From contig JAJTUP010000013.1 in NCBI GenBank assembly GCA_021399435.1, positions 310,001-374,000 of the forward strand: DNA of 64,000 bases, given 5' to 3'. The DNA is from Diaporthe sp. PMI_573 (lineage: Eukaryota; Ascomycota; Sordariomycetes; Diaporthales; Diaporthaceae). Below the pieces are notes generated by a model. It was not told the origin of the DNA. It did no database searches and was given only the letters and a program-made list of their open reading frames with translations. Numbering within the stretch: the first letter of the stretch is position 1; every line of letters begins with the position of its first letter. The translations under genes and the position numbers were made by a program. Positions 1 through 64,000 of this stretch are shown here, piece after piece.

Positions 1-958
1 CCTTGCTGTCCAGGACCTCGGGGCAGTACTTGCGGCACTCGAGGAGGGTGTGCACGGCAGGAGGGGCCGTGTCCAGGGCGCGGCCGCCGTGGTTGCTGAG
101 AATGACGGCGCGCAGGGTGCCGGGGTTCTCGCGGGCGTATTTGTAGGCGAGGAAGACGTCCTCGTGGGTCTGGACGCCCTTGAGCACGACGGGGAGCCCC
201 GGAGCGTGCTCCTTGAGCCAGGGCAGCGTTGTCTTCCAGGTCAGATCGGCCGCGGTGCCCCAGAACATGGCCTGGCCGACGCCCACAGGCCCAGCATCCT
301 TGGCGCCGCCGATGGCAGGATAGTCGACCTGTGACTCTGCCGGGGCGCCGCTGTCTGCCAGACCTTGGCGCTCGTCCATCTCACGCTTCCCCGGGACGGG
401 TGCGTCGAGGGTCAGCACGATGAACTTGTAGAACCTGGAGAGGCTCATGAGACGCGCCAGCATGGCCTCGCTCTTGCGCCGCTCGTTCTGCACGTACAGC
501 TGCCAACCAAAGACCTGGCCCTCCTGCGCGCCCTCGACGATCTGCTCAGGCGTCTGGCTCGCGTTGTTGGAGACGACCTGGCAGGCGCCGAAGTAGCCAG
601 CGGCCTTTGCGATGCCTGCCTCGCCGTCCGGGTGTGCTAGTCGCGCCATGGCTGCCGGGCAGACGAAGACGGGCGTCTTGACTCCCAGCTGGCCCAGCAG
701 GCTGGTCGACGTGTCGCAGGCGGTGCAGTCGACGAAGACGCGCGGGCGCAGCAGGATATTGCGGTAGACGGCGTTGTTATAGGACTTTGAGAAGAGGTCG
801 TCGGATGCGGAGTAGTAGTATGCCCTGCACTTGTCGCTGACGAGCCTTTGGGCAGCGTCGGCTATCTCGTCGAGGTTGAGGAGGTGGTCGAGTGGCGGCC
901 GGACATATTTCTCCACCGCTGTAGATTGAGCGGTGCCCGACGGAGGTTGTGATGATGA

Positions 959-989
<31 letters not shown>

Positions 990-1376
990 GAGGCAGAGGC
1001 ATTGTCGTTGCCGGCTGCTGAGTTGGCGCGTGCCAGGCTGTCTGCGTTGACACGGCCTAATTTTGCCTCTGGCTTGAGGTTCTCCTCGATGGTTCCGGGA
1101 GGGTGGACTGGGTCGTACTCTTCGGTGGCGTCTTTGCCGGCGAGCTTGAGGATGATCTTGGAGCCGCCGGGGTGTTCCGAGAGGAAGTCGGTCACGTCGT
1201 AGACATTACCGTAGAGAATGACCCAGCAGCTCTCCTTGGAGGTATGCTGGGCGACTGCAGGCAATACATGGTCAGTATGGGACCTCCTCAAGGACGACTT
1301 GTTCCTGGCCTCGGAAGATGACATGAGGGGTGTTCTCTCCAGACTTGCCCTCTTGTACTGTGAACTCCTTGGACAT
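1..1376 (-). CDS. CYB2: Flavocytochrome b2, L-lactate dehydrogenase (C-terminus beyond window)
   Basis: Oxidises L-lactate to pyruvate using FMN and passes electrons through a cytochrome b5-like heme domain. Exon 1 is 1376-1349, intron 1348-1255, and exon 2 runs from 1254 off the window start; about 427 residues are visible. The N-terminal b5 domain shows both heme histidines (FLSEHPGG, His about 37, and DPVHPPG, His about 60). A serine-rich hinge around residues 95-110 follows, encoded by a trinucleotide repeat. The FMN-dependent alpha-hydroxy-acid dehydrogenase domain then runs to SNHGGRALD, the catalytic His/Arg motif. The start MSKEFTVQE carries no obvious mitochondrial presequence, unlike yeast Cyb2, so location is uncertain. 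The intron uses a GC donor (GCAAGT); only this splice gives the conserved ...[12 protein letters not shown] join. The last part of the barrel lies outside the window. Confidence 0.93.
955..993. repeat. GGA/TCC trinucleotide repeat encoding a poly-Ser hinge
   Basis: A run of GGA units on the + strand, preceded by seven G. On the coding (-) strand it encodes consecutive serines between the heme and flavin domains of flavocytochrome b2, an interdomain hinge where length change is likely tolerated. Confidence 0.8.
1255..1348 (-). other. GC-AG intron in the flavocytochrome b2 gene
   Basis: The 94-nt intron has donor GCAAGT instead of GTAAGT, a TACTGAC branch motif and acceptor TGCAG. Splicing here rebuilds the cytochrome b5 fold. 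The first GT-donor alternatives I tried put the b5 domain out of frame. Confidence 0.8.
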
Positions 1377-2302
1377 TGTGGCTCTATTGCTGCGCTCTCA
1401 ACAAACAGGAAGAAGCATGCTCGAACTCAGGAACGGACAAAGTCAACAGCAGGGAAACAGGAAATCAGGAAATCGCAGAACGAGGTTGAGTCCATCGCGG
1501 GAAAACAGGAAAAGGTAAGATTCGGCGAGAAATGCCGCTGGGGGCTGGCTGGCAGCTCACCCATCGATCCGGAGAAGTGCACACCCAGACACCCACCCCA
1601 CTTCCCCACAGATTTGCAGCAACAAGGGCGTGGGGGAGCTTCTAGGGAATTTGCAATTGGCCTCGGCCGATTCGCTGGGTCGCACCAATTTGTACCGAGC
1701 TTGGCTCCGCTCATCGGCATGGCGACCCCGTCTTCCTGAACGGCTCAGCAGAGGATCCAAGAGACATGTAGTGTACGTCAACATCTTCGTTCAACCGACA
1801 TCCATGGATCCGAATCGACTCTGTCTCCACTCCAGATCGCATTCACTTGATCCACTTGGACCGTCCCTGTGCAGCCCACCTGGGCATCAACACAAGACTC
1901 ATGCCCGCCTGTTCTAAAGGCTGTCTCCAGTGGTCTGGATGCATGCTGTCGATGGCCCATGGTCCACCATCTAAAACGTTGATAAGCACCCCGATCCAAC
2001 GGGCTGTCGCAGCCCGGGCCGGTCGAATCGGGTTCAAGCCATCGCCACCCCTCCCTCTGTCTTATCGCATGTACTTTCCGAATGTGGCCGACTAGAGGAT
2101 CCCGCCATCCTCCCCTCGCCCCTGTCCCACAAGATGCACATGTGAAGCCTCAACCTTTGACTCACTCAGAGCTCCGTATCAATGGTCCGCGGATCCCATA
2201 TACAGAGGATAAATAAGCACTGCTCACACTGCTTCTACAGACATATTGTCAAAATCAAAAAGCAACAGTTACGACTCTGAATTACCAAGGTACTGCGCCA
2301 GC
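1377..2302. other. Divergent intergenic region
   Basis: Separates the flavocytochrome b2 gene (-) from the FMN-binding gene (+), so it should hold both promoters. A TATA-like GGATAAATAAG lies at 2207-2217, about 90 bp upstream of the second start codon. I see no convincing gene here. Confidence 0.5.
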
Positions 2303-3447
2303 ATGTCCAACGACTCGCAAGTCTACGCAAAGACCGCCGACTCGGCCATCAACAGGCACAAGGAGAGAGGTATGACAACCAAAACACCGACAGAGTATTG
2401 ATGCCTGGCAGTCCATCCAAGTACGCGGCACTGACAAGCACCCGTCAGGCCACTATGATGCCGAGACAGTACATGGCATAATCAATTCCACCCCAGTCGC
2501 CCATGTCTCCTTCATTCCAGACCCCTTGGACCCCAAGCCAGTGGTGCTCCCAATGATTGCCCGTGTTGGATCCTTCGACGGCCAAGAGCCCGCCGTCTAC
2601 ATCCACGGCTACGTCTCGGCCCGCATGTTCAGGCCCCAGACGGGACGCCCAGGCCAACAGCAACCCGCCGGCGCCGGCGACGGCGACAGCGACAGCGACC
2701 CCGGGTTCCCAGTCTGCGTGGCAGCCACCAAGATCGATAACCTTGTCCTGGCCCTCACTCCCTTCAACCACAGCTACGACTACCGCAGCGCCGTTGTCCA
2801 CGGCACGGCAGCCCTGCTAAACCCAGGCACCAAGGCAAACCCGGCCAACCGTGACGAGATCAAATACGCCCTGCGCCTCATCACCGACTCCATGGTCACA
2901 GACCGCTGTTCGTATCATTCTTCTCCTTCTACGGATCCCCGTCTTTCATGTTTTGGAATGTTCCAGAATGCATCACTTCAGGACCCGTAGCAGGACTAAC
3001 GTAATACATAGGGGATAACAGCCGCGTTCCTGACGAGGCCGAGATCGCTGCTACGCGTATCCTTAAGGTGCGAGTAGAGTCTGCGTCTGCCAAGATTCGT
3101 GACTCTGGGGTTAGTGAGGATGCCAAGGACTGTTCGTGTCACTTTTCTCTTGCAACGGATCCCCGACTTTTATGTTTTGGAATGTTCTAGAATGCAACAC
3201 TTTAGGATCCGTAGCAGGACTAACGTCACCATTAGTGAGGAACGTCGAGACGACTGCGCGGGTTTGGACTGGGTCTATACCGTATGTCGAGATGCTGGGC
3301 GAGCCGCGGCCGGCTGAGACGAACAAGGTTGCTAGTGTACCTTCATATGTCCAGGATCATGTTAGGGTCCATAATGAGAAGGCTGGTGGACAGGCTGTAT
3401 CGGGTGGGTTGGTCGGCAAGGTCTTGGGTTCGTGGCTTGGGCGGTGA
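2303..3447 (+). CDS. FMN-binding split-barrel protein (pyridoxamine-phosphate-oxidase-like)
   Basis: Four exons, 2303-2369, 2449-2907, 3012-3131 and 3236-3447, join in frame to 285 residues. The protein resembles the fungal flavin-nucleotide-binding family of pyridoxamine 5'-phosphate-oxidase-like proteins. Recognisable segments are RHKERGHYDAE near the N-terminus, YIHGYVSARM, the central strand KIDNLVLALTPFNHSYDYRSAVVHGTA (quoted in part as LTPFNHSYDYRS), and a C-terminal SRVPDEAEI...KVRVESASAKIR helix region. The substrate is not known for this family. Introns 2 and 3 are both 104-nt family A introners and bracket a 120-nt exon. The assignment rests on overall pattern, since the family has no short catalytic signature. 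Confidence 0.85.
2908..3011 (+). mobile_element. Introner-like element, family A (copy A1, 104 nt)
   Basis: Phase-1 intron. It carries the family landmarks CTACGGATCCCCGTC, GTTTTGGAATGTTCCAG, a CCGTAGCAGG arm and GGACTAACGT as branch site, and ends ATAG. Confidence 0.9.
3132..3235 (+). mobile_element. Introner-like element, family A (copy A2, 104 nt)
   Basis: Phase-1 intron in the same gene as A1. The arms ACGGATCC and GGATCCGT are perfect reverse complements. It differs from copy A3 at 3 sites and from A8 at 5 sites by eye. Confidence 0.93.
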
Positions 3448-3909
3448 GCCATTCGAAGAGCATGATAATCAAGTGTCCCATCAATAAATCTCCTTCGGCA
3501 CTGTATACGCTCGTCTCGTAAGTTTGAGGCCAACGTCGAAGCAGCAGGGCGCTATTACGTCCACATAGTCTTCACCTCAACTAGTGAAGTGCTACTAGTT
3601 CGCAACGGTTTACCCAAATGTGAAATTCATTATTTTTGATTCTCCCAGTGAGAATTGTCGGAAACGACTGGCCAAGCGAAGAAACGCAGGTACACAGGGG
3701 GCGTGGCACAAGACCACATACAAACTTTGCCGCAGTCAACATAAAGAATGCGCCAACCCTCAGACTACAACCTCGTGTTTTGATCGAGCTATCCCATCAT
3801 TCGAGCCAATATGTACAAAGATGAAACATTACCATTACCAGCATGGTCAATAGTCCAGTACCACCGTCATGATCATAGTAGTCATTGTCGTCGTATCGTC
3901 GTGCCTTGA
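3448..3909. other. Convergent intergenic region
   Basis: Lies between the 3' ends of the FMN-binding gene (+) and the proline-rich secreted-protein gene (-). It should hold both transcript ends. No gene or repeat seen. Confidence 0.4.
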
Positions 3910-4736
3910 TTAAGTTCGACGAGAACCTCGAGGGCGAAACTTGCGAGCGCTCCCCTTGCCCCGTCGAGATACGGGCGGTGGAGGGGGAGGAGCCTGTCCA
4001 GGCTGGCCAGGCGGCGGCGGGGGTGGTTGACCTTGCACGGGCGGAGGCGGTGGAGGAGCTTGGCCAGGCTGACCAGGCACAGGAGGCGGTGCTCGATTCT
4101 TGCCCTTGCCCGGCCGTCCTCCACCTTGACCAGGAAGGTCTGTGTCTTGGCCTGGAGGAGGAGCAGCTTGGACGACGACGCCATCGGCCGCCCTCGCATC
4201 AGCCGCAGTGAACTGTGCTGGCTGGAAGGTGCACAGGGCCATCAGGTCGTTGACTTCTACACATCGCATCGGCCATCAGTTTCCATCGTCACCACAATAT
4301 AAGCTCCTTCTGGCTGACAATAGAGACAAAAAGCACTTACCTCTGGCATCGTTGAATTCAAAGGCATTCTGCTGCATACAGCTCTGGCATAGCGCCGTCA
4401 TCCGCCCGACATCGAAGCTCTGGTTCTGGCAGTAACATGCCTGCTCGCCCTGAACCTCCGCCGCCTCACCGCCCACGAGATCATCATCGATGTCACAGGT
4501 ACGACTGAGCTCGAGAGTAGGACGGCATACTGTAGTATTGAGAGTCAGCTATCAGGAAGCGGTTCCTTCCCAGGGCCACAGATGGAAGACGTTTCCTCTT
4601 GGAAGGTTGAAATTCTGTTTGAAATCTGCTTACTGGCCTGGCAAGCGACTGGCACGTCCTGGGTGTCGACGTCCAGGTCCGCGTAGACTTGGGAGAGGAA
4701 GGTCAGAGCGAGCGTGGCGGCGATATGGGTCTTCAT
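3910..4736 (-). CDS. Proline-rich secreted protein, cysteine-containing, function unknown
   Basis: Exons 4736-4634, 4529-4341 and 4256-3910 join in frame to 212 residues. The first 19 residues (MKTHIAATLALTFLSQVYA) look like a signal peptide. A middle domain of about 80 residues holds paired cysteines (ACYCQNQ, LCQSCMQQ), which suggests disulfides. The C-terminal third is low-complexity, rich in Pro/Gly/Gln with repeated GQPGQAPPPPPPV units, and ends in a basic Arg/Lys tail. Extracellular or cell-wall location is the likely fate. I recognise no named family. Intron 1 is a short decayed relative of the family B introners; intron 2 is ordinary. Confidence 0.8.
4530..4633 (-). mobile_element. 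Degenerate/shortened introner-like element, family B (copy B0, 104 nt)
   Basis: Starts GTAAGCAG and keeps the family B 5' part (AACC-TTCCA-GAAAC-CTCC-TCTGTGG) and the 3' tail CTGACTCTCAATACTACAG, but lacks about 84 nt of the middle present in the 187-188 nt copies. Phase 1, with CA before and T after, like the full copies. Confidence 0.7.
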
Positions 4737-7383
4737 TTTTCTGAAGACGAGATATTGTTGCTTGGCGAGAAATTGCGACTTTCTAAATTAAAGTATTGAT
4801 TGCAAGTTTTACTTTTGTCTTTGATGGTAGCAAAGGGACTAAACAACAAGCGTTTGGGGATTTCTGGGGATATTTATATTACTCGGGCACAGCAGCAACA
4901 AGACCGCAGAAGACATGCCTTGACTATGAACACATCGTCATCAACGACAACTTCATGGGCGTACGTCGTCATCCTTTTTCCCGAGATGTCAATAAGCTTT
5001 CACGGCAAGGAACCACGCTCCCGTGCGTGGCAGTCCACTCCTCAGGTATCATGGTTCAAGACATGCAAACCTCATGGGCCAAGTTCAGAATATCTGGTAC
5101 AAGCACCGCCAACAACCCTGCAGCATCATGCCTAACGCCTTGGCGAACCGTCATCCAGTCGTTGACAACAAACTTCAACCGAAGAAACTGAGAACAGACA
5201 AAAGTAGAATATTAGGCAGCGAGGCTCCAGATTGTGTGGAAGTGAGCAGTGGTGGTTGGTCTGCGCAAAGATACTACGGCTTCGTCATTCTTACTAGTCA
5301 TCCACATAACCCACTGTTGAGCCACATAATAAAAGGGGCATTATGGACTAAGAACTCGGCTGAAACCGACGACAGTTCTTGTCGTGGACCCTCTTGACCC
5401 AAGTCGATCTTGCCGGCGGCCGTTTCGCGCGCCAAGACAAAACAGGGCCAACTTCACCCGTGGAAATGCACCACACAGCCGGTGGTAGGGTCCTCTAGGT
5501 CTATCCTAGCAACCTCACCATCGACTTGGCTACTGTCATGGCAGTCGATAGCTGAAAGATGTTCATGCGACAGCCCGCAACCGTTCCTATTCGGCGATTA
5601 GACCACGGCCAAGGAGAACCAAGCCCAAGCGTCCCAAAAGTCTGCGCTGCCGCGAACCACTCAGCAGGGCTGACGTCCCGAGGATGTTAACAAGCACTGC
5701 ATGTGCCGAGTAAACCCCATCCGTGCAGGGTTTCTGTATGCCTTCTAGACTTCCGATTTACCTTTTTGCTAGCTATGCTCATCGCCGACGGCCAGCTTGG
5801 CGGAGGGTAAGCGTTGAGCGACCTCTACGGCAGATGAGAACATGCTGTCGCCAAGAGCATCGTCATTCACTTGAGCGAGTAATTTGTGGCAGTGCTCACA
5901 CTATGCCTTCTTATTCTAGGAAACCGCTCTTCGAACTTTGACATGGGGCCTTGGATAAAGTAGTAGCATAGGCTTTGATTGTTGCCGTTTCGTCCTTGAT
6001 TCCTCGTCGCAGTCCAATCAATTGATATCCGAATTTCAATCACATCGCACACATCGTAGGCTGGCAGTTAGTGAGCAAATGGCATAACATGTGTGCGTAC
6101 TATTTACTCTAGCTTGACACCGCCTGCTCTCACAGTTTTGCATACCCATGAATAACTCATATGTAGATGTTTTTACCAGTGTAGAATCGGGGCACTGTAG
6201 ACAGTGATTCCATTACGCGTCTGCAAGTGCCGCAAGTACAGCTATTTGAGACCGATAAAGTTATGTGGAATGCTCAATTGCATTCACTTCATGTCTCTCC
6301 GACGTGATCATCACGCATTTTCTGGTTCAGCTGACCAGGCATCCTAAGACCTAGGATATTCTGGAACCTTGCGCAAAAGTAACCGCGGAACTTTCCACTG
6401 TTCTCACTCTGTCCACGTCACCACCTTGCTCCGATCACCTAGAAGGAACTGCTGGAGGCCTCTATATCCGCAAACCTGGTGCGCAACGTGATGACCAGTC
6501 GTTTATAACCCCACTTAAGGCCCAGGATTTACTTTTGATCAGGACACAAGTGGTATGATCTTGTCGAGGGATATGGCGCCGGTGTGGAGGGGGGGGGTGA
6601 CAGGCATATTTGGGGAGATTTTCTCTCCGCTGGGCTTGTCTTAATATAAGTGTCCAGGAGTTCCTCGCTTGATTCTAAAAAGTGCTTCATTCTCATTATC
6701 ACTGGCGAAAAGGAGTTGGCTCACAAGTTGACACGCGACCCTAAATGGTTTAATTGTTGAGTGCCAACAAACAGATTAGTATTGACATATATCAGCAAAC
6801 GTAATACATCCGCCGTACTATTAGTTGAGAATCATTATGGCCAAACACTGAGGAAAGTGTACATTAGCTGAAGCTATGTAGGTGAATTCCTAGCTTCACC
6901 AACTAAGAAGAAAGTTTTATAATGTTTGACAATCAGAGAAGCGAAAGGTCACAGAAATATCCCAACTTCTCCCGCCGAGCGTATTGGTATCTCCTCTCTC
7001 GTTGGAAACGCTACATTGGGTGTTTGTTGACGGTAGTAGCCACCATCGGTGCGCTTCTCCATTCAGGTACAGATGAGGAATCCGATGATGTGAATGTGTT
7101 GACAAACTGACAGGCGCAGTGATCCACCTGGTATAGAAGCACAAGATTTCGGTAAAAGATGATGCTACACATGTGTCTGTCAAAGTCAATTGAACGTTTA
7201 TGGATCTCTTCCCAAGGGTGGCGGCGTGGGGAATACTCTTACATTGTAGGTTGCAATCTTTTGAATCAGAGGTATATCATAATACTGTCTAGGTGTTGAA
7301 TACATTGAAGACGCCATATTGCATCACAGCAATGTTCTGAAATCACTCCATTAATCTATACATGTATCCGTCCGTACCCACAT
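4737..7383. other. 2.6-kb stretch with no supportable gene
   Basis: Only short unrelated open frames are present. They show no recognisable domain and no plausible splice joins. A G9 run at about 6589 followed by a TATA-like TTAATATAAG near 6643 looks promoter-like on the + strand, but nothing codes behind it. It may be a decayed gene or an unrecognised repeat. Confidence 0.4.
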
Positions 7384-9207
7384 CTACGATGAACCACTAT
7401 TGTCTGCGCAAGAGAAAGCACCACCAATCAGACCCTGGGCGTAAGCATCGATGATGTTCTGTATCACACCATACGTGCCACCAATTGTCAAAAACACGGC
7501 AAGAAAGACCATGAACCAGTTTAGCCAATAGACTATAATCTGCCACCAGTTTCCCTGGCGGTAGTGCTGGTGGTCGTAGATCCACAGGTAGCCCGGCAAA
7601 CCCAAGGCCAAGGGAGCAAAAGTCAAACTTCCTGCGAGGGCTAGTAGATAGTTGAAGATTGGGATACCAGAGGCCACGAGAAATGAGACGACCGACATGC
7701 CAAAGGTACAGCCGAGCCATGCAGACCAATGAACGAACGAGTTCTTCTGAAGATGAACAGAGTCCCGGAGTATCCGAACAAAGATGTACTTAGCAGCGAC
7801 ATGGATGTAAAGACAGGCGCTCACCATCAGGCCAGTAAGGCCAATACCATATGCGACCTTTTTGACGACTTCGCCTGCGCTCCCGAGAGACGGCGAGGCA
7901 ACCCATTGACCGCAGTAGCGATAGACGACCAGGGAGAAGGTCAGGTAGGAAGCTGTGACAATTCCCACTGCAGCATTCAGAGTCAGTTCTCAGAGCACCA
8001 AGGGAGCAGTTTCATACAAATAGGGGAAATATGGGGCCAAACTGTTGCCATAGCCTATCTCAAACCACCAGCGTAACAAGTTCTTTGAGGCTAGACCACA
8101 GAGGGGAGGTGTTTCTTCTGGAAGGGGTTAAGATTGTATCCAGAAGCTGCTTACTGCAGAGGTACACGGCTTTGTTGTAGTCCCTAGGCTTTTTCATTTC
8201 TGAGATGACGGGCAGGAACGCGCTTGTTCCAGCCCCAGAGCAGAAGATGGTAGCGACGGCTAATGGTGACGTTAGTCCTGCTACGGATCCTAAAGTGTTG
8301 CATTCTAGAACGTTCCAAAACATGAAAGTCGGGGATCCGTTGCAAGAGAAAAGTGACACTAACAGGTGACGCCAGTGACAAATGTTGGGTTGCCGATAAC
8401 ATGATAGCCGAGATCAAAATCGCCTGTCCTTGGGGCAGCTGCGGGTCTGTCTAACTGCGTAACGGCAACTCTGTAGTTCGGAGTAATGTTAGCAATGTTT
8501 TGGCGGTAGGAGAATCTCCGGGTACATACACGACAATGAATACAGCAACGTAGACCGATAGAAAGCCGGCCCATGTCAACCATGCGATCTTCTCGAACTT
8601 GCGAGCACTGGCAAGAATGAAAACTGCCACCGTTGCCAACAACATGAAGTAATTTGTGCAAATTGCATGGTCCGAGAGGGCGTTGAAGGCAACAGAAGTT
8701 CCGAAGATTCCAGATGCGCCAACTATTGCGTAGGTAACAAGGAACAAGACCCCTACTACTTCTTTCAGCCAAACACCGCCAACGACATTGGCCATGTCGG
8801 CGATGGAGTGACAGCCAGCATGAGAGTTGCGGAAGTTGCCCTGAATGATGGCGCAGTATGTGTTCAGGAACTGCCAGCCCAGCACATTGATGGCACCTGG
8901 CAGGGCACCAAGAACGAACATTGCTGAAGGAATTGAAAGAACACCAGTGGCGAAGATGACTTTCTGAAAATGTCAGCCTCAAATACACGCCTGAGCACAT
9001 CAGCATGGCGTGTGGCATCTTACCCTTAAGAAAAATGACCGAGGCGTGGACCCAGCTAACTGTGCGAAAGTCTACTGTGCCCTCGCCTCTCTTGAAAACT
9101 TCAAAGGCATCCTCGGCATTCTCGAGTTTTCCAGCGTCGATACTCCCGCTGCTCCTGGCTGGCACCGGCGTAATCGCGTCAGCCTTTTCCGAAGTGCTGC
9201 GAGACAT
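7384..9207 (-). CDS. Amino acid permease, AAAP family (Neurospora MTR-like)
   Basis: Five exons, 9207-9024, 8959-8530, 8470-8364, 8259-8155 and 7967-7384, join to 469 residues. After a hydrophilic N-terminal tail of about 55 residues the protein is almost entirely hydrophobic, with about eleven membrane segments. The first contains VIFATGVLSIPSAMFVLGALPG, typical of the AAAP/Aa_trans fold. Relatives include the Neurospora MTR neutral/aromatic amino-acid permease. It should act at the plasma membrane as a proton-coupled importer; the substrate cannot be read from sequence. Intron 1 ends at an unusual AAAG acceptor that restores FLKVIFATG. Intron 3 is a family A introner and intron 4 a family B introner, only 105 nt apart. 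Confidence 0.92.
7968..8154 (-). mobile_element. Introner-like element, family B (copy B1, 187 nt)
   Basis: Starts GTAAGCAGCTTCTGGATAC and ends ACTGACTCTGAATGCTGCAG. Contains an internal inverted repeat CTTCTGG/CCAGAAG near its 5' end. Phase 1, inserted between exonic CA and T. Confidence 0.88.
8260..8363 (-). mobile_element. Introner-like element, family A (copy A3, 104 nt)
   Basis: Phase-1 intron in the permease gene, differing at 3 of 104 positions from copy A2 in another gene. Arms ACGGATCC/GGATCCGT intact; branch GGACTAACGTCA; ends ATTAG. Confidence 0.93.
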
Positions 9208-9939
9208 TCTTCGACAGGCTCTGTGTTTGGTGAATTGCTTGAAGGACGGGTAGACAAAGAATGGTGAGCTCTGTGGAGGCGTTCACCTTGACTCATTTAT
9301 AAGTATACCGACGTTGGAATAATCTCTGGGGCTTGTGGTGACACACGCCTTGACACGAGTAAAATATAAATTTGGTAGTCTCACGTGGCTTATCTCACCA
9401 TGGTAGGGCCTCTCGCAGCAAGATAGCCTTCGACATGGAAGCCCACCCAACCCCGCGAGGACCTTCAGATGCCGCTCCAAGATTGTGGGTCACTCATGCA
9501 TTACACAGGATTCGGTTCTGAGTTTGTGGAGTCTTCGTGTGATCCATATCAAGGTTTGATAAGGTTGGAGTAGATAGGGTTCGAGTTGGAGTAGACAGGG
9601 TTCGCGTTGGAGTTCTAATCCCTCTGCGAATGCCAAAAGATCTACGGGGATTAGGACGGATCCTGCTTTAGCCTCCAACTATACACCTTAGCCAAGCATC
9701 CAGCGTCATCGACGATAAGCGCAGGGTAGAGGCGTGTAATCAAATCAGGCAAGGATACGCTTTGAGGTCCTCCGTGATGACGGGACTAAACGGGAATGGA
9801 TTAACTGCTCAATGGTTTTCGTACAAGATGAGGGCAGTGTAGGTCTCATAGGCGGAAGGGTGTAGTCAGTGTACGTAAGCTATTGGCGTTGATGAACAAT
9901 AAATCTCGGAACTACACATTGTCATGTCGGCAACTTCAT
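9208..9939. other. Intergenic region upstream of the permease gene
   Basis: Holds the permease promoter and the 3' end of the deacetylase transcript. A short direct repeat of GTTGGAGTAGA-type sequence lies around 9563-9600. No gene seen. Confidence 0.4.
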
Positions 9940-11088
9940 TTAGCTGTCTAGTGGGTCCCACGATTTCTTCAGCATGGCCCCGCGCTCTGCAGGCATAATA
10001 GCCCCCTGTGGCGGCACATTCTTCCCCTTAAACTCATCGCAGATTTGCTCCATCGTAACAAACTCGACCCCCTCGTGCTTCTTGAAGTGTTCAATGAGCC
10101 TCTCGTGCATCAGCAGCGCGTGTGGGCGGCCAGAGACGTCCGGGTGGATGGTGATGGGGAATATAAACTCCTCGTACCTAAGTAAGGCATTAGGCCTGCT
10201 ACGGATCCTAAAGTATTGCATTCTAAAGCATTCCAAAACATGAAAGACGGGGATCTGTGGCAGGAGAAGAGTGATGCTTACTCTCGATAGAAATAGTCAA
10301 AGTGGTCGCGCCATATATCCTCGACGTCCCGTGCGTTGACGAATCCGTGACTATTAGGACAATCTTTTATGAACATCATGGGAGGAAGATCGTCCAGGTA
10401 CCAATTCGCCGGGATCTCGACGAGTCCGGTCTCCTGGCCTCTGACGAGAGGCTTCATCCAGTCGCTCGGCTTCTTTTTGTAGTCAATCTTGGTCCACTCG
10501 TCGCCCGTCCGGAGGTAGTACGGTTGGCAATCGTGATGGCTCATGCTGTGGTCGTACTCGATACCGTAGTCTAGGAGCAACTGTGCTCCCTCCTTGCTGG
10601 TCTCCCACCACGGGGCAACACTGCCTCTCGGGGGCTTGCCTGCAAACTCTGTGAGCATGTGGTATGTTTTGTCGAGGATTTCACGTTGCTGATCGATGGT
10701 CATGTCGGTGGGGTTCTCGTGGGAGTATCCGTGGAGACCTATCTCGTGGCCGGCGTCTCTCACGGCAGCCATGTCTTCCGGGAAGGTTTCGAGGCTGTGC
10801 CCGGGAATGAACCACGTGGCCTTCACGTTGTACTTTGCGAGGAACTTGAGCACCCGTTGTACGCCGATGGTTCCCGCGAAGTAGCCTGGCAAAGAGTTTT
10901 CGTTAGCTCTGCCAGTGTACCTGCTGAATGTCTACTAACGTGCCCGTCATCGACGAGAAGGCAGACTATGTTTCGGCCTTACCTCTGCTAATGTCGTTGG
11001 AAGAGTCCTCTCCGCCATAAGAGCCAAGCCAGCCGGCTACTGCGTCCACATCAACACCGTAACTCACAAGAACGCGCTTCTTTCCCAT
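9940..11088 (-). CDS. Polysaccharide-deacetylase-fold hydrolase, HpPgdA/PuuE-like
   Basis: Exons 11088-10983, 10885-10282 and 10177-9940 join to 315 residues. NodB-fold landmarks are [20 protein letters not shown] (catalytic-base Asp region), the metal-binding [15 protein letters not shown], and [17 protein letters not shown]. Together these resemble the group containing Helicobacter pylori PgdA and allantoinase-like PuuE more than chitin deacetylases. There is no signal peptide or chitin-binding module, which argues for a cytosolic small-molecule amidohydrolase, perhaps acting on cyclic imides or ureides. The start [11 protein letters not shown] fits the family; an upstream in-frame Met at 11172 is less likely. 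Intron 1 is 97 nt and ordinary; intron 2 is a family A introner. Confidence 0.9.
10178..10281 (-). mobile_element. Introner-like element, family A (copy A4, 104 nt)
   Basis: Phase-2 intron. Donor GTAAGC; keeps GATCCCCGTCTTTCATGT and GGATCCGTAGCAGG. The branch region GGCCTAATGCC is diverged. The 5' arm is altered (ACAGATCC). Confidence 0.9.
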
Positions 11089-11578
11089 GTTGGACGTTGT
11101 TGGTGCGCGTGATGTCTTTAGCACGGATTGGTAGCCTGCTGCGTTTGACAAGTTGCGTTTCTCTTCAAGCAACAGTCTACATTCACCTCCAGTGGGTGCG
11201 GGGATTCAAAGATGATAAGGGTCCAAAACCTCAAAATAATTAACGAACGGAATGACGCGCTTGCAGTGGCTTATCGCGGGGTATCTCGAGGTGGCTTCAG
11301 TTGGAGCTCTCCGTGTTCCATCTGGGGTGGAGAATGATGTGGAGTCCAAGATCTTGAAAGTTGGAGATTGCGAAGCTTGTCGCCGGCAATGGGATAAAGA
11401 ACCTCCAACACCTAGCCCCACGACGATCTTCACGCTCGATACGTCACGCTGAAGCATGAATTTGTCTGCCCCAAAGATTGATGCCCGATACAATCACAAT
11501 CATCGATATCTTTGGAATGATAGGAAGCCCCAGACGTTCTTTCATAGTCATCGCATATGAGGGGTGACAACATTGAAG
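11089..11578. other. Divergent promoter region, deacetylase/alcohol dehydrogenase
   Basis: The two genes start 490 bp apart on opposite strands, so they may share control elements. No specific site is claimed. Confidence 0.4.
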
Positions 11579-12720
11579 ATGGATCCTAATATTCCTCGTC
11601 GAATGCGAGCAGCCCAGATCTCAGAAGTCGGTCAGTCCCTCTTAGCCTATATCCTCGAGCAGCACTGATTGGCCTAGCGCAGTACAACAAGCCATACAAG
11701 TTGATTGAGAGAGACGTACCGACTATTCGTGATCATGAACTTCTCATCAAAGTGCACGCAGCCGGATTCTGCCACTCGGACCTACAGGTGTTGCAAGGGC
11801 AGTTCAAATCGCCCTTGGGCATGATCCCGTCTCACGAACCTGCTGGTGTCATCGTTCAAGTTGGCGCGAGCTGCAGCGGCGACTGGCAAATCGGAGACAG
11901 GGTCGGAGCACTCAACTACAAGAACGCGTGTGGGAAATGCAGCGGCTGTGGATTGACAAGGCGGACGAGTGGTCAGCTGGACCCCAGGTTCTGTGACAAA
12001 CGAGAGACTGCGGGCTTCCAACACGACGGGGCCTTTGCCGAATACCTTGTCATAGACCCAGACACAACAGTTCGCCTACCACCCTCTCTGTCGTTTGACC
12101 AAGCAGCACCATTAATGTGTGCCGGAGCCACCGTATGGGGTTCTTTGGAGAGAGCAACAGCTGGATTGAGTCCCGGGGAGCCCGTTGCTATTGTCGGCAT
12201 CGGTGGCCTTGGCTTCTTGGGCTTGCAGTTTGCGGCTGCGATGGGATTCTGCACCATCGCCGTTGATAGTCGGCCAGCCGGAAGGCAACTGGCCGTTGAG
12301 ATTGCCAACGAAAGCCTGCGGCCTGCGCTGGTCGTCGACTCAGGCGCGGTAAATGCCACCTCGCAAATCCTGGATTTCACCAAAGGAGAGGGTGTCGCGG
12401 CCGCAGTGGTATGCACAGACTCTCTTGCAGCCAACAATTGGGCCCTGAACTTGCTGAGGACTGGGGGCATAATGGGTATTTTGGGCTTGCCCGCCGAGAA
12501 CTGGAGATTCGACCCAAGCGTCATAGTCTTCAAGGAACTTACGATCCGTGGCAGCTACGTTGCAAGCAAGCATTCCACGGAACGAATGATGAAGACAGTA
12601 GGAGAGGCAGAAATCTTCTCTCACGTTACCTTGGTACCATTTGATGGAATCCCCAGAATTGTAGAGACATACCAAGATAGTGCCTTCAAGGGTAGATTGG
12701 TTGTTCAGGTCGCAAATTAA
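11579..12720 (+). CDS. Zinc-dependent alcohol dehydrogenase (MDR superfamily)
   Basis: Exon 1 is 11579-11630 and exon 2 is 11678-12720, giving 364 residues. GroES-like catalytic domain: GFCHSDLQVLQGQF (catalytic zinc Cys/His) and SHEPAGVI. Structural zinc: ACGKCSGC plus a more distant Cys, with a longer loop than usual between the third and fourth cysteines. Rossmann domain: VAIVGIGGLGFLG. It should interconvert an alcohol and an aldehyde with NAD(P) in the cytosol. The 47-nt intron needs acceptor GGCCTAG to keep frame. Divergent from the deacetylase gene. Confidence 0.92.
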
Positions 12721-13667
12721 AACAAGCGTGAAGCACTAAAAAGAAAAATTCCATTGCCATTGTGTATCTTTATACATGTCAGCATGAGCGAGTGTTTATT
12801 TGGGAATGAGAATATTTGGCTTTGATATCGTGCATCTGAAGCGCTCTCTCACAGCTTCCAGACAAATAACACCTTACATCAGCGGAATCTGGTTACAGCT
12901 ATCTAGTCTCTACTCCCACATGTCAGTTGGCCGTCGTGAGTGATCCGTGACCACCCAGCCAAGGCATGCAGACACCGCGGCAGATCATCTCACATTCATG
13001 CTCCGCCGGCAGCTGTCTGGACAGTCTTTACCACTCATCTCGGCCAGATAGTGCAATACGTGATAGTCAGAGCTCGTATAGCTCATAGCAATGATTGAGT
13101 CTCATGAGAATAATTTGATCCCAGAAATTCGCTTTCTCTATGGTGTAATTAACAACATCATCGGAGACAGACGCTAAATCATCCTATAGAAGGTTATGCG
13201 CATGTGAGAAGGGTCAAGACCTGGACTTGTCTTAATGGCTTGATAACTTCTCGTAGCTTCATGTATCTTGGTCGAAGTATATCTCGCAGGTTATCAATTT
13301 GACAGCCTCGTAATTAGAGTGCCCTGGGCGAACTATCAAGCTAAAACCAGTATGGCTCCGGCACCAGGTAAGCACGATCTTCTTGCTTACTGACTCTTTC
13401 TTGTATATGGAGTCACAGTAAACCCCTTCCCTACAGGTTGCGTGTGCTTCAAATCTTAAGATGCAATCTTGCCAAAGTGTGCCGAACTGGCGACCGTTGG
13501 GCTTCACAGTGGCGATGAGTTCAGGCAATGACCGGTTGTCAATTTGTACTTTCATCGTCGCTTCTGAAGTCGTCCCCTGGCCGGCATATGGAGGTTGACA
13601 TTGACATCAGAGAATGGCTACAAGTTAGAATTAATTAATCTTTTATTTGGCTGCATGTTGAGTATCT

Positions 13668-13712
13668 AACGTGCTCGGCCCAGATCTCAGCCCACCCCTG
13701 TTCTTAGGCCCA
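13668..13712. repeat. Short dispersed repeat, copy 1
   Basis: The core AACGTGCTCGGCCCAGATCT is followed by CAGCCCACCCCT. A matching stretch (mostly C/T and G/A differences) lies at 48900-48945. It marks the left edge of the AT-rich block and is probably a terminus of a decayed transposable element. Confidence 0.6.
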
Positions 13713-13719
13713 TTCTGTT

Positions 13720-14510
13720 ACACACGCAGCCTTTGCCTTAACCCTAACGCCATTGCCACCATAATAGTTAACCTTGTTTCTAAGAGTGTTTTTAACTCTT
13801 TTAACTCATTACTATCGTTAGTACTATACTGGCTTTTATTTAAGTCCTCTAAATAGTCTTAATATTAATAAAAAGCTTATTTAGGTTATATTAAATCTCT
13901 TTTTATTAATTTTAATTTAGCGTTTTAGCTTTTAGGTTTTTTATAGAGACATTATAGGCATTAATATTGTTTTAATTTTAATTTTAAGAACTTTCTTAAA
14001 AAAAGTTGTTATATAAAAATAAAGAAATTGTTATCATTTAATATATACTTAATTAAAATTTCCAAAAATACTTATTTATCCTTATAAATATAAAATATAG
14101 CTAATTCTTTACTTTACAATTAAATTTTTCGGCCTTGTCATTTTTATCCTAAAGCTAACTTAATGTGCTTGTAGGTAAGATAATATCGGAAGGACTATAA
14201 GGAGGGCTAATAAAAGCCCACTTAAATTTAATATAAAGTTGTCTACTATACTCTTTAGTGTCTTAAAGAGTCTTAAGGTATCATAAATTGCTACCTAACA
14301 TTATTTAATTTACTAATCTTTAGAATAGTATTTAATAATATTATACTAGTTTTAATTTTAATAAATTAAGAGCTTATTAATAGTACTAGCATAAATAGTA
14401 GTAGAGACTAGATATATAGTATAACTTAAGATATATATTGTTAGATGGCATAATTTATTATTATAATTAGATTCCTACTGTAAATAAAAAGGAGCTTACG
14501 TCACTAGAAG
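13720..14510. repeat. AT-rich, probably RIP-degraded repeat relic
   Basis: About 800 bp made mostly of TTA/TAA/TTTA strings, very unlike the flanks, with stops in all frames. This is how RIP-mutated transposon copies look in ascomycetes. I could not identify the parent element. Confidence 0.65.
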
Positions 14511-15210
14511 TAGAAGTTGGTAAGATTACTAACTTTGGCGGCAGTGTTGATCGCCCAGGTGAATTGTCAGAAGAGTGTGACCCGTCCAGGGCTAAAGAAA
14601 TTCATATATCGGACACTACCAGTGTGTTCTCATAGCCATTGGAATTATCCCTCGCAAACAGATTCGACTGGACACACAAGCTCAGCGCAGACCAACTGAC
14701 AGATACTGCGAATTCCTTGGATAATATAAACAGCATGGAATGGGCATTTCTCAACATAAAGACATAAGAGTCCCGGTGTTATGGCCAGATATCAATACCG
14801 CGAAGGGAGTGAATATAGTATCTGCATCATTTACCTATCCGCAGCCTGAGGTGCGTTAGGGGTGGGGTGTCATCTCCAACTTTGTTTTCTCCATAACAGG
14901 TTACTACCCCAACACTCGTCACCGACTCGTGCTCTTGGCTTAGTTACTCCATAGGCTGGTTCCTACTCCAATTCCGGCTTGGTTGACAAGGTACACAGTC
15001 ATAGGAAGCCCGCAGACAGCAGGTCGTCACAGCTATTCAAAGTATTTGTCAGCGGTGATTCGCTAGCCATAATATTTCCTCGCTGCACGAAATGAATCGA
15101 AGACCTAGGAGACACCCTGATGAAGAGGTTACTGACCGAGGCTGTTGTTGGAGGTCGACAAACTGCTCAATTCATCGACTGAATTCTATCTGGAGTAGTC
15201 ATTGCCCACC

Positions 15211-16987
15211 ATGTCCGTTTTCTTCAAAGACATATCTGAGTGCGCAACAGTTCCCCGCCATCATTGAATAGCCACATCACTGACATTGACGCTGAAGAGA
15301 CAACCCTGTGCGGCAGGGTGACGTTGAGAAAATCCTTCAGCCTCTCGGTTTGACTATCAAAGCTGAAGAGTCGGCCGATTACCAGAGACTGCTCGCCGCG
15401 GTCCACGACTGTGCGACTCGCATCGATAGTCTCCCGGATTACCAGCCGGTACCCGGCATTAAGAGATATCCCCGAGAGAATGTGCATCTTCCCACGGTCG
15501 AAGAACAACAATTTGGTCATGCCTGGGCATATCGATTCCTGATTCGTGGCGACGACTCGGCCCGGGACTCATCTTTGGTGTCCCTCAGGGGAAAAAGTGT
15601 CTGTATCAAGGACTGCATCGCTGTTTCTGGCGTTCCTCAGTTCTACGGCAGTGACGCCTTTGCTCCATGGACCCCTTCGACTGACGCGATAGTGGTCACG
15701 CGAGTTCTGAATGCCGGTGCTGATATCCTGGGCACAGCGACATGCGAGCACTTCTGCAACTCGACAGCATCCTTCACTAGCGCCCAGGGGACCATCGAGA
15801 ACCCCTACAGGGAGGGCTATTCCACAGGAGGCAGCACCTCGGGCGGTGCGGCGCTCGTGGGCTCCGGCACGGTCGACATTGCACTCGGCACGGATCAAGG
15901 GGGCAGCATCCGTGTTCCTGCATCGTTCTGCGGGTGCGTCGGGCTGAAACCGACCCACGGTCTGGTGCCGTTCACGGGCATCACGAGCGGTGATGCAATC
16001 GACGACCATGCCGGACCAATCTGCCGGTCCGTCTTTGAAGCTGCGCAATGTCTCGATGCGATAGCAGGCTACGATGGGATTGACGACAGGTCTCTGGGCG
16101 CTGCCTGTCACGGCTCATTCGGCTATTGTGCGGCTCTTCAGTCGAGCTCTGGCCGGTTGGACGGGATGAAAATTGGTCTTCTGATGGAAGGCTTCAGCCA
16201 TGAGATCGTTGACCCCGGAGTAAGGGACCATGTTCTCGCAGCTGCTCGGAAGCTCGAGTCACTAGGAGCGATCGTCGAGGACGTTTCGATTCCACTACAT
16301 CTGGAAGGACCATCCATTTGGACGATCCAGCAGCGCATATCAGGCTCCTCGTGCATCTTGGGAAAAGCTTCCGGGCGGCGGGGCCTCGGCCTGACCGAGT
16401 TTGAAAAGGCACGGTTGCCTTGGACCGACGCAAGCTTCCAGAAACTATTTCCCTCAACTAAGAACACCGTCATCAACGGCTTATATCTAGCTGAAGAATT
16501 CCCCGGTCTCTACAGCAAAACGGTGAATATTGGCCGACAGATCAGCGATGCCTATCAACGAGCTTTCCAGTACTACGACGCCATAATCATGCCAACGACA
16601 CCGTTCGTGGCACCGAGACATGGCACCAGGGACTCGGTGCTCCCGTCGTTCGAGCCCACAATAGGCCTGACAACAAATACTGCTGTGTTTAATGTAACTG
16701 GTCATCCTGCCATGTCAATACCCGTGGGCTTCCTGCCCGCGAAAGATGACGCAAGAGTGCAGCTGCCTGTCGGTATGCAGATTGTGGGCGGGCTATGGCA
16801 GGAGAAGAAAATCCTCAAAGTGGGGCATACATGGGAAAAGAATTTTGACTGGCAGAACATAAAGACTGACGATCGGGCATGCAAACCTGTTTCCGACTCA
16901 TCAGCAACGATTTGTGCCAATGGGGGCACAGTTGTACTTGATGCCACAACATCACCCAGTCTGAAGAGGGCGAAGCTTGCCGCTTGA
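15211..16987 (+). CDS. Amidase-signature (AS) family hydrolase
   Basis: Hydrolyses carboxylic amides with a Ser-cisSer-Lys triad. The Lys is in GKSVCIKDCIAV and the serines are in STGGSTSGGAALVGSG and TDQGGSIRVPASFCGC, all present. The C-terminal SIPVGFLP...LPVGMQIVG segment is also typical. The body exon runs from 15298 to 16987. I place a first exon at 15211-15239 (MSVFFKDIS) and a 58-nt intron at 15240-15297 with donor GTGCGC, a CTGAC branch and acceptor GAAG; this gives 572 residues in frame. The N-terminal exon is less certain than the rest. Converges with the SDR gene. Confidence 0.88.
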
Positions 16988-17379
16988 CGGGTGTTACGTG
17001 ACAGGATACCTAACAATAGACTTTTGACCTTCACACCCCGAGATCTTGATGACCGTGCCTTCTGGCCACCTGTCTCTTAGAAACATCCATGTGCAGAGTC
17101 GTGTCGGCAAGTTGGTTATGAGCCAGCCGGTCCCACTTGATCTGCGAATTTGACTTCTCAGAAAATGAGGCAAACTGTCTCCAGTTGTTCGTATTATTTC
17201 ATCAGATGAGAGAAACAATATGGGATGATTCAAAGTTCTTTAATCCTTGTCAGCTTTCATGCATGGACAGAAGATGAGGATGAAACATCCACAAGTACAC
17301 AACTAGAACGAGACTAAAATCGGACTGTACTCAAGCGCTGAAGACTATGTAAATGGGTTTCGTGCCACATGTGAGCTCC
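16988..17379. other. Convergent intergenic region, amidase/SDR
   Basis: Transcript ends of two facing genes. Nothing else seen. Confidence 0.4.
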
Positions 17380-18306
17380 TCAATTGATGGTATACCCTCC
17401 ATCCACTACCATTGCATGGCCCTGAACAAATGACGCTTGACTTGAGCATAGGAAAAGGACTGCGTGGGCCACCTCTTCGGGAGTACCCATCCGCCTCATG
17501 GGTGCTATATCAATTGCCGGTCTTAGTCTCTGGATCAACTCATCTGATGATGTCGTCATTGGTGTTGCAATCACACCTGGACAGACACAGTTCACCCTGA
17601 TGCCGTCTTGTGAGTAGTCGATAGCATCAGACCGAGTCATATTGATGATTGCCGCCTTTGATGCACAGTATGGGGCTGAGAAACAGAAACATGTAAGTAC
17701 ATGCCACCATGTAAAGTCTGATATTATGATGGGTGACTTGTATGACTTACCAGCAGCTGGCCGTGCCACGAGACCAAGTTGACTAGCTATATTGACGATA
17801 GCACCCCGCTGCTCAGGGTGCTCCTCATGTGGTGCTTGTTTCAGCATGTGACTCAGCACTGCTCGGGAGGCGAGCCAGGTTCCCTTGTAGTTGACATTTG
17901 TGATGAGATCAAAGGCCGCCGTTGGTGTCTCATGCGACCGTAATGATTCGCCCAGGATGCCGGCACAGCTCACAGAGTAGTCGATGCGGGAGAAAGTTTT
18001 CGCGACGTCCCGTACAAATGAATTGACGAATCCCTCGTCCGAAATGTCTCCCTCTTGGCTCACAATCTGAGCTTTCGGAGAAATCTGAAGTATGGCATCC
18101 TGGGTGTCCGCCAGTGACTTCCTGTTGAGGTCGGTGATGGCAATCCTCGAGCAGCCGGACCGGGCGAAGCCCTTTGCAACGGCTGCGCCAATACCTGGAT
18201 GATATGAAGTCAGTTCTCGACTTGCCATAGTAGGCGGTGATCAATCGGGTAATTCACCTGTCCCGCCAGCGCCTGTTATCAACGCCACCCCTGGGAATCT
18301 GAACAT
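17380..18306 (-). CDS. Short-chain dehydrogenase/reductase (classical SDR)
   Basis: Exons 18306-18258, 18194-17751 and 17675-17380 join to 262 residues. NAD(P)-binding TGAGGTGIGAAVAKG is split by intron 1. NIASQLG gives the catalytic Ser, YCASK the Tyr/Lys pair, and CPGVIATPM and the C-terminal VVDGGYTIN are family-typical. The Asp in ITDLNRKS at the end of the second strand suggests NAD(H) preference. Soluble oxidoreductase; substrate unknown. Both introns are ordinary (63 and 75 nt). Divergent from the regulator gene. Confidence 0.92.
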
Positions 18307-18810
18307 AGCGGAGATGTTGCTCAGGTTTTCTCAAACGGAAAGCAATGACCGAAGCACGATAGCTATATCCCAAGCTCTTGGAAAGTGAGACAGAATCGTT
18401 GTTTTCTTGAGCAGTCTGTGACATCAATTGCAGATCAACTTGCGAGCACTCCACCCACCATGAGCCTTCCAAGTAGATCGTACGGCTCTTCGCGTTCTCG
18501 TGCTCCAGAAAACAGGCAAATGGGTGGATAACCCAACTGTGCAGTAAGGCCTCGGAGCAATCCAGCATTAGTGGTATATTCGTCAGCTTACCTCAGTACA
18601 GTTGGAGTGCAGTTGGAGCTTGGTTATCCTGAGCAACGAAGATAAGGATAGGCCCACAAAAGCATACCCGGTAGGGTGTCTTCTCCAACAAAAGCCAAGG
18701 TATGCCCCCCAACTTGCTTTCCTCTCCAACTTCCCCGGATTCTCGTCCAACGCGGGCACCTCCAATTTGCGGAGGGTTCGTGTGAAGCTGCACGTGCAAA
18801 GTGGACGAAC
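18307..18810. other. Divergent promoter region, SDR/regulator
   Basis: About 500 bp separate the start codons of the SDR (-) and the zinc-finger regulator (+). No site assigned. Confidence 0.4.
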
Positions 18811-21800
18811 ATGCCGTCCCACAATAGCAACCATTTGAGCACAAAGGGATCGCAGCCGAATTCGACTACGGTCAGGCGGAGAAGGCGGACCGGTCAGAGC
18901 CTGGTTGACAGTCACAATTGCGGTCCTGATGCGCGGTTATGTCCTCATTGTGGCCGGACATTCAAGCGTACCGAGCACTTGGAGCGTCACGTACGCACTC
19001 GTCAGTCATCCCACTCCTTCACGCCCCCATCTCCAGCCGCCCCCATGCGTTGGATCCTTCTGTAACTAGTCTCCACGCATGGTGCTGCCCGTACCTTGAT
19101 GCTTACCTGCACCTGTCCCATTCTCCAGACACCAAGGAAAAGCCCTATGTTTGCTGCCAGTGTGGAGCCGCTTTTGCCCGGCGTGACCTGTTGACGCGCC
19201 ACCAGCGCATTGCCCTCCACGAAGATGCATCCGAGTCTCCGGATGGCCCCACGGAGCCGGACTCTGGGGAGCAGAATCACGGCCCGGTCGAGGCCGACTT
19301 GGCCGCCGCCGTTTCCCTTTCAGGCATGAGCGTCCATCATTGGCCACAGCAACAACCAGCACCACCGCCTGAGCTGTATCCTATGGCAGCCTCAAGGAAC
19401 GGTACTCTCGTGGATGACGGCCCATACCAGCAAGGTCTACTGGCAGAGCCTTTCTATGAGAGTGGTATGTCGTCGGTTCCGAGTAATTTCACTTTGACTT
19501 TATCACCTTCAGAACAGAGCTGACCCGATTGAGCCAGGAAACCAAGATGCCGTTGGGTTTGATGCTCACTTCCGTAAGCTTCACTCTTCTCCTGTCACAT
19601 ATCCCCCCGTCTTTTATGTCTTGTATGTTTTGGAATGTTCCAGAATGCAAAAATCTAAGCTCCGTAGCAGGACTAACGTCATACGTAGGAGAATTTGCAA
19701 GTTTTCTTGACGGGGTTGGACTGCATGCGGAATGGAGCCCATACTTTCAACGTCCTGACAGGGACGATGAGGTTATTGACCCAGCAATGAGGGACTCGAG
19801 GGCCGGCACTGCCACCCCAGGAGCTCCCCACAACAGAACTCGGCCTGGAACGCCTTTCAGCTCATGGCTGCCCTCAGCGCCGACTGGAAACCGCATATCG
19901 GAGGCTCTGCCCGACACTAGTAGGTTAAAACTCAGTACCGCAGTGTGTACATGAGTGTCAACACCTGACGCTAACTAACACTCGGACAAGACCCTCGTTC
20001 TGTTGAAACAGACTCCCAGCCCTATCGTATCTTGGAGGATCAGCGCCTCCGTCTCAACGCCTCGATTGAAACGTTTCGTGACGTCCTCGATCCCAAGTTC
20101 AAGTTTCCTTCACGTCACGCACTCACGCGCTACTTGACATCCTTTTTCGAGGGCTTTCACTCCCACATGCCCTTCATTCACACGCCAACATGGCGGATAT
20201 CCGAGCACTCAATCGAACTTACACTCGGCCTCGCAGCGATTGGGGCGCAGTACTGTTTCGAGCATCGCATGTCCGAAAAGTTATTCCATGCTGGCAAGAC
20301 CATACTCATGCAGAGACTCGCCCGTGAGTCCGACAAATTCGGTCCCAAAACCACTTCCTTCCTCCATCTCCACACCATATCATCTCAGAAGCGCGAGTCG
20401 AAACTCGTCCAGGAGAGAGAGTGGGGCACATGGGAACCCATTGAGACTGTCCGGGCCCTGATCGCCCTTATGGGCTACGCCACCTGGGAGTCCAGCGCCC
20501 ATCTGGTACAAGAGGCATTCGCCCTCCAGGCGCTGCTAGCCCAAGTCCTCCGCGAGATTGGTATACACGAGGATGACCTCCCGGGGATTCTTGTGGACCA
20601 ACCCACACCGCAGGCCGCCTGGTACGCATGGGTGCAACAGGAATCAGTGCGACGGGCTAAGCTAAGTAAGAACCACTCTTCTCCTTCTACGGGTCCCCGT
20701 CTTTCATGTTTTGTAGTGTTCCAGAATGCAACACGTTGGGCTCCATAGCAGGTGACTAACACCTAGAAGTAGCTTTTTCCTTTATGAATACCCACAGCAT
20801 CGCATACGACGTGTACCCAGTGCTACGCAGCAACGAGATAGGGCTTCGACTGCCTTGTTCGACGGGAGAATGGAAGGCTCAGACAGCACAGCAGTGGCAG
20901 ACAGCTCGGCGTGACATTGGGAAACAACAGCTCTTCTTCCAGGATGCACTGTCTCTGCTATTGCGGAACACCGACGGCACGGCGCTTCTCGACCCGATTC
21001 CGACCCCCCTTGGGAACTACTTGCTCCTGCATGGATTGCTGCAGAGGATCTACATTGTCCGTGATCTCTCGTTGCCAGTTATAGACCATTCGGCCTCACT
21101 TCCATGCGAAGAGGTTGATAAGCTCGAGTGAGTCTATCTGACGTCTGCTGTACAGCCATGTTCTCAAGACTGACTATCTGAACCCAGACGTGGCCTGCGC
21201 TCCTGGACCGCTGGGTGGCAACAGGCCCCTGAATCCAGCCTTGACCCAAATAACGAGAACGGGCCCATCCCGTTCACGTCCAGTTCCCTGCTTGGCCTCG
21301 CCTACGTCCGTATTTATCTTCATCTTGGTCCATACCGACTTCTCGAGTCGAGAGACCCGGTATGCATTGCCAAGGCAATCAGCCGGTCACCAACGGTGGA
21401 ACGTGGTGGCGCCGTTATCACCGCGCTACTGTATGCAGCACATATGCTGAGTATCCCAGTCAGGCTCGGCGTTGATCGCGTGGCTCGCAGTCAGGCGTTC
21501 TTTTGGAGCGTGCGGCACTCCCTCTCGGGCTTGGAGTGCGCCGTGCTTCTCAGCAAGTGGCTCTCGTCACTCACTTTGTCGGCCACCACGGCACCGCTCA
21601 GTGGTATGTGAGAGAACAGCCGTTACTCGTGTTCAGTTGGGTTTATTTCTATCTAACAACGAGCCAATAGACAGCGAGGACAGGATCCTGCATTGGGTTC
21701 GGTGTATTGTAGAAGAGGCGTACGACGTTGTCGACTTCGAAGGCGGCGAGGCTGATATCCAGACAGACAGGGACCCTGCCTCCCTGAGTCTGGCCGTTCT

Positions 21801-21921
21801 CAAGATCTGGGCACATTTCTTCAAGAGCAACGCGCAGTGGCCAGTTATAAACATCATCGGCCAGAGCCTGGAGAAGTATCGAGAGCTGCTCATCCGAAGC
21901 CGCATGCAACAAGTCCCCTGA
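18811..21921 (+). CDS. C2H2 zinc-finger transcription factor with fungal_trans domain
   Basis: Eight exons (18811-19000, 19129-19464, 19538-19573, 19689-19919, 20012-20665, 20767-21127, 21188-21603, 21671-21921) join in frame to 824 residues. Two tandem C2H2 fingers lie near residues 40-95: CPHCGRTFKRTEHLERHVRTH and CCQCGAAFARRDLLTRHQRIALH (both quoted in part). The linker HTKEKPYVC is formed across intron 1. The middle and C-terminal part contains the fungal-specific transcription-factor middle homology region (FHSHMPFIHTPTW, LIALMGYATW). This C2H2 plus fungal_trans architecture is known in regulators of metabolic genes. Introns 3 and 5 are family A introners; exon 3 is only 36 nt. It may control the adjacent SDR/amidase/dehydrogenase group. 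Confidence 0.9.
19574..19688 (+). mobile_element. Introner-like element, family A (copy A5, 115 nt, diverged)
   Basis: Keeps CACTCTTCTCCT, CCCCGTCTTT, a duplicated TATGT near the loop (accounting for extra length), GTTTTGGAATGTTCCAGAAT and CCGTAGCAGGACTAACGTCA. The inverted-repeat arms are damaged. Phase 1. Confidence 0.85.
20666..20766 (+). mobile_element. Introner-like element, family A (copy A6, 101 nt, diverged)
   Basis: Donor GTAAGA. Keeps CTCTTCTCCTTCTACGGGTC, CCCGTCTTTCATGTTTTG and GTTCCAGAATGCAACAC. The 3' part is changed (CCATAGCAGGTGACTAACAC). Phase 1. Confidence 0.85.
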
Positions 21922-22291
21922 AACTGGCCGTGAGCGATGAAATGTGTCATCCGGGCCAGCGACCCATTGTCAACGATAGGAGCACGCAGCTTGGCGCTTG
22001 CTAGGAGGTAGAATGGGGCCCTTGAGGCCAAGGATCCCCATTTCTAGCTGGCCTTGGCCTTTATTTGCACCTACTTACTGACTTACCATTATTCTTGCTG
22101 TTGGACGCCTAGTGCTGACGCAGGATAGCTCCAGACCAGCCGTTAATCGGTTAGGATGAGAGTTGGCGCCAGCCAGTACATTTCATCTTATGGTGAGCTG
22201 ATACCAAACCAAAGTACTTAAAACGCCATGCTCGCCGTCCGTAATCGATCGGAGACAGACGAGCACCATACAAAAGGTCCAGCTCGCCAAC
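21922..22291. other. Intergenic region upstream of the sulfotransferase-like gene
   Basis: The regulator's transcript end and the next gene's promoter. Nothing else seen. Confidence 0.4.
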
Positions 22292-23119
22292 ATGGCCACG
22301 CCCGAAGACAAAGCCCGCGACGTTGGGCCCCCAAAGGTCCTCTGCGTAGGCATGCTGCGCACGGGCACAAGCAGCCTCGCAGCAGCTCTCTCCGAGCTCG
22401 GCTTCAAGCACGTCTTCCATGGCCTCGACTCCAGAACCAAGCCATCGCACTGGGCTTTCTTTGAACGAGCCGCCACGGCGGCCTGGCCCGATATCAACGC
22501 ACCGGGCCGGACGCCCCCACCGCAACCCTTCACCCGCCGGGAATGGGACGAGCTATTCGGCGTGTACGACGCGGTGACGGACCTCTCGTGCTTCTGGGCG
22601 CTGCAGCTAGCCGACGCCTACCCGGACGCAAAGGTTATCCTCACTGAGCGCGACTTCGATGCCTGGTTCCCCAGCTTCGACACCGAGGTCCTGCGGCCGC
22701 TCTTTGGGCCATGGGTCGACCTATTCCTTAAGGGTGTTGGCACGATTATCGGAAACCGCGCCGGGTTTGCGATGCAGAAGACCGTCAGCGGCTTCTTTGG
22801 CGGCGCGCGAACGCTCGAGGAGCTCCGCCTGCGCGCGCCTGATGTCTTCCGCCGGCACTCGGAGGCAGTCAAGGCCCACGTCGCGCCAGAGAGGCTTCTC
22901 GTGTATCGCGTCGGTCGGGATGGTTGGGAGCCGCTTTGCCAATTCCTCGGCAAGGAGGTGCCCAATGGAAAGGAGTTCCCGCGCGTCAATGACCGCGACT
23001 CGCACCGTCAGGGCGACGAGGCGATCAAGAGGGTCATGGCCCTCCAGGCCATCCGATCCGCCGTCCCATTTGTGGTTGCCGTGGCGGTAGCGTGGGCAGG
23101 ATGGCTGAATTGGAGATGA
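22292..23119 (+). CDS. Sulfotransferase-like protein, membrane-anchored
   Basis: Single exon, 275 residues. The N-terminal VLCVGMLRTGTSSLAAALSE (residues about 16-35) is the 5'-PSB/P-loop-like motif of the fungal/animal sulfotransferase family often annotated Sulfotransfer_4. Family signatures HVFHGLDS, YPDAKVILTERDFDAW and VNDRDSHR follow. The last 20 residues (IRSAVPFVVAVAVAWAGWLNW region) form a hydrophobic tail that probably anchors the protein in a membrane. Whether it transfers sulfate in fungi is not established. No intron. Confidence 0.85.
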   Translation: MATPEDKARDVGPPKVLCVGMLRTGTSSLAAALSELGFKHVFHGLDSRTKPSHWAFFERAATAAWPDINAPGRTPPPQPFTRREWDELFGVYDAVTDLSCFWALQLADAYPDAKVILTERDFDAWFPSFDTEVLRPLFGPWVDLFLKGVGTIIGNRAGFAMQKTVSGFFGGARTLEELRLRAPDVFRRHSEAVKAHVAPERLLVYRVGRDGWEPLCQFLGKEVPNGKEFPRVNDRDSHRQGDEAIKRVMALQAIRSAVPFVVAVAVAWAGWLNWR

Positions 23120-23713
23120 ATGAGTCCGTTCGAATTGCTCTGTCCCTTACGTGTGTTGGTATACACGTGTATATTAGGCGGCAGTCGAGGGCTAGGCTCT
23201 CAGTGACTTGTACGTTTCGGGATGATTGCCCTTCTGTCGGTAGACAACTATGCATTCTGGAAAATGTTTAATCAGAATCATTATACCGTCTACCGAAGAC
23301 TGTCTTCATGCAAGCGGCCCGCTTCGTAGTTCTCGTCACGCCTGTCGGCCTCTCTGCTTGATGAGGTGTCGAGACATTGTGATGGGCTGGCTCGGTTACG
23401 ACCGGGTATCTTACCCGGCTTCTGCCTCCGTAGCCAGTGGAAACACTCCTTGGGATATTGCTTTTCAGACGGCACCTGCGATTTGGGCCAAAGGGTTTTC
23501 GGTGTGCTTTGCAGCACAGTCTTTAGGTGCAAGATCGAAGGACTAAGATGACGATCTTTTCTCGTATTATTGATATGTGTTGCACGCATACCCCGGGTGG
23601 ACGCCGCTGCAACATTGGGACATGAATTGATGGCATTGGATAGTAAGTGTTGGCTCAAACAAAAGAGTGCTCATTATACAATTAGCCTGGTACACATAAC
23701 GGCCTCATGCTCT
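23120..23713. other. Convergent intergenic region
   Basis: Between the sulfotransferase-like gene (+) and the SET gene (-). No gene or repeat seen. Confidence 0.4.
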
Positions 23714-25108
23714 TTACAATCTCTTCCCCCAGCTCCAGTGCGCCTCAGGGTCATCCAACAACGACACCATCTCCCTCACAACAACAGAATTCGCACCCTC
23801 CTCCACCACAAACTGCTCCAGCGCCAGCAATGCATACTTGACCGCACCTTCAGGTCTCCGGAACGCATTATAATTTAGCGCCGCCAGCCGGTACGCCGAA
23901 GACCCGTGCGGCCCGAGAAGCCTCTCCTGTTCATAGATGGAAAGCAACAGCGCCACCGCGTCCAAGATGCGAGTCTCATATGCGGTCTTAGTTTGTTCCG
24001 TCTTCTTCCATCCGCCGCCCTGCTTCCCGCTCCCCGTCTCCCCGGGGCTGAGCAAGAGCGAGTTCTCCACCTCGTACAGCCGCCACAGCCTGTGGTCGCT
24101 CGCGTTCGCCAGGGCCTCGGGGAGGCTGCACTGCGCGCAGGCGCACCCGAAACCCCAGTTGCGCAGCGTGCGCTCCCGCCTCACGGCCCGCACGCGGAAG
24201 CCGTCCACGTACGAGATGCTCAGCTCCTGGCCGGAGGGAACGCCGGCGGCGGCGGCCACCGTCGTGCGATGGATGATGCCGTAGTCGAGGTGGAACGCGA
24301 CGTTGGGCCGGCAATCGTGATTATACATTGAGACCTCGGGGAAGTTGCCGATGAATGGGCCCAGCCCGGTCCCGGGTAGGAGTGGCAGGTTGAACGAGTT
24401 GTTCATGACGATGTCGAGGATGTCATCGTCGCCCTCCGCATGCGTCTGCCCCAGTTGTCTCCAGAAGGCGGCGCGCGTCGTCTCGGGGAGTCGGCCCACT
24501 GCCTCGCGGAGGAGCCGCAGCTGGTCTACGCGCCCCAGATCGTCGACGAGGTTGCGGTGGAGAACCAGCGCAGGAGTATACGCCATGACCTGCATGCCGC
24601 GGTGGATGGGCTGTGACGCCGCCAGGCCTCTCCCCTTGCCTGAAATATACTGCACCTCGGTTGCTGGGCTGCGGACATTGACGCTTGCCGACTCGATGAA
24701 AGATGCGGCTGCGGCTGGGTCTGCCAGTTCAGAGAACACGGGTAAGTTGGCGAGCGCCTGGGCGGACTCCGGGGTGGTGATTAGTGCGATGCCCCGACCC
24801 GCGGCGAAGTTTGGATGTGCGTAGATGCAATAGTCTCCGGCGCACGTATGGGGGCCTGTCCAGCCTCCTGACGTATCTTCTTCATCTTGAGGCACGTTAG
24901 ACGTGGAGTAAGACTGTGTCGTCGTGTTATCTGCTTTGCTGGGAGAGCATTGCCATTCCTTGTCTTGTAAAGAGACTTGGGCTGAGAGAAGAGGACTGGC
25001 AGCGCAAGACTCAACGTCGATACGGTGCTGTGATGGGAGTTGTGTATCTTTTGCGAGTGTGACCACAGCGCATGACAAAAGAAGTAAAACGCCGGAGGCG
25101 CTTATCAT
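23714..25108 (-). CDS. SET-domain protein with an N-terminal signal peptide
   Basis: Single exon, 464 residues from the Met at 25108. The frame stays open upstream to 25546, but the chosen start gives a clear hydrophobic leader MISASGVLLLLSCAVVTLA. SET landmarks are KGRGLAASQPIHRGM (SET-N) around residue 170-185 and YNHDCRPNVAFHLDY (SET-C, cofactor site) around 275, then SYVDGF and a post-SET-like cluster WGFGCACAQC that could bind zinc. A C-terminal helical region ends the protein. Protein-lysine methyltransferase is the expected activity, but a secretory leader is unusual for the family. The fungal group of SET proteins with signal peptides has no established substrate. Confidence 0.85.
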   Translation of the reverse strand: MISASGVLLLLSCAVVTLAKDTQLPSQHRIDVESCAASPLLSAQVSLQDKEWQCSPSKADNTTTQSYSTSNVPQDEEDTSGGWTGPHTCAGDYCIYAHPNFAAGRGIALITTPESAQALANLPVFSELADPAAAASFIESASVNVRSPATEVQYISGKGRGLAASQPIHRGMQVMAYTPALVLHRNLVDDLGRVDQLRLLREAVGRLPETTRAAFWRQLGQTHAEGDDDILDIVMNNSFNLPLLPGTGLGPFIGNFPEVSMYNHDCRPNVAFHLDYGIIHRTTVAAAAGVPSGQELSISYVDGFRVRAVRRERTLRNWGFGCACAQCSLPEALANASDHRLWRLYEVENSLLLSPGETGSGKQGGGWKKTEQTKTAYETRILDAVALLLSIYEQERLLGPHGSSAYRLAALNYNAFRRPEGAVKYALLALEQFVVEEGANSVVVREMVSLLDDPEAHWSWGKRL

Positions 25109-25635
25109 TGTGACACCTGCCGGTTGAAATATACAATAGGCCGAGCACCAGCGGATCATGCAAATTCGATTCGAGAGGGAATGTGACCGATTTGGAACAA
25201 ATGAGATCGAAAGTTGACATTCTTCGAATTGAAGAAGTTTCCGAGATGTTGTTCCTGGGGCGCTGGTGTCGAGCCATGATGTTTCACCGGCCCGTTTCAT
25301 CTGATGAAGTGGTGAGCCTCCGTGCGTCAAGCTCCCGGACAAGGTCAAGCTGAAGCCGGTCAAGAAACGCGAATCAGTGGCCCTAAGAAGATATCGCCCA
25401 CAACAAAAAGAAATGGATTCATAAAAATCCTCCCAAGCTTCATGTCTGGATGCAGGTCGCTTGATTCCACGCAGATGTAGTTCATCCCAAATCAAGCGTG
25501 GCTTCTCCTGTTGCCCACCCGCGGTCGCATGCATTCCTCGACCCATGGAGAATCTGAAAACAAATTTTCGTGCATTTTATGATGATGCTGGACAATTTAC
25601 TGCACCTATGCTTGGTAGTATCCCTCATGTGTACA
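25109..25635. other. Intergenic region, SET promoter
   Basis: Upstream of the SET gene and downstream of FAN1, both on the - strand. The SET frame has no stop through much of it, so a longer N-terminus cannot be fully excluded. Confidence 0.4.
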
Positions 25636-28272
25636 TCATGTCGCGTTTCCATCGACCTCCTTGATATCCCCTGCAATAGCATTTACCAAGGCGACCCTTA
25701 CCCCAGCGCCCGTCAGAACATGAATCCACAACCGCTGGGTATCACTCAACCGGTCATTCGCACTCTTGACCTCCGCAAACATGCATTCGCGTTCTGGTTC
25801 CATCCTCCAGAGCACGAGGTCAGGGACCCCGCCGCCCCTTTGCCTGTATTCTTGCGCCATGACCTTGCACACGGCGGCAAGGGCCTCGCCGCGAAAGCAG
25901 CCCGCGAGCTCGACGAGATCCTCCAACTCGTAGTCCCAGTTCAGTCCCACCACGCACGTTCTCCTCTCGCGGTGCTCGCCGTCGACCTGCCGGATGATGC
26001 GCGGGCCGTCGCCGTTTGAGATTTCTGCGAGGCGGTGGTTGATCTCAGAGGCTCGAGTTGGGTAGAAGGCGTCGGTGTGTAAGTCCAGCGGGCAGGTCTG
26101 GTATGCTGTTTGAAACACGTTTGGTATGTAGAGGAACAGGATATCGTAGAACAAATATGCGAACAAGGTCCTCAAGATACCACCCTCGGAATGGTAGCCC
26201 TTCCAGCCCTCAGTGCGATAGTGAGACAAGCACATCTCCTCAACGCTACACTCGCCGCCACCTTCGGCTTCATCAATCCATACTGTCTTGGTGCTGGTCC
26301 CACCGCGCTTACCGGCTGCAGGATCGTCACGCTTGATTTGAGTCCCTGAGACGCTGTGCTCTTCGGGCTTATGCAGGCGGACGTGTCCAAAGTCATGCTG
26401 GAGGCGCTTTGGGATGCGGATGCGCTTTTCCAGCTTGGTCAGGCGCTTCTGCAGATCAAAGTGGTAGATGATATGGCAGTCACGGTCCTCCAAGGCAGCC
26501 TCGCAGGTGGCGACGGCTATGCGGCGCCAGTGTTTCTTCAGCTGCTCTTGGTCGGCAACATGGGGATCAGGTTTCTCTTCCCACATGTAGTGTTCTTCGA
26601 GCAGTGCTTTGCGCTGATACCACGAGCCGCGGCGGGCCATCTGGAAGAAGTGCTGGTCGAGGAGCTCAGTGAGAAGGGCGTGCTCTTCCAAATACTCGTG
26701 CAGCCGACCATAGACGTAGGCTGCTTTGTGGGCGATTCTGGTGTACGCATGGGCAGCATTCAGACGGCGAAGATACGCGCCTTCACCGAACTCGTATACT
26801 TGGTTCTCTTTGCGCTCTTCTTCCCCCAGAAGTTTCCGCCAGCGGGGAGTGATACTATTAAATATCTCGAGTACACGTCGGTAGCCTTCCTCGCCAGGAG
26901 GTCCGTTGAACTCGAGGATCTTGTCGACCTCGAACTCTAGTCGCATGGCTTGCTCGAACTCCAAAAGGCTGCGGCGATCGGGGAAGATGTTTGATGTCCG
27001 GTCAACAATATACTGTGGAAAGTTTCGCCTCGAAATCTTGGCCAGGATGATGGTGGTCAGGGATTTCTCCGTCCACTCTGTCGACCGGTAGAAAACAAGA
27101 TGTACCCGTTCAAAAAGCTTGAAAACTGGGGGCGATATCCTGATACATGGTCCAGTGATGGCCACAATCTTGGCCAAGAAGTGTTGATTGCGATTTGACT
27201 CCTGTTTCGGGTCCGGGTCAGGAGTTTCGCTGCCTGTCTCACGGCCAGCGGAGTCCACTGAGCCAGTTGTGCTCTCCCGGCGCAGTCCCACCGCCAACAA
27301 GCCGCTTTGTTGTGAGCTCATTCGCAACAGCTTCTTCAAGATGTCACTCTTGTTTTTGCCTTGGACCTTGGCTTCCTTGGCTAGACCCTTGAGTTCGTCT
27401 AAACTCAGCAGGGCAGCAGCTTCGTCAACGGAAGTGATATGTTCATCGGAGGAGTCAGCAAAGGTGAAACTATCGGCGAGAGACCATTCCTGCAGGGCAA
27501 CACCGGCGACTTCACCGTCATGATGATCCTCGGCATCAGGATGCGCGTCAGTGCTCCCTTCTATAGTGGGCAAAGCGCGACGCCGCTGCAGCGTCTCGAT
27601 GGCGGCATCGGGATCCGAGATGTCGCTGTAGTAGCCAAGCTTATCACGGCGATGCCACGCAGCGACTTTGCGTAGAAAAAGACGGACGTATAGATACTGG
27701 GCATCATAGTCCAGACCACGCCAATGGCCAAAGACAGCCATCTCTTTCTCGTCGAACAAATGGGCCTCATCTTCGAGCACGGTATCAAGGGCAAGGTTGA
27801 AGGCGTCGACATATATCGAGCTCTTGCCCCTGACCCACTTCCTCCGCTCGACACCACACTCGGGCTGTGCGTCTGCCGTGTCCTCGGTGCTGAGTTGGGA
27901 GGCTCTCATTGCCTCATACTCCTCGATTGCATCTGCGTCAGCCTTGATGTGAGGCAGGGCACTCTCGAGGGCAGTTTCATGTTGGCGGTGGGTTGAGGTA
28001 TTCTGGTCCACCTCGTCCTCGTCCTCGGCCTCGGAATCCGGTATGACGTCTCTCGCGCGCCGTGGGGTTGTCTTGACCGGCTTCTTGACAGGATGGCGTG
28101 TTGAGGCGTCCGATGATTGTCCCTCTTCGTCAGAGTCGCTGTTGTCACGTCGGGGTCCCTCGAGCTTCACCCTTTTTGAAGGTCGGCCAGGCATCTCCGC
28201 CGAGTTTGAGATGTCAGCCAGTGGTTCCCTGGGAGTGGACGAGGCCGTTGTTCTGCGCACGAAGGCGTCCAT
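25636..28272 (-). CDS. FAN1: FAN1-type structure-specific nuclease (VRR-NUC domain)
   Basis: Single exon, 878 residues from the Met at 28272 (MDAFVRRTTASS); the open frame continues upstream but that part is not protein-like. It acts in DNA interstrand-crosslink repair in the nucleus as a 5' flap endo/exonuclease. The C-terminal VRR-NUC (PD-(D/E)XK) fold shows GVPDLVLWR and MFAEVKSANDRLSD, giving the Asp and Glu-x-Lys catalytic residues, and ends RVALV. Upstream are the SAP-like segment (LSLDELKGLAKEAKVQGKN) and the helical/TPR region (EEHYMWEE, ERDCHIIYHFDLQKRLTKL quoted in part). The N-terminus is acidic and low-complexity with KRVK/KKPVK-type basic stretches that could serve nuclear import. 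Confidence 0.93.
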   Translation of the reverse strand: MDAFVRRTTASSTPREPLADISNSAEMPGRPSKRVKLEGPRRDNSDSDEEGQSSDASTRHPVKKPVKTTPRRARDVIPDSEAEDEDEVDQNTSTHRQHETALESALPHIKADADAIEEYEAMRASQLSTEDTADAQPECGVERRKWVRGKSSIYVDAFNLALDTVLEDEAHLFDEKEMAVFGHWRGLDYDAQYLYVRLFLRKVAAWHRRDKLGYYSDISDPDAAIETLQRRRALPTIEGSTDAHPDAEDHHDGEVAGVALQEWSLADSFTFADSSDEHITSVDEAAALLSLDELKGLAKEAKVQGKNKSDILKKLLRMSSQQSGLLAVGLRRESTTGSVDSAGRETGSETPDPDPKQESNRNQHFLAKIVAITGPCIRISPPVFKLFERVHLVFYRSTEWTEKSLTTIILAKISRRNFPQYIVDRTSNIFPDRRSLLEFEQAMRLEFEVDKILEFNGPPGEEGYRRVLEIFNSITPRWRKLLGEEERKENQVYEFGEGAYLRRLNAAHAYTRIAHKAAYVYGRLHEYLEEHALLTELLDQHFFQMARRGSWYQRKALLEEHYMWEEKPDPHVADQEQLKKHWRRIAVATCEAALEDRDCHIIYHFDLQKRLTKLEKRIRIPKRLQHDFGHVRLHKPEEHSVSGTQIKRDDPAAGKRGGTSTKTVWIDEAEGGGECSVEEMCLSHYRTEGWKGYHSEGGILRTLFAYLFYDILFLYIPNVFQTAYQTCPLDLHTDAFYPTRASEINHRLAEISNGDGPRIIRQVDGEHRERRTCVVGLNWDYELEDLVELAGCFRGEALAAVCKVMAQEYRQRGGGVPDLVLWRMEPERECMFAEVKSANDRLSDTQRLWIHVLTGAGVRVALVNAIAGDIKEVDGNAT

Positions 28273-28728
28273 TGCATGACAACATCGAAGTGATGTTTTG
28301 GAAGAGGAGCCATGAGAATAAAATGACCTGGCCTGCTCCGTTCTAATTGCCCTGTCAGGCAGGCAAGCCCGCTCAAGTCGGTCGGGCTGACAAAGGCAAG
28401 CCAAGGAAGTGCGATTGATGTCATTTGGCAAAGCGCGTCCTAGGCGCGTCGAGCCTGCCCGCGGCGGGTCGCTTCCATTAGGACCCCTGCGTTCCCACGG
28501 CAGCTGGGGCCGAGTCCAGCATGCGCCGGGGGAGAGGGGAGGCATCCCGAGCTCCAAATCCAACCCAGAGCTTTCGTGTCTTGCATCGCATGCACCGAGA
28601 ACAAAACTCTGCGATCACGCGGTCAACAGCTCAACAGCGGGCGGAAAAGTCCCGTCCTCCCTTCGCAACTTGCGCACCGGTTCGATTTGCAACAGACTAT
28701 TGCATTCAAAGTTGTTGAATCTGTTGCA
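28273..28728. other. Divergent promoter region, FAN1/SDC1
   Basis: The two housekeeping genes start 456 bp apart on opposite strands. No specific element assigned. Confidence 0.4.
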
Positions 28729-29797
28729 ATGTCAGAATCAACCCCCATCTTGGACCCTCCTGTCGAGAATGCAACAAGCGCCGCAGGAACCGAGGGCTCT
28801 GCGGCAGCAACAGACAGTAGAGGGTCCAAGGAGAACAATGGCCAGGATGTTACAATGGCAGGGCTTGAGGACTCAGGAGTCAAGGCTGCTAATGCTAAGA
28901 CTGGAGCTGATCCGGCTGTGAGTGATGCCATTTGCCATGTGTACCACCAGTGCTTCCTCCATCCACTTGGATGGCACTCACCACCACATTCACCTTGAAC
29001 AGCCACCATGAACTATGGCTCCCAACTACGCAATGCCGTCTGGTCTGGTCTGGTCTGGTCTGTTCTCTTTCACAAGTCGCTTCAGGACCACAGGGCCATC
29101 ACTTTTGTCCCACAAACCACCACCTTCCCGCCTCCACAGGACTAGGACAGCAAGCAAAACCGAAAATGGCTGCCTGCAAGACCACCTTGGCCCTCAGTCT
29201 CGCGAGACCCTCTCCCACGGGCTCCTACCGAAGCCCTCGCTACCCGTGCCTCGTCCACTTGAGAGCTCCTTCTGACTTCCTCGCCCAGCTCGCCAGCAGC
29301 AACAACGCGACCACCACCACCGCTTCCTCCTCGACGAACCCGCCCACCCCGAACCGCACCTCCACGCCGACCGGTTCCAAGGAGAGTGTGCCCGCGCGCC
29401 TGGAGAACAACTCGTCGCGCGCCCCCTCCGCCGCGCCGGCCGACCGCACCGCTGATAGAGTCACCATGCCCACCGAGCCCGCCGCCCACGGTGCCCCGAC
29501 CCGCCAGTACCTCAACAGCAAGGTGACATACCACGTCATGGAGGGCATGAAGATCGTCGCAAAGGACCAGTAAGCAAGCCTGTCCATTTCCCCTCCCCCT
29601 CACTGTCGCAGCTGTGTCAAGGGCCGTGGTTGACTAATTGTTATCACAGACCCCGCGATCCCCTTCGCGTCCTGGGCGAGTTCCTCCTCAAGCGCAGCGC
29701 CGAACTCGAGCATGCCGGCACCGTCTCCTCTGGCGCTGAGGGCGACAAGGACAAGGTCAAAGAGAATGGTGCCGATACCCCCATCGTCGAGCAGTAA
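28729..29797 (+). CDS. SDC1: COMPASS complex subunit Sdc1 (Dpy-30 domain)
   Basis: Exons 28729-28917, 29289-29569 and 29650-29797 join to 205 residues. The Dpy-30 dimerisation helices are TRQYLNSKVTYHVMEGMKIV (about 130-150) followed by AKDQPRDPLRVLGEFLLKR, split by intron 2. Sdc1 helps assemble the Set1/COMPASS histone H3K4 methyltransferase in the nucleus. The rest is low-complexity Ser/Thr/Ala/Glu sequence typical of fungal orthologues. Intron 1 is long (371 nt), starts GTGAGT, contains five TGGTC units near 29038-29062 and ends CTGACTTCCTCGCCCAG. The exact acceptor is the least certain point. Confidence 0.88.
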
Positions 29798-30654
29798 GGC
29801 GACGCGCAAGATCAAGTCACGCTACCATATTGCGAGACTTCCATCCTCGTATCTTATGTCGCCGGCTTGTGGAGGGCAGCTTCCTCTCCTACCCAACGGT
29901 ATCATTGGTTCTGGGGCTAGGTTAATACTAGCTTTGGGTGCGTCCCCTTGTACAGATCCGACGCGGCTCTACCTGGTGGATAAAGTTCTGACTTTCTGCT
30001 TGTGAACAGCCAGCCCTCGCTGTGGTTTTGTTGCAACTTTGGTATGGCCATGGCGCTCTGTGACCACAACTTGCATTCGACAGGGCTAGAGCAACGGAGA
30101 AAGAGCGAGGGGATAAGAGTGGTAAAGAAAAAGTTGCGACCACATGGACTAGGAACGGCGTTTCGGGGTGTGATGTTCTGTCCCAGCCGGGCGGTCGGCG
30201 GTCAGTCAGTTGGTTAGTCGGTTGCTCGGTCACCACATGGGGCATCGTAAGGCGGCGTACGGCTAGGAATTATCACAAGATACCATCTTTCCTAATGGCA
30301 CACATTTGACCACACTACATGTCTCTCGCAGTTGGTATGATCAATCTCCGTCATTCAGTGATGTACGAGTTGGTAGTGCAGGGGTGTTGCAATTTTGCTC
30401 ATCTACCCTCTACCAAATGGGAGGTTCGAGATGGTATCATCCTCCCCAAACCGAGCTTCTTCGATCCGAGTTAACCCCGTCGGTTCGGTTCCAGTCCTTC
30501 CCCAACTCCGTACCAGACCTTAATCATCACAGAGGCCGAAGACCGAAGAGTAATCTAGCCAGTAATGCACTTTTCCGTCGCTTCCTTCACGACCAACTCC
30601 ACTCATCCTCGTCCCATGACGGCAACAGCAGTAGCAGTGGACAACAGCTATCGC
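29798..30654. other. Convergent intergenic region, SDC1/RPS13
   Basis: About 850 bp holding both 3' untranslated regions. No further gene recognised. Confidence 0.4.
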
Positions 30655-31551
30655 TTAGGCAACGAGGGTAGACGCGGTGGCGGCCTCGTAGCGCCAGGTG
30701 GGGGGCAGGACACCGACGGTCTTGTAGTAACGGGCCAGACGGTGGATACGGGACTCGATCAGAATGAGGCGGAACTTGGAGTCCTTGTCCTTGCGGTTGC
30801 GCTCAAGGTGCTTGCGGACGGCAACAGCCTAGAAAATCGCACTTTGCTTAGCATCTACAGCACGTGGGCTTGAGCTGGCTGAGGGAGATGTGTGTGCTTG
30901 GGGGTGTGGGGCAAAGGGAAGAGCGGGTTTGTTTCTGGCGCACCTTCTTGATCAACATGTACAGGTCCTCAGGGATATCGGGGGCGAGGCCTGTTTAAGA
31001 TCACTCTGTCAGCTCATGACCGAGCAGAGGCATTTATTGATTTTTGTTCATCATGCGTGTTGCCGCCCGACTCACGTCCTGAAGCCGTGCTGTGGGCACC
31101 GACTTTTCAGGAGTGTCTGCGTCACAGAAGGCATAACATCGCATGGCAGAGTATTCGTTGTTCGACGCGACGGATCCGGGATCGTTTTCGCTTTCGCGTA
31201 GGGCATTCAGAATGGGGAAGCCATACCGCTGGACTTGAGAATTCGCAGAATGCGGTTACCTGGGCGCGCACAAACAAGTCAGCCTTCCACCCTCGTCGTA
31301 TCCATGTCTTCTGCCTCTGCTCCTGCCAGGCGGGTACAGCACAACATACCGGTAACGACCTTAACCTGGGCGATTCCATGGGAGTCACGCAGGATGACAC
31401 CGATCTGGGAAGGGGTGGCACCCTTCTTGGCCAGCTTGCAGATCTGGTCGACGACCTGGTCGGGGGTGGTCTTGAGCCACGATGGGGGGCTGCGGCTGTA
31501 GGGGACGGCGGAAGCCGAAATTCCCTTTCCGTTGGAGTGAAGACGACCCAT
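30655..31551 (-). CDS. RPS13: 40S ribosomal protein S13 (uS15)
   Basis: Exons 31551-31350, 31259-31227, 30990-30944 and 30828-30655 join to exactly 151 residues, the usual length of eukaryotic S13. It opens [20 protein letters not shown], has the uS15 core ([20 protein letters not shown], then [20 protein letters not shown]) and ends TASTLVA. It is a component of the cytosolic small ribosomal subunit. Exon 2 is only 33 nt. Introns of 90, 236 and 115 nt are ordinary; none belongs to the introner families. Confidence 0.97.
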
Positions 31552-32635
31552 TCTGATTGATGGTTTCGGGTGTTGGTAGACGGTGCGAAGGGACTGGTGT
31601 CGTCGTGGTCGTCGTCAAGAGGCTTGATCGTGCTGCTGAATGAGCTCCGGCTGCTACAAATTCCCAGGGCAGAATTTAGCGAAGTTCAAGGTTCAAAGTT
31701 TGCGTGGGCCTGCCAGCCAAAGGTGGGCCCGGTGAAAAGGTCGGCCCGGTGTGCACGGCAGACGTTGGCGCGGGACCAAAGAGCTTCGCAAGCGTGGGCG
31801 GGTACTTTGGGCGGGTCAATCTGCAAGCTTCAAATCTGCAAATCTTTTGAGGAAGCTTGCGACTCTGCATTCCCCAACACAACACACCCGACGACATCGC
31901 CTCTCAACAGCAGTTCAGCTGGTAAGTTCGAATCAGACGTTTTCTTTTCTCACCCGCGGTGCTCAAGTGATGATCAACAACCTAATTTTTAATTACTATT
32001 CTGGTACCTCTTATGTTAGGCTTCCTTCGGGATTCCGATGAATGTAATGGACTTCTGACAGCACACCCTCGCATTGCATCTCTTCTGTCCTGACCACCTA
32101 TCGAGAACGTGTTGCTGATTTCGATTCTCCAGATCTGGCCTTTGGCTTCTATAAGCTGGTGCTGTCGTGTCTCGTCGAGTCCTAGAGTCGTCCGTGTTCG
32201 GCCTCTTTCCAGAGCAAGAGCCAGTGGCACCCTCGCAGCTGGAGCTCACCTAGCAGTAGTAGATTCAATATGGCAATCGCTTATCTCGTACTGCTCTGAG
32301 TCTGATTTATGTTTCGTGCACTGCACTTGTGATGCTAAAGGCTCGTAAATCCCTTGACCTGTAACACTGCTCGTCGAATCAATCAAAACATTTTGGGTCC
32401 GCTCAGTACTTGAATATTTCTACTGTACATGGGTCAATTTACAGTGCTCTCCTGTTTGGAGTCTCGAACGATGAATTCGAACTCTTCCCGGCCACCTCGT
32501 CCTGCCAACCGGCACGTTGATTCTTGGGATGTTTATTGAAGCTTCCAATGCTACTGCGCGGTTTCACTTCACGGATCCCTTGCTAATTACCCAAACATTT
32601 CCCATGCCGGTCTGACGAGCCCGCGTTTTGTCCTC
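31552..32635. other. Intergenic region, RPS13 promoter
   Basis: Upstream of RPS13 and downstream of U2AF65. A pyrimidine/purine-rich stretch near 31560-31625 is expected for a ribosomal protein promoter. No gene recognised. Confidence 0.4.
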
Positions 32636-34784
32636 CTACCAAGCACCCACTTCAAAGTTCTCCTCGGGGAAGTAGGTCGTGACCACGGTCCGGTCGGCAA
32701 ACTTCCTGCCAGCCAGTGCCTTGAGGGCCTTCGTAGCCGACTCCGGGGTGTCATATTTGACAAAGATCTTGCCCACTCCGGCCGACTGTCGGCTGCCGCC
32801 AACAGGTCGGGGAACCTTGATTGCCACAATCTGCCCGTACTTGGAGCACTCGTCCCGTACGTCGTCACAAATCTCTATCAAGGCGTCAGCAAGTCTCCCA
32901 TATCCCTGGGCTTTGTGCCGTTGTCTTTTTTTCCACGTTTCACGTACCTTCATAATCATCGTTGTCCATCAACTCCTCAGGAGTTACCATGTTCAGTAGC
33001 TGCAGGATGCGTGTAACCTCGGAGTCGGTGGAAGTGGTGCCGGCAAGCATGGACATGGCGTTGACGCCCATCTCCACGCCCGCGACCTGTGTGATTCCTA
33101 TACTAGCCTTCCGGACCTTGAGGTAGTTCTCGCCTAGCTCCATGTTGTCGAGAGCCTTAATGGCGACTTCGGTGGCAGCTGGGTCGAGGTATTCGCAGAA
33201 AGCAATGCCCTATTGAGACATCGGTCAGCCTCGATGCCGTGTCAAAGAGACGCCATACCAGAGAGATAGAAGGCTTACCCGCGACTCCTCCGTGCTACGG
33301 TCCTGTACCAGAACGAACGCCTTGAGCTCGCCGAAGCTGCTGAGCAGCTCCAGGACTTGCTCTGTCGTGAGGTAGGGCGGGATGTTGGTCACGCTGATCT
33401 TGTTCGGGGTGTCGATTACTATGTTGGACACACGACCCGGCTCGTAGTTGGGGTCATCGACGACGGCTGGGACGATATAGTCCTTGGGCCGTCGGATCTG
33501 CAGGCCCGAGGGTACGCCATTGGCCGCCCCATTGGCGTCGTCTGCCTCCATCGACTGCCCATCCAAAGCCAAGGCAACAGTCGCATCGTCGGGAGTCTTG
33601 AACTCGACCAGGGCAAAGGAGTGGTCGGCGGATAGTTGGACGAGCGCGCAGGGGTCGGTGGACTCGATGACGTTCAACCCGTTCAGCTGCAGGTTGAAGT
33701 AGCTGGAGACGGACTCCTCGGTCGCCGAGGGAGGCAGGTTGGAGACAACAAGGCGCTTGGCCTGCCGCGAGTTGGTAGGCTTGAGGGTGGCGCTGCTGAC
33801 CGAGTTCCCCGGCTGGTTCATGAATGCCTGGAGCTTGGTAGGGTCCATCTGCTGCTGTCTGGGTGCGCCGGGCAGTGGGAACATTCCAGATAGCTTGGCC
33901 TGCTCTGCCGTGACGTTCTCGTAGCCGGGCGGCTTGATGTCCCACTGCACCAGGCGTCGCTTGCGCTCCAGGACGGGAGTGATATCGGTCAGGTCCGGGG
34001 TAGGCTCTCTCTTCTTGGGAGGCGGCGAATCACTACGGCGTCGCTGGTCCCTGAATTCGTCCTGGTCGCGATCCCTCTCCCTGTCCCTCTCCCTGTCCCG
34101 TCCACCGCCTGGGCCACGCCCGCCACCCCCACGGCGCCGGTCGTCAAACAGGTCACGATCGCGGCGGGGAGGTCTGTCGTCGTCCCTACGGCCTCCGCCC
34201 TCGCGTCTTGGTGGTCTCTCGCGGTCCCAGTCCCGGTCTCCACGACGGTCCCGCCCAGTATACCTATCCTCGCGTTCCCTATCGCGGTGGTTTCGGCTGG
34301 ACGAGTAGCTGTCTACCTCGCCGCCAGCATCGCGCCGGCGGGAGCTGTCGTAGGGGGATCGAGAGCGGCGGCGGCGGTCGCGGTCATGGCCACGATCTCG
34401 TCGGTCGTCACGGTCCCGGCGGGAGGACTAGAAGAAGCGAGGTTGTGTCAGCAAGTTGAGGGGAGGCAGGCGGAAAAGTGAGCAAGGTTCCGGGGCAGTT
34501 TGAGGGGCCTGTTGCGGGACAGCCACGACCGGCCTGGACATGGAGCATGAGCTCGGACAGGCGTGCTCATCTGGCGGGTGTCGCCGCAAAGCAAAGGTAC
34601 GGGTAAATGCGACACAGGAATGAAGACAAGAAGACAAGCTGGGGGTACCTACACCGTAGTCCCTAGATGAGCCATGGCGGCCTCCATCTTTTCGGTCCAT
34701 GGTTAGCAACAATCGGCCGGCGTCCAAATGGGAGGGGAGGCTGGGGCGGAACCTACCACGCGATGAGTATGTGTCGCCGCTCAT
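32636..34784 (-). CDS. U2AF65: Splicing factor U2AF large subunit (U2AF65)
   Basis: Exons 34784-34757, 34687-34653, 34427-33279, 33209-32948 and 32874-32636 join to 570 residues. It binds the polypyrimidine tract and recruits U2 snRNP to the branch site in the nucleus. After MSGDTYSSR comes an Arg-rich RS-like region with many RD/RE dipeptides, then LVQWDIKPPGYENVTAEQ (U2AF35/SF1-linked conserved block). RRM1 begins AKRLVVSNLPPSAT, RRM2 NKISVTNIPPYLTTEQVLEL, and the C-terminal UHM (LNMVTPEELMDNDDYEEICD, then GKIFVKYDTPESA). Introns 1 and 2 both use GTAGGT donors. Divergent from OGG1. Confidence 0.95.
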
Positions 34785-35309
34785 GATTGACCTGGCAGAG
34801 GAGCTTACCCTCAAGATGCGACAGGAAATGGGAGTTGCCGTGATGGTGTCTGATCCGCGGTCAATGGGCGGCTGGCTGATGGCAGCACGAGGTTGTGGTG
34901 TTGATGTCGCAGGGCAGGACAAGGCAGGGGCCTCAGATAATGTAAAAAGCTGATGCCAGAAGCAGAGCAACCCAAGACACCACTGCGCGGCCCCAGCTTG
35001 GGCCCTCCTCCCACTCGAAAATCCAGGGCAAGGCTGGCTGGTGCTAGGCCCAGCTGGGCCTAACACCCCCGAGGACCCCTGCAGGCGTTTACCTAGGTAC
35101 CCTTGTACCTGCCCGGGGTCAGAATGCAGCTCCCTGTGACTCGACCTTGGACTCGGCCCAGTTCCCCGGAGAGACTGATGTTGGTACGGGCGATTTTGGT
35201 GGCAAAGTTTCACGAGTCCACCACCCCCTTTTGTTGTCGATTCGACCATCTTCAAGCTCACTGTTTTGGTCTGACCTTTTGTCTTCCTTCTCTCAGTCAG
35301 ACCGCAGCG
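34785..35309. other. Divergent promoter region, U2AF65/OGG1
   Basis: About 525 bp between opposite start codons. It includes a small palindrome-like GCTGGTGCTAGGCCCAGC block near 35036-35056. No gene. Confidence 0.4.
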
Positions 35310-36620
35310 ATGGCTGCACTCAAGACCTCCGGGTGGCGCAAGCTGCCGCTGAGCCTCACCGAGCTTTGCATCGACACCACCTTGCGATGTGGACAGTCCT
35401 TCAGATGGCGCAAACTCAACGATGAGTGGCAAGTGGACACACCCTCTGTCCCTTGTTTTCCCACGCTTTGGATTGCCTCCACTAACATGGTCTGCAGGCA
35501 CTGCACCCACCACGGCAGGATCGTGTCCTTGAAGCAGGATGCAGACCAGCTCCACTACCGCGCAACATGGCCAAGGGCTGCCGCTGTGCCCTTGACACCC
35601 CCTGCTTCGTCCACGGGGACGACTACGCCAGAAGAGTCAACGGCAGACGACACGGAAGCCCTTCTGAGGAACTACTTCAACCTGCATCATGACCTGGCTG
35701 AGCTGTACAAGCAGTGGGCTGACGCTGACCCAAACTTTCGGAAACGGGCGCCAAAGTTTACGGGCGTCCGCATGCTGAATCAGGATGCCTGGGAGGCCCT
35801 CGTTGGCTTCATATGCAGCAGCAACAACAACATCTCGAGGATTTCACAGATGGTCCACAAGCTATGCCTCCACTACGGACCTTACATTGGGACCATTGGC
35901 GAGGAAGTCTTCCACGATTTCCCCACCCCAGCCGCGCTCACAGCACCCGGGGTCGAGGCCCACCTCCACGAGCTAGGTTTTGGTTACAGGGCACGATATA
36001 TAGCACAGACGGCGCAGAATATCTCACAGGACAGGCCAGAAGGCTGGTTACTGGGCCTGCGAAACCCAGCGAGTATTGCCTGGGGCACAGTGCCCGACAA
36101 GGTCGAGACGCACGAGACACCCACATACAGACGCGCCCACGAGCAGCTCCTCGAGCTCACCGGTGTCGGCCCCAAGGTGGCCGACTGCGTTTGCCTGATG
36201 GGTTTGGGCTGGGGGGAGGCTGTCCCCGTCGACACGCACGTCTGGCAGATCGCCATGCGAGACTACAAATTCGGCGGCAAGAGCAAGAACAAGACCCTCA
36301 CAAAGGCCCTGTACGATGCTGTGGGAGACCACTTCAGGGAACTATGGGGCAGCCAGGCCGGCTGGGCCCACTCCGTATTGTTCACGGCCGACCTGAGGAC
36401 CTTCTCGGACCGGCTGCTTGAGAAGAAGCCGGAGGAGGGAGGCGCCGCTGATGTGGCGGTTAAGGTTGAGACCAAGGATGACGTCGCTTTCGTTGCACCC
36501 ATCACACCGTCAAGGAAGCGAAAGAATGTGGTGGTGGCTGAGACAGTGAAGGTGGAGGTAGATGAGAAGGCCGTATCAGAGCCAGCCGGGATAAGGAGGA
36601 GCAAAAGGAGGAAAACTTGA
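35310..36620 (+). CDS. OGG1: 8-oxoguanine DNA glycosylase/AP lyase
   Basis: Exons 35310-35428 and 35498-36620 join to 413 residues. It removes 8-oxoguanine opposite cytosine and nicks the strand. Signatures are CGQSFRWRKL at the N-terminus, NNNISRISQMV, and the helix-hairpin-helix/GPD loop LTGVGPKVADCVCLMGLG with the catalytic Lys, followed by VPVDTHVWQIA with the catalytic Asp. The C-terminal tail has basic clusters (SRKRK, RRSKRRK) suited to nuclear import. The intron is GC-AG (donor GCAAGT); only that splice gives NDEWHCTHHGRIVSL. The intron is 69 nt with no stop, so an unspliced transcript stays in frame. Confidence 0.95.
   Translation: MAALKTSGWRKLPLSLTELCIDTTLRCGQSFRWRKLNDEWQVDTPSVPCFPTLWIASTNMVCRHCTHHGRIVSLKQDADQLHYRATWPRAAAVPLTPPASSTGTTTPEESTADDTEALLRNYFNLHHDLAELYKQWADADPNFRKRAPKFTGVRMLNQDAWEALVGFICSSNNNISRISQMVHKLCLHYGPYIGTIGEEVFHDFPTPAALTAPGVEAHLHELGFGYRARYIAQTAQNISQDRPEGWLLGLRNPASIAWGTVPDKVETHETPTYRRAHEQLLELTGVGPKVADCVCLMGLGWGEAVPVDTHVWQIAMRDYKFGGKSKNKTLTKALYDAVGDHFRELWGSQAGWAHSVLFTADLRTFSDRLLEKKPEEGGAADVAVKVETKDDVAFVAPITPSRKRKNVVVAETVKVEVDEKAVSEPAGIRRSKRRKT
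35429..35497 (+). other. GC-AG intron in OGG1, length divisible by three
   Basis: Donor GCAAGT, a CACTAAC branch motif and acceptor CTGCAG; 69 nt, no stop in the read-through frame. A GT donor 4 nt further on would shift the frame at the conserved EWHCTHHGRI. Confidence 0.82.
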
Positions 36621-37091
36621 TGGTGAAATGTGCCGATACATGCAACAATATCTTTCCATTGTCCAGGCGGTGCATCGTTGGGAAGACCTCGCGTTACTAT
36701 GCATGTTTAGCGACCAGCGACTTGACGCACCAGGCCTGAATTAGACATGGATACATCTGCAGACGTTGATCGGCCGTCGTGGTGACTGCCCAATACTTGA
36801 CATGTACTGGTTTCTTCATCCGAACTGCTCGCGAAAATTTCGTCAAATCTTTACCTGGTATATATTGATGAAGGCTTTTCAACGACCGTTCCATCGGCAT
36901 CGCCTCGTTGTTGGCTTTACCTAGGCATCCAGATATTGTTGTGATATTATATGCACAAACCAAATCGCATGATTGTCTGAGCCAACGTCTTGTTCAATGT
37001 CTTCTTTTAAATGTGAGAATAGTTCGCCCGCGACCTGAACCATTGCAACTCGTCCAGAGATGCATAATTTTGGCCGTCATATCCCACCCGG
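36621..37091. other. Intergenic region
   Basis: Downstream of OGG1 and of the broken F-box-like gene. No feature recognised. Confidence 0.35.
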
Positions 37092-38460
37092 CTACCGACG
37101 CATCGAATTCACTCTCCAGAGTAGAGTCTCGTTGAAATACCGCTCCATGCCGACTTGTCGCAAGTTAGGCATGCGCCTATGCTCAAGAAACTTCCTCACA
37201 GCGCCGTTGACATGATCACAGCGCCTTCTGTAAATCTCAGTGAAATACTTCTCATCCCAGTGCAGGTGCAGCGTCTCGAGCGACGGCGGCAACACATTGG
37301 CCAGCTCAGGGACTTCCTCCTGCAGAAAGACCCTATCCCCCACCCGGCTTTCTATGTCGACACTGAGATGTCTGAGGGATCGCATCTCTACAAGAGAGCT
37401 GAGGTAACCCTCGGCCCTATAGAACCCGTCACAGTAATACCCCTCAAAGTTATTGACTTGGAGGTTCAGCTCGACCAGATTCTGGCCCAAATCCCTCAGA
37501 AACGAGCCGGATTCGTCCAGAATCAGTTCCTATTCGGTTTCATTGTCGTATCGGCCAGAGTCGCCCAGGTGGATAGGCAGGGTTCGCAGGTCTGTGAAAC
37601 GCTGTAGGATGTGTCCGAGGCTGGAGGCATCGATCAGGCTTTCTCTCAAGTCGAGGACCTGAACTCTACAAGGCTCTCTGGGCCAACTCAGCAGGTCGAG
37701 GCTCTTCTGGAGCCAGCTGATTCCATGTAAGCGCAGAGCCTTGAGGTTGGGGTGCAGCAGCGCGGCCTCGATAAAATGAAAAGGTGTAGTCTTGTATTTG
37801 GGATCGCCAGCTCGTAGTTGCAGTTCTTCGAGATCAGGAAGGTCGAGATTCCCAAATGAGACACTTGAGGACTCCTGGTTCTTTGCTTTCGTGGTCAAGT
37901 CCTTGCGCTCATCTTGGTCTGTGGCTGCGTATTTATCGTTGACTTCCCCGATTAGTCGCTCGCCGATATCAGGATGCCCGCTCATCATCCGGATCAGAGC
38001 TGCTGCACCATGGAAGCTGAGGTCGACTAAGCGAACACATGGCATAACAGCGAGAATGAACACAGTAATGCCTATGTCTCCATAACCACCGGAGTTGTGC
38101 CTCGACTCCTCAAGCCTGATTTCCATTTGCCTCTGCATTGCATTGGGTAAGTCGAGGGATGGCAGGAGTTCTTGTAGTTTGGGTTGCGCACCCAGATCTC
38201 TTGGCGGGCAGTCGTCCTCCATAGAGATTGTGCGAGTGTGCACCCGAGCTTCGGTGAGACTGCCAGCGTGCGAATGAGGCGTTCTTGGTGCCATCTCGTC
38301 TCGTAGTCCCCTCCCTCGAGAAGGATGGTTCTGAATGCAAGAGGCTGAGCCACGCCATTGAATTGGTTCGACACAAGGGAGATGGAAGTCAGCGTGTTTC
38401 GAAGGGAGCACTTGAGTGTGTCCCAGCCGTACATCCACCATTGATCTTCAGGCAGGACGC
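37092..38460 (-). pseudogene. Broken F-box/leucine-rich-repeat-like gene
   Basis: Reading leftward from about 38460, the sequence encodes a typical fungal F-box-protein stretch (LRNTLTSISLVSNQFNGVAQ, then PLAFRTILLEGG) and then LRR-like segments (LRSLRHLSVDIE, LPDLEELQLR, LVELNLQVNN). Three defects: the F-box start itself (expected LPxEIL region with a Met) is missing; the frame changes between RLIRTLA and SLTEARVHTR near 38255-38275; and an in-frame TAG lies at 37530-37532, after which the same frame continues for about 145 residues to 37092. I found no plausible intron that removes them. A rare-variant assembly or sequencing error is the alternative. Confidence 0.65.
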
Positions 38461-39607
38461 ATTTATAACATGAGAAGATTTGGTGCTAAATTTCGTCCGG
38501 AACAAATGTCATTTTGGTGTTTTCAGCGGTCGCCTAGGAATATTTTGGTCATTCATGACAAAGCTTGATAAAAAGCAAATGCTGAATATTCACAAGTGTA
38601 CCCCAATTTTGATGTGGGATATTGTTGACAATCCAGGCTGTGCAGTAGGCAGCAACCTCGAAGGGGTTGTGCATCGTGGATACAGTATCCATTCAAGTGG
38701 ATCCAAATCGATGGTGCCTTATTAGTGGTGAAAAGAGAAGATGAGAGAAGGCTGGAATGGTCATTGACGTCTGCTTTCGTAGGAAGCCGATAAGACGAGG
38801 CCCTCCTCTCAAAGATTCAAACAGGCTTGCCTCAAGTGCACAGCTCACACCCTGGGTCCAGGCAGTGATATATCACCAAATTCAGTCAATCGCTACAGAC
38901 CTGTCAACAACGATCAACCCCTCCGACTGGTCCCTGACAGTACACAGTAGATAAGAGACGTACCGTCACATGCGCAAAGTTGCGTGGTCGACCTTCTCGG
39001 CTAAGAACATGACCTTGTCCAAGTGCGAGACATTAGCGACGAAGGCGGTCAAGAGGCTCTTGTGAGCACCGAACCCCGATTGAGGCTCCCTGGAGAAACC
39101 TCGCCAAAGCTGCCATTCGGGCAACACCATAACTAGAGGTCGGATGGAGACGCTTTCCGGGTACCCGAAGTCTGTGCGTCGGGTTTCTAGGTCCTGGTCC
39201 AATTGCCTACCCAATGGATCTTGCCTTGCAAAGTTTAAAGAGTAGGCCTCGTTCTGCCCAATTTGCGTTCTCTCTTACTGGTGCAGTCGGGTACTTAAGG
39301 CCTTATCGGGTGCCCGCGTGAATTGGATGAATCCTGGACCAAAGTATAAGTGCGGAAGGTTCCAATAACTATGAGTGCTTCGTCTAACAATGCCGAGGCA
39401 TGACAATTTTTTTGAGTATGAGTTGCGAGATTGATAAGGAATATGACTCCCGAAATTGGTGTCCGGTATTGACGCTGTAGGTCGTGTCTAATGACATCGT
39501 CTCACTTTTTAACGCAGTTGCATGGCCACTGGCGCGAATATGAGTTGCTACTCCTGACTACTTGCTTGGCCCTGCAGCTTTTGTGCGTTTCTTGTCCATC
39601 CGCTTGA
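38461..39607. other. Gene-free stretch
   Basis: Contains an 82-residue open frame at 38966-39214 (-) ending LLTAFVANVSHLDKVMFLAE, which vaguely resembles F-box/LRR protein sequence and might be another fragment. I do not call it a gene. The right end is the oxidase promoter. Confidence 0.35.
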
Positions 39608-41585
39608 ATGCTGAATTCACTCTGTAATCTCAACAAGTGTTTGAACATGTATCTCACTTGTTCCAAGCCCCCTTTCTTGTCTGCCGTGTTTCTGGCATCA
39701 TTCGCCCTGCTAGGAGTCGCCCGTCCACAAATGCGTGAGACCGAGACCAACTTATTCGATCCATGCGAGCAAGCCCCAACTCGTTATTTTGATTTCACCA
39801 TCACATGGGACCAGAATGCACCAGATGGTGTCAAGCGTAACATGTTCGTGATCAACGGCCAGTTTCCAGGTCCCAAAATAGAACTCACAGAAGGAGAAAG
39901 CGTGGTCATCAAGCTGAAGAATTCCTCGCCTTTCAACACAACCATTCATTATCATGGTACCTCCTTGAGCCAAATATCCCATGATAAGGGGAGAATACTT
40001 TTCTAATTGATGATGACCAGGTATTGAGATGCTTGACACGCCCTGGTCCGATGGCGTACCCGGCATAAGTCAAGGCCAGATCAGACCTGGTTGCATTTTC
40101 ACATTCACGTGGAAGGCAACCCAGCATGGATCCTTTTTCTATCATGCTCACTCGTCCAGTCAGATCAATGATGGTCTTTACGGACCCATCGTCATCCACC
40201 CGGCATCCAGCACCCCTGCACCGTATGGATTGATCACTCAGGACGCCGAGTCCCTTGCAGCTATCCAAGCGGCGGAGAAGACGCGTATGCCGCTCCTGAT
40301 TTCCGACTGGCGCCACATTGAGTCTGGATACGAATGGGAGTCTTCAAGAAACTCAGGCGTCGAAAACCCCTGCTTTGATTCCATACTGGTCAACGGCAAG
40401 GGAAGAGTCAACTGCTTGTCCAAGGAGCAACAGACAGCCCTCATCACTCCCACTCGACAAATGCTTCTGGGTCTCGTGCCGGGATCGAGTTTGACGGACA
40501 AGTCGTGTCTTCCTCCTTCAGTAATTACGATGTTGGCTGCCCCGGGTGCGCCACCGCCGAACTTCATGGCCATCCCTCCCAACTTTTTCAACGGTTGCAA
40601 GGAAACAGCAGGCTCCACAGAAGTCATTAAAATCACCCAAGAGTCCGCGAGTGATGAAACCTGGGTCATGTTTGATTTGATAGGCTCCTTGTCTCTTCAA
40701 ACCATTCAGTTCTCACTTGACGAACTGACGATGTACGTGATTGCGGCCGACGGTAACTACATCGAGCCCGAGACGGTGCAGTCTGTCGTAATTACCACTG
40801 GGCAACGATACACGGTCCTTGTCCAGCTCACAGAGCCTAAAAATTACGCCATGCGGATTGCGGGTATCAATGACCCCCAAATTCTCTTTGGCAACGCTCT
40901 GCTTGACTTCCAGATTATCGGGGAAAACCAGTCGACACAACCAACTATGCCGTACATCAACGAAGTTGGCCAGAACACTACAGCCAGCGTCAAGTTCCTT
41001 AATCCTGACGCGATCAGACCCTACCTCCCAGATACCATTCCGAGCGCCGCAGACGTGACTCACAAGATGACCTCGTTGGTCGACGGCCAAGTCATTTACT
41101 GGGCGTTCAACGAGACCATCCTACCTCTGGACACGGAGGACTTCAGTCCCCTTCTGTTTGGCCCCCAGCCAGGCCGCCGGGACAACCACACCATAACGAA
41201 TCCCTCGGGCAACGTGTGGGTAGACTACATCATGCAAGTGCCAAATCTGCAGCCTCCCCACCCGATGCATATCCATGGGCGTCACTTCTACGTCCTCGGC
41301 AAGGGCGAAGGCCCCTTTCCCTGGGCCAACGTGGCCGAGGCCCAGGCAGCCAATTCAAGTGCCTTCAACCTCGTCAATCCACAACTCCGAGACACCTTCC
41401 CGACCCCGGCCGGAGGGCCGAAAGGCTCGTGGCTAGTTCTCCGCCGACGCAGTGACAATCCAGGGGTGTGGCTCATGCACTGTCACACCCAGAGTCATAT
41501 TCAGGGCGGTATGTCTATGATCATTCAGGATAGTATTGCTACACTCCCCGAGGTACCCACTGAATATTCTTCTTGGAAATGCTAG
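39608..41585 (+). CDS. Secreted multicopper oxidase, laccase-like
   Basis: Exons 39608-39956 and 40021-41585 give 637 residues; starting at the Met at 39647 instead gives 624 and a cleaner signal peptide (MYLTCSKPPFLSAVFLASFA). Three cupredoxin domains. Copper ligands are all in place: IHYHG (motif 1, Tyr instead of the common Trp), FYHAHSSSQ (motif 2), HPMHIHGRHFYVLG (motif 3) and HCHTQSHIQGGM (motif 4, with Met at the axial position of the type 1 copper). It oxidises phenolic or similar substrates with O2 outside the cell. Several N-glycosylation sequons (NTT, NQS, NET, NHT). The single 64-nt intron interrupts motif 1. Confidence 0.93.
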
Positions 41586-41889
41586 AATGGGTGTTGGTGA
41601 GCATTAGTGGATTGCGCAGCTCAGAACTTTGTATGGAAAGAAAGCTGATTGTAGACGGGCATGCTCATCTGGCAATCGATTGAAAGATTGCAGGGAAAAC
41701 TCGCGGCAACTGTGCATATGCATCGGCAACAGCCTAGTGCGTTAATGTGTATTCAACGCAGCAATGTATATACGACCAGTTACACAACGCAGCTCGGAGG
41801 TATTGCAAAACCACCCCGGGCCAATCGTAATCATGAATCTACACGTGACGCTCTAATTACACAGCGCCCTCGTCTTTTCTGACCGAGAA

Positions 41890-42735
41890 CCGGTACTGAT
41901 CACCTCGATCCAAATACGCAACCTTTTCCCGTAGCCCAGGTCCATTGTCACCATAATCAGTGGTGCTTGGGGACCAGGGATGGTGGTGTCGCCCAGGTGG
42001 ACTAGCATCAAGTCGATCTGCTGGCCCTCGAGCCACTTCACCACATCCTTGAAAATGACATCGATGTAGAGCCAGTCTCCAGATATTTATATCCAGAAAC
42101 CTACGTTTGCATCTCTTGGTTGAGGGTCGCCGTCCTTCGAGTGGCCCAGCTCGAGCAGCCAGCCGTTGGTCGGCGGCACAGCGCCCACAGGGTCATTTTC
42201 CATGGCCAGCGGTCTAGGGGGAACGTGTTCCCCAGGAATTCCCGTAATCTTGAATACAGATCTCCTCTGTACGTCTCACCCCGTGACCTCCAACATTGCA
42301 GTTTCGAAATGGTCAAGAGCCGTCACGGCCTGGAACGGCCCGCCCTCGATCGCCGCATTCGTCAGGCACTTCTCGGCGTGAGGTGTCGTCAGGATCGGAA
42401 TGTCCCGGCCCGGCGCTCTCTCCACCTTCTTGTCTAAATGGTTCTCGTGGAAGTGCAACAGCAATATACAGTCAAGCGCGGGCAGCTGCTCGAGGTCCAC
42501 CGTCTGGTTGGTCCACCGCTGCGTCGTCACACCCGCGCCCAAACGCACGTGGTCGCCGCGTGCAGAAAACTTTGGTCTGTCAGGATGTGCACACCTTCCC
42601 ATTATATCACTGTGGTCGCAGTGCCGATAAAGTAGATGCTACCCTCTTCATTTCCCTTGGGCCCCCCTGGATGTCCCCGTGGTCTTTTAACTGGTGGCCT
42701 TGGTGGTTCCTTAGTTTCAGCTAGGGTAGGGGTAT
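41890..42735 (-). pseudogene. Dead metallo-beta-lactamase-fold gene
   Basis: On the - strand the frames spell a fungal beta-lactamase-superfamily hydrolase (NAPE-PLD/UlaG-like group): GSIYFIGTATTV, then WEGVHILTDQSFLH, LLHFHENHLDKKVE, HVPPRPLAMENDPVGAVPPT and LMLVHLGDTTIPGP. Lesions: TAA at 42602-42604, a 1-nt deletion near 42557-42562, TGA at 42276-42278 (where the frame otherwise runs VTG-DVQRRSVFK), and TAA at 42087-42089. The metal motif reads HFHENH, where the family has HxHxDH. The C-terminus is missing. TGA where CGA is expected and Asp to Asn in the metal motif are C/G to T/A changes. Confidence 0.75.
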
Positions 42736-43517
42736 GTTGGAGGAGTGTTTTCGATTGGACGGGTGATAGGAATATGGCGGAGTGGTTTGGAGTCCATGTT
42801 GAGTCTCAGTGCTCAGTAAGTCAAACGGTGTAAGTCTGTTTCCTTCCTACCTTCGCAAATCACAAGTTGATGAGTTTTGTATTATAAATCAGGGAGAATA
42901 GACTACGTATCGGTAGTATATATATTAAAATTCGATGGACTACGATGCCGAAATACGATTGGCGATGTCGTAGTCTGCTGTAAATGATCTCCAACGTAGA
43001 TACTGCCAAGTACCCAGTCATGACGAACTTGATCATCATATGTAGATCACTTTTTCGTCACACTGTCCTTCCCACCAATGGTTGCATAAGCTGAAAGCAA
43101 TAATGAGCAAGACATAAGTACTGATACGCGTCCATCCCCGGCTAGCTGAACGAAATTCAATTAAGAGAGAATCCACATATCAGTCGCTACCTGGCGCTGA
43201 ATTTATGTTAGCTTCTCAGCGCTGAGGCAAATGATGGAATGCGCACCGAGAAAGTCAAGGGAGTAGGAACTGCGATTTTTGGTAGAAAATCTGAGTATTG
43301 TGCCTCGAATCCAAGCGATGGTGGCATAATCAAGCTTATGAAAAGAGCATCTAATTTTACATTTACACCGCAAATATTGTATATATCAGGCTAGGGCGAG
43401 CATCTAAATCTGCCTCTAAATCTAACCGCCTGAAAAGCTCGCCACTCTATATCTATGTAGTTAAGCCAGCCTCTTGTTCCAGCGATTCAGGATCCAATAA
43501 TCCTAACGCATCGTCCC
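42736..43517. other. Gene-free stretch
   Basis: Downstream of the GH49 gene and upstream of the dead MBL gene. AT-rich in its right half; no feature recognised. Confidence 0.35.
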
Positions 43518-45425
43518 TCACTCGATCCGAACGTCATCGCCGGTCAATAAAAGCTCTGCAATATTGAGACCTCCCAACGCAAATGGCCCAGTATTCCCCA
43601 GAAGGGGAAGGATGACCTCCCCGCCAACGGTGTAGTTTCTTAATGTGAAGCCCGTGATGGAAACCACGTTTCCCTCCCCGTCTTCCCACAATGGCAACTC
43701 GCTCCTGTAGATACCATTACTTCTGTCGCTGAATCTCTCCAAGCTAACGCTCTCAATGGTGATGTTCTCGTAGTGCGCAAGTGGCACAATGCGCATCAGA
43801 TTTCCCCCGATGCCCTCGGCCCTGATATTCCCAAAATACACATCACGTACCGTGTTATCTAGGTCCGCCGTGCTGGTGTCGTTCTCGGGATGTCCGTACA
43901 CTTGGTTGGAGCCGATGATGCTCGGGTGACTCATGTTACTCGAGTACTTCATGTGGATCACGTCCACGCCGTCGACAGTGACGTTGCGCATGTCTCGGCT
44001 TTGCCACCCGAACTGTATTACTGGCGCCGTCTTGCCTTTCCATACAACCAAATCACGCACCAGGATGTTCGACCCGTATGTCTTAATCGTGTCGTCGCCT
44101 GAGTGGTAGAAAGTGTCCCGCACGCTCGACCCCGTGTGCAGCGTTGTGCCGTCTGTCTGGCCGAAGAAGGCACCCACCTGCTTGTAGTCCCACTGATCGA
44201 TGGAGATTGTCTGCAGGTCACCTTTAAAGTCTATGCTATTAAAGGGTGGTGAATTGGTCGTCACACCGGCGAGGACGAAGGTTTGCTGATTGTCCGGGCT
44301 GCTGTACCCACTCCACATGCGCAAGCTGTCTGCGTTTGACTTTATGTTCTGATATTGATGCGCTGTGTTGGCTTGGTAGACATATTGCTCCCCCGAGAGA
44401 ACACCGTGTCCTGTTGCTTTGATTGTGCTGGCATTGGTAGTGAATTCGAATGCGCCTTTGACGAACGCTCCTGGTGCAAGATAAACCCATTCCACAGACT
44501 CTGACAGAACAGAGTGGTCCGTTGCTGTCATCCAGTATGTACCGGGAGCGAAGTAGACGTTCTTTTTTCCAACGTTGCTTAGGTCTGGCACTCGACCGGG
44601 TGGGACAATATAAGTGTCTGGCGAAGACGCGTCTGGAACAAGATAAGCTGACGGCATGGGACTTCCGAAGATCAGAAGAGCGTCGTGTGGCTCGACAGCC
44701 ATAACAGGCATGTCATCGGTGAGCTCCTGGACGTAGTTTGGTCCGTCTGGGTGCCAATCTTGGACAAAGTCGCAAATGGTTGTATCACAGCTGTCATGGT
44801 AGCTGTACAAATTGTCCTGGAACTCCACAGAGAATCGATAGCCTTGACTTCGATAAGGCACCAACACATAAATGTTACCCGCAGCATCGTCTTTCATCTT
44901 GAAATCAAGGTTGGATGGCCGGATGATAACATTGCTTGCATTGCTCGTCCTATTGCTTTGTCGGGTGATCTTGACCCATGCATCTGTACTGTAGAGAAAA
45001 TGAGTCCAGGCCATAGTAATCCAAATATCAGCCTCGATCGTAATGGCATCGTCGTCGTCGGTCTCCGAGTCAGGGTCACCTGGGGTAATTATGTTCCCCT
45101 GACCATTACGCGGTATGGTCTCGTAGACGAAGGAATTGGAGCTGGTATCGTCAGTCACAGGTCTGCTGTTCTGGCAGGATTCTTCATACTACTCTGCCGT
45201 TGATTCCGCGTCGGGCTTGACCCAGGCTGAGTAGATGTGGGACTGTCGGACATTTTGCTGTCGGACTGGAGTCTGGTAGTTGATCTCGCCATTGTCGTGC
45301 CACCAGGTCTGTAATCTTGAGTCTGACGCGGTGACGTTGCTTGGGACGATAGCATTGGCGCTAGCCGATGCTGCCATCAATTCCAGAAGAATGACGGTAG
45401 AGCAAAGAGACTGTATAACTTTCAT
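43518..45425 (-). CDS. Secreted glycoside hydrolase family 49 (dextranase/isopullulanase type)
   Basis: Exons 45425-45222 and 45170-43518 join to 618 residues. Signal peptide MKVIQSLCSTVILLELMAAS-type leader of about 23 residues. Family 49 blocks: LQTWWHDNGEINYQTPV and NVRQSHIYS at the N-terminus, SFVYETIPRNG after the intron, then the parallel beta-helix with TYWMTATDHS, EWVYLAPGAFVKGAFEF, GHGVLSGEQYVYQAN, and the catalytic region DYKQVGAFFGQTDGTTLH...SGDDTIKTY carrying the conserved aspartates. It hydrolyses alpha-1,6 (dextran) or related alpha-glucans outside the cell. The 51-nt intron (45171-45221, donor GTCAAG) was chosen for frame and for matching family spacing. Confidence 0.92.
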
Positions 45426-46670
45426 TTTGCGGATTAACTGCTTGAGATCATGACCAGTATTGAGGACCGCAAGGTGTGGGCGGTCCGGTGATATCTATTG
45501 CCTGTTATCTGGGAAATGAACTAGTGTGGTTGGAATGTGACGCTGTGCGCTGGGATTAGTGCGAGTATTATTGCAAGTCAATGAACGGAGGCCACCAATC
45601 TGTGACCATTGCAGGGTGCAGTTGCATTCGGTTCGACTGACCAGCCCAACGTCTCGCAGAACTATCATATTTGTTGGGACAAGTCCTAACAATGTCAGTC
45701 AACAGCAAGAGTGGTATGGCACGCTATATTTAGAATATGACGTGACTACCTGTGCAGATTTTGGCTCAGTTTGAGGCAACTTTCCTGGACAGGGGGAGAT
45801 TCAGCAAGTAGATAGTTACTTGCCCATCCAAAATCAAGGTTATGCTGCGTGGTTCCACGAACGAAATATGTCTCAATCAACAGGGCAAAGATTGATCAAG
45901 ATCCGTGTTAAGATACAGTAATATTTCTCCGTGACATTTATGTGGCCGTCCATTGATAGCAATAGCATATCGCATGATTCTATAAGAGGTGTTCTACTAG
46001 GACTTTACCATATCAGTGAAAGAGGGTGGAGGTTAAATCCTACTATATTAAGGAATCACCTATATACTACTTAAGAAGTGTATATCCACGGATTAAAAAC
46101 GAAACCACCTAGGTAGATGCTGTGGATGCGTAGCGGACACCCTAGCCAACATTTGTTGCTTGACCTCTAGCGCTTCGAGGGAGACATTTTGGCTTCGATC
46201 TGAGGTGTTTCCTTATTTCAGCCAATACTTCGTCGGTTGCGAGCCAAGTACAGCCACTGTGTTCTTGCAGAACACACCGAAACGGTGAGTGTGGCCTCGA
46301 AAACAGTCATAAGTCAGGCACTGGGATCCGTATTACGTCCACTGAATGTGGCTTCAGTGCTGCAAAGCACCCTATCACGGAGTAAAAGCTCCCTTATGTT
46401 GCTCCAGCTTTCGAAAGCGTATATCATGCCAGGATCATAAGACTGGTGAAGGATTTAGGCTTTGGACGTGCCATCGCGAAAAGTCTGACCGTCTCCTGGT
46501 CAACATTGTTGTACAAGGTATACAGCTTGATGAAGTCATCTTGGTGGTAGCATTCATAAATGTACTCGTTGTAGGTCTTTAATCTGATTAGGCAATTCGC
46601 TTTTCAAAAATAATAGGCAATCATGTGGAACGGATTTTGCGGCGAATCTACGCCAAGTACTCTCCTGTCC
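45426..46670. other. Intergenic region with a repeat fragment
   Basis: GH49 promoter on the left; a dispersed repeat fragment at about 46057-46150 (listed separately). No gene. Confidence 0.45.
46057..46150 (+). repeat. Dispersed repeat fragment, third copy
   Basis: Contains TACTTAAGAAGTGTATATCC, GGATTAAAAACGAAACCACCT and then TGCTGTGGATGCGTAGCGGA. The first two parts match 54480-54525 (+) and 58088-58135 (-). The last part matches 54978-55010, which is about 450 bp further from the first part than here, so the two loci differ by an internal deletion or insertion. Confidence 0.65.
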
Positions 46671-47754
46671 TCACACTTTCTCTTCACTAGCTACCCTCTT
46701 CCCTTTCCAGCATAACCACGACACGGCAATCACCATCTTGATGCCGCCCCCGATCCACAATGCAGCCGGCATACCTGCCTTCGATTTCTGAAGCCAAGCC
46801 CCGATAATTCCACCCGCGACCATTAAGAGGACCGCGACAACCCGACGGTTGCGTTTCACATTCTTGCCAATGGGCGCTATCATCAACGGATCGCTACGTA
46901 TTACGTTAGTCCTGCCACTAGTACTGAAGTGATGCATTCTGGAACATTCCAAAACATGAAGACGGGGATCCGTAGAAGGAGAAAGAATGATACAAACCTG
47001 AATAAATCGCAGTACAGAGACGTCAGTACATTCGTCGGCACCTCGTTGAACCCCAAGACTCGACTTGTCACGATCTGGCCTCCGAACTGGAAGGCCAACA
47101 ACGCGAGTGGCAGTAGGGTTATACTCTCGGTCTCATAGCTTTCGAGCCTCTCGTGCGCTATTGCGGTGCCGAGGGACCGCATACCAAACGCAGGAACCGC
47201 GCCGCTCTGCGCCACCGCCGCCGCGATGAGAATGCAGGCAGACTGTATGAAGAACGAGGCCGCCAGAGTCGCCTTTCCTTTGGGTTGAATACGGCGTGAC
47301 TGGCTGAAGAAGAAGCAGCCGACCCAGAAGCAGATGATGGAGACCAATGCCCTGAGCCAGAGGGTCTCGGCGGCGAAAGGGAGGTTTGCTGTACCGAGAG
47401 CGAGGAAGATGGTGTTCCCTGGACAGCATGTTAGCTTAGACGCGTCGGCGACACACTTGCCAGTAGGCCCGGGGATGAGGTAGATAGGGACTTGCCTGTC
47501 TGCATGCTCACAAACACGCTGCTGGCGTTGAAGGCAACGCTGTCACAAATTCCGGACACGAAGCAGGTCGCAAGCACGGGCAGGTCCGAGTGTGACGGGT
47601 TGATTTCCTCGCGTAGTCTGGTCATGAAATCATGTTTCGGAGCGGCCTCTGTCTCTTGTTGGGGCATCGTGGAGGCGTCAGACGAGACTCTGTCAGTCAG
47701 CATCGCCGGTGTCCCAAGTTGTGAATCCTTTGGAGGTTGCTCTATCGTCGCCAT
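46671..47754 (-). CDS. DUF1275 (YoaK-type) integral membrane protein
   Basis: Exons 47754-47496, 47418-46998 and 46893-46671 join to 300 residues; an upstream in-frame Met at 47844 is possible. DUF1275 landmarks: CFVSGICDSVAFNASSVFVS, QTGNTIFLALG, FQFGGQIVTSRVLGFNEVPT and VLTSLYCDL, with about six hydrophobic membrane segments. The hydrophilic N-terminus of about 50 residues is probably cytosolic. Function in fungi is unknown; transport has been suggested only by topology. Intron 1 is GC-AG with donor GCAAGT. Intron 2 is a 104-nt family A introner. Confidence 0.88.
46894..46997 (-). mobile_element. Introner-like element, family A (copy A7, 104 nt)
   Basis: Donor GTTTGT. Keeps TTCTCCTTCTACGGATCCCC, GTTTTGGAATGTTCCAG, GGCAGGACTAACGTAATACG and TAG. 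The 3' arm is altered (AGTACTAGTGGC). Most like copy A1. Phase 2. Confidence 0.9.
47419..47495 (-). other. GC-AG intron in the DUF1275 gene
   Basis: 77 nt, donor GCAAGT, a GCTAAC branch motif and acceptor GTCCAG. It joins QTG to NTIFLALG, the conserved family sequence; the nearby GT donor gives the wrong frame. Confidence 0.8.
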
Positions 47755-49015
47755 GGCGCTCTCGATGACACTGTCATGCAGCCAACATCCAGCACTAATG
47801 TGTCGGTCGAATTTTATAGTGAGCACCTCAGAGATAGCGGTCATCGAGAAAGACTCTTTTCAAAATTTCCAGTCAGGGGTTAGGGCCCACCTCTTTGCCC
47901 AGAGCTTAGGCCGGATCCACCACGTTATCTCCCGTCGACGGCGGCGATGGGGCTCCTTAGGCAATCGGCCGATTTACCCGGCCGCCGCTCCGAGCACTTG
48001 AAAAACTCATCTTATGAAGTTGAGAAGTGAGGGCCAAAAGAAAATCTCAACAAGCCATGGAGTTAATCCGCTCATACTTCCAAAGATTAGAGGTCCTCAG
48101 AGGCCACTTTGTGAGGCCTTTCATGGTTTCTTGTGCAAATTAAATCACGCCGGAAACAATGAGTGCGTTCCAGAAGCCAGTCCGACGGAGTCTGGGTTAG
48201 ACAGGGGGACAATCACGCCATTGTGGCTTGGGCACTTTGCTGTCAGGAGGAGGTTGAAAGCCGCGTCTGACGAGGATTTCCGCATTGCAACATGTTTTCC
48301 CTGTAATTAACTTCCGTCTTCTAGTCTTTCTTGCTGTAAAACCTGAGAAATTTGTCTCGGGATGGATTGATATGATTTCGGATCGGTCGCGCGGTGTGCA
48401 CTCCCTGTCCGGGTTTGGTAGGAGGGGGCTTTGTGACGATCGCGCAAGATGCAAGCTGTGGGTGTCGAGTTCACAACCTTGGAAGTGGAGAGACATCCCC
48501 AGGAGAGCGCTGGGGCATGTTGTGTTTGTCAATGTGTTACCCTTTAGGTATGACTAAATCAAGCATTCTAGTTGCCGGTTTTCCGATGCGGGATGAAGAC
48601 GTTCAAGTTTGAGGCCATTCTTGGTAGGCGTCGATAACAGATTAGCCTTTTACCGCTTTTTCGGCCTGTAGATGACATGAAGTTGCCCGGCCTTCCAAGC
48701 GCTGGGGTGTCCCGACATGCTTTGATTGCTCATTAGTGTATTTCTGACCAGGTTGGGTTCAGGATTGGAGTCGATGGGTGTCTCAGAGGGCCTGGTCCAA
48801 GTAATGCTTTTGAACTGCCTCAGCCTTGACAGCAATTAAGTCTAGGGCGTTTTTTATTCTTCGATATTGCAAATGATAACATACGCATATCCGAGAAATA
48901 ACGTGCCCGGCCCAGATCTCGGCCCACCCCCATTCTTGGCCACCCTGCACCCACGTTTATAAGACGGATCTGCTTACTGCTAGCAAAGTAGACTGCTCGG
49001 CGAGAAGACCAGAAT
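47755..49015. other. Gene-free stretch, DUF1275 promoter and beyond
   Basis: No gene recognised. The right end holds a dispersed-repeat copy (48900-48945) and the edge of a MITE. Confidence 0.4.
48900..48945. repeat. Short dispersed repeat, copy 2
   Basis: AACGTGCCCGGCCCAGATCT followed by CGGCCCACCCCC matches the stretch at 13668-13712. This copy keeps more C/G, so the other may be the RIP-altered one. Confidence 0.6.
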
Positions 49016-49654
49016 TTCTAATTAATATGAAAACGGATATTCGCATACCCAAAATCAGCTTCTGCATACCCTCGTCTGACTAATCATGCTGCCCCATGTG
49101 CCCGAATTTGAAGTTGACTATGGGCTCGCCATACAAATAATTAATGTGACTGTACTGACTGACGTGCTACATTATAGCACTACTCCCATACACCTACGGG
49201 CACTAATTAAGCACTACTATATCTAAGAAAAAAAAGCCCATTTTTTGACCTATAAGTTACCTAATGTAAGCGAATTTCACACTATTAAACGCAATAAAGT
49301 CACGATGTCGCCCAATGAAGCCGATATTGCGCAACGAAGCTGACGTCGCCCAACGTGGGCGCCACTGCGACGATCTCATCCTGCGTTTCCTTACCGCCCT
49401 CGCCGTTGCCATCGCCATCGCTGTAACGCCAAAAATAATATCCATTTGACGAGGTGTTGGTGGTGGGCGGGTGGGTTGAAGTTGGTGGGCAAAGGAGGTC
49501 TCGCAGAGCATCTAGTCAGGCTGCAAAACGCATCATGTTGGGTGAAGTATAGTGAAATGGGAGGCTCTGATTGGCTGCAGGGCTTCTTAGTCAGACGAGG
49601 GTATGCAGAAGCTGATTTTGGGTACGCGAATATCCGTTTTCATTAATATTAGAA
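49016..49654. mobile_element. MITE-like non-autonomous DNA transposon with long terminal inverted repeats
   Basis: The left end (49016-49084) and right end (49586-49654) are reverse complements over about 68 bp, e.g. AAAACGGATATTCGC left against GCGAATATCCGTTTT right, and CAGCTTCTGCATACCCTCGT against its complement. The interior (about 500 bp) has no transposase frame. Only a few mismatches separate the ends, so the copy is fairly young. Confidence 0.85.
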
Positions 49655-50041
49655 GTCCCTAGCAGTATATAAGCCCGTAAACGACGTTTGAGCAGCTTCT
49701 ATGAAGGATAGTGCTTACATGGAGGCAGGAAATCCCTATGGCTGTCCCTGCTATTGCTACCTCATTTACTGTGAGCAGGCTTCCGCGGTGAGTGACAGTC
49801 GGAGGAGCAGGTGGAAGTCGATTGGTGCACGAGGATGCGGGGCAACACTACAGCTTTGACCTCGGCATCTCCAAAGCGCTTGAAACATTCCACGAGGGAT
49901 TCCATTCGAATGAATTCTGATCCACTACACGCCCGTGCTTGACGTCCTCACTATCAAGAAAATCGAAATCCCCGTGTGAGACAAAGGCGGGGTTGCCACG
50001 GACCACTATACACCAATCGAGAGCACCTACAGGACGCCATC

Positions 50042-51525
50042 ATGTCGAGTGAGAACGAGAATCCTGCTGCCCAACTTCCCTGGGCAGAGCCCGCCTGGCT
50101 CGCGTCCCTAGAGTCGCCTTACTACAATGAGTCCCACAGGAAGCTTCAACTTTATGCCAGGAATTACATCGACCAGAACATCCTCATTCATCATTTGAAG
50201 TGGGAGCATGACGGTGACTGCCCAGATGCAGCAAAAGTGGACTATATCAACTCTGGGCTGCCCTTCGCAAACATACCAACCGAGTACAGACCGCGTGGAT
50301 TTGAACTCGTGGCTGGTATACGAGCTGACGAGTTCGATGTATTCCACTTCATGATTGTCAGTGATGAGATAGGCCGTATAGAGGGAGGCGTCGGCATCGC
50401 GCTGGCAGGAGCAAATTCGATTGGCGTGCCGCCAATAATCGACCACGGCACCGGAGAGCAGAAGCGGCGGTGGCTGCCTGGACTGTTCACGCGAGAAACG
50501 AGCTTCTGCTTGGGGATCACGGAGCCTAGTGGCGGCAGCGATGTTGGCAATATCTGCACCAAGGCCGTCAAGTCTGCGGACGGAAGCCATTACATCGTCA
50601 GTGGTACGAAGAAGTGGATCACAGGAGCACAATGGGCATCGCATATGACAACGGCCGTTCGTACAGGAGGTCCAGGTATCCAAGGCATCTCGATGCTCGT
50701 TATACCTCTCCGCTCGAAGGGGGTGGAGATCGAAAAGATATACAATAGTGGTCAGAACGCCGGTGGGGCGAGCTGGGTGCGCATGAGCAATGTTCACGTC
50801 CCCGTCGAGAATTTATTGGGTCGGGAGAATGCAGGCTTCAAATACATCATGACCAATTTCAACAGGGAGAGGTTTCTCAGTAAGCAACTTTTGGATACAA
50901 TCTTTACCCCTTTAAGAAAAAGCATACCCCATCTTTAGCCCATACAACAAAGACTGTACGGGCTGCAGGTTTTGAAACAGGCTATAGCCACCTTGTGGCT
51001 TACTCTTCACCGTATTGGCATGAAGCTACTTCTTTGGCTCTTTGATAACTGACTCTGAATGCTGTAGTGGCCATTATCTGTAATCGCAAAGCTCGGACCT
51101 GCCTCACCACGGCGATGCAGTACGCATACACCCGCGAGACATTTGGCAAGCCACTTGTTTATCACCAGATTATCCGACACAAGATCATCATGCTGGCTAG
51201 GGAGGTGGAGTCGCATTGGGCATGGCTAGAACAGATCGCCTATCACATACAGATCCATGGGTGGCAAAACGACGACGTTGCAGGGCGAATAGCTCTGGCA
51301 AAGGTGTCAGGTGGTAGGTTGCTGGAGCAAGGTGCGAGAGAGGCCCAACAAATCATGGGCGGCGTTGCGTACCAGAGAAACGGCCCCGGCGGAGGAGGTC
51401 GGATCGAGCAAATCACCCGTGACCTGCGAATGATGGTGGTTGGAGGGGGCTCCGAGGAGATACTCGGGGACCTAGCGTTCAGGCAGGATACAAAAGCAGC
51501 GCAGCGGAAGAGCTCAAAATTGTAG
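50042..51525 (+). CDS. Acyl-CoA dehydrogenase family protein
   Basis: Exons 50042-50879 and 51068-51525 join to 431 residues. Acyl-CoA dehydrogenase fold: N-terminal helices, then LGITEPSGGSDVGNICTKAV (flavin/substrate loop), GTKKWITGAQWASH, VPVENLLGRENAGFKYIM, and in the C-terminal domain YAYTRETFGKPLVYHQIIRH, QIMGGVAYQRNGPGG and MMVVGGGSEEILGDLAFRQ. It oxidises an acyl-CoA or similar thioester with FAD, in mitochondria or peroxisomes; no clear targeting signal is visible. The only intron is a family B introner. Confidence 0.92.
50880..51067 (+). mobile_element. Introner-like element, family B (copy B2, 188 nt)
   Basis: Starts GTAAGCAACTTTTGGATACA and ends ACTGACTCTGAATGCTGTAG. Shares AATCTTTACCCCTTT and ACAGGCTATAGCCACC with the other copies. 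Phase 1, between exonic CA and T. Confidence 0.9.
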
Positions 51526-52258
51526 CCACGTGAGTTGGCCCTCTTCTCGAAAGTGATTGGGGACATTTGCTGAGTTTCAGCCGTGCTGGCTGTGTGGTCA
51601 GGGCTGACATCTTTTGTGATTCGTGTATCATTTGATGCGATATCTTGTCCGGTTTCAGATCCCGGTATATAAATATTCATTTCGTCGGAGAGAGAATGAG
51701 GCTCCCCATGCTGCTGTGAACATGTGCATTACTCTTGCTGGACAAGGAATTATCCACCTCCACTTCCTCGCGTTAATTACTGAGGCATCTTGGCGACTCA
51801 AGATTTTCAAGCTCGAAAAGCGGGAAAAAGGAGACACGACCTGATAATGTAGTGTGCTGGGGGAAGGCTTGATGCTGGGACGAAAAAGTTTGCGTAGGAT
51901 TAGCTGGTACTTTACATATAACAATGGTCAGCGATACTGGGTTGAGTGCAGAAATCCCCCAAACACATGCATCGTTTTCGTAGCAAGATTGAGGGATACA
52001 CCGCACCTGGCAGGCAGGCAAGTGAATTCGTCAATAAGATCAACGGCCGGAATAGTAATACTTTTCCGGCTTTTGAATCGGATGTCGTAATGCAGCCAGT
52101 TTGCTTGCACAAGGCGGCCGGAGCATCGACAAAGGCTTCGTCCCAGATCCAAGCAGCAAGCCACAGTATCGTGGGTTGGTGTTCCACATGGGTGGATCGC
52201 CACAAGGGACCCACCCAGAGAAGCAAAAATTAACGCGCGATGTTGCAAAAGAGAAAAA
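51526..52258. other. Intergenic region
   Basis: Between the acyl-CoA dehydrogenase gene and the tRNA. No gene or repeat recognised. Confidence 0.4.
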
Positions 52259-52363
52259 TGGAGGAGAGGCGGATTGAACGCCTGACCTTCCGCAATGTCT
52301 TTTTGATGAGGACATAGGAAATCATCTTGCAAAGCGGGCGCGCTACCACTGCGCCACACCCCC
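52259..52363 (-). tRNA. tRNA-Ala (anticodon UGC) with an intron
   Basis: Read on the - strand it folds as a full cloverleaf: acceptor GGGGGTG/CTCCTCC with one U:U, D arm GCGC-loop-GCGC, anticodon loop TTTGCAT with UGC, a five-base variable loop AGGTC, and T arm AGGCG-TTCAATC-CGCCT. A 33-nt intron lies one base 3' of the anticodon, the usual place. The stem has a C:A at its first pair. No encoded CCA, as expected in a eukaryote. Confidence 0.9.
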
Positions 52364-52926
52364 GAACGATTCCCTTAGTCCTACTTGAAATACATATTCC
52401 AAAAACTCCCCATTACGTACATGTTGAAGGAGTTGCTGGGACTATTGCTACCTTCAAATGGTCAGGGTATGGCAATGTATGTCGGTAAGAGACTGTCACT
52501 ACTTGGAAGTTGGTATAGCGTGCATCGCTCTACACTTTTCTGTATAATGCTTTCGCAGGTTGGCAAGGCTGCTGCCTGGTGCAACCTTCCCGATAAACGC
52601 AAGCATGGGCGCCCGGAAATTGCGCTGATTCCTCCCGCCCGCTAGAAATCCTTCGCAAAGCTTGGCCCCAACCTCGCGAGTGTCGATTCGACCAGCTTGC
52701 CTGATTGTAGGCAGATACCAAGGGGCAAAATAGGCTTCTAGCTGGTGAGCTCCTATTCAGAACAGGCATCAATAGGGGGATTCGACGACGACTGTTGTTT
52801 GAAGACCGGTATATAAAGTGCCGACACCAGCAGATTTGAGTGAGTAACTCGTTGCCCACCATCATAAGTCACCGTCATTGGTAGTCACTGACAGCACTGA
52901 GCCCTTTCCGCCCAACAATTATCAAG
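52364..52926. other. Intergenic region with TATA box
   Basis: Promoter of the small secreted-protein gene; TATATAAAG at 52810-52818, about 110 bp before its start codon. No other gene. Confidence 0.5.
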
Positions 52927-53345
52927 ATGCGATTCACGTCACTCCTTACTGGTCTTGCGCTGCCAGCTTTTGGTATGGCCCAGGTACGTCGACTGTTCTG
53001 CTCCAGTTGTGCACTCCATACTACCATACTTGCTTCGGTACCTCGCTAATCGCTATTGGTTTTCATCAACAGGATATCAGCACAACATTGACCACTACCA
53101 CTACCGCCGCCGCACCTTCAGCGACCCCGGACTACCTAGCTATCTGCGAGTCGCAAGCCTCTGGCTACGCTGATAGCTGCCCACAATGCCTCTACCGGTG
53201 CATTGGGTCATCCTATGTCGAGCAATGCTATTGGAGCACTTTCTTCTCTGTTAATGGTATTCAGGCTCAGTGCGAGGCCCGAGGAGGTTGGAACTGCAGG
53301 GACACAGCCGTCAATGCTGTTTGCTCTGGGTCCTCGGCAAATTAG
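52927..53345 (+). CDS. Small cysteine-rich secreted protein
   Basis: Exons 52927-52983 and 53073-53345 join to 109 residues. Exon 1 encodes exactly the leader MRFTSLLTGLALPAFGMAQ. The mature part begins with a Thr/Ala/Pro-rich linker and then has eight cysteines (ICES, SCPQC, YRC, EQCY, AQCE, NCR, VCSG), suggesting four disulfides. Such proteins are typical fungal effectors or surface proteins, but I recognise no named family and the sequence alone shows no activity. It lies between a tRNA gene and repeat relics, a common setting for effector candidates. Confidence 0.8.
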
Positions 53346-53869
53346 ATGAATCTGCAGGATGAGCTGCCGGTTTCGTTCACAATTATTTCGAGATTGATAA
53401 GGATCACAAGAGGAGCTATTGAGGCATGGGTCACTCTTTACGCGATTCTCGGGTTTTAAAACAATAACACGCCTGATTTTGAAGTGATAGAGGCTGCATT
53501 GTTTGGAAGTTACTGGCAGATGCGAGCCGTATTGGGGTTCAAATAATACCTTGATTGAAGCACGCTTTCCGCTGTATACGAACACCAAGACCTATGGTGG
53601 TGACTCAGTATCCTGTCGAAACCGAGTTGATGCTATAATGTATATTCGCCGCATGAAACATACACAAGCAGCATCGCGGGTACCTTCGCGATTTGTAACC
53701 GTGGTTGCAACCTGTCAGAAATTTATTTTGTAAGCTAGAAATACATTTTGGTCTCAATGGGGACTGAGTGGATAGTTCCGCCAATATAGGTCAAGATAGG
53801 TATGTATGAGAATGAAGCAGGTTTACGTGGTTTAAATTGTTAAGGTGGTATTAATTTAGAATCCAGATA

Positions 53870-54060
53870 TTTACGCCTAAAAAATTGAATAGCACGCCTA
53901 ATTTTATAACTAATAATGCCGCCATATATACTTAAATTAAGAAACACTATAGGTTTACTATACAAATAGTTAATATAACTATACTAACTAATATACCACT
54001 GTATACCACTATTTCTATATACTTAAGGGCATTAAATAAGTACTATTAGACTTAAGTATT
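53870..54060. repeat. RIP-altered relative of the 49-kb MITE
   Basis: The stretch from about 53918 aligns base for base with 49085-49225 of the MITE. For example ATATAACTATACTAACTAAT here stands against GTGACTGTACTGACTGACG there, the differences being almost all G to A or C to T. Only the left part of the element is recognisable. Confidence 0.65.
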
Positions 54061-54102
54061 AGTAAATGTTACCTATATCATCGCCTATGTAGTATTGGTC
54101 GG

Positions 54103-54185
54103 TAATCCTAGTAGGAGTTAAACCCACGCCTTCTGTGTCTCTACAGATAGGCAGCACGACGGCTAACTAAGTGCGCCACAAGACC
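54103..54185 (-). pseudogene. Decayed tRNA or tRNA-derived SINE
   Basis: On the - strand GGTCTTG pairs with TAGGATT using only Watson-Crick and G:U pairs, and GTGGG-TTTAACT-CCTAC forms a T arm with a B-box-like GGGTTTAACTCC. GGCGCACTTAGTTAGC resembles an A box. No good anticodon arm is visible, and the four G:U pairs in the acceptor would arise from C to T changes. Confidence 0.45.
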
Positions 54186-54349
54186 ATATTTCAAGTAGGC
54201 TGTTAAAATTCCAATAGTTACAGGACACGAAATATCTTTCGATCGTTAGGCATGCCCGGCACTTGCTTTATGAGAAAGGCTTATACAATCTAATAGCAGA
54301 CCTTGAGGTAGATGTAATTTCTTCAATATGTTCAGACCTAAATAGTGGG

Positions 54350-54525
54350 CTAGGCCACGTGCCACAATTATATTCTGAACCTACTATTATCGGCATTGTT
54401 TTTTTTTTTTTTTAAAAAAAAAAAGCTGGGTGTTTAAGCGTTTACCACTATATGAAGGGACCGCCTACTTACTGCTTAAGAAGCGTGTGTACACAGATTA
54501 AAAACGAAACCACCTAAATAGTGGG
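54350..54525 (+). repeat. Inverted repeat flanking the pectin lyase gene, left arm
   Basis: Runs from GGCCACGTGCCACAAT through a T15/A11 tract (54399-54424) and AAGCGTTTACCACT to GATTAAAAACGAAACCACC. Its reverse complement recurs at 58088-58260. Confidence 0.8.
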
Positions 54526-54850
54526 GCAGGGGCTCAAGGCGGGGTTACAATAGCACGTATAAAAGGCTTTCAAGAAGTGGTTGCAACCTTTGTGCGTCCA
54601 TCGGATGCTTCGGTCGTAATTTGAATCATGTAGAGGGGGCCACGGTAATGAGTTAAGTCCCTTTTATAGATCGGCCGTTCGTGTCATGACTTTACTGGGG
54701 CATACTGTGTTTTGTGTAGAGACACTATTTCAATCACATACACTATTATAGTAACACCAGCATATCTTCAAAAATCGCAACACGTTACTACAGAGCCCCC
54801 TGTGGCTTAATCACTACCCGGGTATCTACCTAGTCATCTCTATACCACAC

Positions 54851-54932
54851 AGGAGGGTGTCCTATAGGAGGGTATCCTATGGGAGGGTATCCTATGGTAG
54901 GATGTCCTATAGGAGATTATTCTATAGGAGGT
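54851..54932. repeat. Minisatellite, about 15-bp unit
   Basis: Five to six imperfect units of the type GGAGGGTATCCTAT, several containing the palindrome CCTATAGG. Units differ by single bases. Confidence 0.8.
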
Positions 54933-55497
54933 TGAGCAGTGAGGAGTGCCCATGTGGTTTATTGGGTAAGTACTTAGGCAGTCATGCTGTGGCCGCGTAG
55001 CGGGCACCCAAGCAAAGCAAAGCTCGTAGTCTCTGTTTGAACCAGGGGACAACTAAATACACCAATCAGCTTGAGTCAACTTTATCTGGACCCGGTGATG
55101 GACACTTCCCTGAAAATGAGCGCATGTGTCAAGCGCAGGTCTTCCCTCAAATCTCTCCAGAGCCTCGAGTAATAAGCTTTCATTAGCAATTTCAGCTTCA
55201 AATAAATTGTCCCCGCAGCCTAGGAATAGGCCAAGTGTATGGTAAGGCTGAGTCATGGTAGGGCCAGCGGCACTCCACTGTTCTATGGCTGCCAAGAAGT
55301 AATGTATACAGAGTTTGGGGACAGCTCCATACATAGGGTTTTCTCAGGCTTCCAACTTAATCGTGCGGTTGTTCGATGTATTTATGGTCGCTCAAGTGCC
55401 TGTTCAGGGCCGCATGTCTCTCTTTCATCCGTCATCCGACGACGTTTATACACTCCTTTTTTAGACGACACAGACTCGTCCTATTCACTCTTTTGAA

Positions 55498-57474
55498 ATG
55501 CACGCCCTAAGCCTTCTGGGGGTAGCCGGAGCTGCTTCCGCCGGTTTCACTACCATCCGAGCCTCGAATTCTAGTGACCCATGGGCCGATTGGAACGAGG
55601 AGACGGCATTCACGATGAAGAATTTCACTGTTACCCCGAAAGGTGTGCTTAATGCCTACGAGAGATGCGGAGGTATCGGTCACTACGGTCCCACTGCCTG
55701 TAGCCAGGGAATAGACGTGACGTGCACGTTCCACAACGACTACTACAGTCAGTGCTGGCCTGTGTCCGACCCAAATGCCCCTGTGAAGCCGAAGCCCGCC
55801 GGACCCAAACCCACGAAGCTAAGCCCTCTTGTCAATAGCAAGCCCGTGGGCTTTGCCTCTGGTGTCACTGGTGGTGGCGACGCTGAGCCGGTCCGACCCA
55901 AAGACGTCAACGAACTGAGCGACCTGCTGCAGGACCCGGAACCCCGGGTCATCGTCATCGACAAGACTTTCGATTACACCACCGCGATGGGGACTGGTGT
56001 CATTGACGGTTGCAAGCCTTGGGGTGATTTGGAGAGTAGATGCCAGGTCGCTCTAGGTCTCGGCGGTGACTGGTGTAACCGCGAGAAGCCAGACGCGCCA
56101 AAGGTACAGGGCTTGGAATTCAACAAGGCTGGAATTAGCCCCCTCTGGATCCGTTCCCATAAGACGATCATTGGCGAGAGTGACAAGGGCATTATTGTGG
56201 GCCGCAGCAGTAAGCAGCCTTTGGATACGAGTTCAACCCCTTCAAGCAGAAACTTCTCCCATCCTTAGCCTGTTCCTCAAACGTTTGCCAGGCTGCGGCA
56301 TTTGAGATAGGCTTTGGTCACACTGCAGCCCAGACCTTCCCATACTTACATGGAACTGCTGCCTTTGTGCTTTAATGGCTGACTCCGAATGCTGCAGTCC
56401 GCATGATGGGCGTCGAGAACATCATTATTCAGAATGTCAAATTTACGAGCATTAACGAGAAATACGTCTGGGGTGGTGATGGTTTGGATGTCTGTAAGTT
56501 TAATGCATCGCTTTAGGCTCTGTAGTAGGTGACTGACACGTGGAAGGGGGATCGAACAACATCTGGCTCGATCACTTAACAATCAGCCGGATCGGTCGTC
56601 AGCTGGTGGTTGTTCACGAAGGAAGCAACCAGAACATTACAATTAGCAGCGTCCACTTTGACGGCTTCAGTCAGTTTCACTCTTCTCTTGCAACGGATCC
56701 CCGACTTTTATGGTTTGGAATGTTCTAGAATGCAACACTTTAGGATCCGTAGCAGGACTAACGTCACCATTAGCCGAGTACAGCAGTAAATGTGGAACCG
56801 AGAGTAGTACATCGCATTATTGGTGAGTTCCGTTCCATTAGGGGTCCCGCGAGAGGCATCCTATATCTGATGGAAAACCGCAGGGGCTCCAAGTTCTCAG
56901 GTCAAGACGACTCCATTACCTTCATCAACAACTACATGGACTACTTCAGTGGTCGTGCGCCGCAGGTGGGAGACAAGAATGAGAGTAGCGTTTCGCTGAC
57001 CCACGTCGTCAACAATGTCTGGGAGGCAGTCTCGTCTGAAGCTCATGCTTTTGAAGTCCTTACTGGTGGTGTTGTTCTTGCTGAAGGAAACTTCATTGTA
57101 AGTACTTTTCCTATCCTTTCGCGGTTCCCCGTCAGTCATGTTTGAGAATGTTCTGGGCCAGTTGTGGAAGGTATCAGGTAATTAACATGCTTTAACTACC
57201 CTAGTACAACACGAGCATCGTCCTTGATGACAGCCACGGAGTTGGGCTGGTCTACACGCCCCAAGGCAATGTTGACGATGCTCTCTGCACCAATGCCATT
57301 GGTCGCCCTTGCATCCCTAACAATCTGGTCCAGAGTGGCCCTTTCAACGCTTCCAAGCCCGCTACCCTCGACGTCCCTGCGTGGAAAGAGCACAGTAACT
57401 ATCCTGTCGCTGAGCCCGCTGACGAGAAGCTCCGCGACAAGGTCAAGGCCAATGCTGGCTTCGGAAAGCTATAG
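55498..57474 (+). CDS. Secreted pectin lyase (PL1) with N-terminal CBM1
   Basis: Six exons (55498-56209, 56398-56493, 56547-56669, 56774-56822, 56884-57097, 57205-57474) join to 487 residues. Signal peptide about residues 1-15. A CBM1 follows at about 50-85 (CGGIGHYGPTACSQG and DYYSQC), then a Pro/Lys linker. The PL1 beta-helix has GFASGVTGGGDAEPV, NKYVWGGD-type NEKYVWGGDGLDV, NIWLDHLTISRIGRQ with the catalytic Arg, the HYW/GSKFSG joint across intron 4, and YFSGRAPQV. It cleaves pectin by beta-elimination outside the cell. Intron 1 is a family B introner, intron 3 a family A introner and intron 5 a decayed family A copy; introns 2 and 4 are ordinary. Confidence 0.92.
56210..56397 (+). mobile_element. 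Introner-like element, family B (copy B3, 188 nt)
   Basis: Starts GTAAGCAGCCTTTGGATACG and ends GGCTGACTCCGAATGCTGCAG-like tail (TGACTCCGAATGCTGCAG). Shares CAACCCCTTCAAG and GAGATAGGCTTTGG with the others; an inner GGCTGC/GCAGCC pair could form a stem. Phase 1, between exonic CA and T. Confidence 0.9.
56670..56773 (+). mobile_element. Introner-like element, family A (copy A8, 104 nt)
   Basis: Donor GTCAGT. Five differences from copy A2. Arms ACGGATCC/GGATCCGT intact; GGACTAACGTCACCATTAG tail. Phase 1. Confidence 0.93.
57098..57204 (+). repeat. Decayed introner-like element, family A (copy A9, 107 nt)
   Basis: Phase-0 intron. CTTTTCCTATCCTTTCGCGG, TTCCCCGTC, TCATGTTT and GAATGTTCT align in order with family A; the 3' arm and the usual branch block are replaced (TTTAACTACCCTAG). 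Old copy or chance similarity. Confidence 0.6.
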
Positions 57475-59072
57475 GAAAGATCTGTCTTCGTGGCACTCTC
57501 ACGATCGCTTGTGATAAAAGCATCCTGGAGTTGAGGCGGGATGCATGTGTTATTTCTTCCGTGGCAGACTTTATGTATATTTACTTTAACATGTGGCCAG
57601 CCCGATTATGATAAGAGCAGGCACTCACACCTCAAATTTCCATTCATATCCTATCAGTATATGCCAGGCGCGAAATGTTCTCAAGGCTGCATTCCCATTG
57701 GAATTCGGGGGTATCACTAGGGGTGTCCCAGGAGCATTATTCTTGTCCTGGCTCGGGAACATACACACAAGATCGAGGCACGGTGGTTCTTTAATGAATG
57801 TATTCCTGCCAAGCCAGTTCTGGTTGTTCTGCTTCAGCAGTGGAGATTGATATACTCATGGGTACTTGCCCGAACTCTGACAGTGTACTTTGCCGGTGAC
57901 ACGTGACAACACACGTACACCTCAAAATAGAGGGTGACGAAGTTACATCAATCACTGAGACCAAGAATATAAAGAGCGTGGCGTATGGGAGTCTATACCT
58001 ACCTCTTCCATGTTTGAGGAGCTCCCTGGGTATGCTGGAATACTCTGGAGGCAGGTCATCCTGGTCGTTCATGAACGCTGTAGGTGGTTTCGTTTTTAAT
58101 CCGTGTACATACGCTTCTTAAGCAGTATGTAGGCGGTCCCTTCATACAGTGGTAAACGCTTAAACACCCAGCCTTTTTTTTTTTAAAAAAAAAAAAACAA
58201 TGCCGATAACAGTAGGTTTAGAATACGATTGTGGCACGTGGCCCAGAAAACATCGACAGCCTTGTGACAGCCGCACATGAACGCTGTAGGCCGTCAGGTC
58301 TGCACGATTGTCGAACAAGGTAAGTTATTCTGCAGTTAATTTGTACTAATCCGTCCAGGGGAAGACCTCCATCTTCTTGCACTTAAGTATTCTGAACGGC
58401 ATCGTGCGAATCCTGTTGTAAGTACAAGGAGATATGCATGCGAGGGGCTGGAGCGGGCAAAAGGCAAGAGAATATAATAGAGTGAGCAGCTACATGTTAC
58501 TTGCCTGTATAGTCAGCAAGCCCACGTCAAACTGAGTTGTACAAATCTGCCCTAGATGCACCCGACTGTGATCACGTCGCGTTGCTCTCTCCAGTCTGGA
58601 ACATGATCGCTTGTCTTTGCACAGATGAATGCTGGATCCGCTCCAGATGCCACTAATCTGGCTAGAGCTGGATCATGTTCACCAATGAGCACAGAGGTTG
58701 AGCAAGGATACTGGGTTTCTGGTAGCCCAGGCCCCATATCAAGTGCTGCAAGGTATGTCGGAAGCTGAGCCGTTCGCTCTGTTGTTGACACACCTTGTTT
58801 GCGGGGTAACAACGTCCTCCTTCGGTAGATGGTCCACATATTAAGCCGGAATAGCTGGAGCCTGATGACCGTCATCCGCATCATCCTGGATAAATGGTTC
58901 AGGTGGGAAAACTTTGTTCCCATGTAGCATTCATATGAAAGAAACGGCGAGCTGCGCTACTGGATTCTCTTCATCTATGCGATAAAAGTTTGCCTGGGAT
59001 TGAATCATCCACACACATAGTACTCAGCACACAAGTCTTCTAGAAATCTTCAAGCGCCATTCGAAACCTGGC
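57475..59072. other. Gene-free stretch with inverted-repeat arm
   Basis: Pectin lyase 3' region, then the right arm of the inverted repeat (58088-58260), then the monooxygenase promoter. A 123-residue open frame at 58552-58923 (-) shows no recognisable domain. Confidence 0.4.
58088..58260 (-). repeat. Inverted repeat flanking the pectin lyase gene, right arm
   Basis: GGTGGTTTCGTTTTTAATCC through AGTGGTAAACGCTTAAACAC, a T10/A13 tract and GGCACGTGGCCC is the reverse complement of 54350-54525 with scattered transitions. Confidence 0.8.
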
Positions 59073-60371
59073 ATGGAAATGCTCAACATGGATTCCATTC
59101 CCAGACTGCCGAGTTCCGGTATCAACGTGATCATCGTCGGGGCCGGCTTTGCGGGCCTGACTGCGGCCATCGAGTGCGACCGCAAAGGACATTCTGTCAC
59201 CGTCTTTGAAAGAGTCTCTGAGCTGAAACCTCTCGGAGACATCATCAGCTTCGGACAGAACGCCTCGCGGATATTCGCAAAATGGCCAGGAGTAGTGGAA
59301 AAGATGGAGCCAATCATACACAAAAGCGAGGGACTCAACTATTATAACTGGAAAGGCAAGTTTGTCACGTCGCAGTTTTTCACATCAGAAAGGCGGTGGG
59401 GACGCAGGATAAATGGCCATCGTGGGGAGTTGCACAAAATCGTGTACGAGCATGCTCTGGAAAGGGGAATCGATGTGAGGCTGGGCCAGAGCATTACAGA
59501 TTATTTCGAGGAAGGTGACAAGGCCGGAATCGAGGTGGATGGTGTGAAGCATACGGCGGATGTCGTCTTTGCCGCAGAGGGTGTGCGGTCAAAGGCGAGA
59601 TTGATAGTGCTGGGATTCGATGACAAACCTCAAGAATCCCGTTACGCCGTCTACCGAGCGTGGTTCTCCACGGAAAAGTTGAAGCAAAACGACTTGACCA
59701 AGCACCTTGTGCAATCAGACAGCCATAACTGCTGGGTTGGTGAGGACATCCACTTCATCGCGGCAGCAATTAAGGATGGTGCAGAGTTGAGCTGGGTTTG
59801 CACCCACAAGGACGACGCAGAAATCGCGGAGAGCTGGCAATTCCCTGGAAAAGTCGAAGATGCTTTGAAGGTCCTAGACGGCTGGGCCCCTGTGGTCCAA
59901 GAACTTGTCAAGGCAACGCCGCCGGACCGCCTGGTCGACTACAAGCTCGTGTATCGGGATCCGCTGCCGACTTTTGTCTCCCCGCAAGGTCGGATTGCTC
60001 TCATTGGTGATGCTGCACACCCCTTCTTACCAACGTCCATTCAGGGAGCCAGCCAAGCAATGGAAGATGGGGTGACTCTTGCCAGTTGCCTCGATATCGC
60101 AGGCAAGCAGAACGTGAAAGAGGCCATGCAGGTTTACGAGAGAATTCGGTACGAGCGGGTTCATAAGATACAGGCCACTGGGGTCACAACACGAGACAAA
60201 TGGCACAAGGCAGACTGGGACCTGATCTGGCAGGACCCCACTCTCTTGCATCTTAAACGCGAGGCCTGGATACTCAATTTTGATGTCGAGGAGAACGCTT
60301 ACTCGGAGTACGAGAATGTGCGAAGATCACTGCACAGCGAAATGGAAACAAGTACGGGGATTCAGGCTTAG
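59073..60371 (+). CDS. FAD-dependent monooxygenase (salicylate-hydroxylase type), cluster tailoring enzyme
   Basis: Single exon, 432 residues; the Met at 59073 is used, with Met at 59088 possible. Rossmann FAD motif INVIIVGAGFAGLTAAIECD near residue 17, the DG-like region ADVVFAAEGVRSKAR, and IALIGDAAHPFLPTSIQGAS (flavin-binding GD motif). This group A flavoprotein fold hydroxylates aromatic rings with NAD(P)H. It faces the PKS gene with 300 bp between stops. Enzymes of this type often modify aromatic polyketides, so a tailoring role is likely but inferred. Confidence 0.9.
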   Translation: MEMLNMDSIPRLPSSGINVIIVGAGFAGLTAAIECDRKGHSVTVFERVSELKPLGDIISFGQNASRIFAKWPGVVEKMEPIIHKSEGLNYYNWKGKFVTSQFFTSERRWGRRINGHRGELHKIVYEHALERGIDVRLGQSITDYFEEGDKAGIEVDGVKHTADVVFAAEGVRSKARLIVLGFDDKPQESRYAVYRAWFSTEKLKQNDLTKHLVQSDSHNCWVGEDIHFIAAAIKDGAELSWVCTHKDDAEIAESWQFPGKVEDALKVLDGWAPVVQELVKATPPDRLVDYKLVYRDPLPTFVSPQGRIALIGDAAHPFLPTSIQGASQAMEDGVTLASCLDIAGKQNVKEAMQVYERIRYERVHKIQATGVTTRDKWHKADWDLIWQDPTLLHLKREAWILNFDVEENAYSEYENVRRSLHSEMETSTGIQA

Positions 60372-60671
60372 AAGATTGTGCATACTTTGTTCGGCCTGTC
60401 TTAGAAACCGGGTGGTTTGTAAACAGTTCCGTGTGATTACTGTTGCGGGCCATCTAAGATGCGGTCTAATGAAGCTTATACTAGGAAATCTGGACACGCC
60501 TTCCCGAGTTACGGCCACAAGGGCCATTCAATGAAAGTGACACCAAATTCCTCCTCTCAGATGCTTCCCAAGGTCACGTAAGGAGCGAGGTTCGACGAAC
60601 AGCATGAGAAAGTCGCAGCTAGTATGGTGTTCCTCTCGTCGTCTGATACCGAGGTATTCCAATGTAAACTT
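60372..60671. other. Convergent spacer, monooxygenase/PKS
   Basis: 300 bp between facing stop codons; transcript ends only. Confidence 0.4.
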
Positions 60672-63600
60672 TCAGCCCAGATTCTCACGTATGTGGGTAG
60701 CAAGCTCCGCAGCAAATGGCTCGCGCTGTTTCAACCAGAAGTCAGTGAGTGAACATTTACGTTACCGCCAGGACGTAGCGGTGGCGGTAGTTACTTACCA
60801 TCATTGAAAAGTGGTGCGCATTCTCGACTCTCCTTATCCTTATCTCACTGCTAGGGCACAGCTGATCCCAACCATTGGCTCCAAAATCAGTTCGCCGCTC
60901 AGTGAGGAACTTCATACCTTCTGTGTCGTCGGGGTGAGGTTCGAGCTTCTTGACACCAGGTCGGTCGGTGATGGTGTCTGGCGCCCAAACGATGGACACC
61001 CTCTTAGGACACTTGTTGTGATTCAAAGGCTTCGCATGGTAATCATGCAGCACGTCGATGGATGCATTGAAGTGCGAGATGAGCTTGTCATGCTCCGCAT
61101 CTGAGAGAGTGTGCGTATGCTGCCTTGAGCTGGCTGGTTTGCCATGTTGGCCACCTCCAAACAGATGCAAGGACCTGCAAAAGTCGTAGAAATGGCTCGG
61201 GAGCGGGTCCAAGCCTTTCAGTGGTGGTGGTGAATCAATCAGTATTAGACTGGCAACTTCTTCACCTTGTGCCCCCAGTATCTGCGCCGTTCGATATGCT
61301 AGGACTCCGCCAGCTGACCAACCACCAAGGTGATATGGCCCGGAGGGCTGCCGACGACGAAGTTCGGTCAGATAGACAGCGATGAGGTGATCCAGCGGGC
61401 AGGCTCGTAAGGACTCTGGGTCCTTGAGGAAGGGCGAGTTGAGCGCTACGACGCAAGTATCGGACGCGATGCGTGGAATGCCGGCGTACGAAGTCGCAGA
61501 CCCTGAACCATCTGGGAAGAGGAACAGAGACTTAGTGCATGTGCGTTGTGATCCCTGTATAATAAGTGATGTGCACTTGGCATTTACGACCGCGTCTGGT
61601 AGAAGGCTAAGGTCGTCGGCCTTGACCTCGATCAACTCATCATCCTCCTCCGGGTCGCTAGCAGGGCTGGAAGGCGTGTTGCTGCTGTCGCTTGGGGACC
61701 CACTCTGGTCAGATGAGTCTTGGTCCGATGGTGTTGACTGACCACCCAGAAGGAATGTTCTCAGGTCGGCGACAGTCGGACACTCCGTAAGCAAGGACTC
61801 ATGGTCGACCTCAATTTCGAGCTCATCACGGAATCTGCTGACTATAACAAGCGACAGGAGCGAGTCAATGCCGCTGTCCGTAAAGTGAGTATCGTCGGTG
61901 AGATCAGCCTGAGCCACTCCGCTTTCTTCTGAGACAATCTGAAGAGCACGTTCGACGATATTGGGCTGTCGTGACACAGCAGGAGCTTGCTGCGGGGGAG
62001 GATTATATGCCCCCTTCACCTGGCTGCTCAAGTCCGGGCTCGAGCTTGGCTGTGTTTCTTGTTCACCTCCCTTAAAGAGCTTCTTGAGGTCGCCAATTGA
62101 TGGGTACTCCATGACCATTGACGTGGAGTCAATATCGATATCTAGTTCCTCGCGGAATCTTGCGGTTATGGTCAAGGACAATAGGGAATCAACACCCAAG
62201 TCGCCGAAAAGGCTGGAGTCGGTTAGGTCAGAAACGGCAATGCCGCTTTCCTCTGAAATTATATGCAGCGCAGAGGAAGCCTTGCTTGGCCCGGCTTGAG
62301 TCGATGTGACAGCAGGTGCCGGTGCAGCGAATGGGGCGGCTCGCGGAGCAGCTGACGGAGCAGATGATGTGAGTTGAGGCTTCTGAGCCTTCTTACCGCT
62401 TTCCAGAGACAGAATTACTGATAGTACGCGCCGAGGTACACCTTGTATCTACGGAAATAGTCAGAAAGCTCCTCAGTCAGAGACGAATATGCAGATTGGA
62501 ACCACTTACCGCTAGTTGCTGAAAGCTTGCGACGATCTTGTCACCATCAAAAACGGCCACGTCCCCATGCCAAAGCCTGTCTTTGCCCTCCTGCATGCGC
62601 GTGTAAGTCGTGTACGCCTTTTCAAACTTCATTTCCTCATAAATCTGGAATGAACCCCATCCATGATTCATGAAAACCTCAACATCGAGATCACAGCCGT
62701 CGTTGCAGTTCATAACGAATCCGCAACTCTGCGACAATGCATCGATGATGGCCGGATGAGTGTGGAACCTGTCGTCGATGTTGCGCTTGACGCTTCCAAA
62801 ACTGACCCGACTTGAAGCTTCGAGTGTGTTGCTGTTCAGGACAAACTCATCAATCGCGCGATAGTCGGTGTGGAACTGGGCCAGAGGACGGATCATCCGG
62901 TAGACCATAGGTCGGTTGAACCTTGCAGTGGTCTCAGATGCGATGCCTTTTCGGAGCGCCTGCATTTTCTCCTTGATTAAAGCGGCCTCCCCTTGCAGCT
63001 TCCGTTGGTAAGCTCTGTCCTGGAAGCGGATCACGCAACGAGCGTGCTCCTGAAGCTGCCCCTTGTTGTCGAACGACAAAAATTTGCATGTGGCTTCTTT
63101 CGAAGTCCAGTCCACTTCTGCATGCGCTTGAAGTGGCTGAGGTCCCTGAGGCTTTGCGATCAAGGCCTTTGATATGGTCATGTCCCCGACGTCAACCACC
63201 AGCTGGTCGTCACTTAACTGTGGTTGATACTTTTCCACGAGGTATTTCCCGAGGGAGAGGGCCATGTCCGCATAAACCGAAGGAGTACACAAGGGAATGT
63301 TGTCGACCATGTGCCCCTGGATAAGGGGGTTCATGTCTGGCCGGGTAACGTCGGCCTCGACCACGATATTGACACTGTTCCCGTTGAACCCAGAAGTCTC
63401 ATCCACGATTCTATGAATTGTGGTGGTGTCCAGACGGGAAGAACTGCCCAAGATTAAGGGAGGATCGCCCTTTCTGAGTGACCAGTCATTCACATATTGG
63501 ATCCAGTAGTCTTTGAGATCCCAGCTGTAAGCGGGCAAGGGCACAACCTTGTGTGCCGACGTAAAGTCACGATGGTACTCAGCCCACCGGATATCCGTGC

Positions 63601-64000
63601 CCACGGAGTAAAGTCGCTTGAGCGAATCGGTGAGGACTTGCCAAGGCGACTTCGATTGCTTGGCAGAACTGGTGCGCTGAGATGTGGGCAGGGTCAGAAG
63701 GTGGGATCCAAGAGTTGCTTTGACCATGGCTGAGACAGCTGGGTGGGGGCCGACCTCCAAGATCACGGTCTCATTGGTGATAACACGCTCCTCTTGGGCG
63801 GTCTGAAGTGCCTTGAGCATGTTTACTGGCTCGCGACAGTGCTTGGCCAGGTACTCAGGGCTGAAGCCCACGTCGGTGTCTGTTGGCAAAACAGTGGTAC
63901 CGCTCAAGGGTCGAATGACAGGCACACTCGGCGCAGAGAACGTTGCACCTGAAGCAACTTCACTGAACTTCTCCAAGATAGGCTCAACCTGAGATGAGTG
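60672..64000 (-). CDS. Non-reducing polyketide synthase, C-terminal half (AT-PT-ACP-ACP-TE)
   Basis: Runs off the window end at its 5' side. Visible exons: 64000-62510, 62448-60799 and 60725-60672 (about 1,064 residues). The visible part starts in the acyltransferase C-terminus (ILEVGPHPAVSAMVKATL). The product-template domain has its His in LIQGHMVDNIPLCTPSVYAD and Asp in HPAIIDALSQSCGF. Two acyl-carrier domains show GVDSLLSLTI and GIDSLLSLVI with phosphopantetheine serines. The thioesterase has GGWSAGGVLAYR (nucleophile Ser) and NAHHFSMM (His), formed up to the last intron. KS and SAT domains are expected outside. It would make an aromatic polyketide released by the TE, such as a naphthopyrone or pigment precursor; the product cannot be told. 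Confidence 0.95.

What the first reader, a model, noticed from the sequence alone, without database searches (positions are those of the whole stretch)
2908..3235. Family A: a 104-nt introner-like element, nine copies in this window
Seen: introns at 2908, 3132, 8260, 10178, 19574, 20666, 46894, 56670 and (decayed) 57098 share one sequence along most of their length, six being exactly 104 nt, while their exons are unrelated. Each is needed to keep its gene in frame and always lies in the sense direction. Known: introner-like elements were described in several Dothideomycete fungi and in some algae. Inferred: this is an active or recently active intron-creating family in this lineage, possibly not yet described.
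Basis: partly seen in the sequence, partly recalled or inferred. Interest (0 to 1): 0.95.

Follow-up and report, generated by a model that had tools for sequence, protein, structure and literature searches.

The report
Introner-like intron family in Diaporthe-like fungus
A fungus related to Diaporthe carries a short intron that has recently copied itself into many unrelated genes, nearly always reading with the gene and apparently without a scar, and in two places it seems to have landed inside the start signal of another repeated intron, which offers a way to study how new introns are born.

Summary
Confirmed. The nine copies are at the stated places, six exactly 104 nt. Genome-wide the 26-nt core has 218 matches (112 forward, 106 reverse; reversed-pattern control 0). 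Of 74 distinct copies, 60 restore the reading frame when removed (chance about one third), 66 score as sense, and 58 give a stop-free junction against 12 if kept. No target-site duplication in 62 copies. At 2908 and 3132, 23 of 23 chosen relatives are gap-free at both junctions, and an identical protein on a 1,462-nt contig looks like a spliced transcript. This is an introner-like element (ILE) family in a Diaporthales fungus, a new member of a known kind; a library search for Diaporthe with introner found no paper. Four points go further: two composite introns with this element in the donor of a second repeated intron (one readable in either order); strong regional concentration without local hopping; young copies fold better; donor positions +3/+4 hypervariable among near-identical copies. 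Copying through excised intron RNA is the likeliest mechanism, inferred, not shown.

The parts
2908..3011 (+). family-A ILE, 104 nt, subfamily a (donor GTTCGT); first of two ILE introns in a flavin-nucleotide-binding-type gene (PF12900)
   Evidence: frame; Pfam; chosen relatives gap-free 23 of 23 at the junction
3132..3235 (+). family-A ILE, 104 nt, subfamily b (donor GTTCGT); second ILE intron of the same gene
2303..3447 (+). host gene of the two copies; exon 1 starts at 2303, and an ordinary first intron ends just before the exon reading GHYDAETVH
8260..8363 (-). family-A ILE, 104 nt, subfamily b, in a gene that looks like an amino-acid transporter (recalled resemblance, not tested)
10178..10281 (-). 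family-A ILE, 104 nt, in a polysaccharide deacetylase gene (PF01522; the Pfam match ends before the junction)
19574..19688 (+). family-A ILE, 115 nt, with a short internal insertion
20666..20766 (+). family-A ILE, 101 nt, with GTGACTAAC at the branch site, in a fungal transcription factor gene (PF04082)
46894..46997 (-). family-A ILE, 104 nt, subfamily a, in a DUF1275 gene (PF06912)
56670..56773 (+). family-A ILE, 104 nt, subfamily b
57098..57204 (+). decayed family-A ILE, 107 nt, 57 bits
7968..8154 (-). family-B repeated intron (donor GTAAGCAG, 187 nt); the family that holds family-A copies in its donor elsewhere; not the finding itself

Best explanation
This is an introner-like element family: a roughly 104-nt spliceosomal intron that carries its own donor, branch site and acceptor and has multiplied into many unrelated genes of one Diaporthales genome, nearly always in the direction of transcription, making a new intron each time. 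Most likely the excised intron RNA, held together by its imperfect inverted repeats (a long interrupted stem, an apical hairpin of up to 8 bp and a short near-terminal pairing), is put back into the coding strand of transcribed DNA, by reverse splicing or by capture at a break, and copied into DNA. SHOWN: the family, ends at GT..AG, sense and frame in most of the sample, seamless protein continuity in the cases examined, absence of TSDs, near-identical copies at unlinked places, better folding of copies that have close relatives. INFERRED: the RNA intermediate, the insertion chemistry, and that folding helps copying instead of being a by-product.
For: 218 core matches in 83.7 Mb with 0 in the reversed control. 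60 of 74 in frame after removal, 66 of 74 sense, 58 of 74 stop-free junctions against 12 of 74 if retained; at 2000 random positions 576, 1030 and 790. Of ten spliced readings given to Pfam (chosen from 72), eight have a match that spans the junction, and the three compared with solved structures (polygalacturonase, GH47, GH3) have no gap within three residues of it. At 2908 and 3132, 23 of 23 chosen relatives are gap-free at both junctions. P0121, 100% identical over 94% of the query, joins exon 1 and lacks both ILEs on a 1,462-nt contig. No TSD at nine registers in 62 copies. In 67 copies closeness to the nearest other copy correlates with fold z (rho -0.46, p 1e-4) and with self-complementarity (rho 0.67). 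Neighbours are not closest relatives, as expected for a diffusible intermediate. One identical pair lies on C35 and C173.
Against: No mapped RNA-seq and no polymorphic empty site within the species. RNAalifold on 47 copies gave no useful common structure (3 pairs, -0.76 kcal/mol), and three of eight window copies fold about as well as their shuffles (z +1.08, -0.34, -0.68), so structure is not needed for splicing, and its role in copying rests on a correlation that sequence decay alone could give. Inverted repeats are also typical of DNA transposons. The unevenness between contigs is not predicted by a plain RNA model. At 90-nt flanks 8 of 74 copies do not score as sense and 14 of 74 do not restore frame; of the 16 that fail either, four have another copy within the flank, several agree at other flank lengths, and L035, L065, L066 and L007:2810 agree in frame at none of the five lengths shown.
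Confidence: 0.7

Rival explanations
1. A non-autonomous DNA transposon (MITE-like introner) with inverted repeats, moved by a transposase and made harmless by carrying splice sites.
For: Imperfect inverted repeats along the element; regional clustering; most introner families outside ascomycetes fit DNA transposition (PMC9860276, passages read).
Against: No TSD in 62 copies at shifts of -4 to +4; insertion seamless at protein level where examined; all 14 pairs of copies less than 5 kb apart have the same strand and 66 of 74 copies score as sense, although a symmetric DNA element should land both ways before selection; no local hopping.
Confidence: 0.15
2. Intron RNA captured during repair of double-strand breaks, random in place, as proposed for Hypoxylon (PMC8469720, discussion read), instead of spliceosomal reverse splicing.
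For: Only weak exon bias around insertions (T at -1 in 25 of 62); two copies one nucleotide apart; insertion inside donors of other introns.
Against: Random capture should give both orientations before selection, and some small deletions; neither was seen in the cases examined, though selection can hide the first.
Confidence: 0.3
3. The copies are old orthologous introns or duplicated gene segments that look alike by gene duplication or conversion.
For: Some genes hold several copies (L055, L028, L007).
Against: Flanks of distant copies share similarity only where I attribute it to repeated introns lying in the flank; relatives are uninterrupted at the 2908 and 3132 sites.
Confidence: 0.02

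Closest known systems
[quoted passage not shown] 2021, PMC8469720; abstract, results parts 1-2 of 3, discussion and legends part 1 of 2 read)
   Same: Class Sordariomycetes; short canonical introns (an example of 93 nt there, 104 here); imperfect self-complementarity; TTCTAGAA near the middle; seamless, no TSD, no clear exon motif; functional only on the coding strand; youngest copies most symmetrical.
   Different: Dozens of copies there, over 200 core matches here; no parent stwintron of the same sequence was met here (not searched for systematically); the TTCTAGAA forms one arm of an apical hairpin here, not the centre of symmetry. Sequence homology could not be tested (their sequences are in supplements not held).
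Introner-like elements of Dothideomycetes (van der Burgt 2012, recalled; Collemare 2015, PMC4457414, abstract and introduction read)
   Same: Hundreds of near-identical spliceosomal introns in unrelated genes, recently gained, decaying towards ordinary introns; stable predicted structure.
   Different: Another class of fungi; sequences were not compared; no ILE-inside-ILE composite is mentioned in the parts read.
Introners of the 2022 survey (Gozashti et al., PMC9860276; abstract, one section and passages read)
   Same: Sequence-similar introns along their whole length, enriched in genes; ascomycete families there also lack TSDs.
   Different: Ascomycete families are said to lack TIRs; this one has imperfect internal repeats. 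Whether a Diaporthe genome is in their table is unknown (supplement not held).
[D1,2] stwintrons of Xylariales with near-terminal inverted repeats (Fekete et al. 2025, PMC12403724; abstract, results part 1 of 3, one further sub-section and discussion read)
   Same: Near-terminal pairing that starts at donor position +5 and uses bases between branch site and acceptor; L037 here holds a composite of the same type.
   Different: There the stwintron copies itself as one unit; here a single-intron element has apparently landed in the donor of another repeated intron, once between positions 1 and 2 and once between 2 and 3.

Membership tests
Introner-like element (fungal ILE) | many near-identical introns in unrelated genes | tested here: met
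   218 core matches, control 0; flanks compared in 67 copies; identity up to 100%
Introner-like element (fungal ILE) | canonical spliceosomal intron, in sense, needed for frame | tested here: met
   60 of 74 in frame, 66 of 74 sense; one probable transcript; no RNA-seq
Introner-like element (fungal ILE) | new position, absent from relatives | tested here: met
   2908 and 3132 only: 23 of 23 chosen relatives' proteins continuous, several of them apparently intron-naive genomic predictions
Introner-like element (fungal ILE) | stable predicted secondary structure in young copies, lost with age | tested here: met
   mean z -2.76 for 26 copies with a relative at 95% or more, -1.75 for the other 41; but no alignment-wide consensus structure
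DNA-transposon introner | target-site duplication | tested here: not met
   62 copies, nine registers
DNA-transposon introner | terminal inverted repeats of 6 nt or more at the extreme ends | tested here: inconclusive
   long imperfect symmetry, but position 1 never pairs and the first ten positions pair patchily in 59 copies
DNA-transposon introner | one splice site taken from the target | tested here: not met
   both splice sites lie inside the repeated unit and exon flanks show no GT or AG rule in 62 copies; donor +3/+4 variability stays unexplained
Hypoxylaceae cropped sister introns | sequence homology to them | not testable with these tools
   their sequences are in supplements not held
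Hypoxylaceae cropped sister introns | symmetry centred on the palindrome TTTCTAGAAA | tested here: inconclusive
   TTCTAGAA present in subfamily b, but as the 3' arm of the apical hairpin
[D1,2] stwintron (L037 composite only) | internal intron between donor G1 and U2 of the external intron; frame kept only by two-step removal | tested here: met
   equally readable as [A2,3] because the next exon base is G
[D1,2] stwintron (L037 composite only) | splicing intermediate in RNA | not testable with these tools
   no reads available

The most novel reading that the evidence does not exclude
New introns of this family can be aimed at, or specially tolerated in, the 5' splice sites of existing introns, so that introner insertion is a direct source of stwintrons; and the donor bases +3/+4 are rewritten in the course of insertion (for example at the 5' end, where copying of the intron RNA finishes), leaving a molecular trace of RNA-templated insertion.
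Probability: 0.25. Interest if true: 0.85.

Novelty: new member of a known kind. Interest (0 to 1): 0.6.

Why it matters
How introns are gained is a long-open question. A young, high-copy family with near-identical copies, in a group with several sequenced relatives, gives many fresh insertions for reading the insertion rules. The two composite introns suggest a concrete route from introner insertion to stwintrons, whose origin is debated, and the donor hypervariability gives a testable trace of the copying mechanism.

Tried and rejected
A viral reservoir: a 22-nt piece of the core hit two viral contigs that share the same phage-like ORFs; the element profile finds nothing there, so I take it as a chance match. 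A mixed assembly as cause of the uneven density: PF00562 gives three loci, as one fungus should have (recalled), and there is one 5.8S match, so one genome. Dense contigs as accessory-gene contigs: of 14 proteasome loci one, of 10 chaperonin-family loci none, and among the rows from 88 scored P450 candidates (817 in the first look, so capped) five loci lie on the eight dense contigs, which are 8% of the genome; no clear enrichment or depletion (loci counted by eye). Local hopping: rejected. Consensus RNA structure by RNAalifold: none of use. Compensatory pairing at positions 7/-7 (A-U against G-C; 42 of 59 paired, mean of shuffles 33.4, 0 of 200 as high) is kept only as a hint, since it separates subfamilies and may be one event. 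General enrichment of donor-like motifs at insertion points: 3 of 79 copies, one of them (L022) a coincidence in coding sequence, against a mean of 0.6 and a maximum of 3 in 64 equal windows; not significant by itself. The one-nucleotide exon in L028 as a proven case: not proven, since the reading without it is also open for 56 residues.

Full report
Observation. A nucleotide profile of the nine named copies recovers these nine in the window, eight at 85-103 bits and the decayed one at 57 bits. Six are 104 nt; the others are 115, 101 and 107 nt. The window is bases 310001-374000 of contig C35 of an 83.7-Mb assembly in 217 contigs. Among named protein matches the best are Diaporthe (84-86% for an amidase, with Colletotrichum close behind; 82% for the host gene of 2908; 94% for an OPT transporter), so the organism is a Diaporthe or close kin; the ITS also resembles Diaporthe from memory.

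Copy number. The 26-nt core with up to three mismatches has 112 forward and 106 reverse matches and none for the reversed pattern. A 5' pattern with up to two mismatches has 115, control 0. A 3' pattern gave 190 matches with 56 in its control, so I do not use that number. From the fetched loci and the window 74 distinct copies with settled ends were taken; four hits whose ends could not be settled were dropped. The loci are the best matches plus four 5-kb regions asked for by place, so the sample leans to young copies.

Introns in sense. With 90-nt flanks, the best coding frames before and after the copy agree after removal in 60 of 74 (8 and 6 in the other two registers); the spliced flanks score better in sense in 66 of 74; 58 of 74 junctions are stop-free against 12 of 74 if the copy is kept. 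At 2000 random positions the same measures give 576, 1030 and 790. The coding score was trained on seven long ORFs of the window. Requiring both frame and sense, 58 of 74 pass at 90 nt and 65 of 74 at one or more of five flank lengths, a lenient count. Of the 16 that fail either at 90 nt, four (the L037 and L028 pairs) have another copy within the flank, several agree at other lengths, and L035, L065, L066 and L007:2810 agree in frame at none of the lengths shown; they may lie in untranslated parts or other introns. In the window itself 46894, 56670 and 57098 score slightly better antisense at 90 nt. Phases 0, 1, 2 of the best joint frame are 15, 34, 25.

Protein evidence. All ten spliced proteins given to Pfam (chosen from 72 readings) match a known family; in eight the match spans the junction, in two (window 10178, L074) it ends before it. 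The three compared with solved structures have no gap within three residues of the junction: polygalacturonase (2iq7), GH47 mannosidase (1fo2; a gap follows seven residues on) and GH3 (9ul7). For the host gene of 2908 and 3132, 23 relatives of one source class (lgn), chosen from 120 listed, have no gap within three residues of either junction, 23 of 23 at each. Several of these carry odd residues before GHYD, as when a caller that ignores introns reads through the first, ordinary intron of genomic DNA; these therefore show empty sites at both ILE positions, among them P0122 at 91% identity. P0121 is 100% identical, sits on a 1,462-nt contig and joins exon 1 (window 2303) correctly to exon 2 with both ILEs gone, which I read as a transcript. 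Against this: P0161, on a 19.7-kb contig, also shows a clean exon 1-2 join, so either that species lacks the first intron or not all predictions ignore introns.

No scar. In 62 copies no register from -4 to +4 stands out above reshuffled pairs in matches between 5' and 3' borders; flanking exons show only weak biases (T at -1 in 25 of 62).

Structure. Single copies fold into a long interrupted stem with an apical hairpin; z is -3.2 to -3.4 in three of eight window copies, but +1.08, -0.34 and -0.68 in three others. No useful alignment-wide structure emerged from 47 copies. In 67 copies of at least 70 bits (7 of 74 dropped), closeness to the nearest other copy correlates with fold z (rho -0.46, p 1e-4) and with self-complementarity (rho 0.67); 26 copies with a relative at 95% or more average z -2.76, the other 41 average -1.75.

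Distribution. Three listings (capped lists of the best matches) give 169 distinct copies. Eight dense contigs with 6.7 Mb hold 102 where 13.5 are expected for an even spread, while eight sparse contigs with 18.0 Mb hold 20 where 36.3 are expected; both sets were chosen after seeing the counts, and lengths are unknown for ten of the contigs with copies. Neighbours are not more alike: mean identity within 5 kb 0.758 against 0.794 in permutations (p 0.96), same contig p 0.79. So the source seems to diffuse while the targets are regional. The cause is unknown; the three gene families looked at do not explain it.

Composite introns. In L037 a family-A copy stands between G1 and T2 of the donor of a second repeated intron, family B (40 matches scored of 90 candidates). 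Removing both, with the G, gives an OPT transporter that matches PF03169 (E 1.1e-119) and aligns gap-free with D. ampelina and six other relatives at both junctions; leaving the G shifts the frame. Because the next exon base is G, the reverse order (B into the acceptor of A) cannot be excluded here. In L012 a copy stands between T2 and A3 of another family-B donor; removal of both at B's own acceptor is open for 17 residues, and with one further 39-nt intron, which I picked by eye, for about 80, with the best coding score in that frame; no homologue was checked. In L028 two copies are parted by one nucleotide, T. Keeping it gives the better coding score at 90-150 nt and 131 open residues; dropping it is also open, for 56 residues; at 60 nt a third frame scores best, and no Pfam family matched. 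Two donor insertions in 79 copies are not many against all introns, but both hit family B, and in L012 only A-into-B is a simple parse.

Donor hypervariability. In 20 young subfamily-b copies, which differ from their consensus mostly by private changes, columns +3 and +4 differ in 10 and 4 copies against a mean of 0.39 in the other columns; donor type does not track other differences (p 0.30, low power). In 42 b-type matches among the 100 listed, +3 differs in 17 and +4 in 7 against a per-site rate of 0.018 elsewhere; 27 copies identical at the other 23 bases carry four donor types (16 CA, 5 TC, 3 TA, 3 GA). The pattern had N at these two positions and a mismatch cap elsewhere, which favours the contrast somewhat. 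Subfamily a shares CA, TC and TA. Several source introns with different donors, exchange between copies, or rewriting at insertion are all open.

Mechanism. Both splice sites lie inside the unit, insertion is scarless where examined and in sense, neighbours are not relatives, and young copies fold best: this fits return of excised intron RNA to transcribed DNA better than a transposase. Reverse splicing and repair capture are not told apart here.

Known or new. Fungal ILEs are known from Dothideomycetes and, as symmetrical (stw)introns, from Xylariales (papers named under Closest known systems, read in part). Searches of the held library: introner (67 papers, 40 listed); Diaporthe with introner (0 papers); Diaporthales with intron gain (3 papers, listing; one read in passages, on another matter); introner-like with Sordariomycetes (3 papers, two of them on Hypoxylaceae); stwintron (10 papers listed, five of which I read in part); introner with horizontal and transposon since 2023 (2 papers). 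None of the titles, abstract starts or parts seen describes this family; the 2022 survey's species table was not available. I file it as a new member of a known kind, with the composite introns and the donor variability as the parts that may go beyond.

Noticed in passing
window 7968-8154 (-), 56210-56397 (+), about 50924-51094 (+); L037, L012, L067: A second repeated intron family (B), about 160-190 nt, donor GTAAGCAG, end GAATGCTGCAG or similar; 40 genomic matches scored of 90 candidates; two copies hold a family-A copy in their donor.
   Followed up: partly
L037:1586-1850 and L012 (minus), near C35:424100: Two composite introns with a family-A copy inside the donor of a family-B intron ([D1,2] or [A2,3], and [D2,3]).
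   Followed up: yes
L028:1356-1565 (-): Two family-A copies separated by a single nucleotide; coding score favours keeping that T as a one-nucleotide exon, but both readings are open.
   Followed up: partly
L055 (C35:509554, 510004, 510342): One transporter-like gene holds three family-A copies within 800 bases.
   Followed up: partly
whole genome, contigs C35, C173, C161, C145, C138, C160, C169, C196 against C1, C112, C57, C207: Family-A density differs more than twentyfold between contigs, without local hopping; cause unknown. On C1 four of the five copies lie in the last 0.27 Mb.
   Followed up: partly
donor positions +3/+4 of young copies, for example window 2908, 3132, 8260, 46894, 56670: Hypervariable donor bases among otherwise near-identical copies.
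   Followed up: partly
window 11590-12720 (+) and 15296-16987 (+): A dehydrogenase-like ORF (by eye) and an amidase ORF lie near each other; several relatives of the amidase are listed as one protein with both domain types (P0027, P0054, P0073, P0078, P0085).
   Followed up: no
window 60757-62448 (-): End of a polyketide-synthase-like gene (two carrier-like repeats and a thioesterase-like end, by eye).
   Followed up: no
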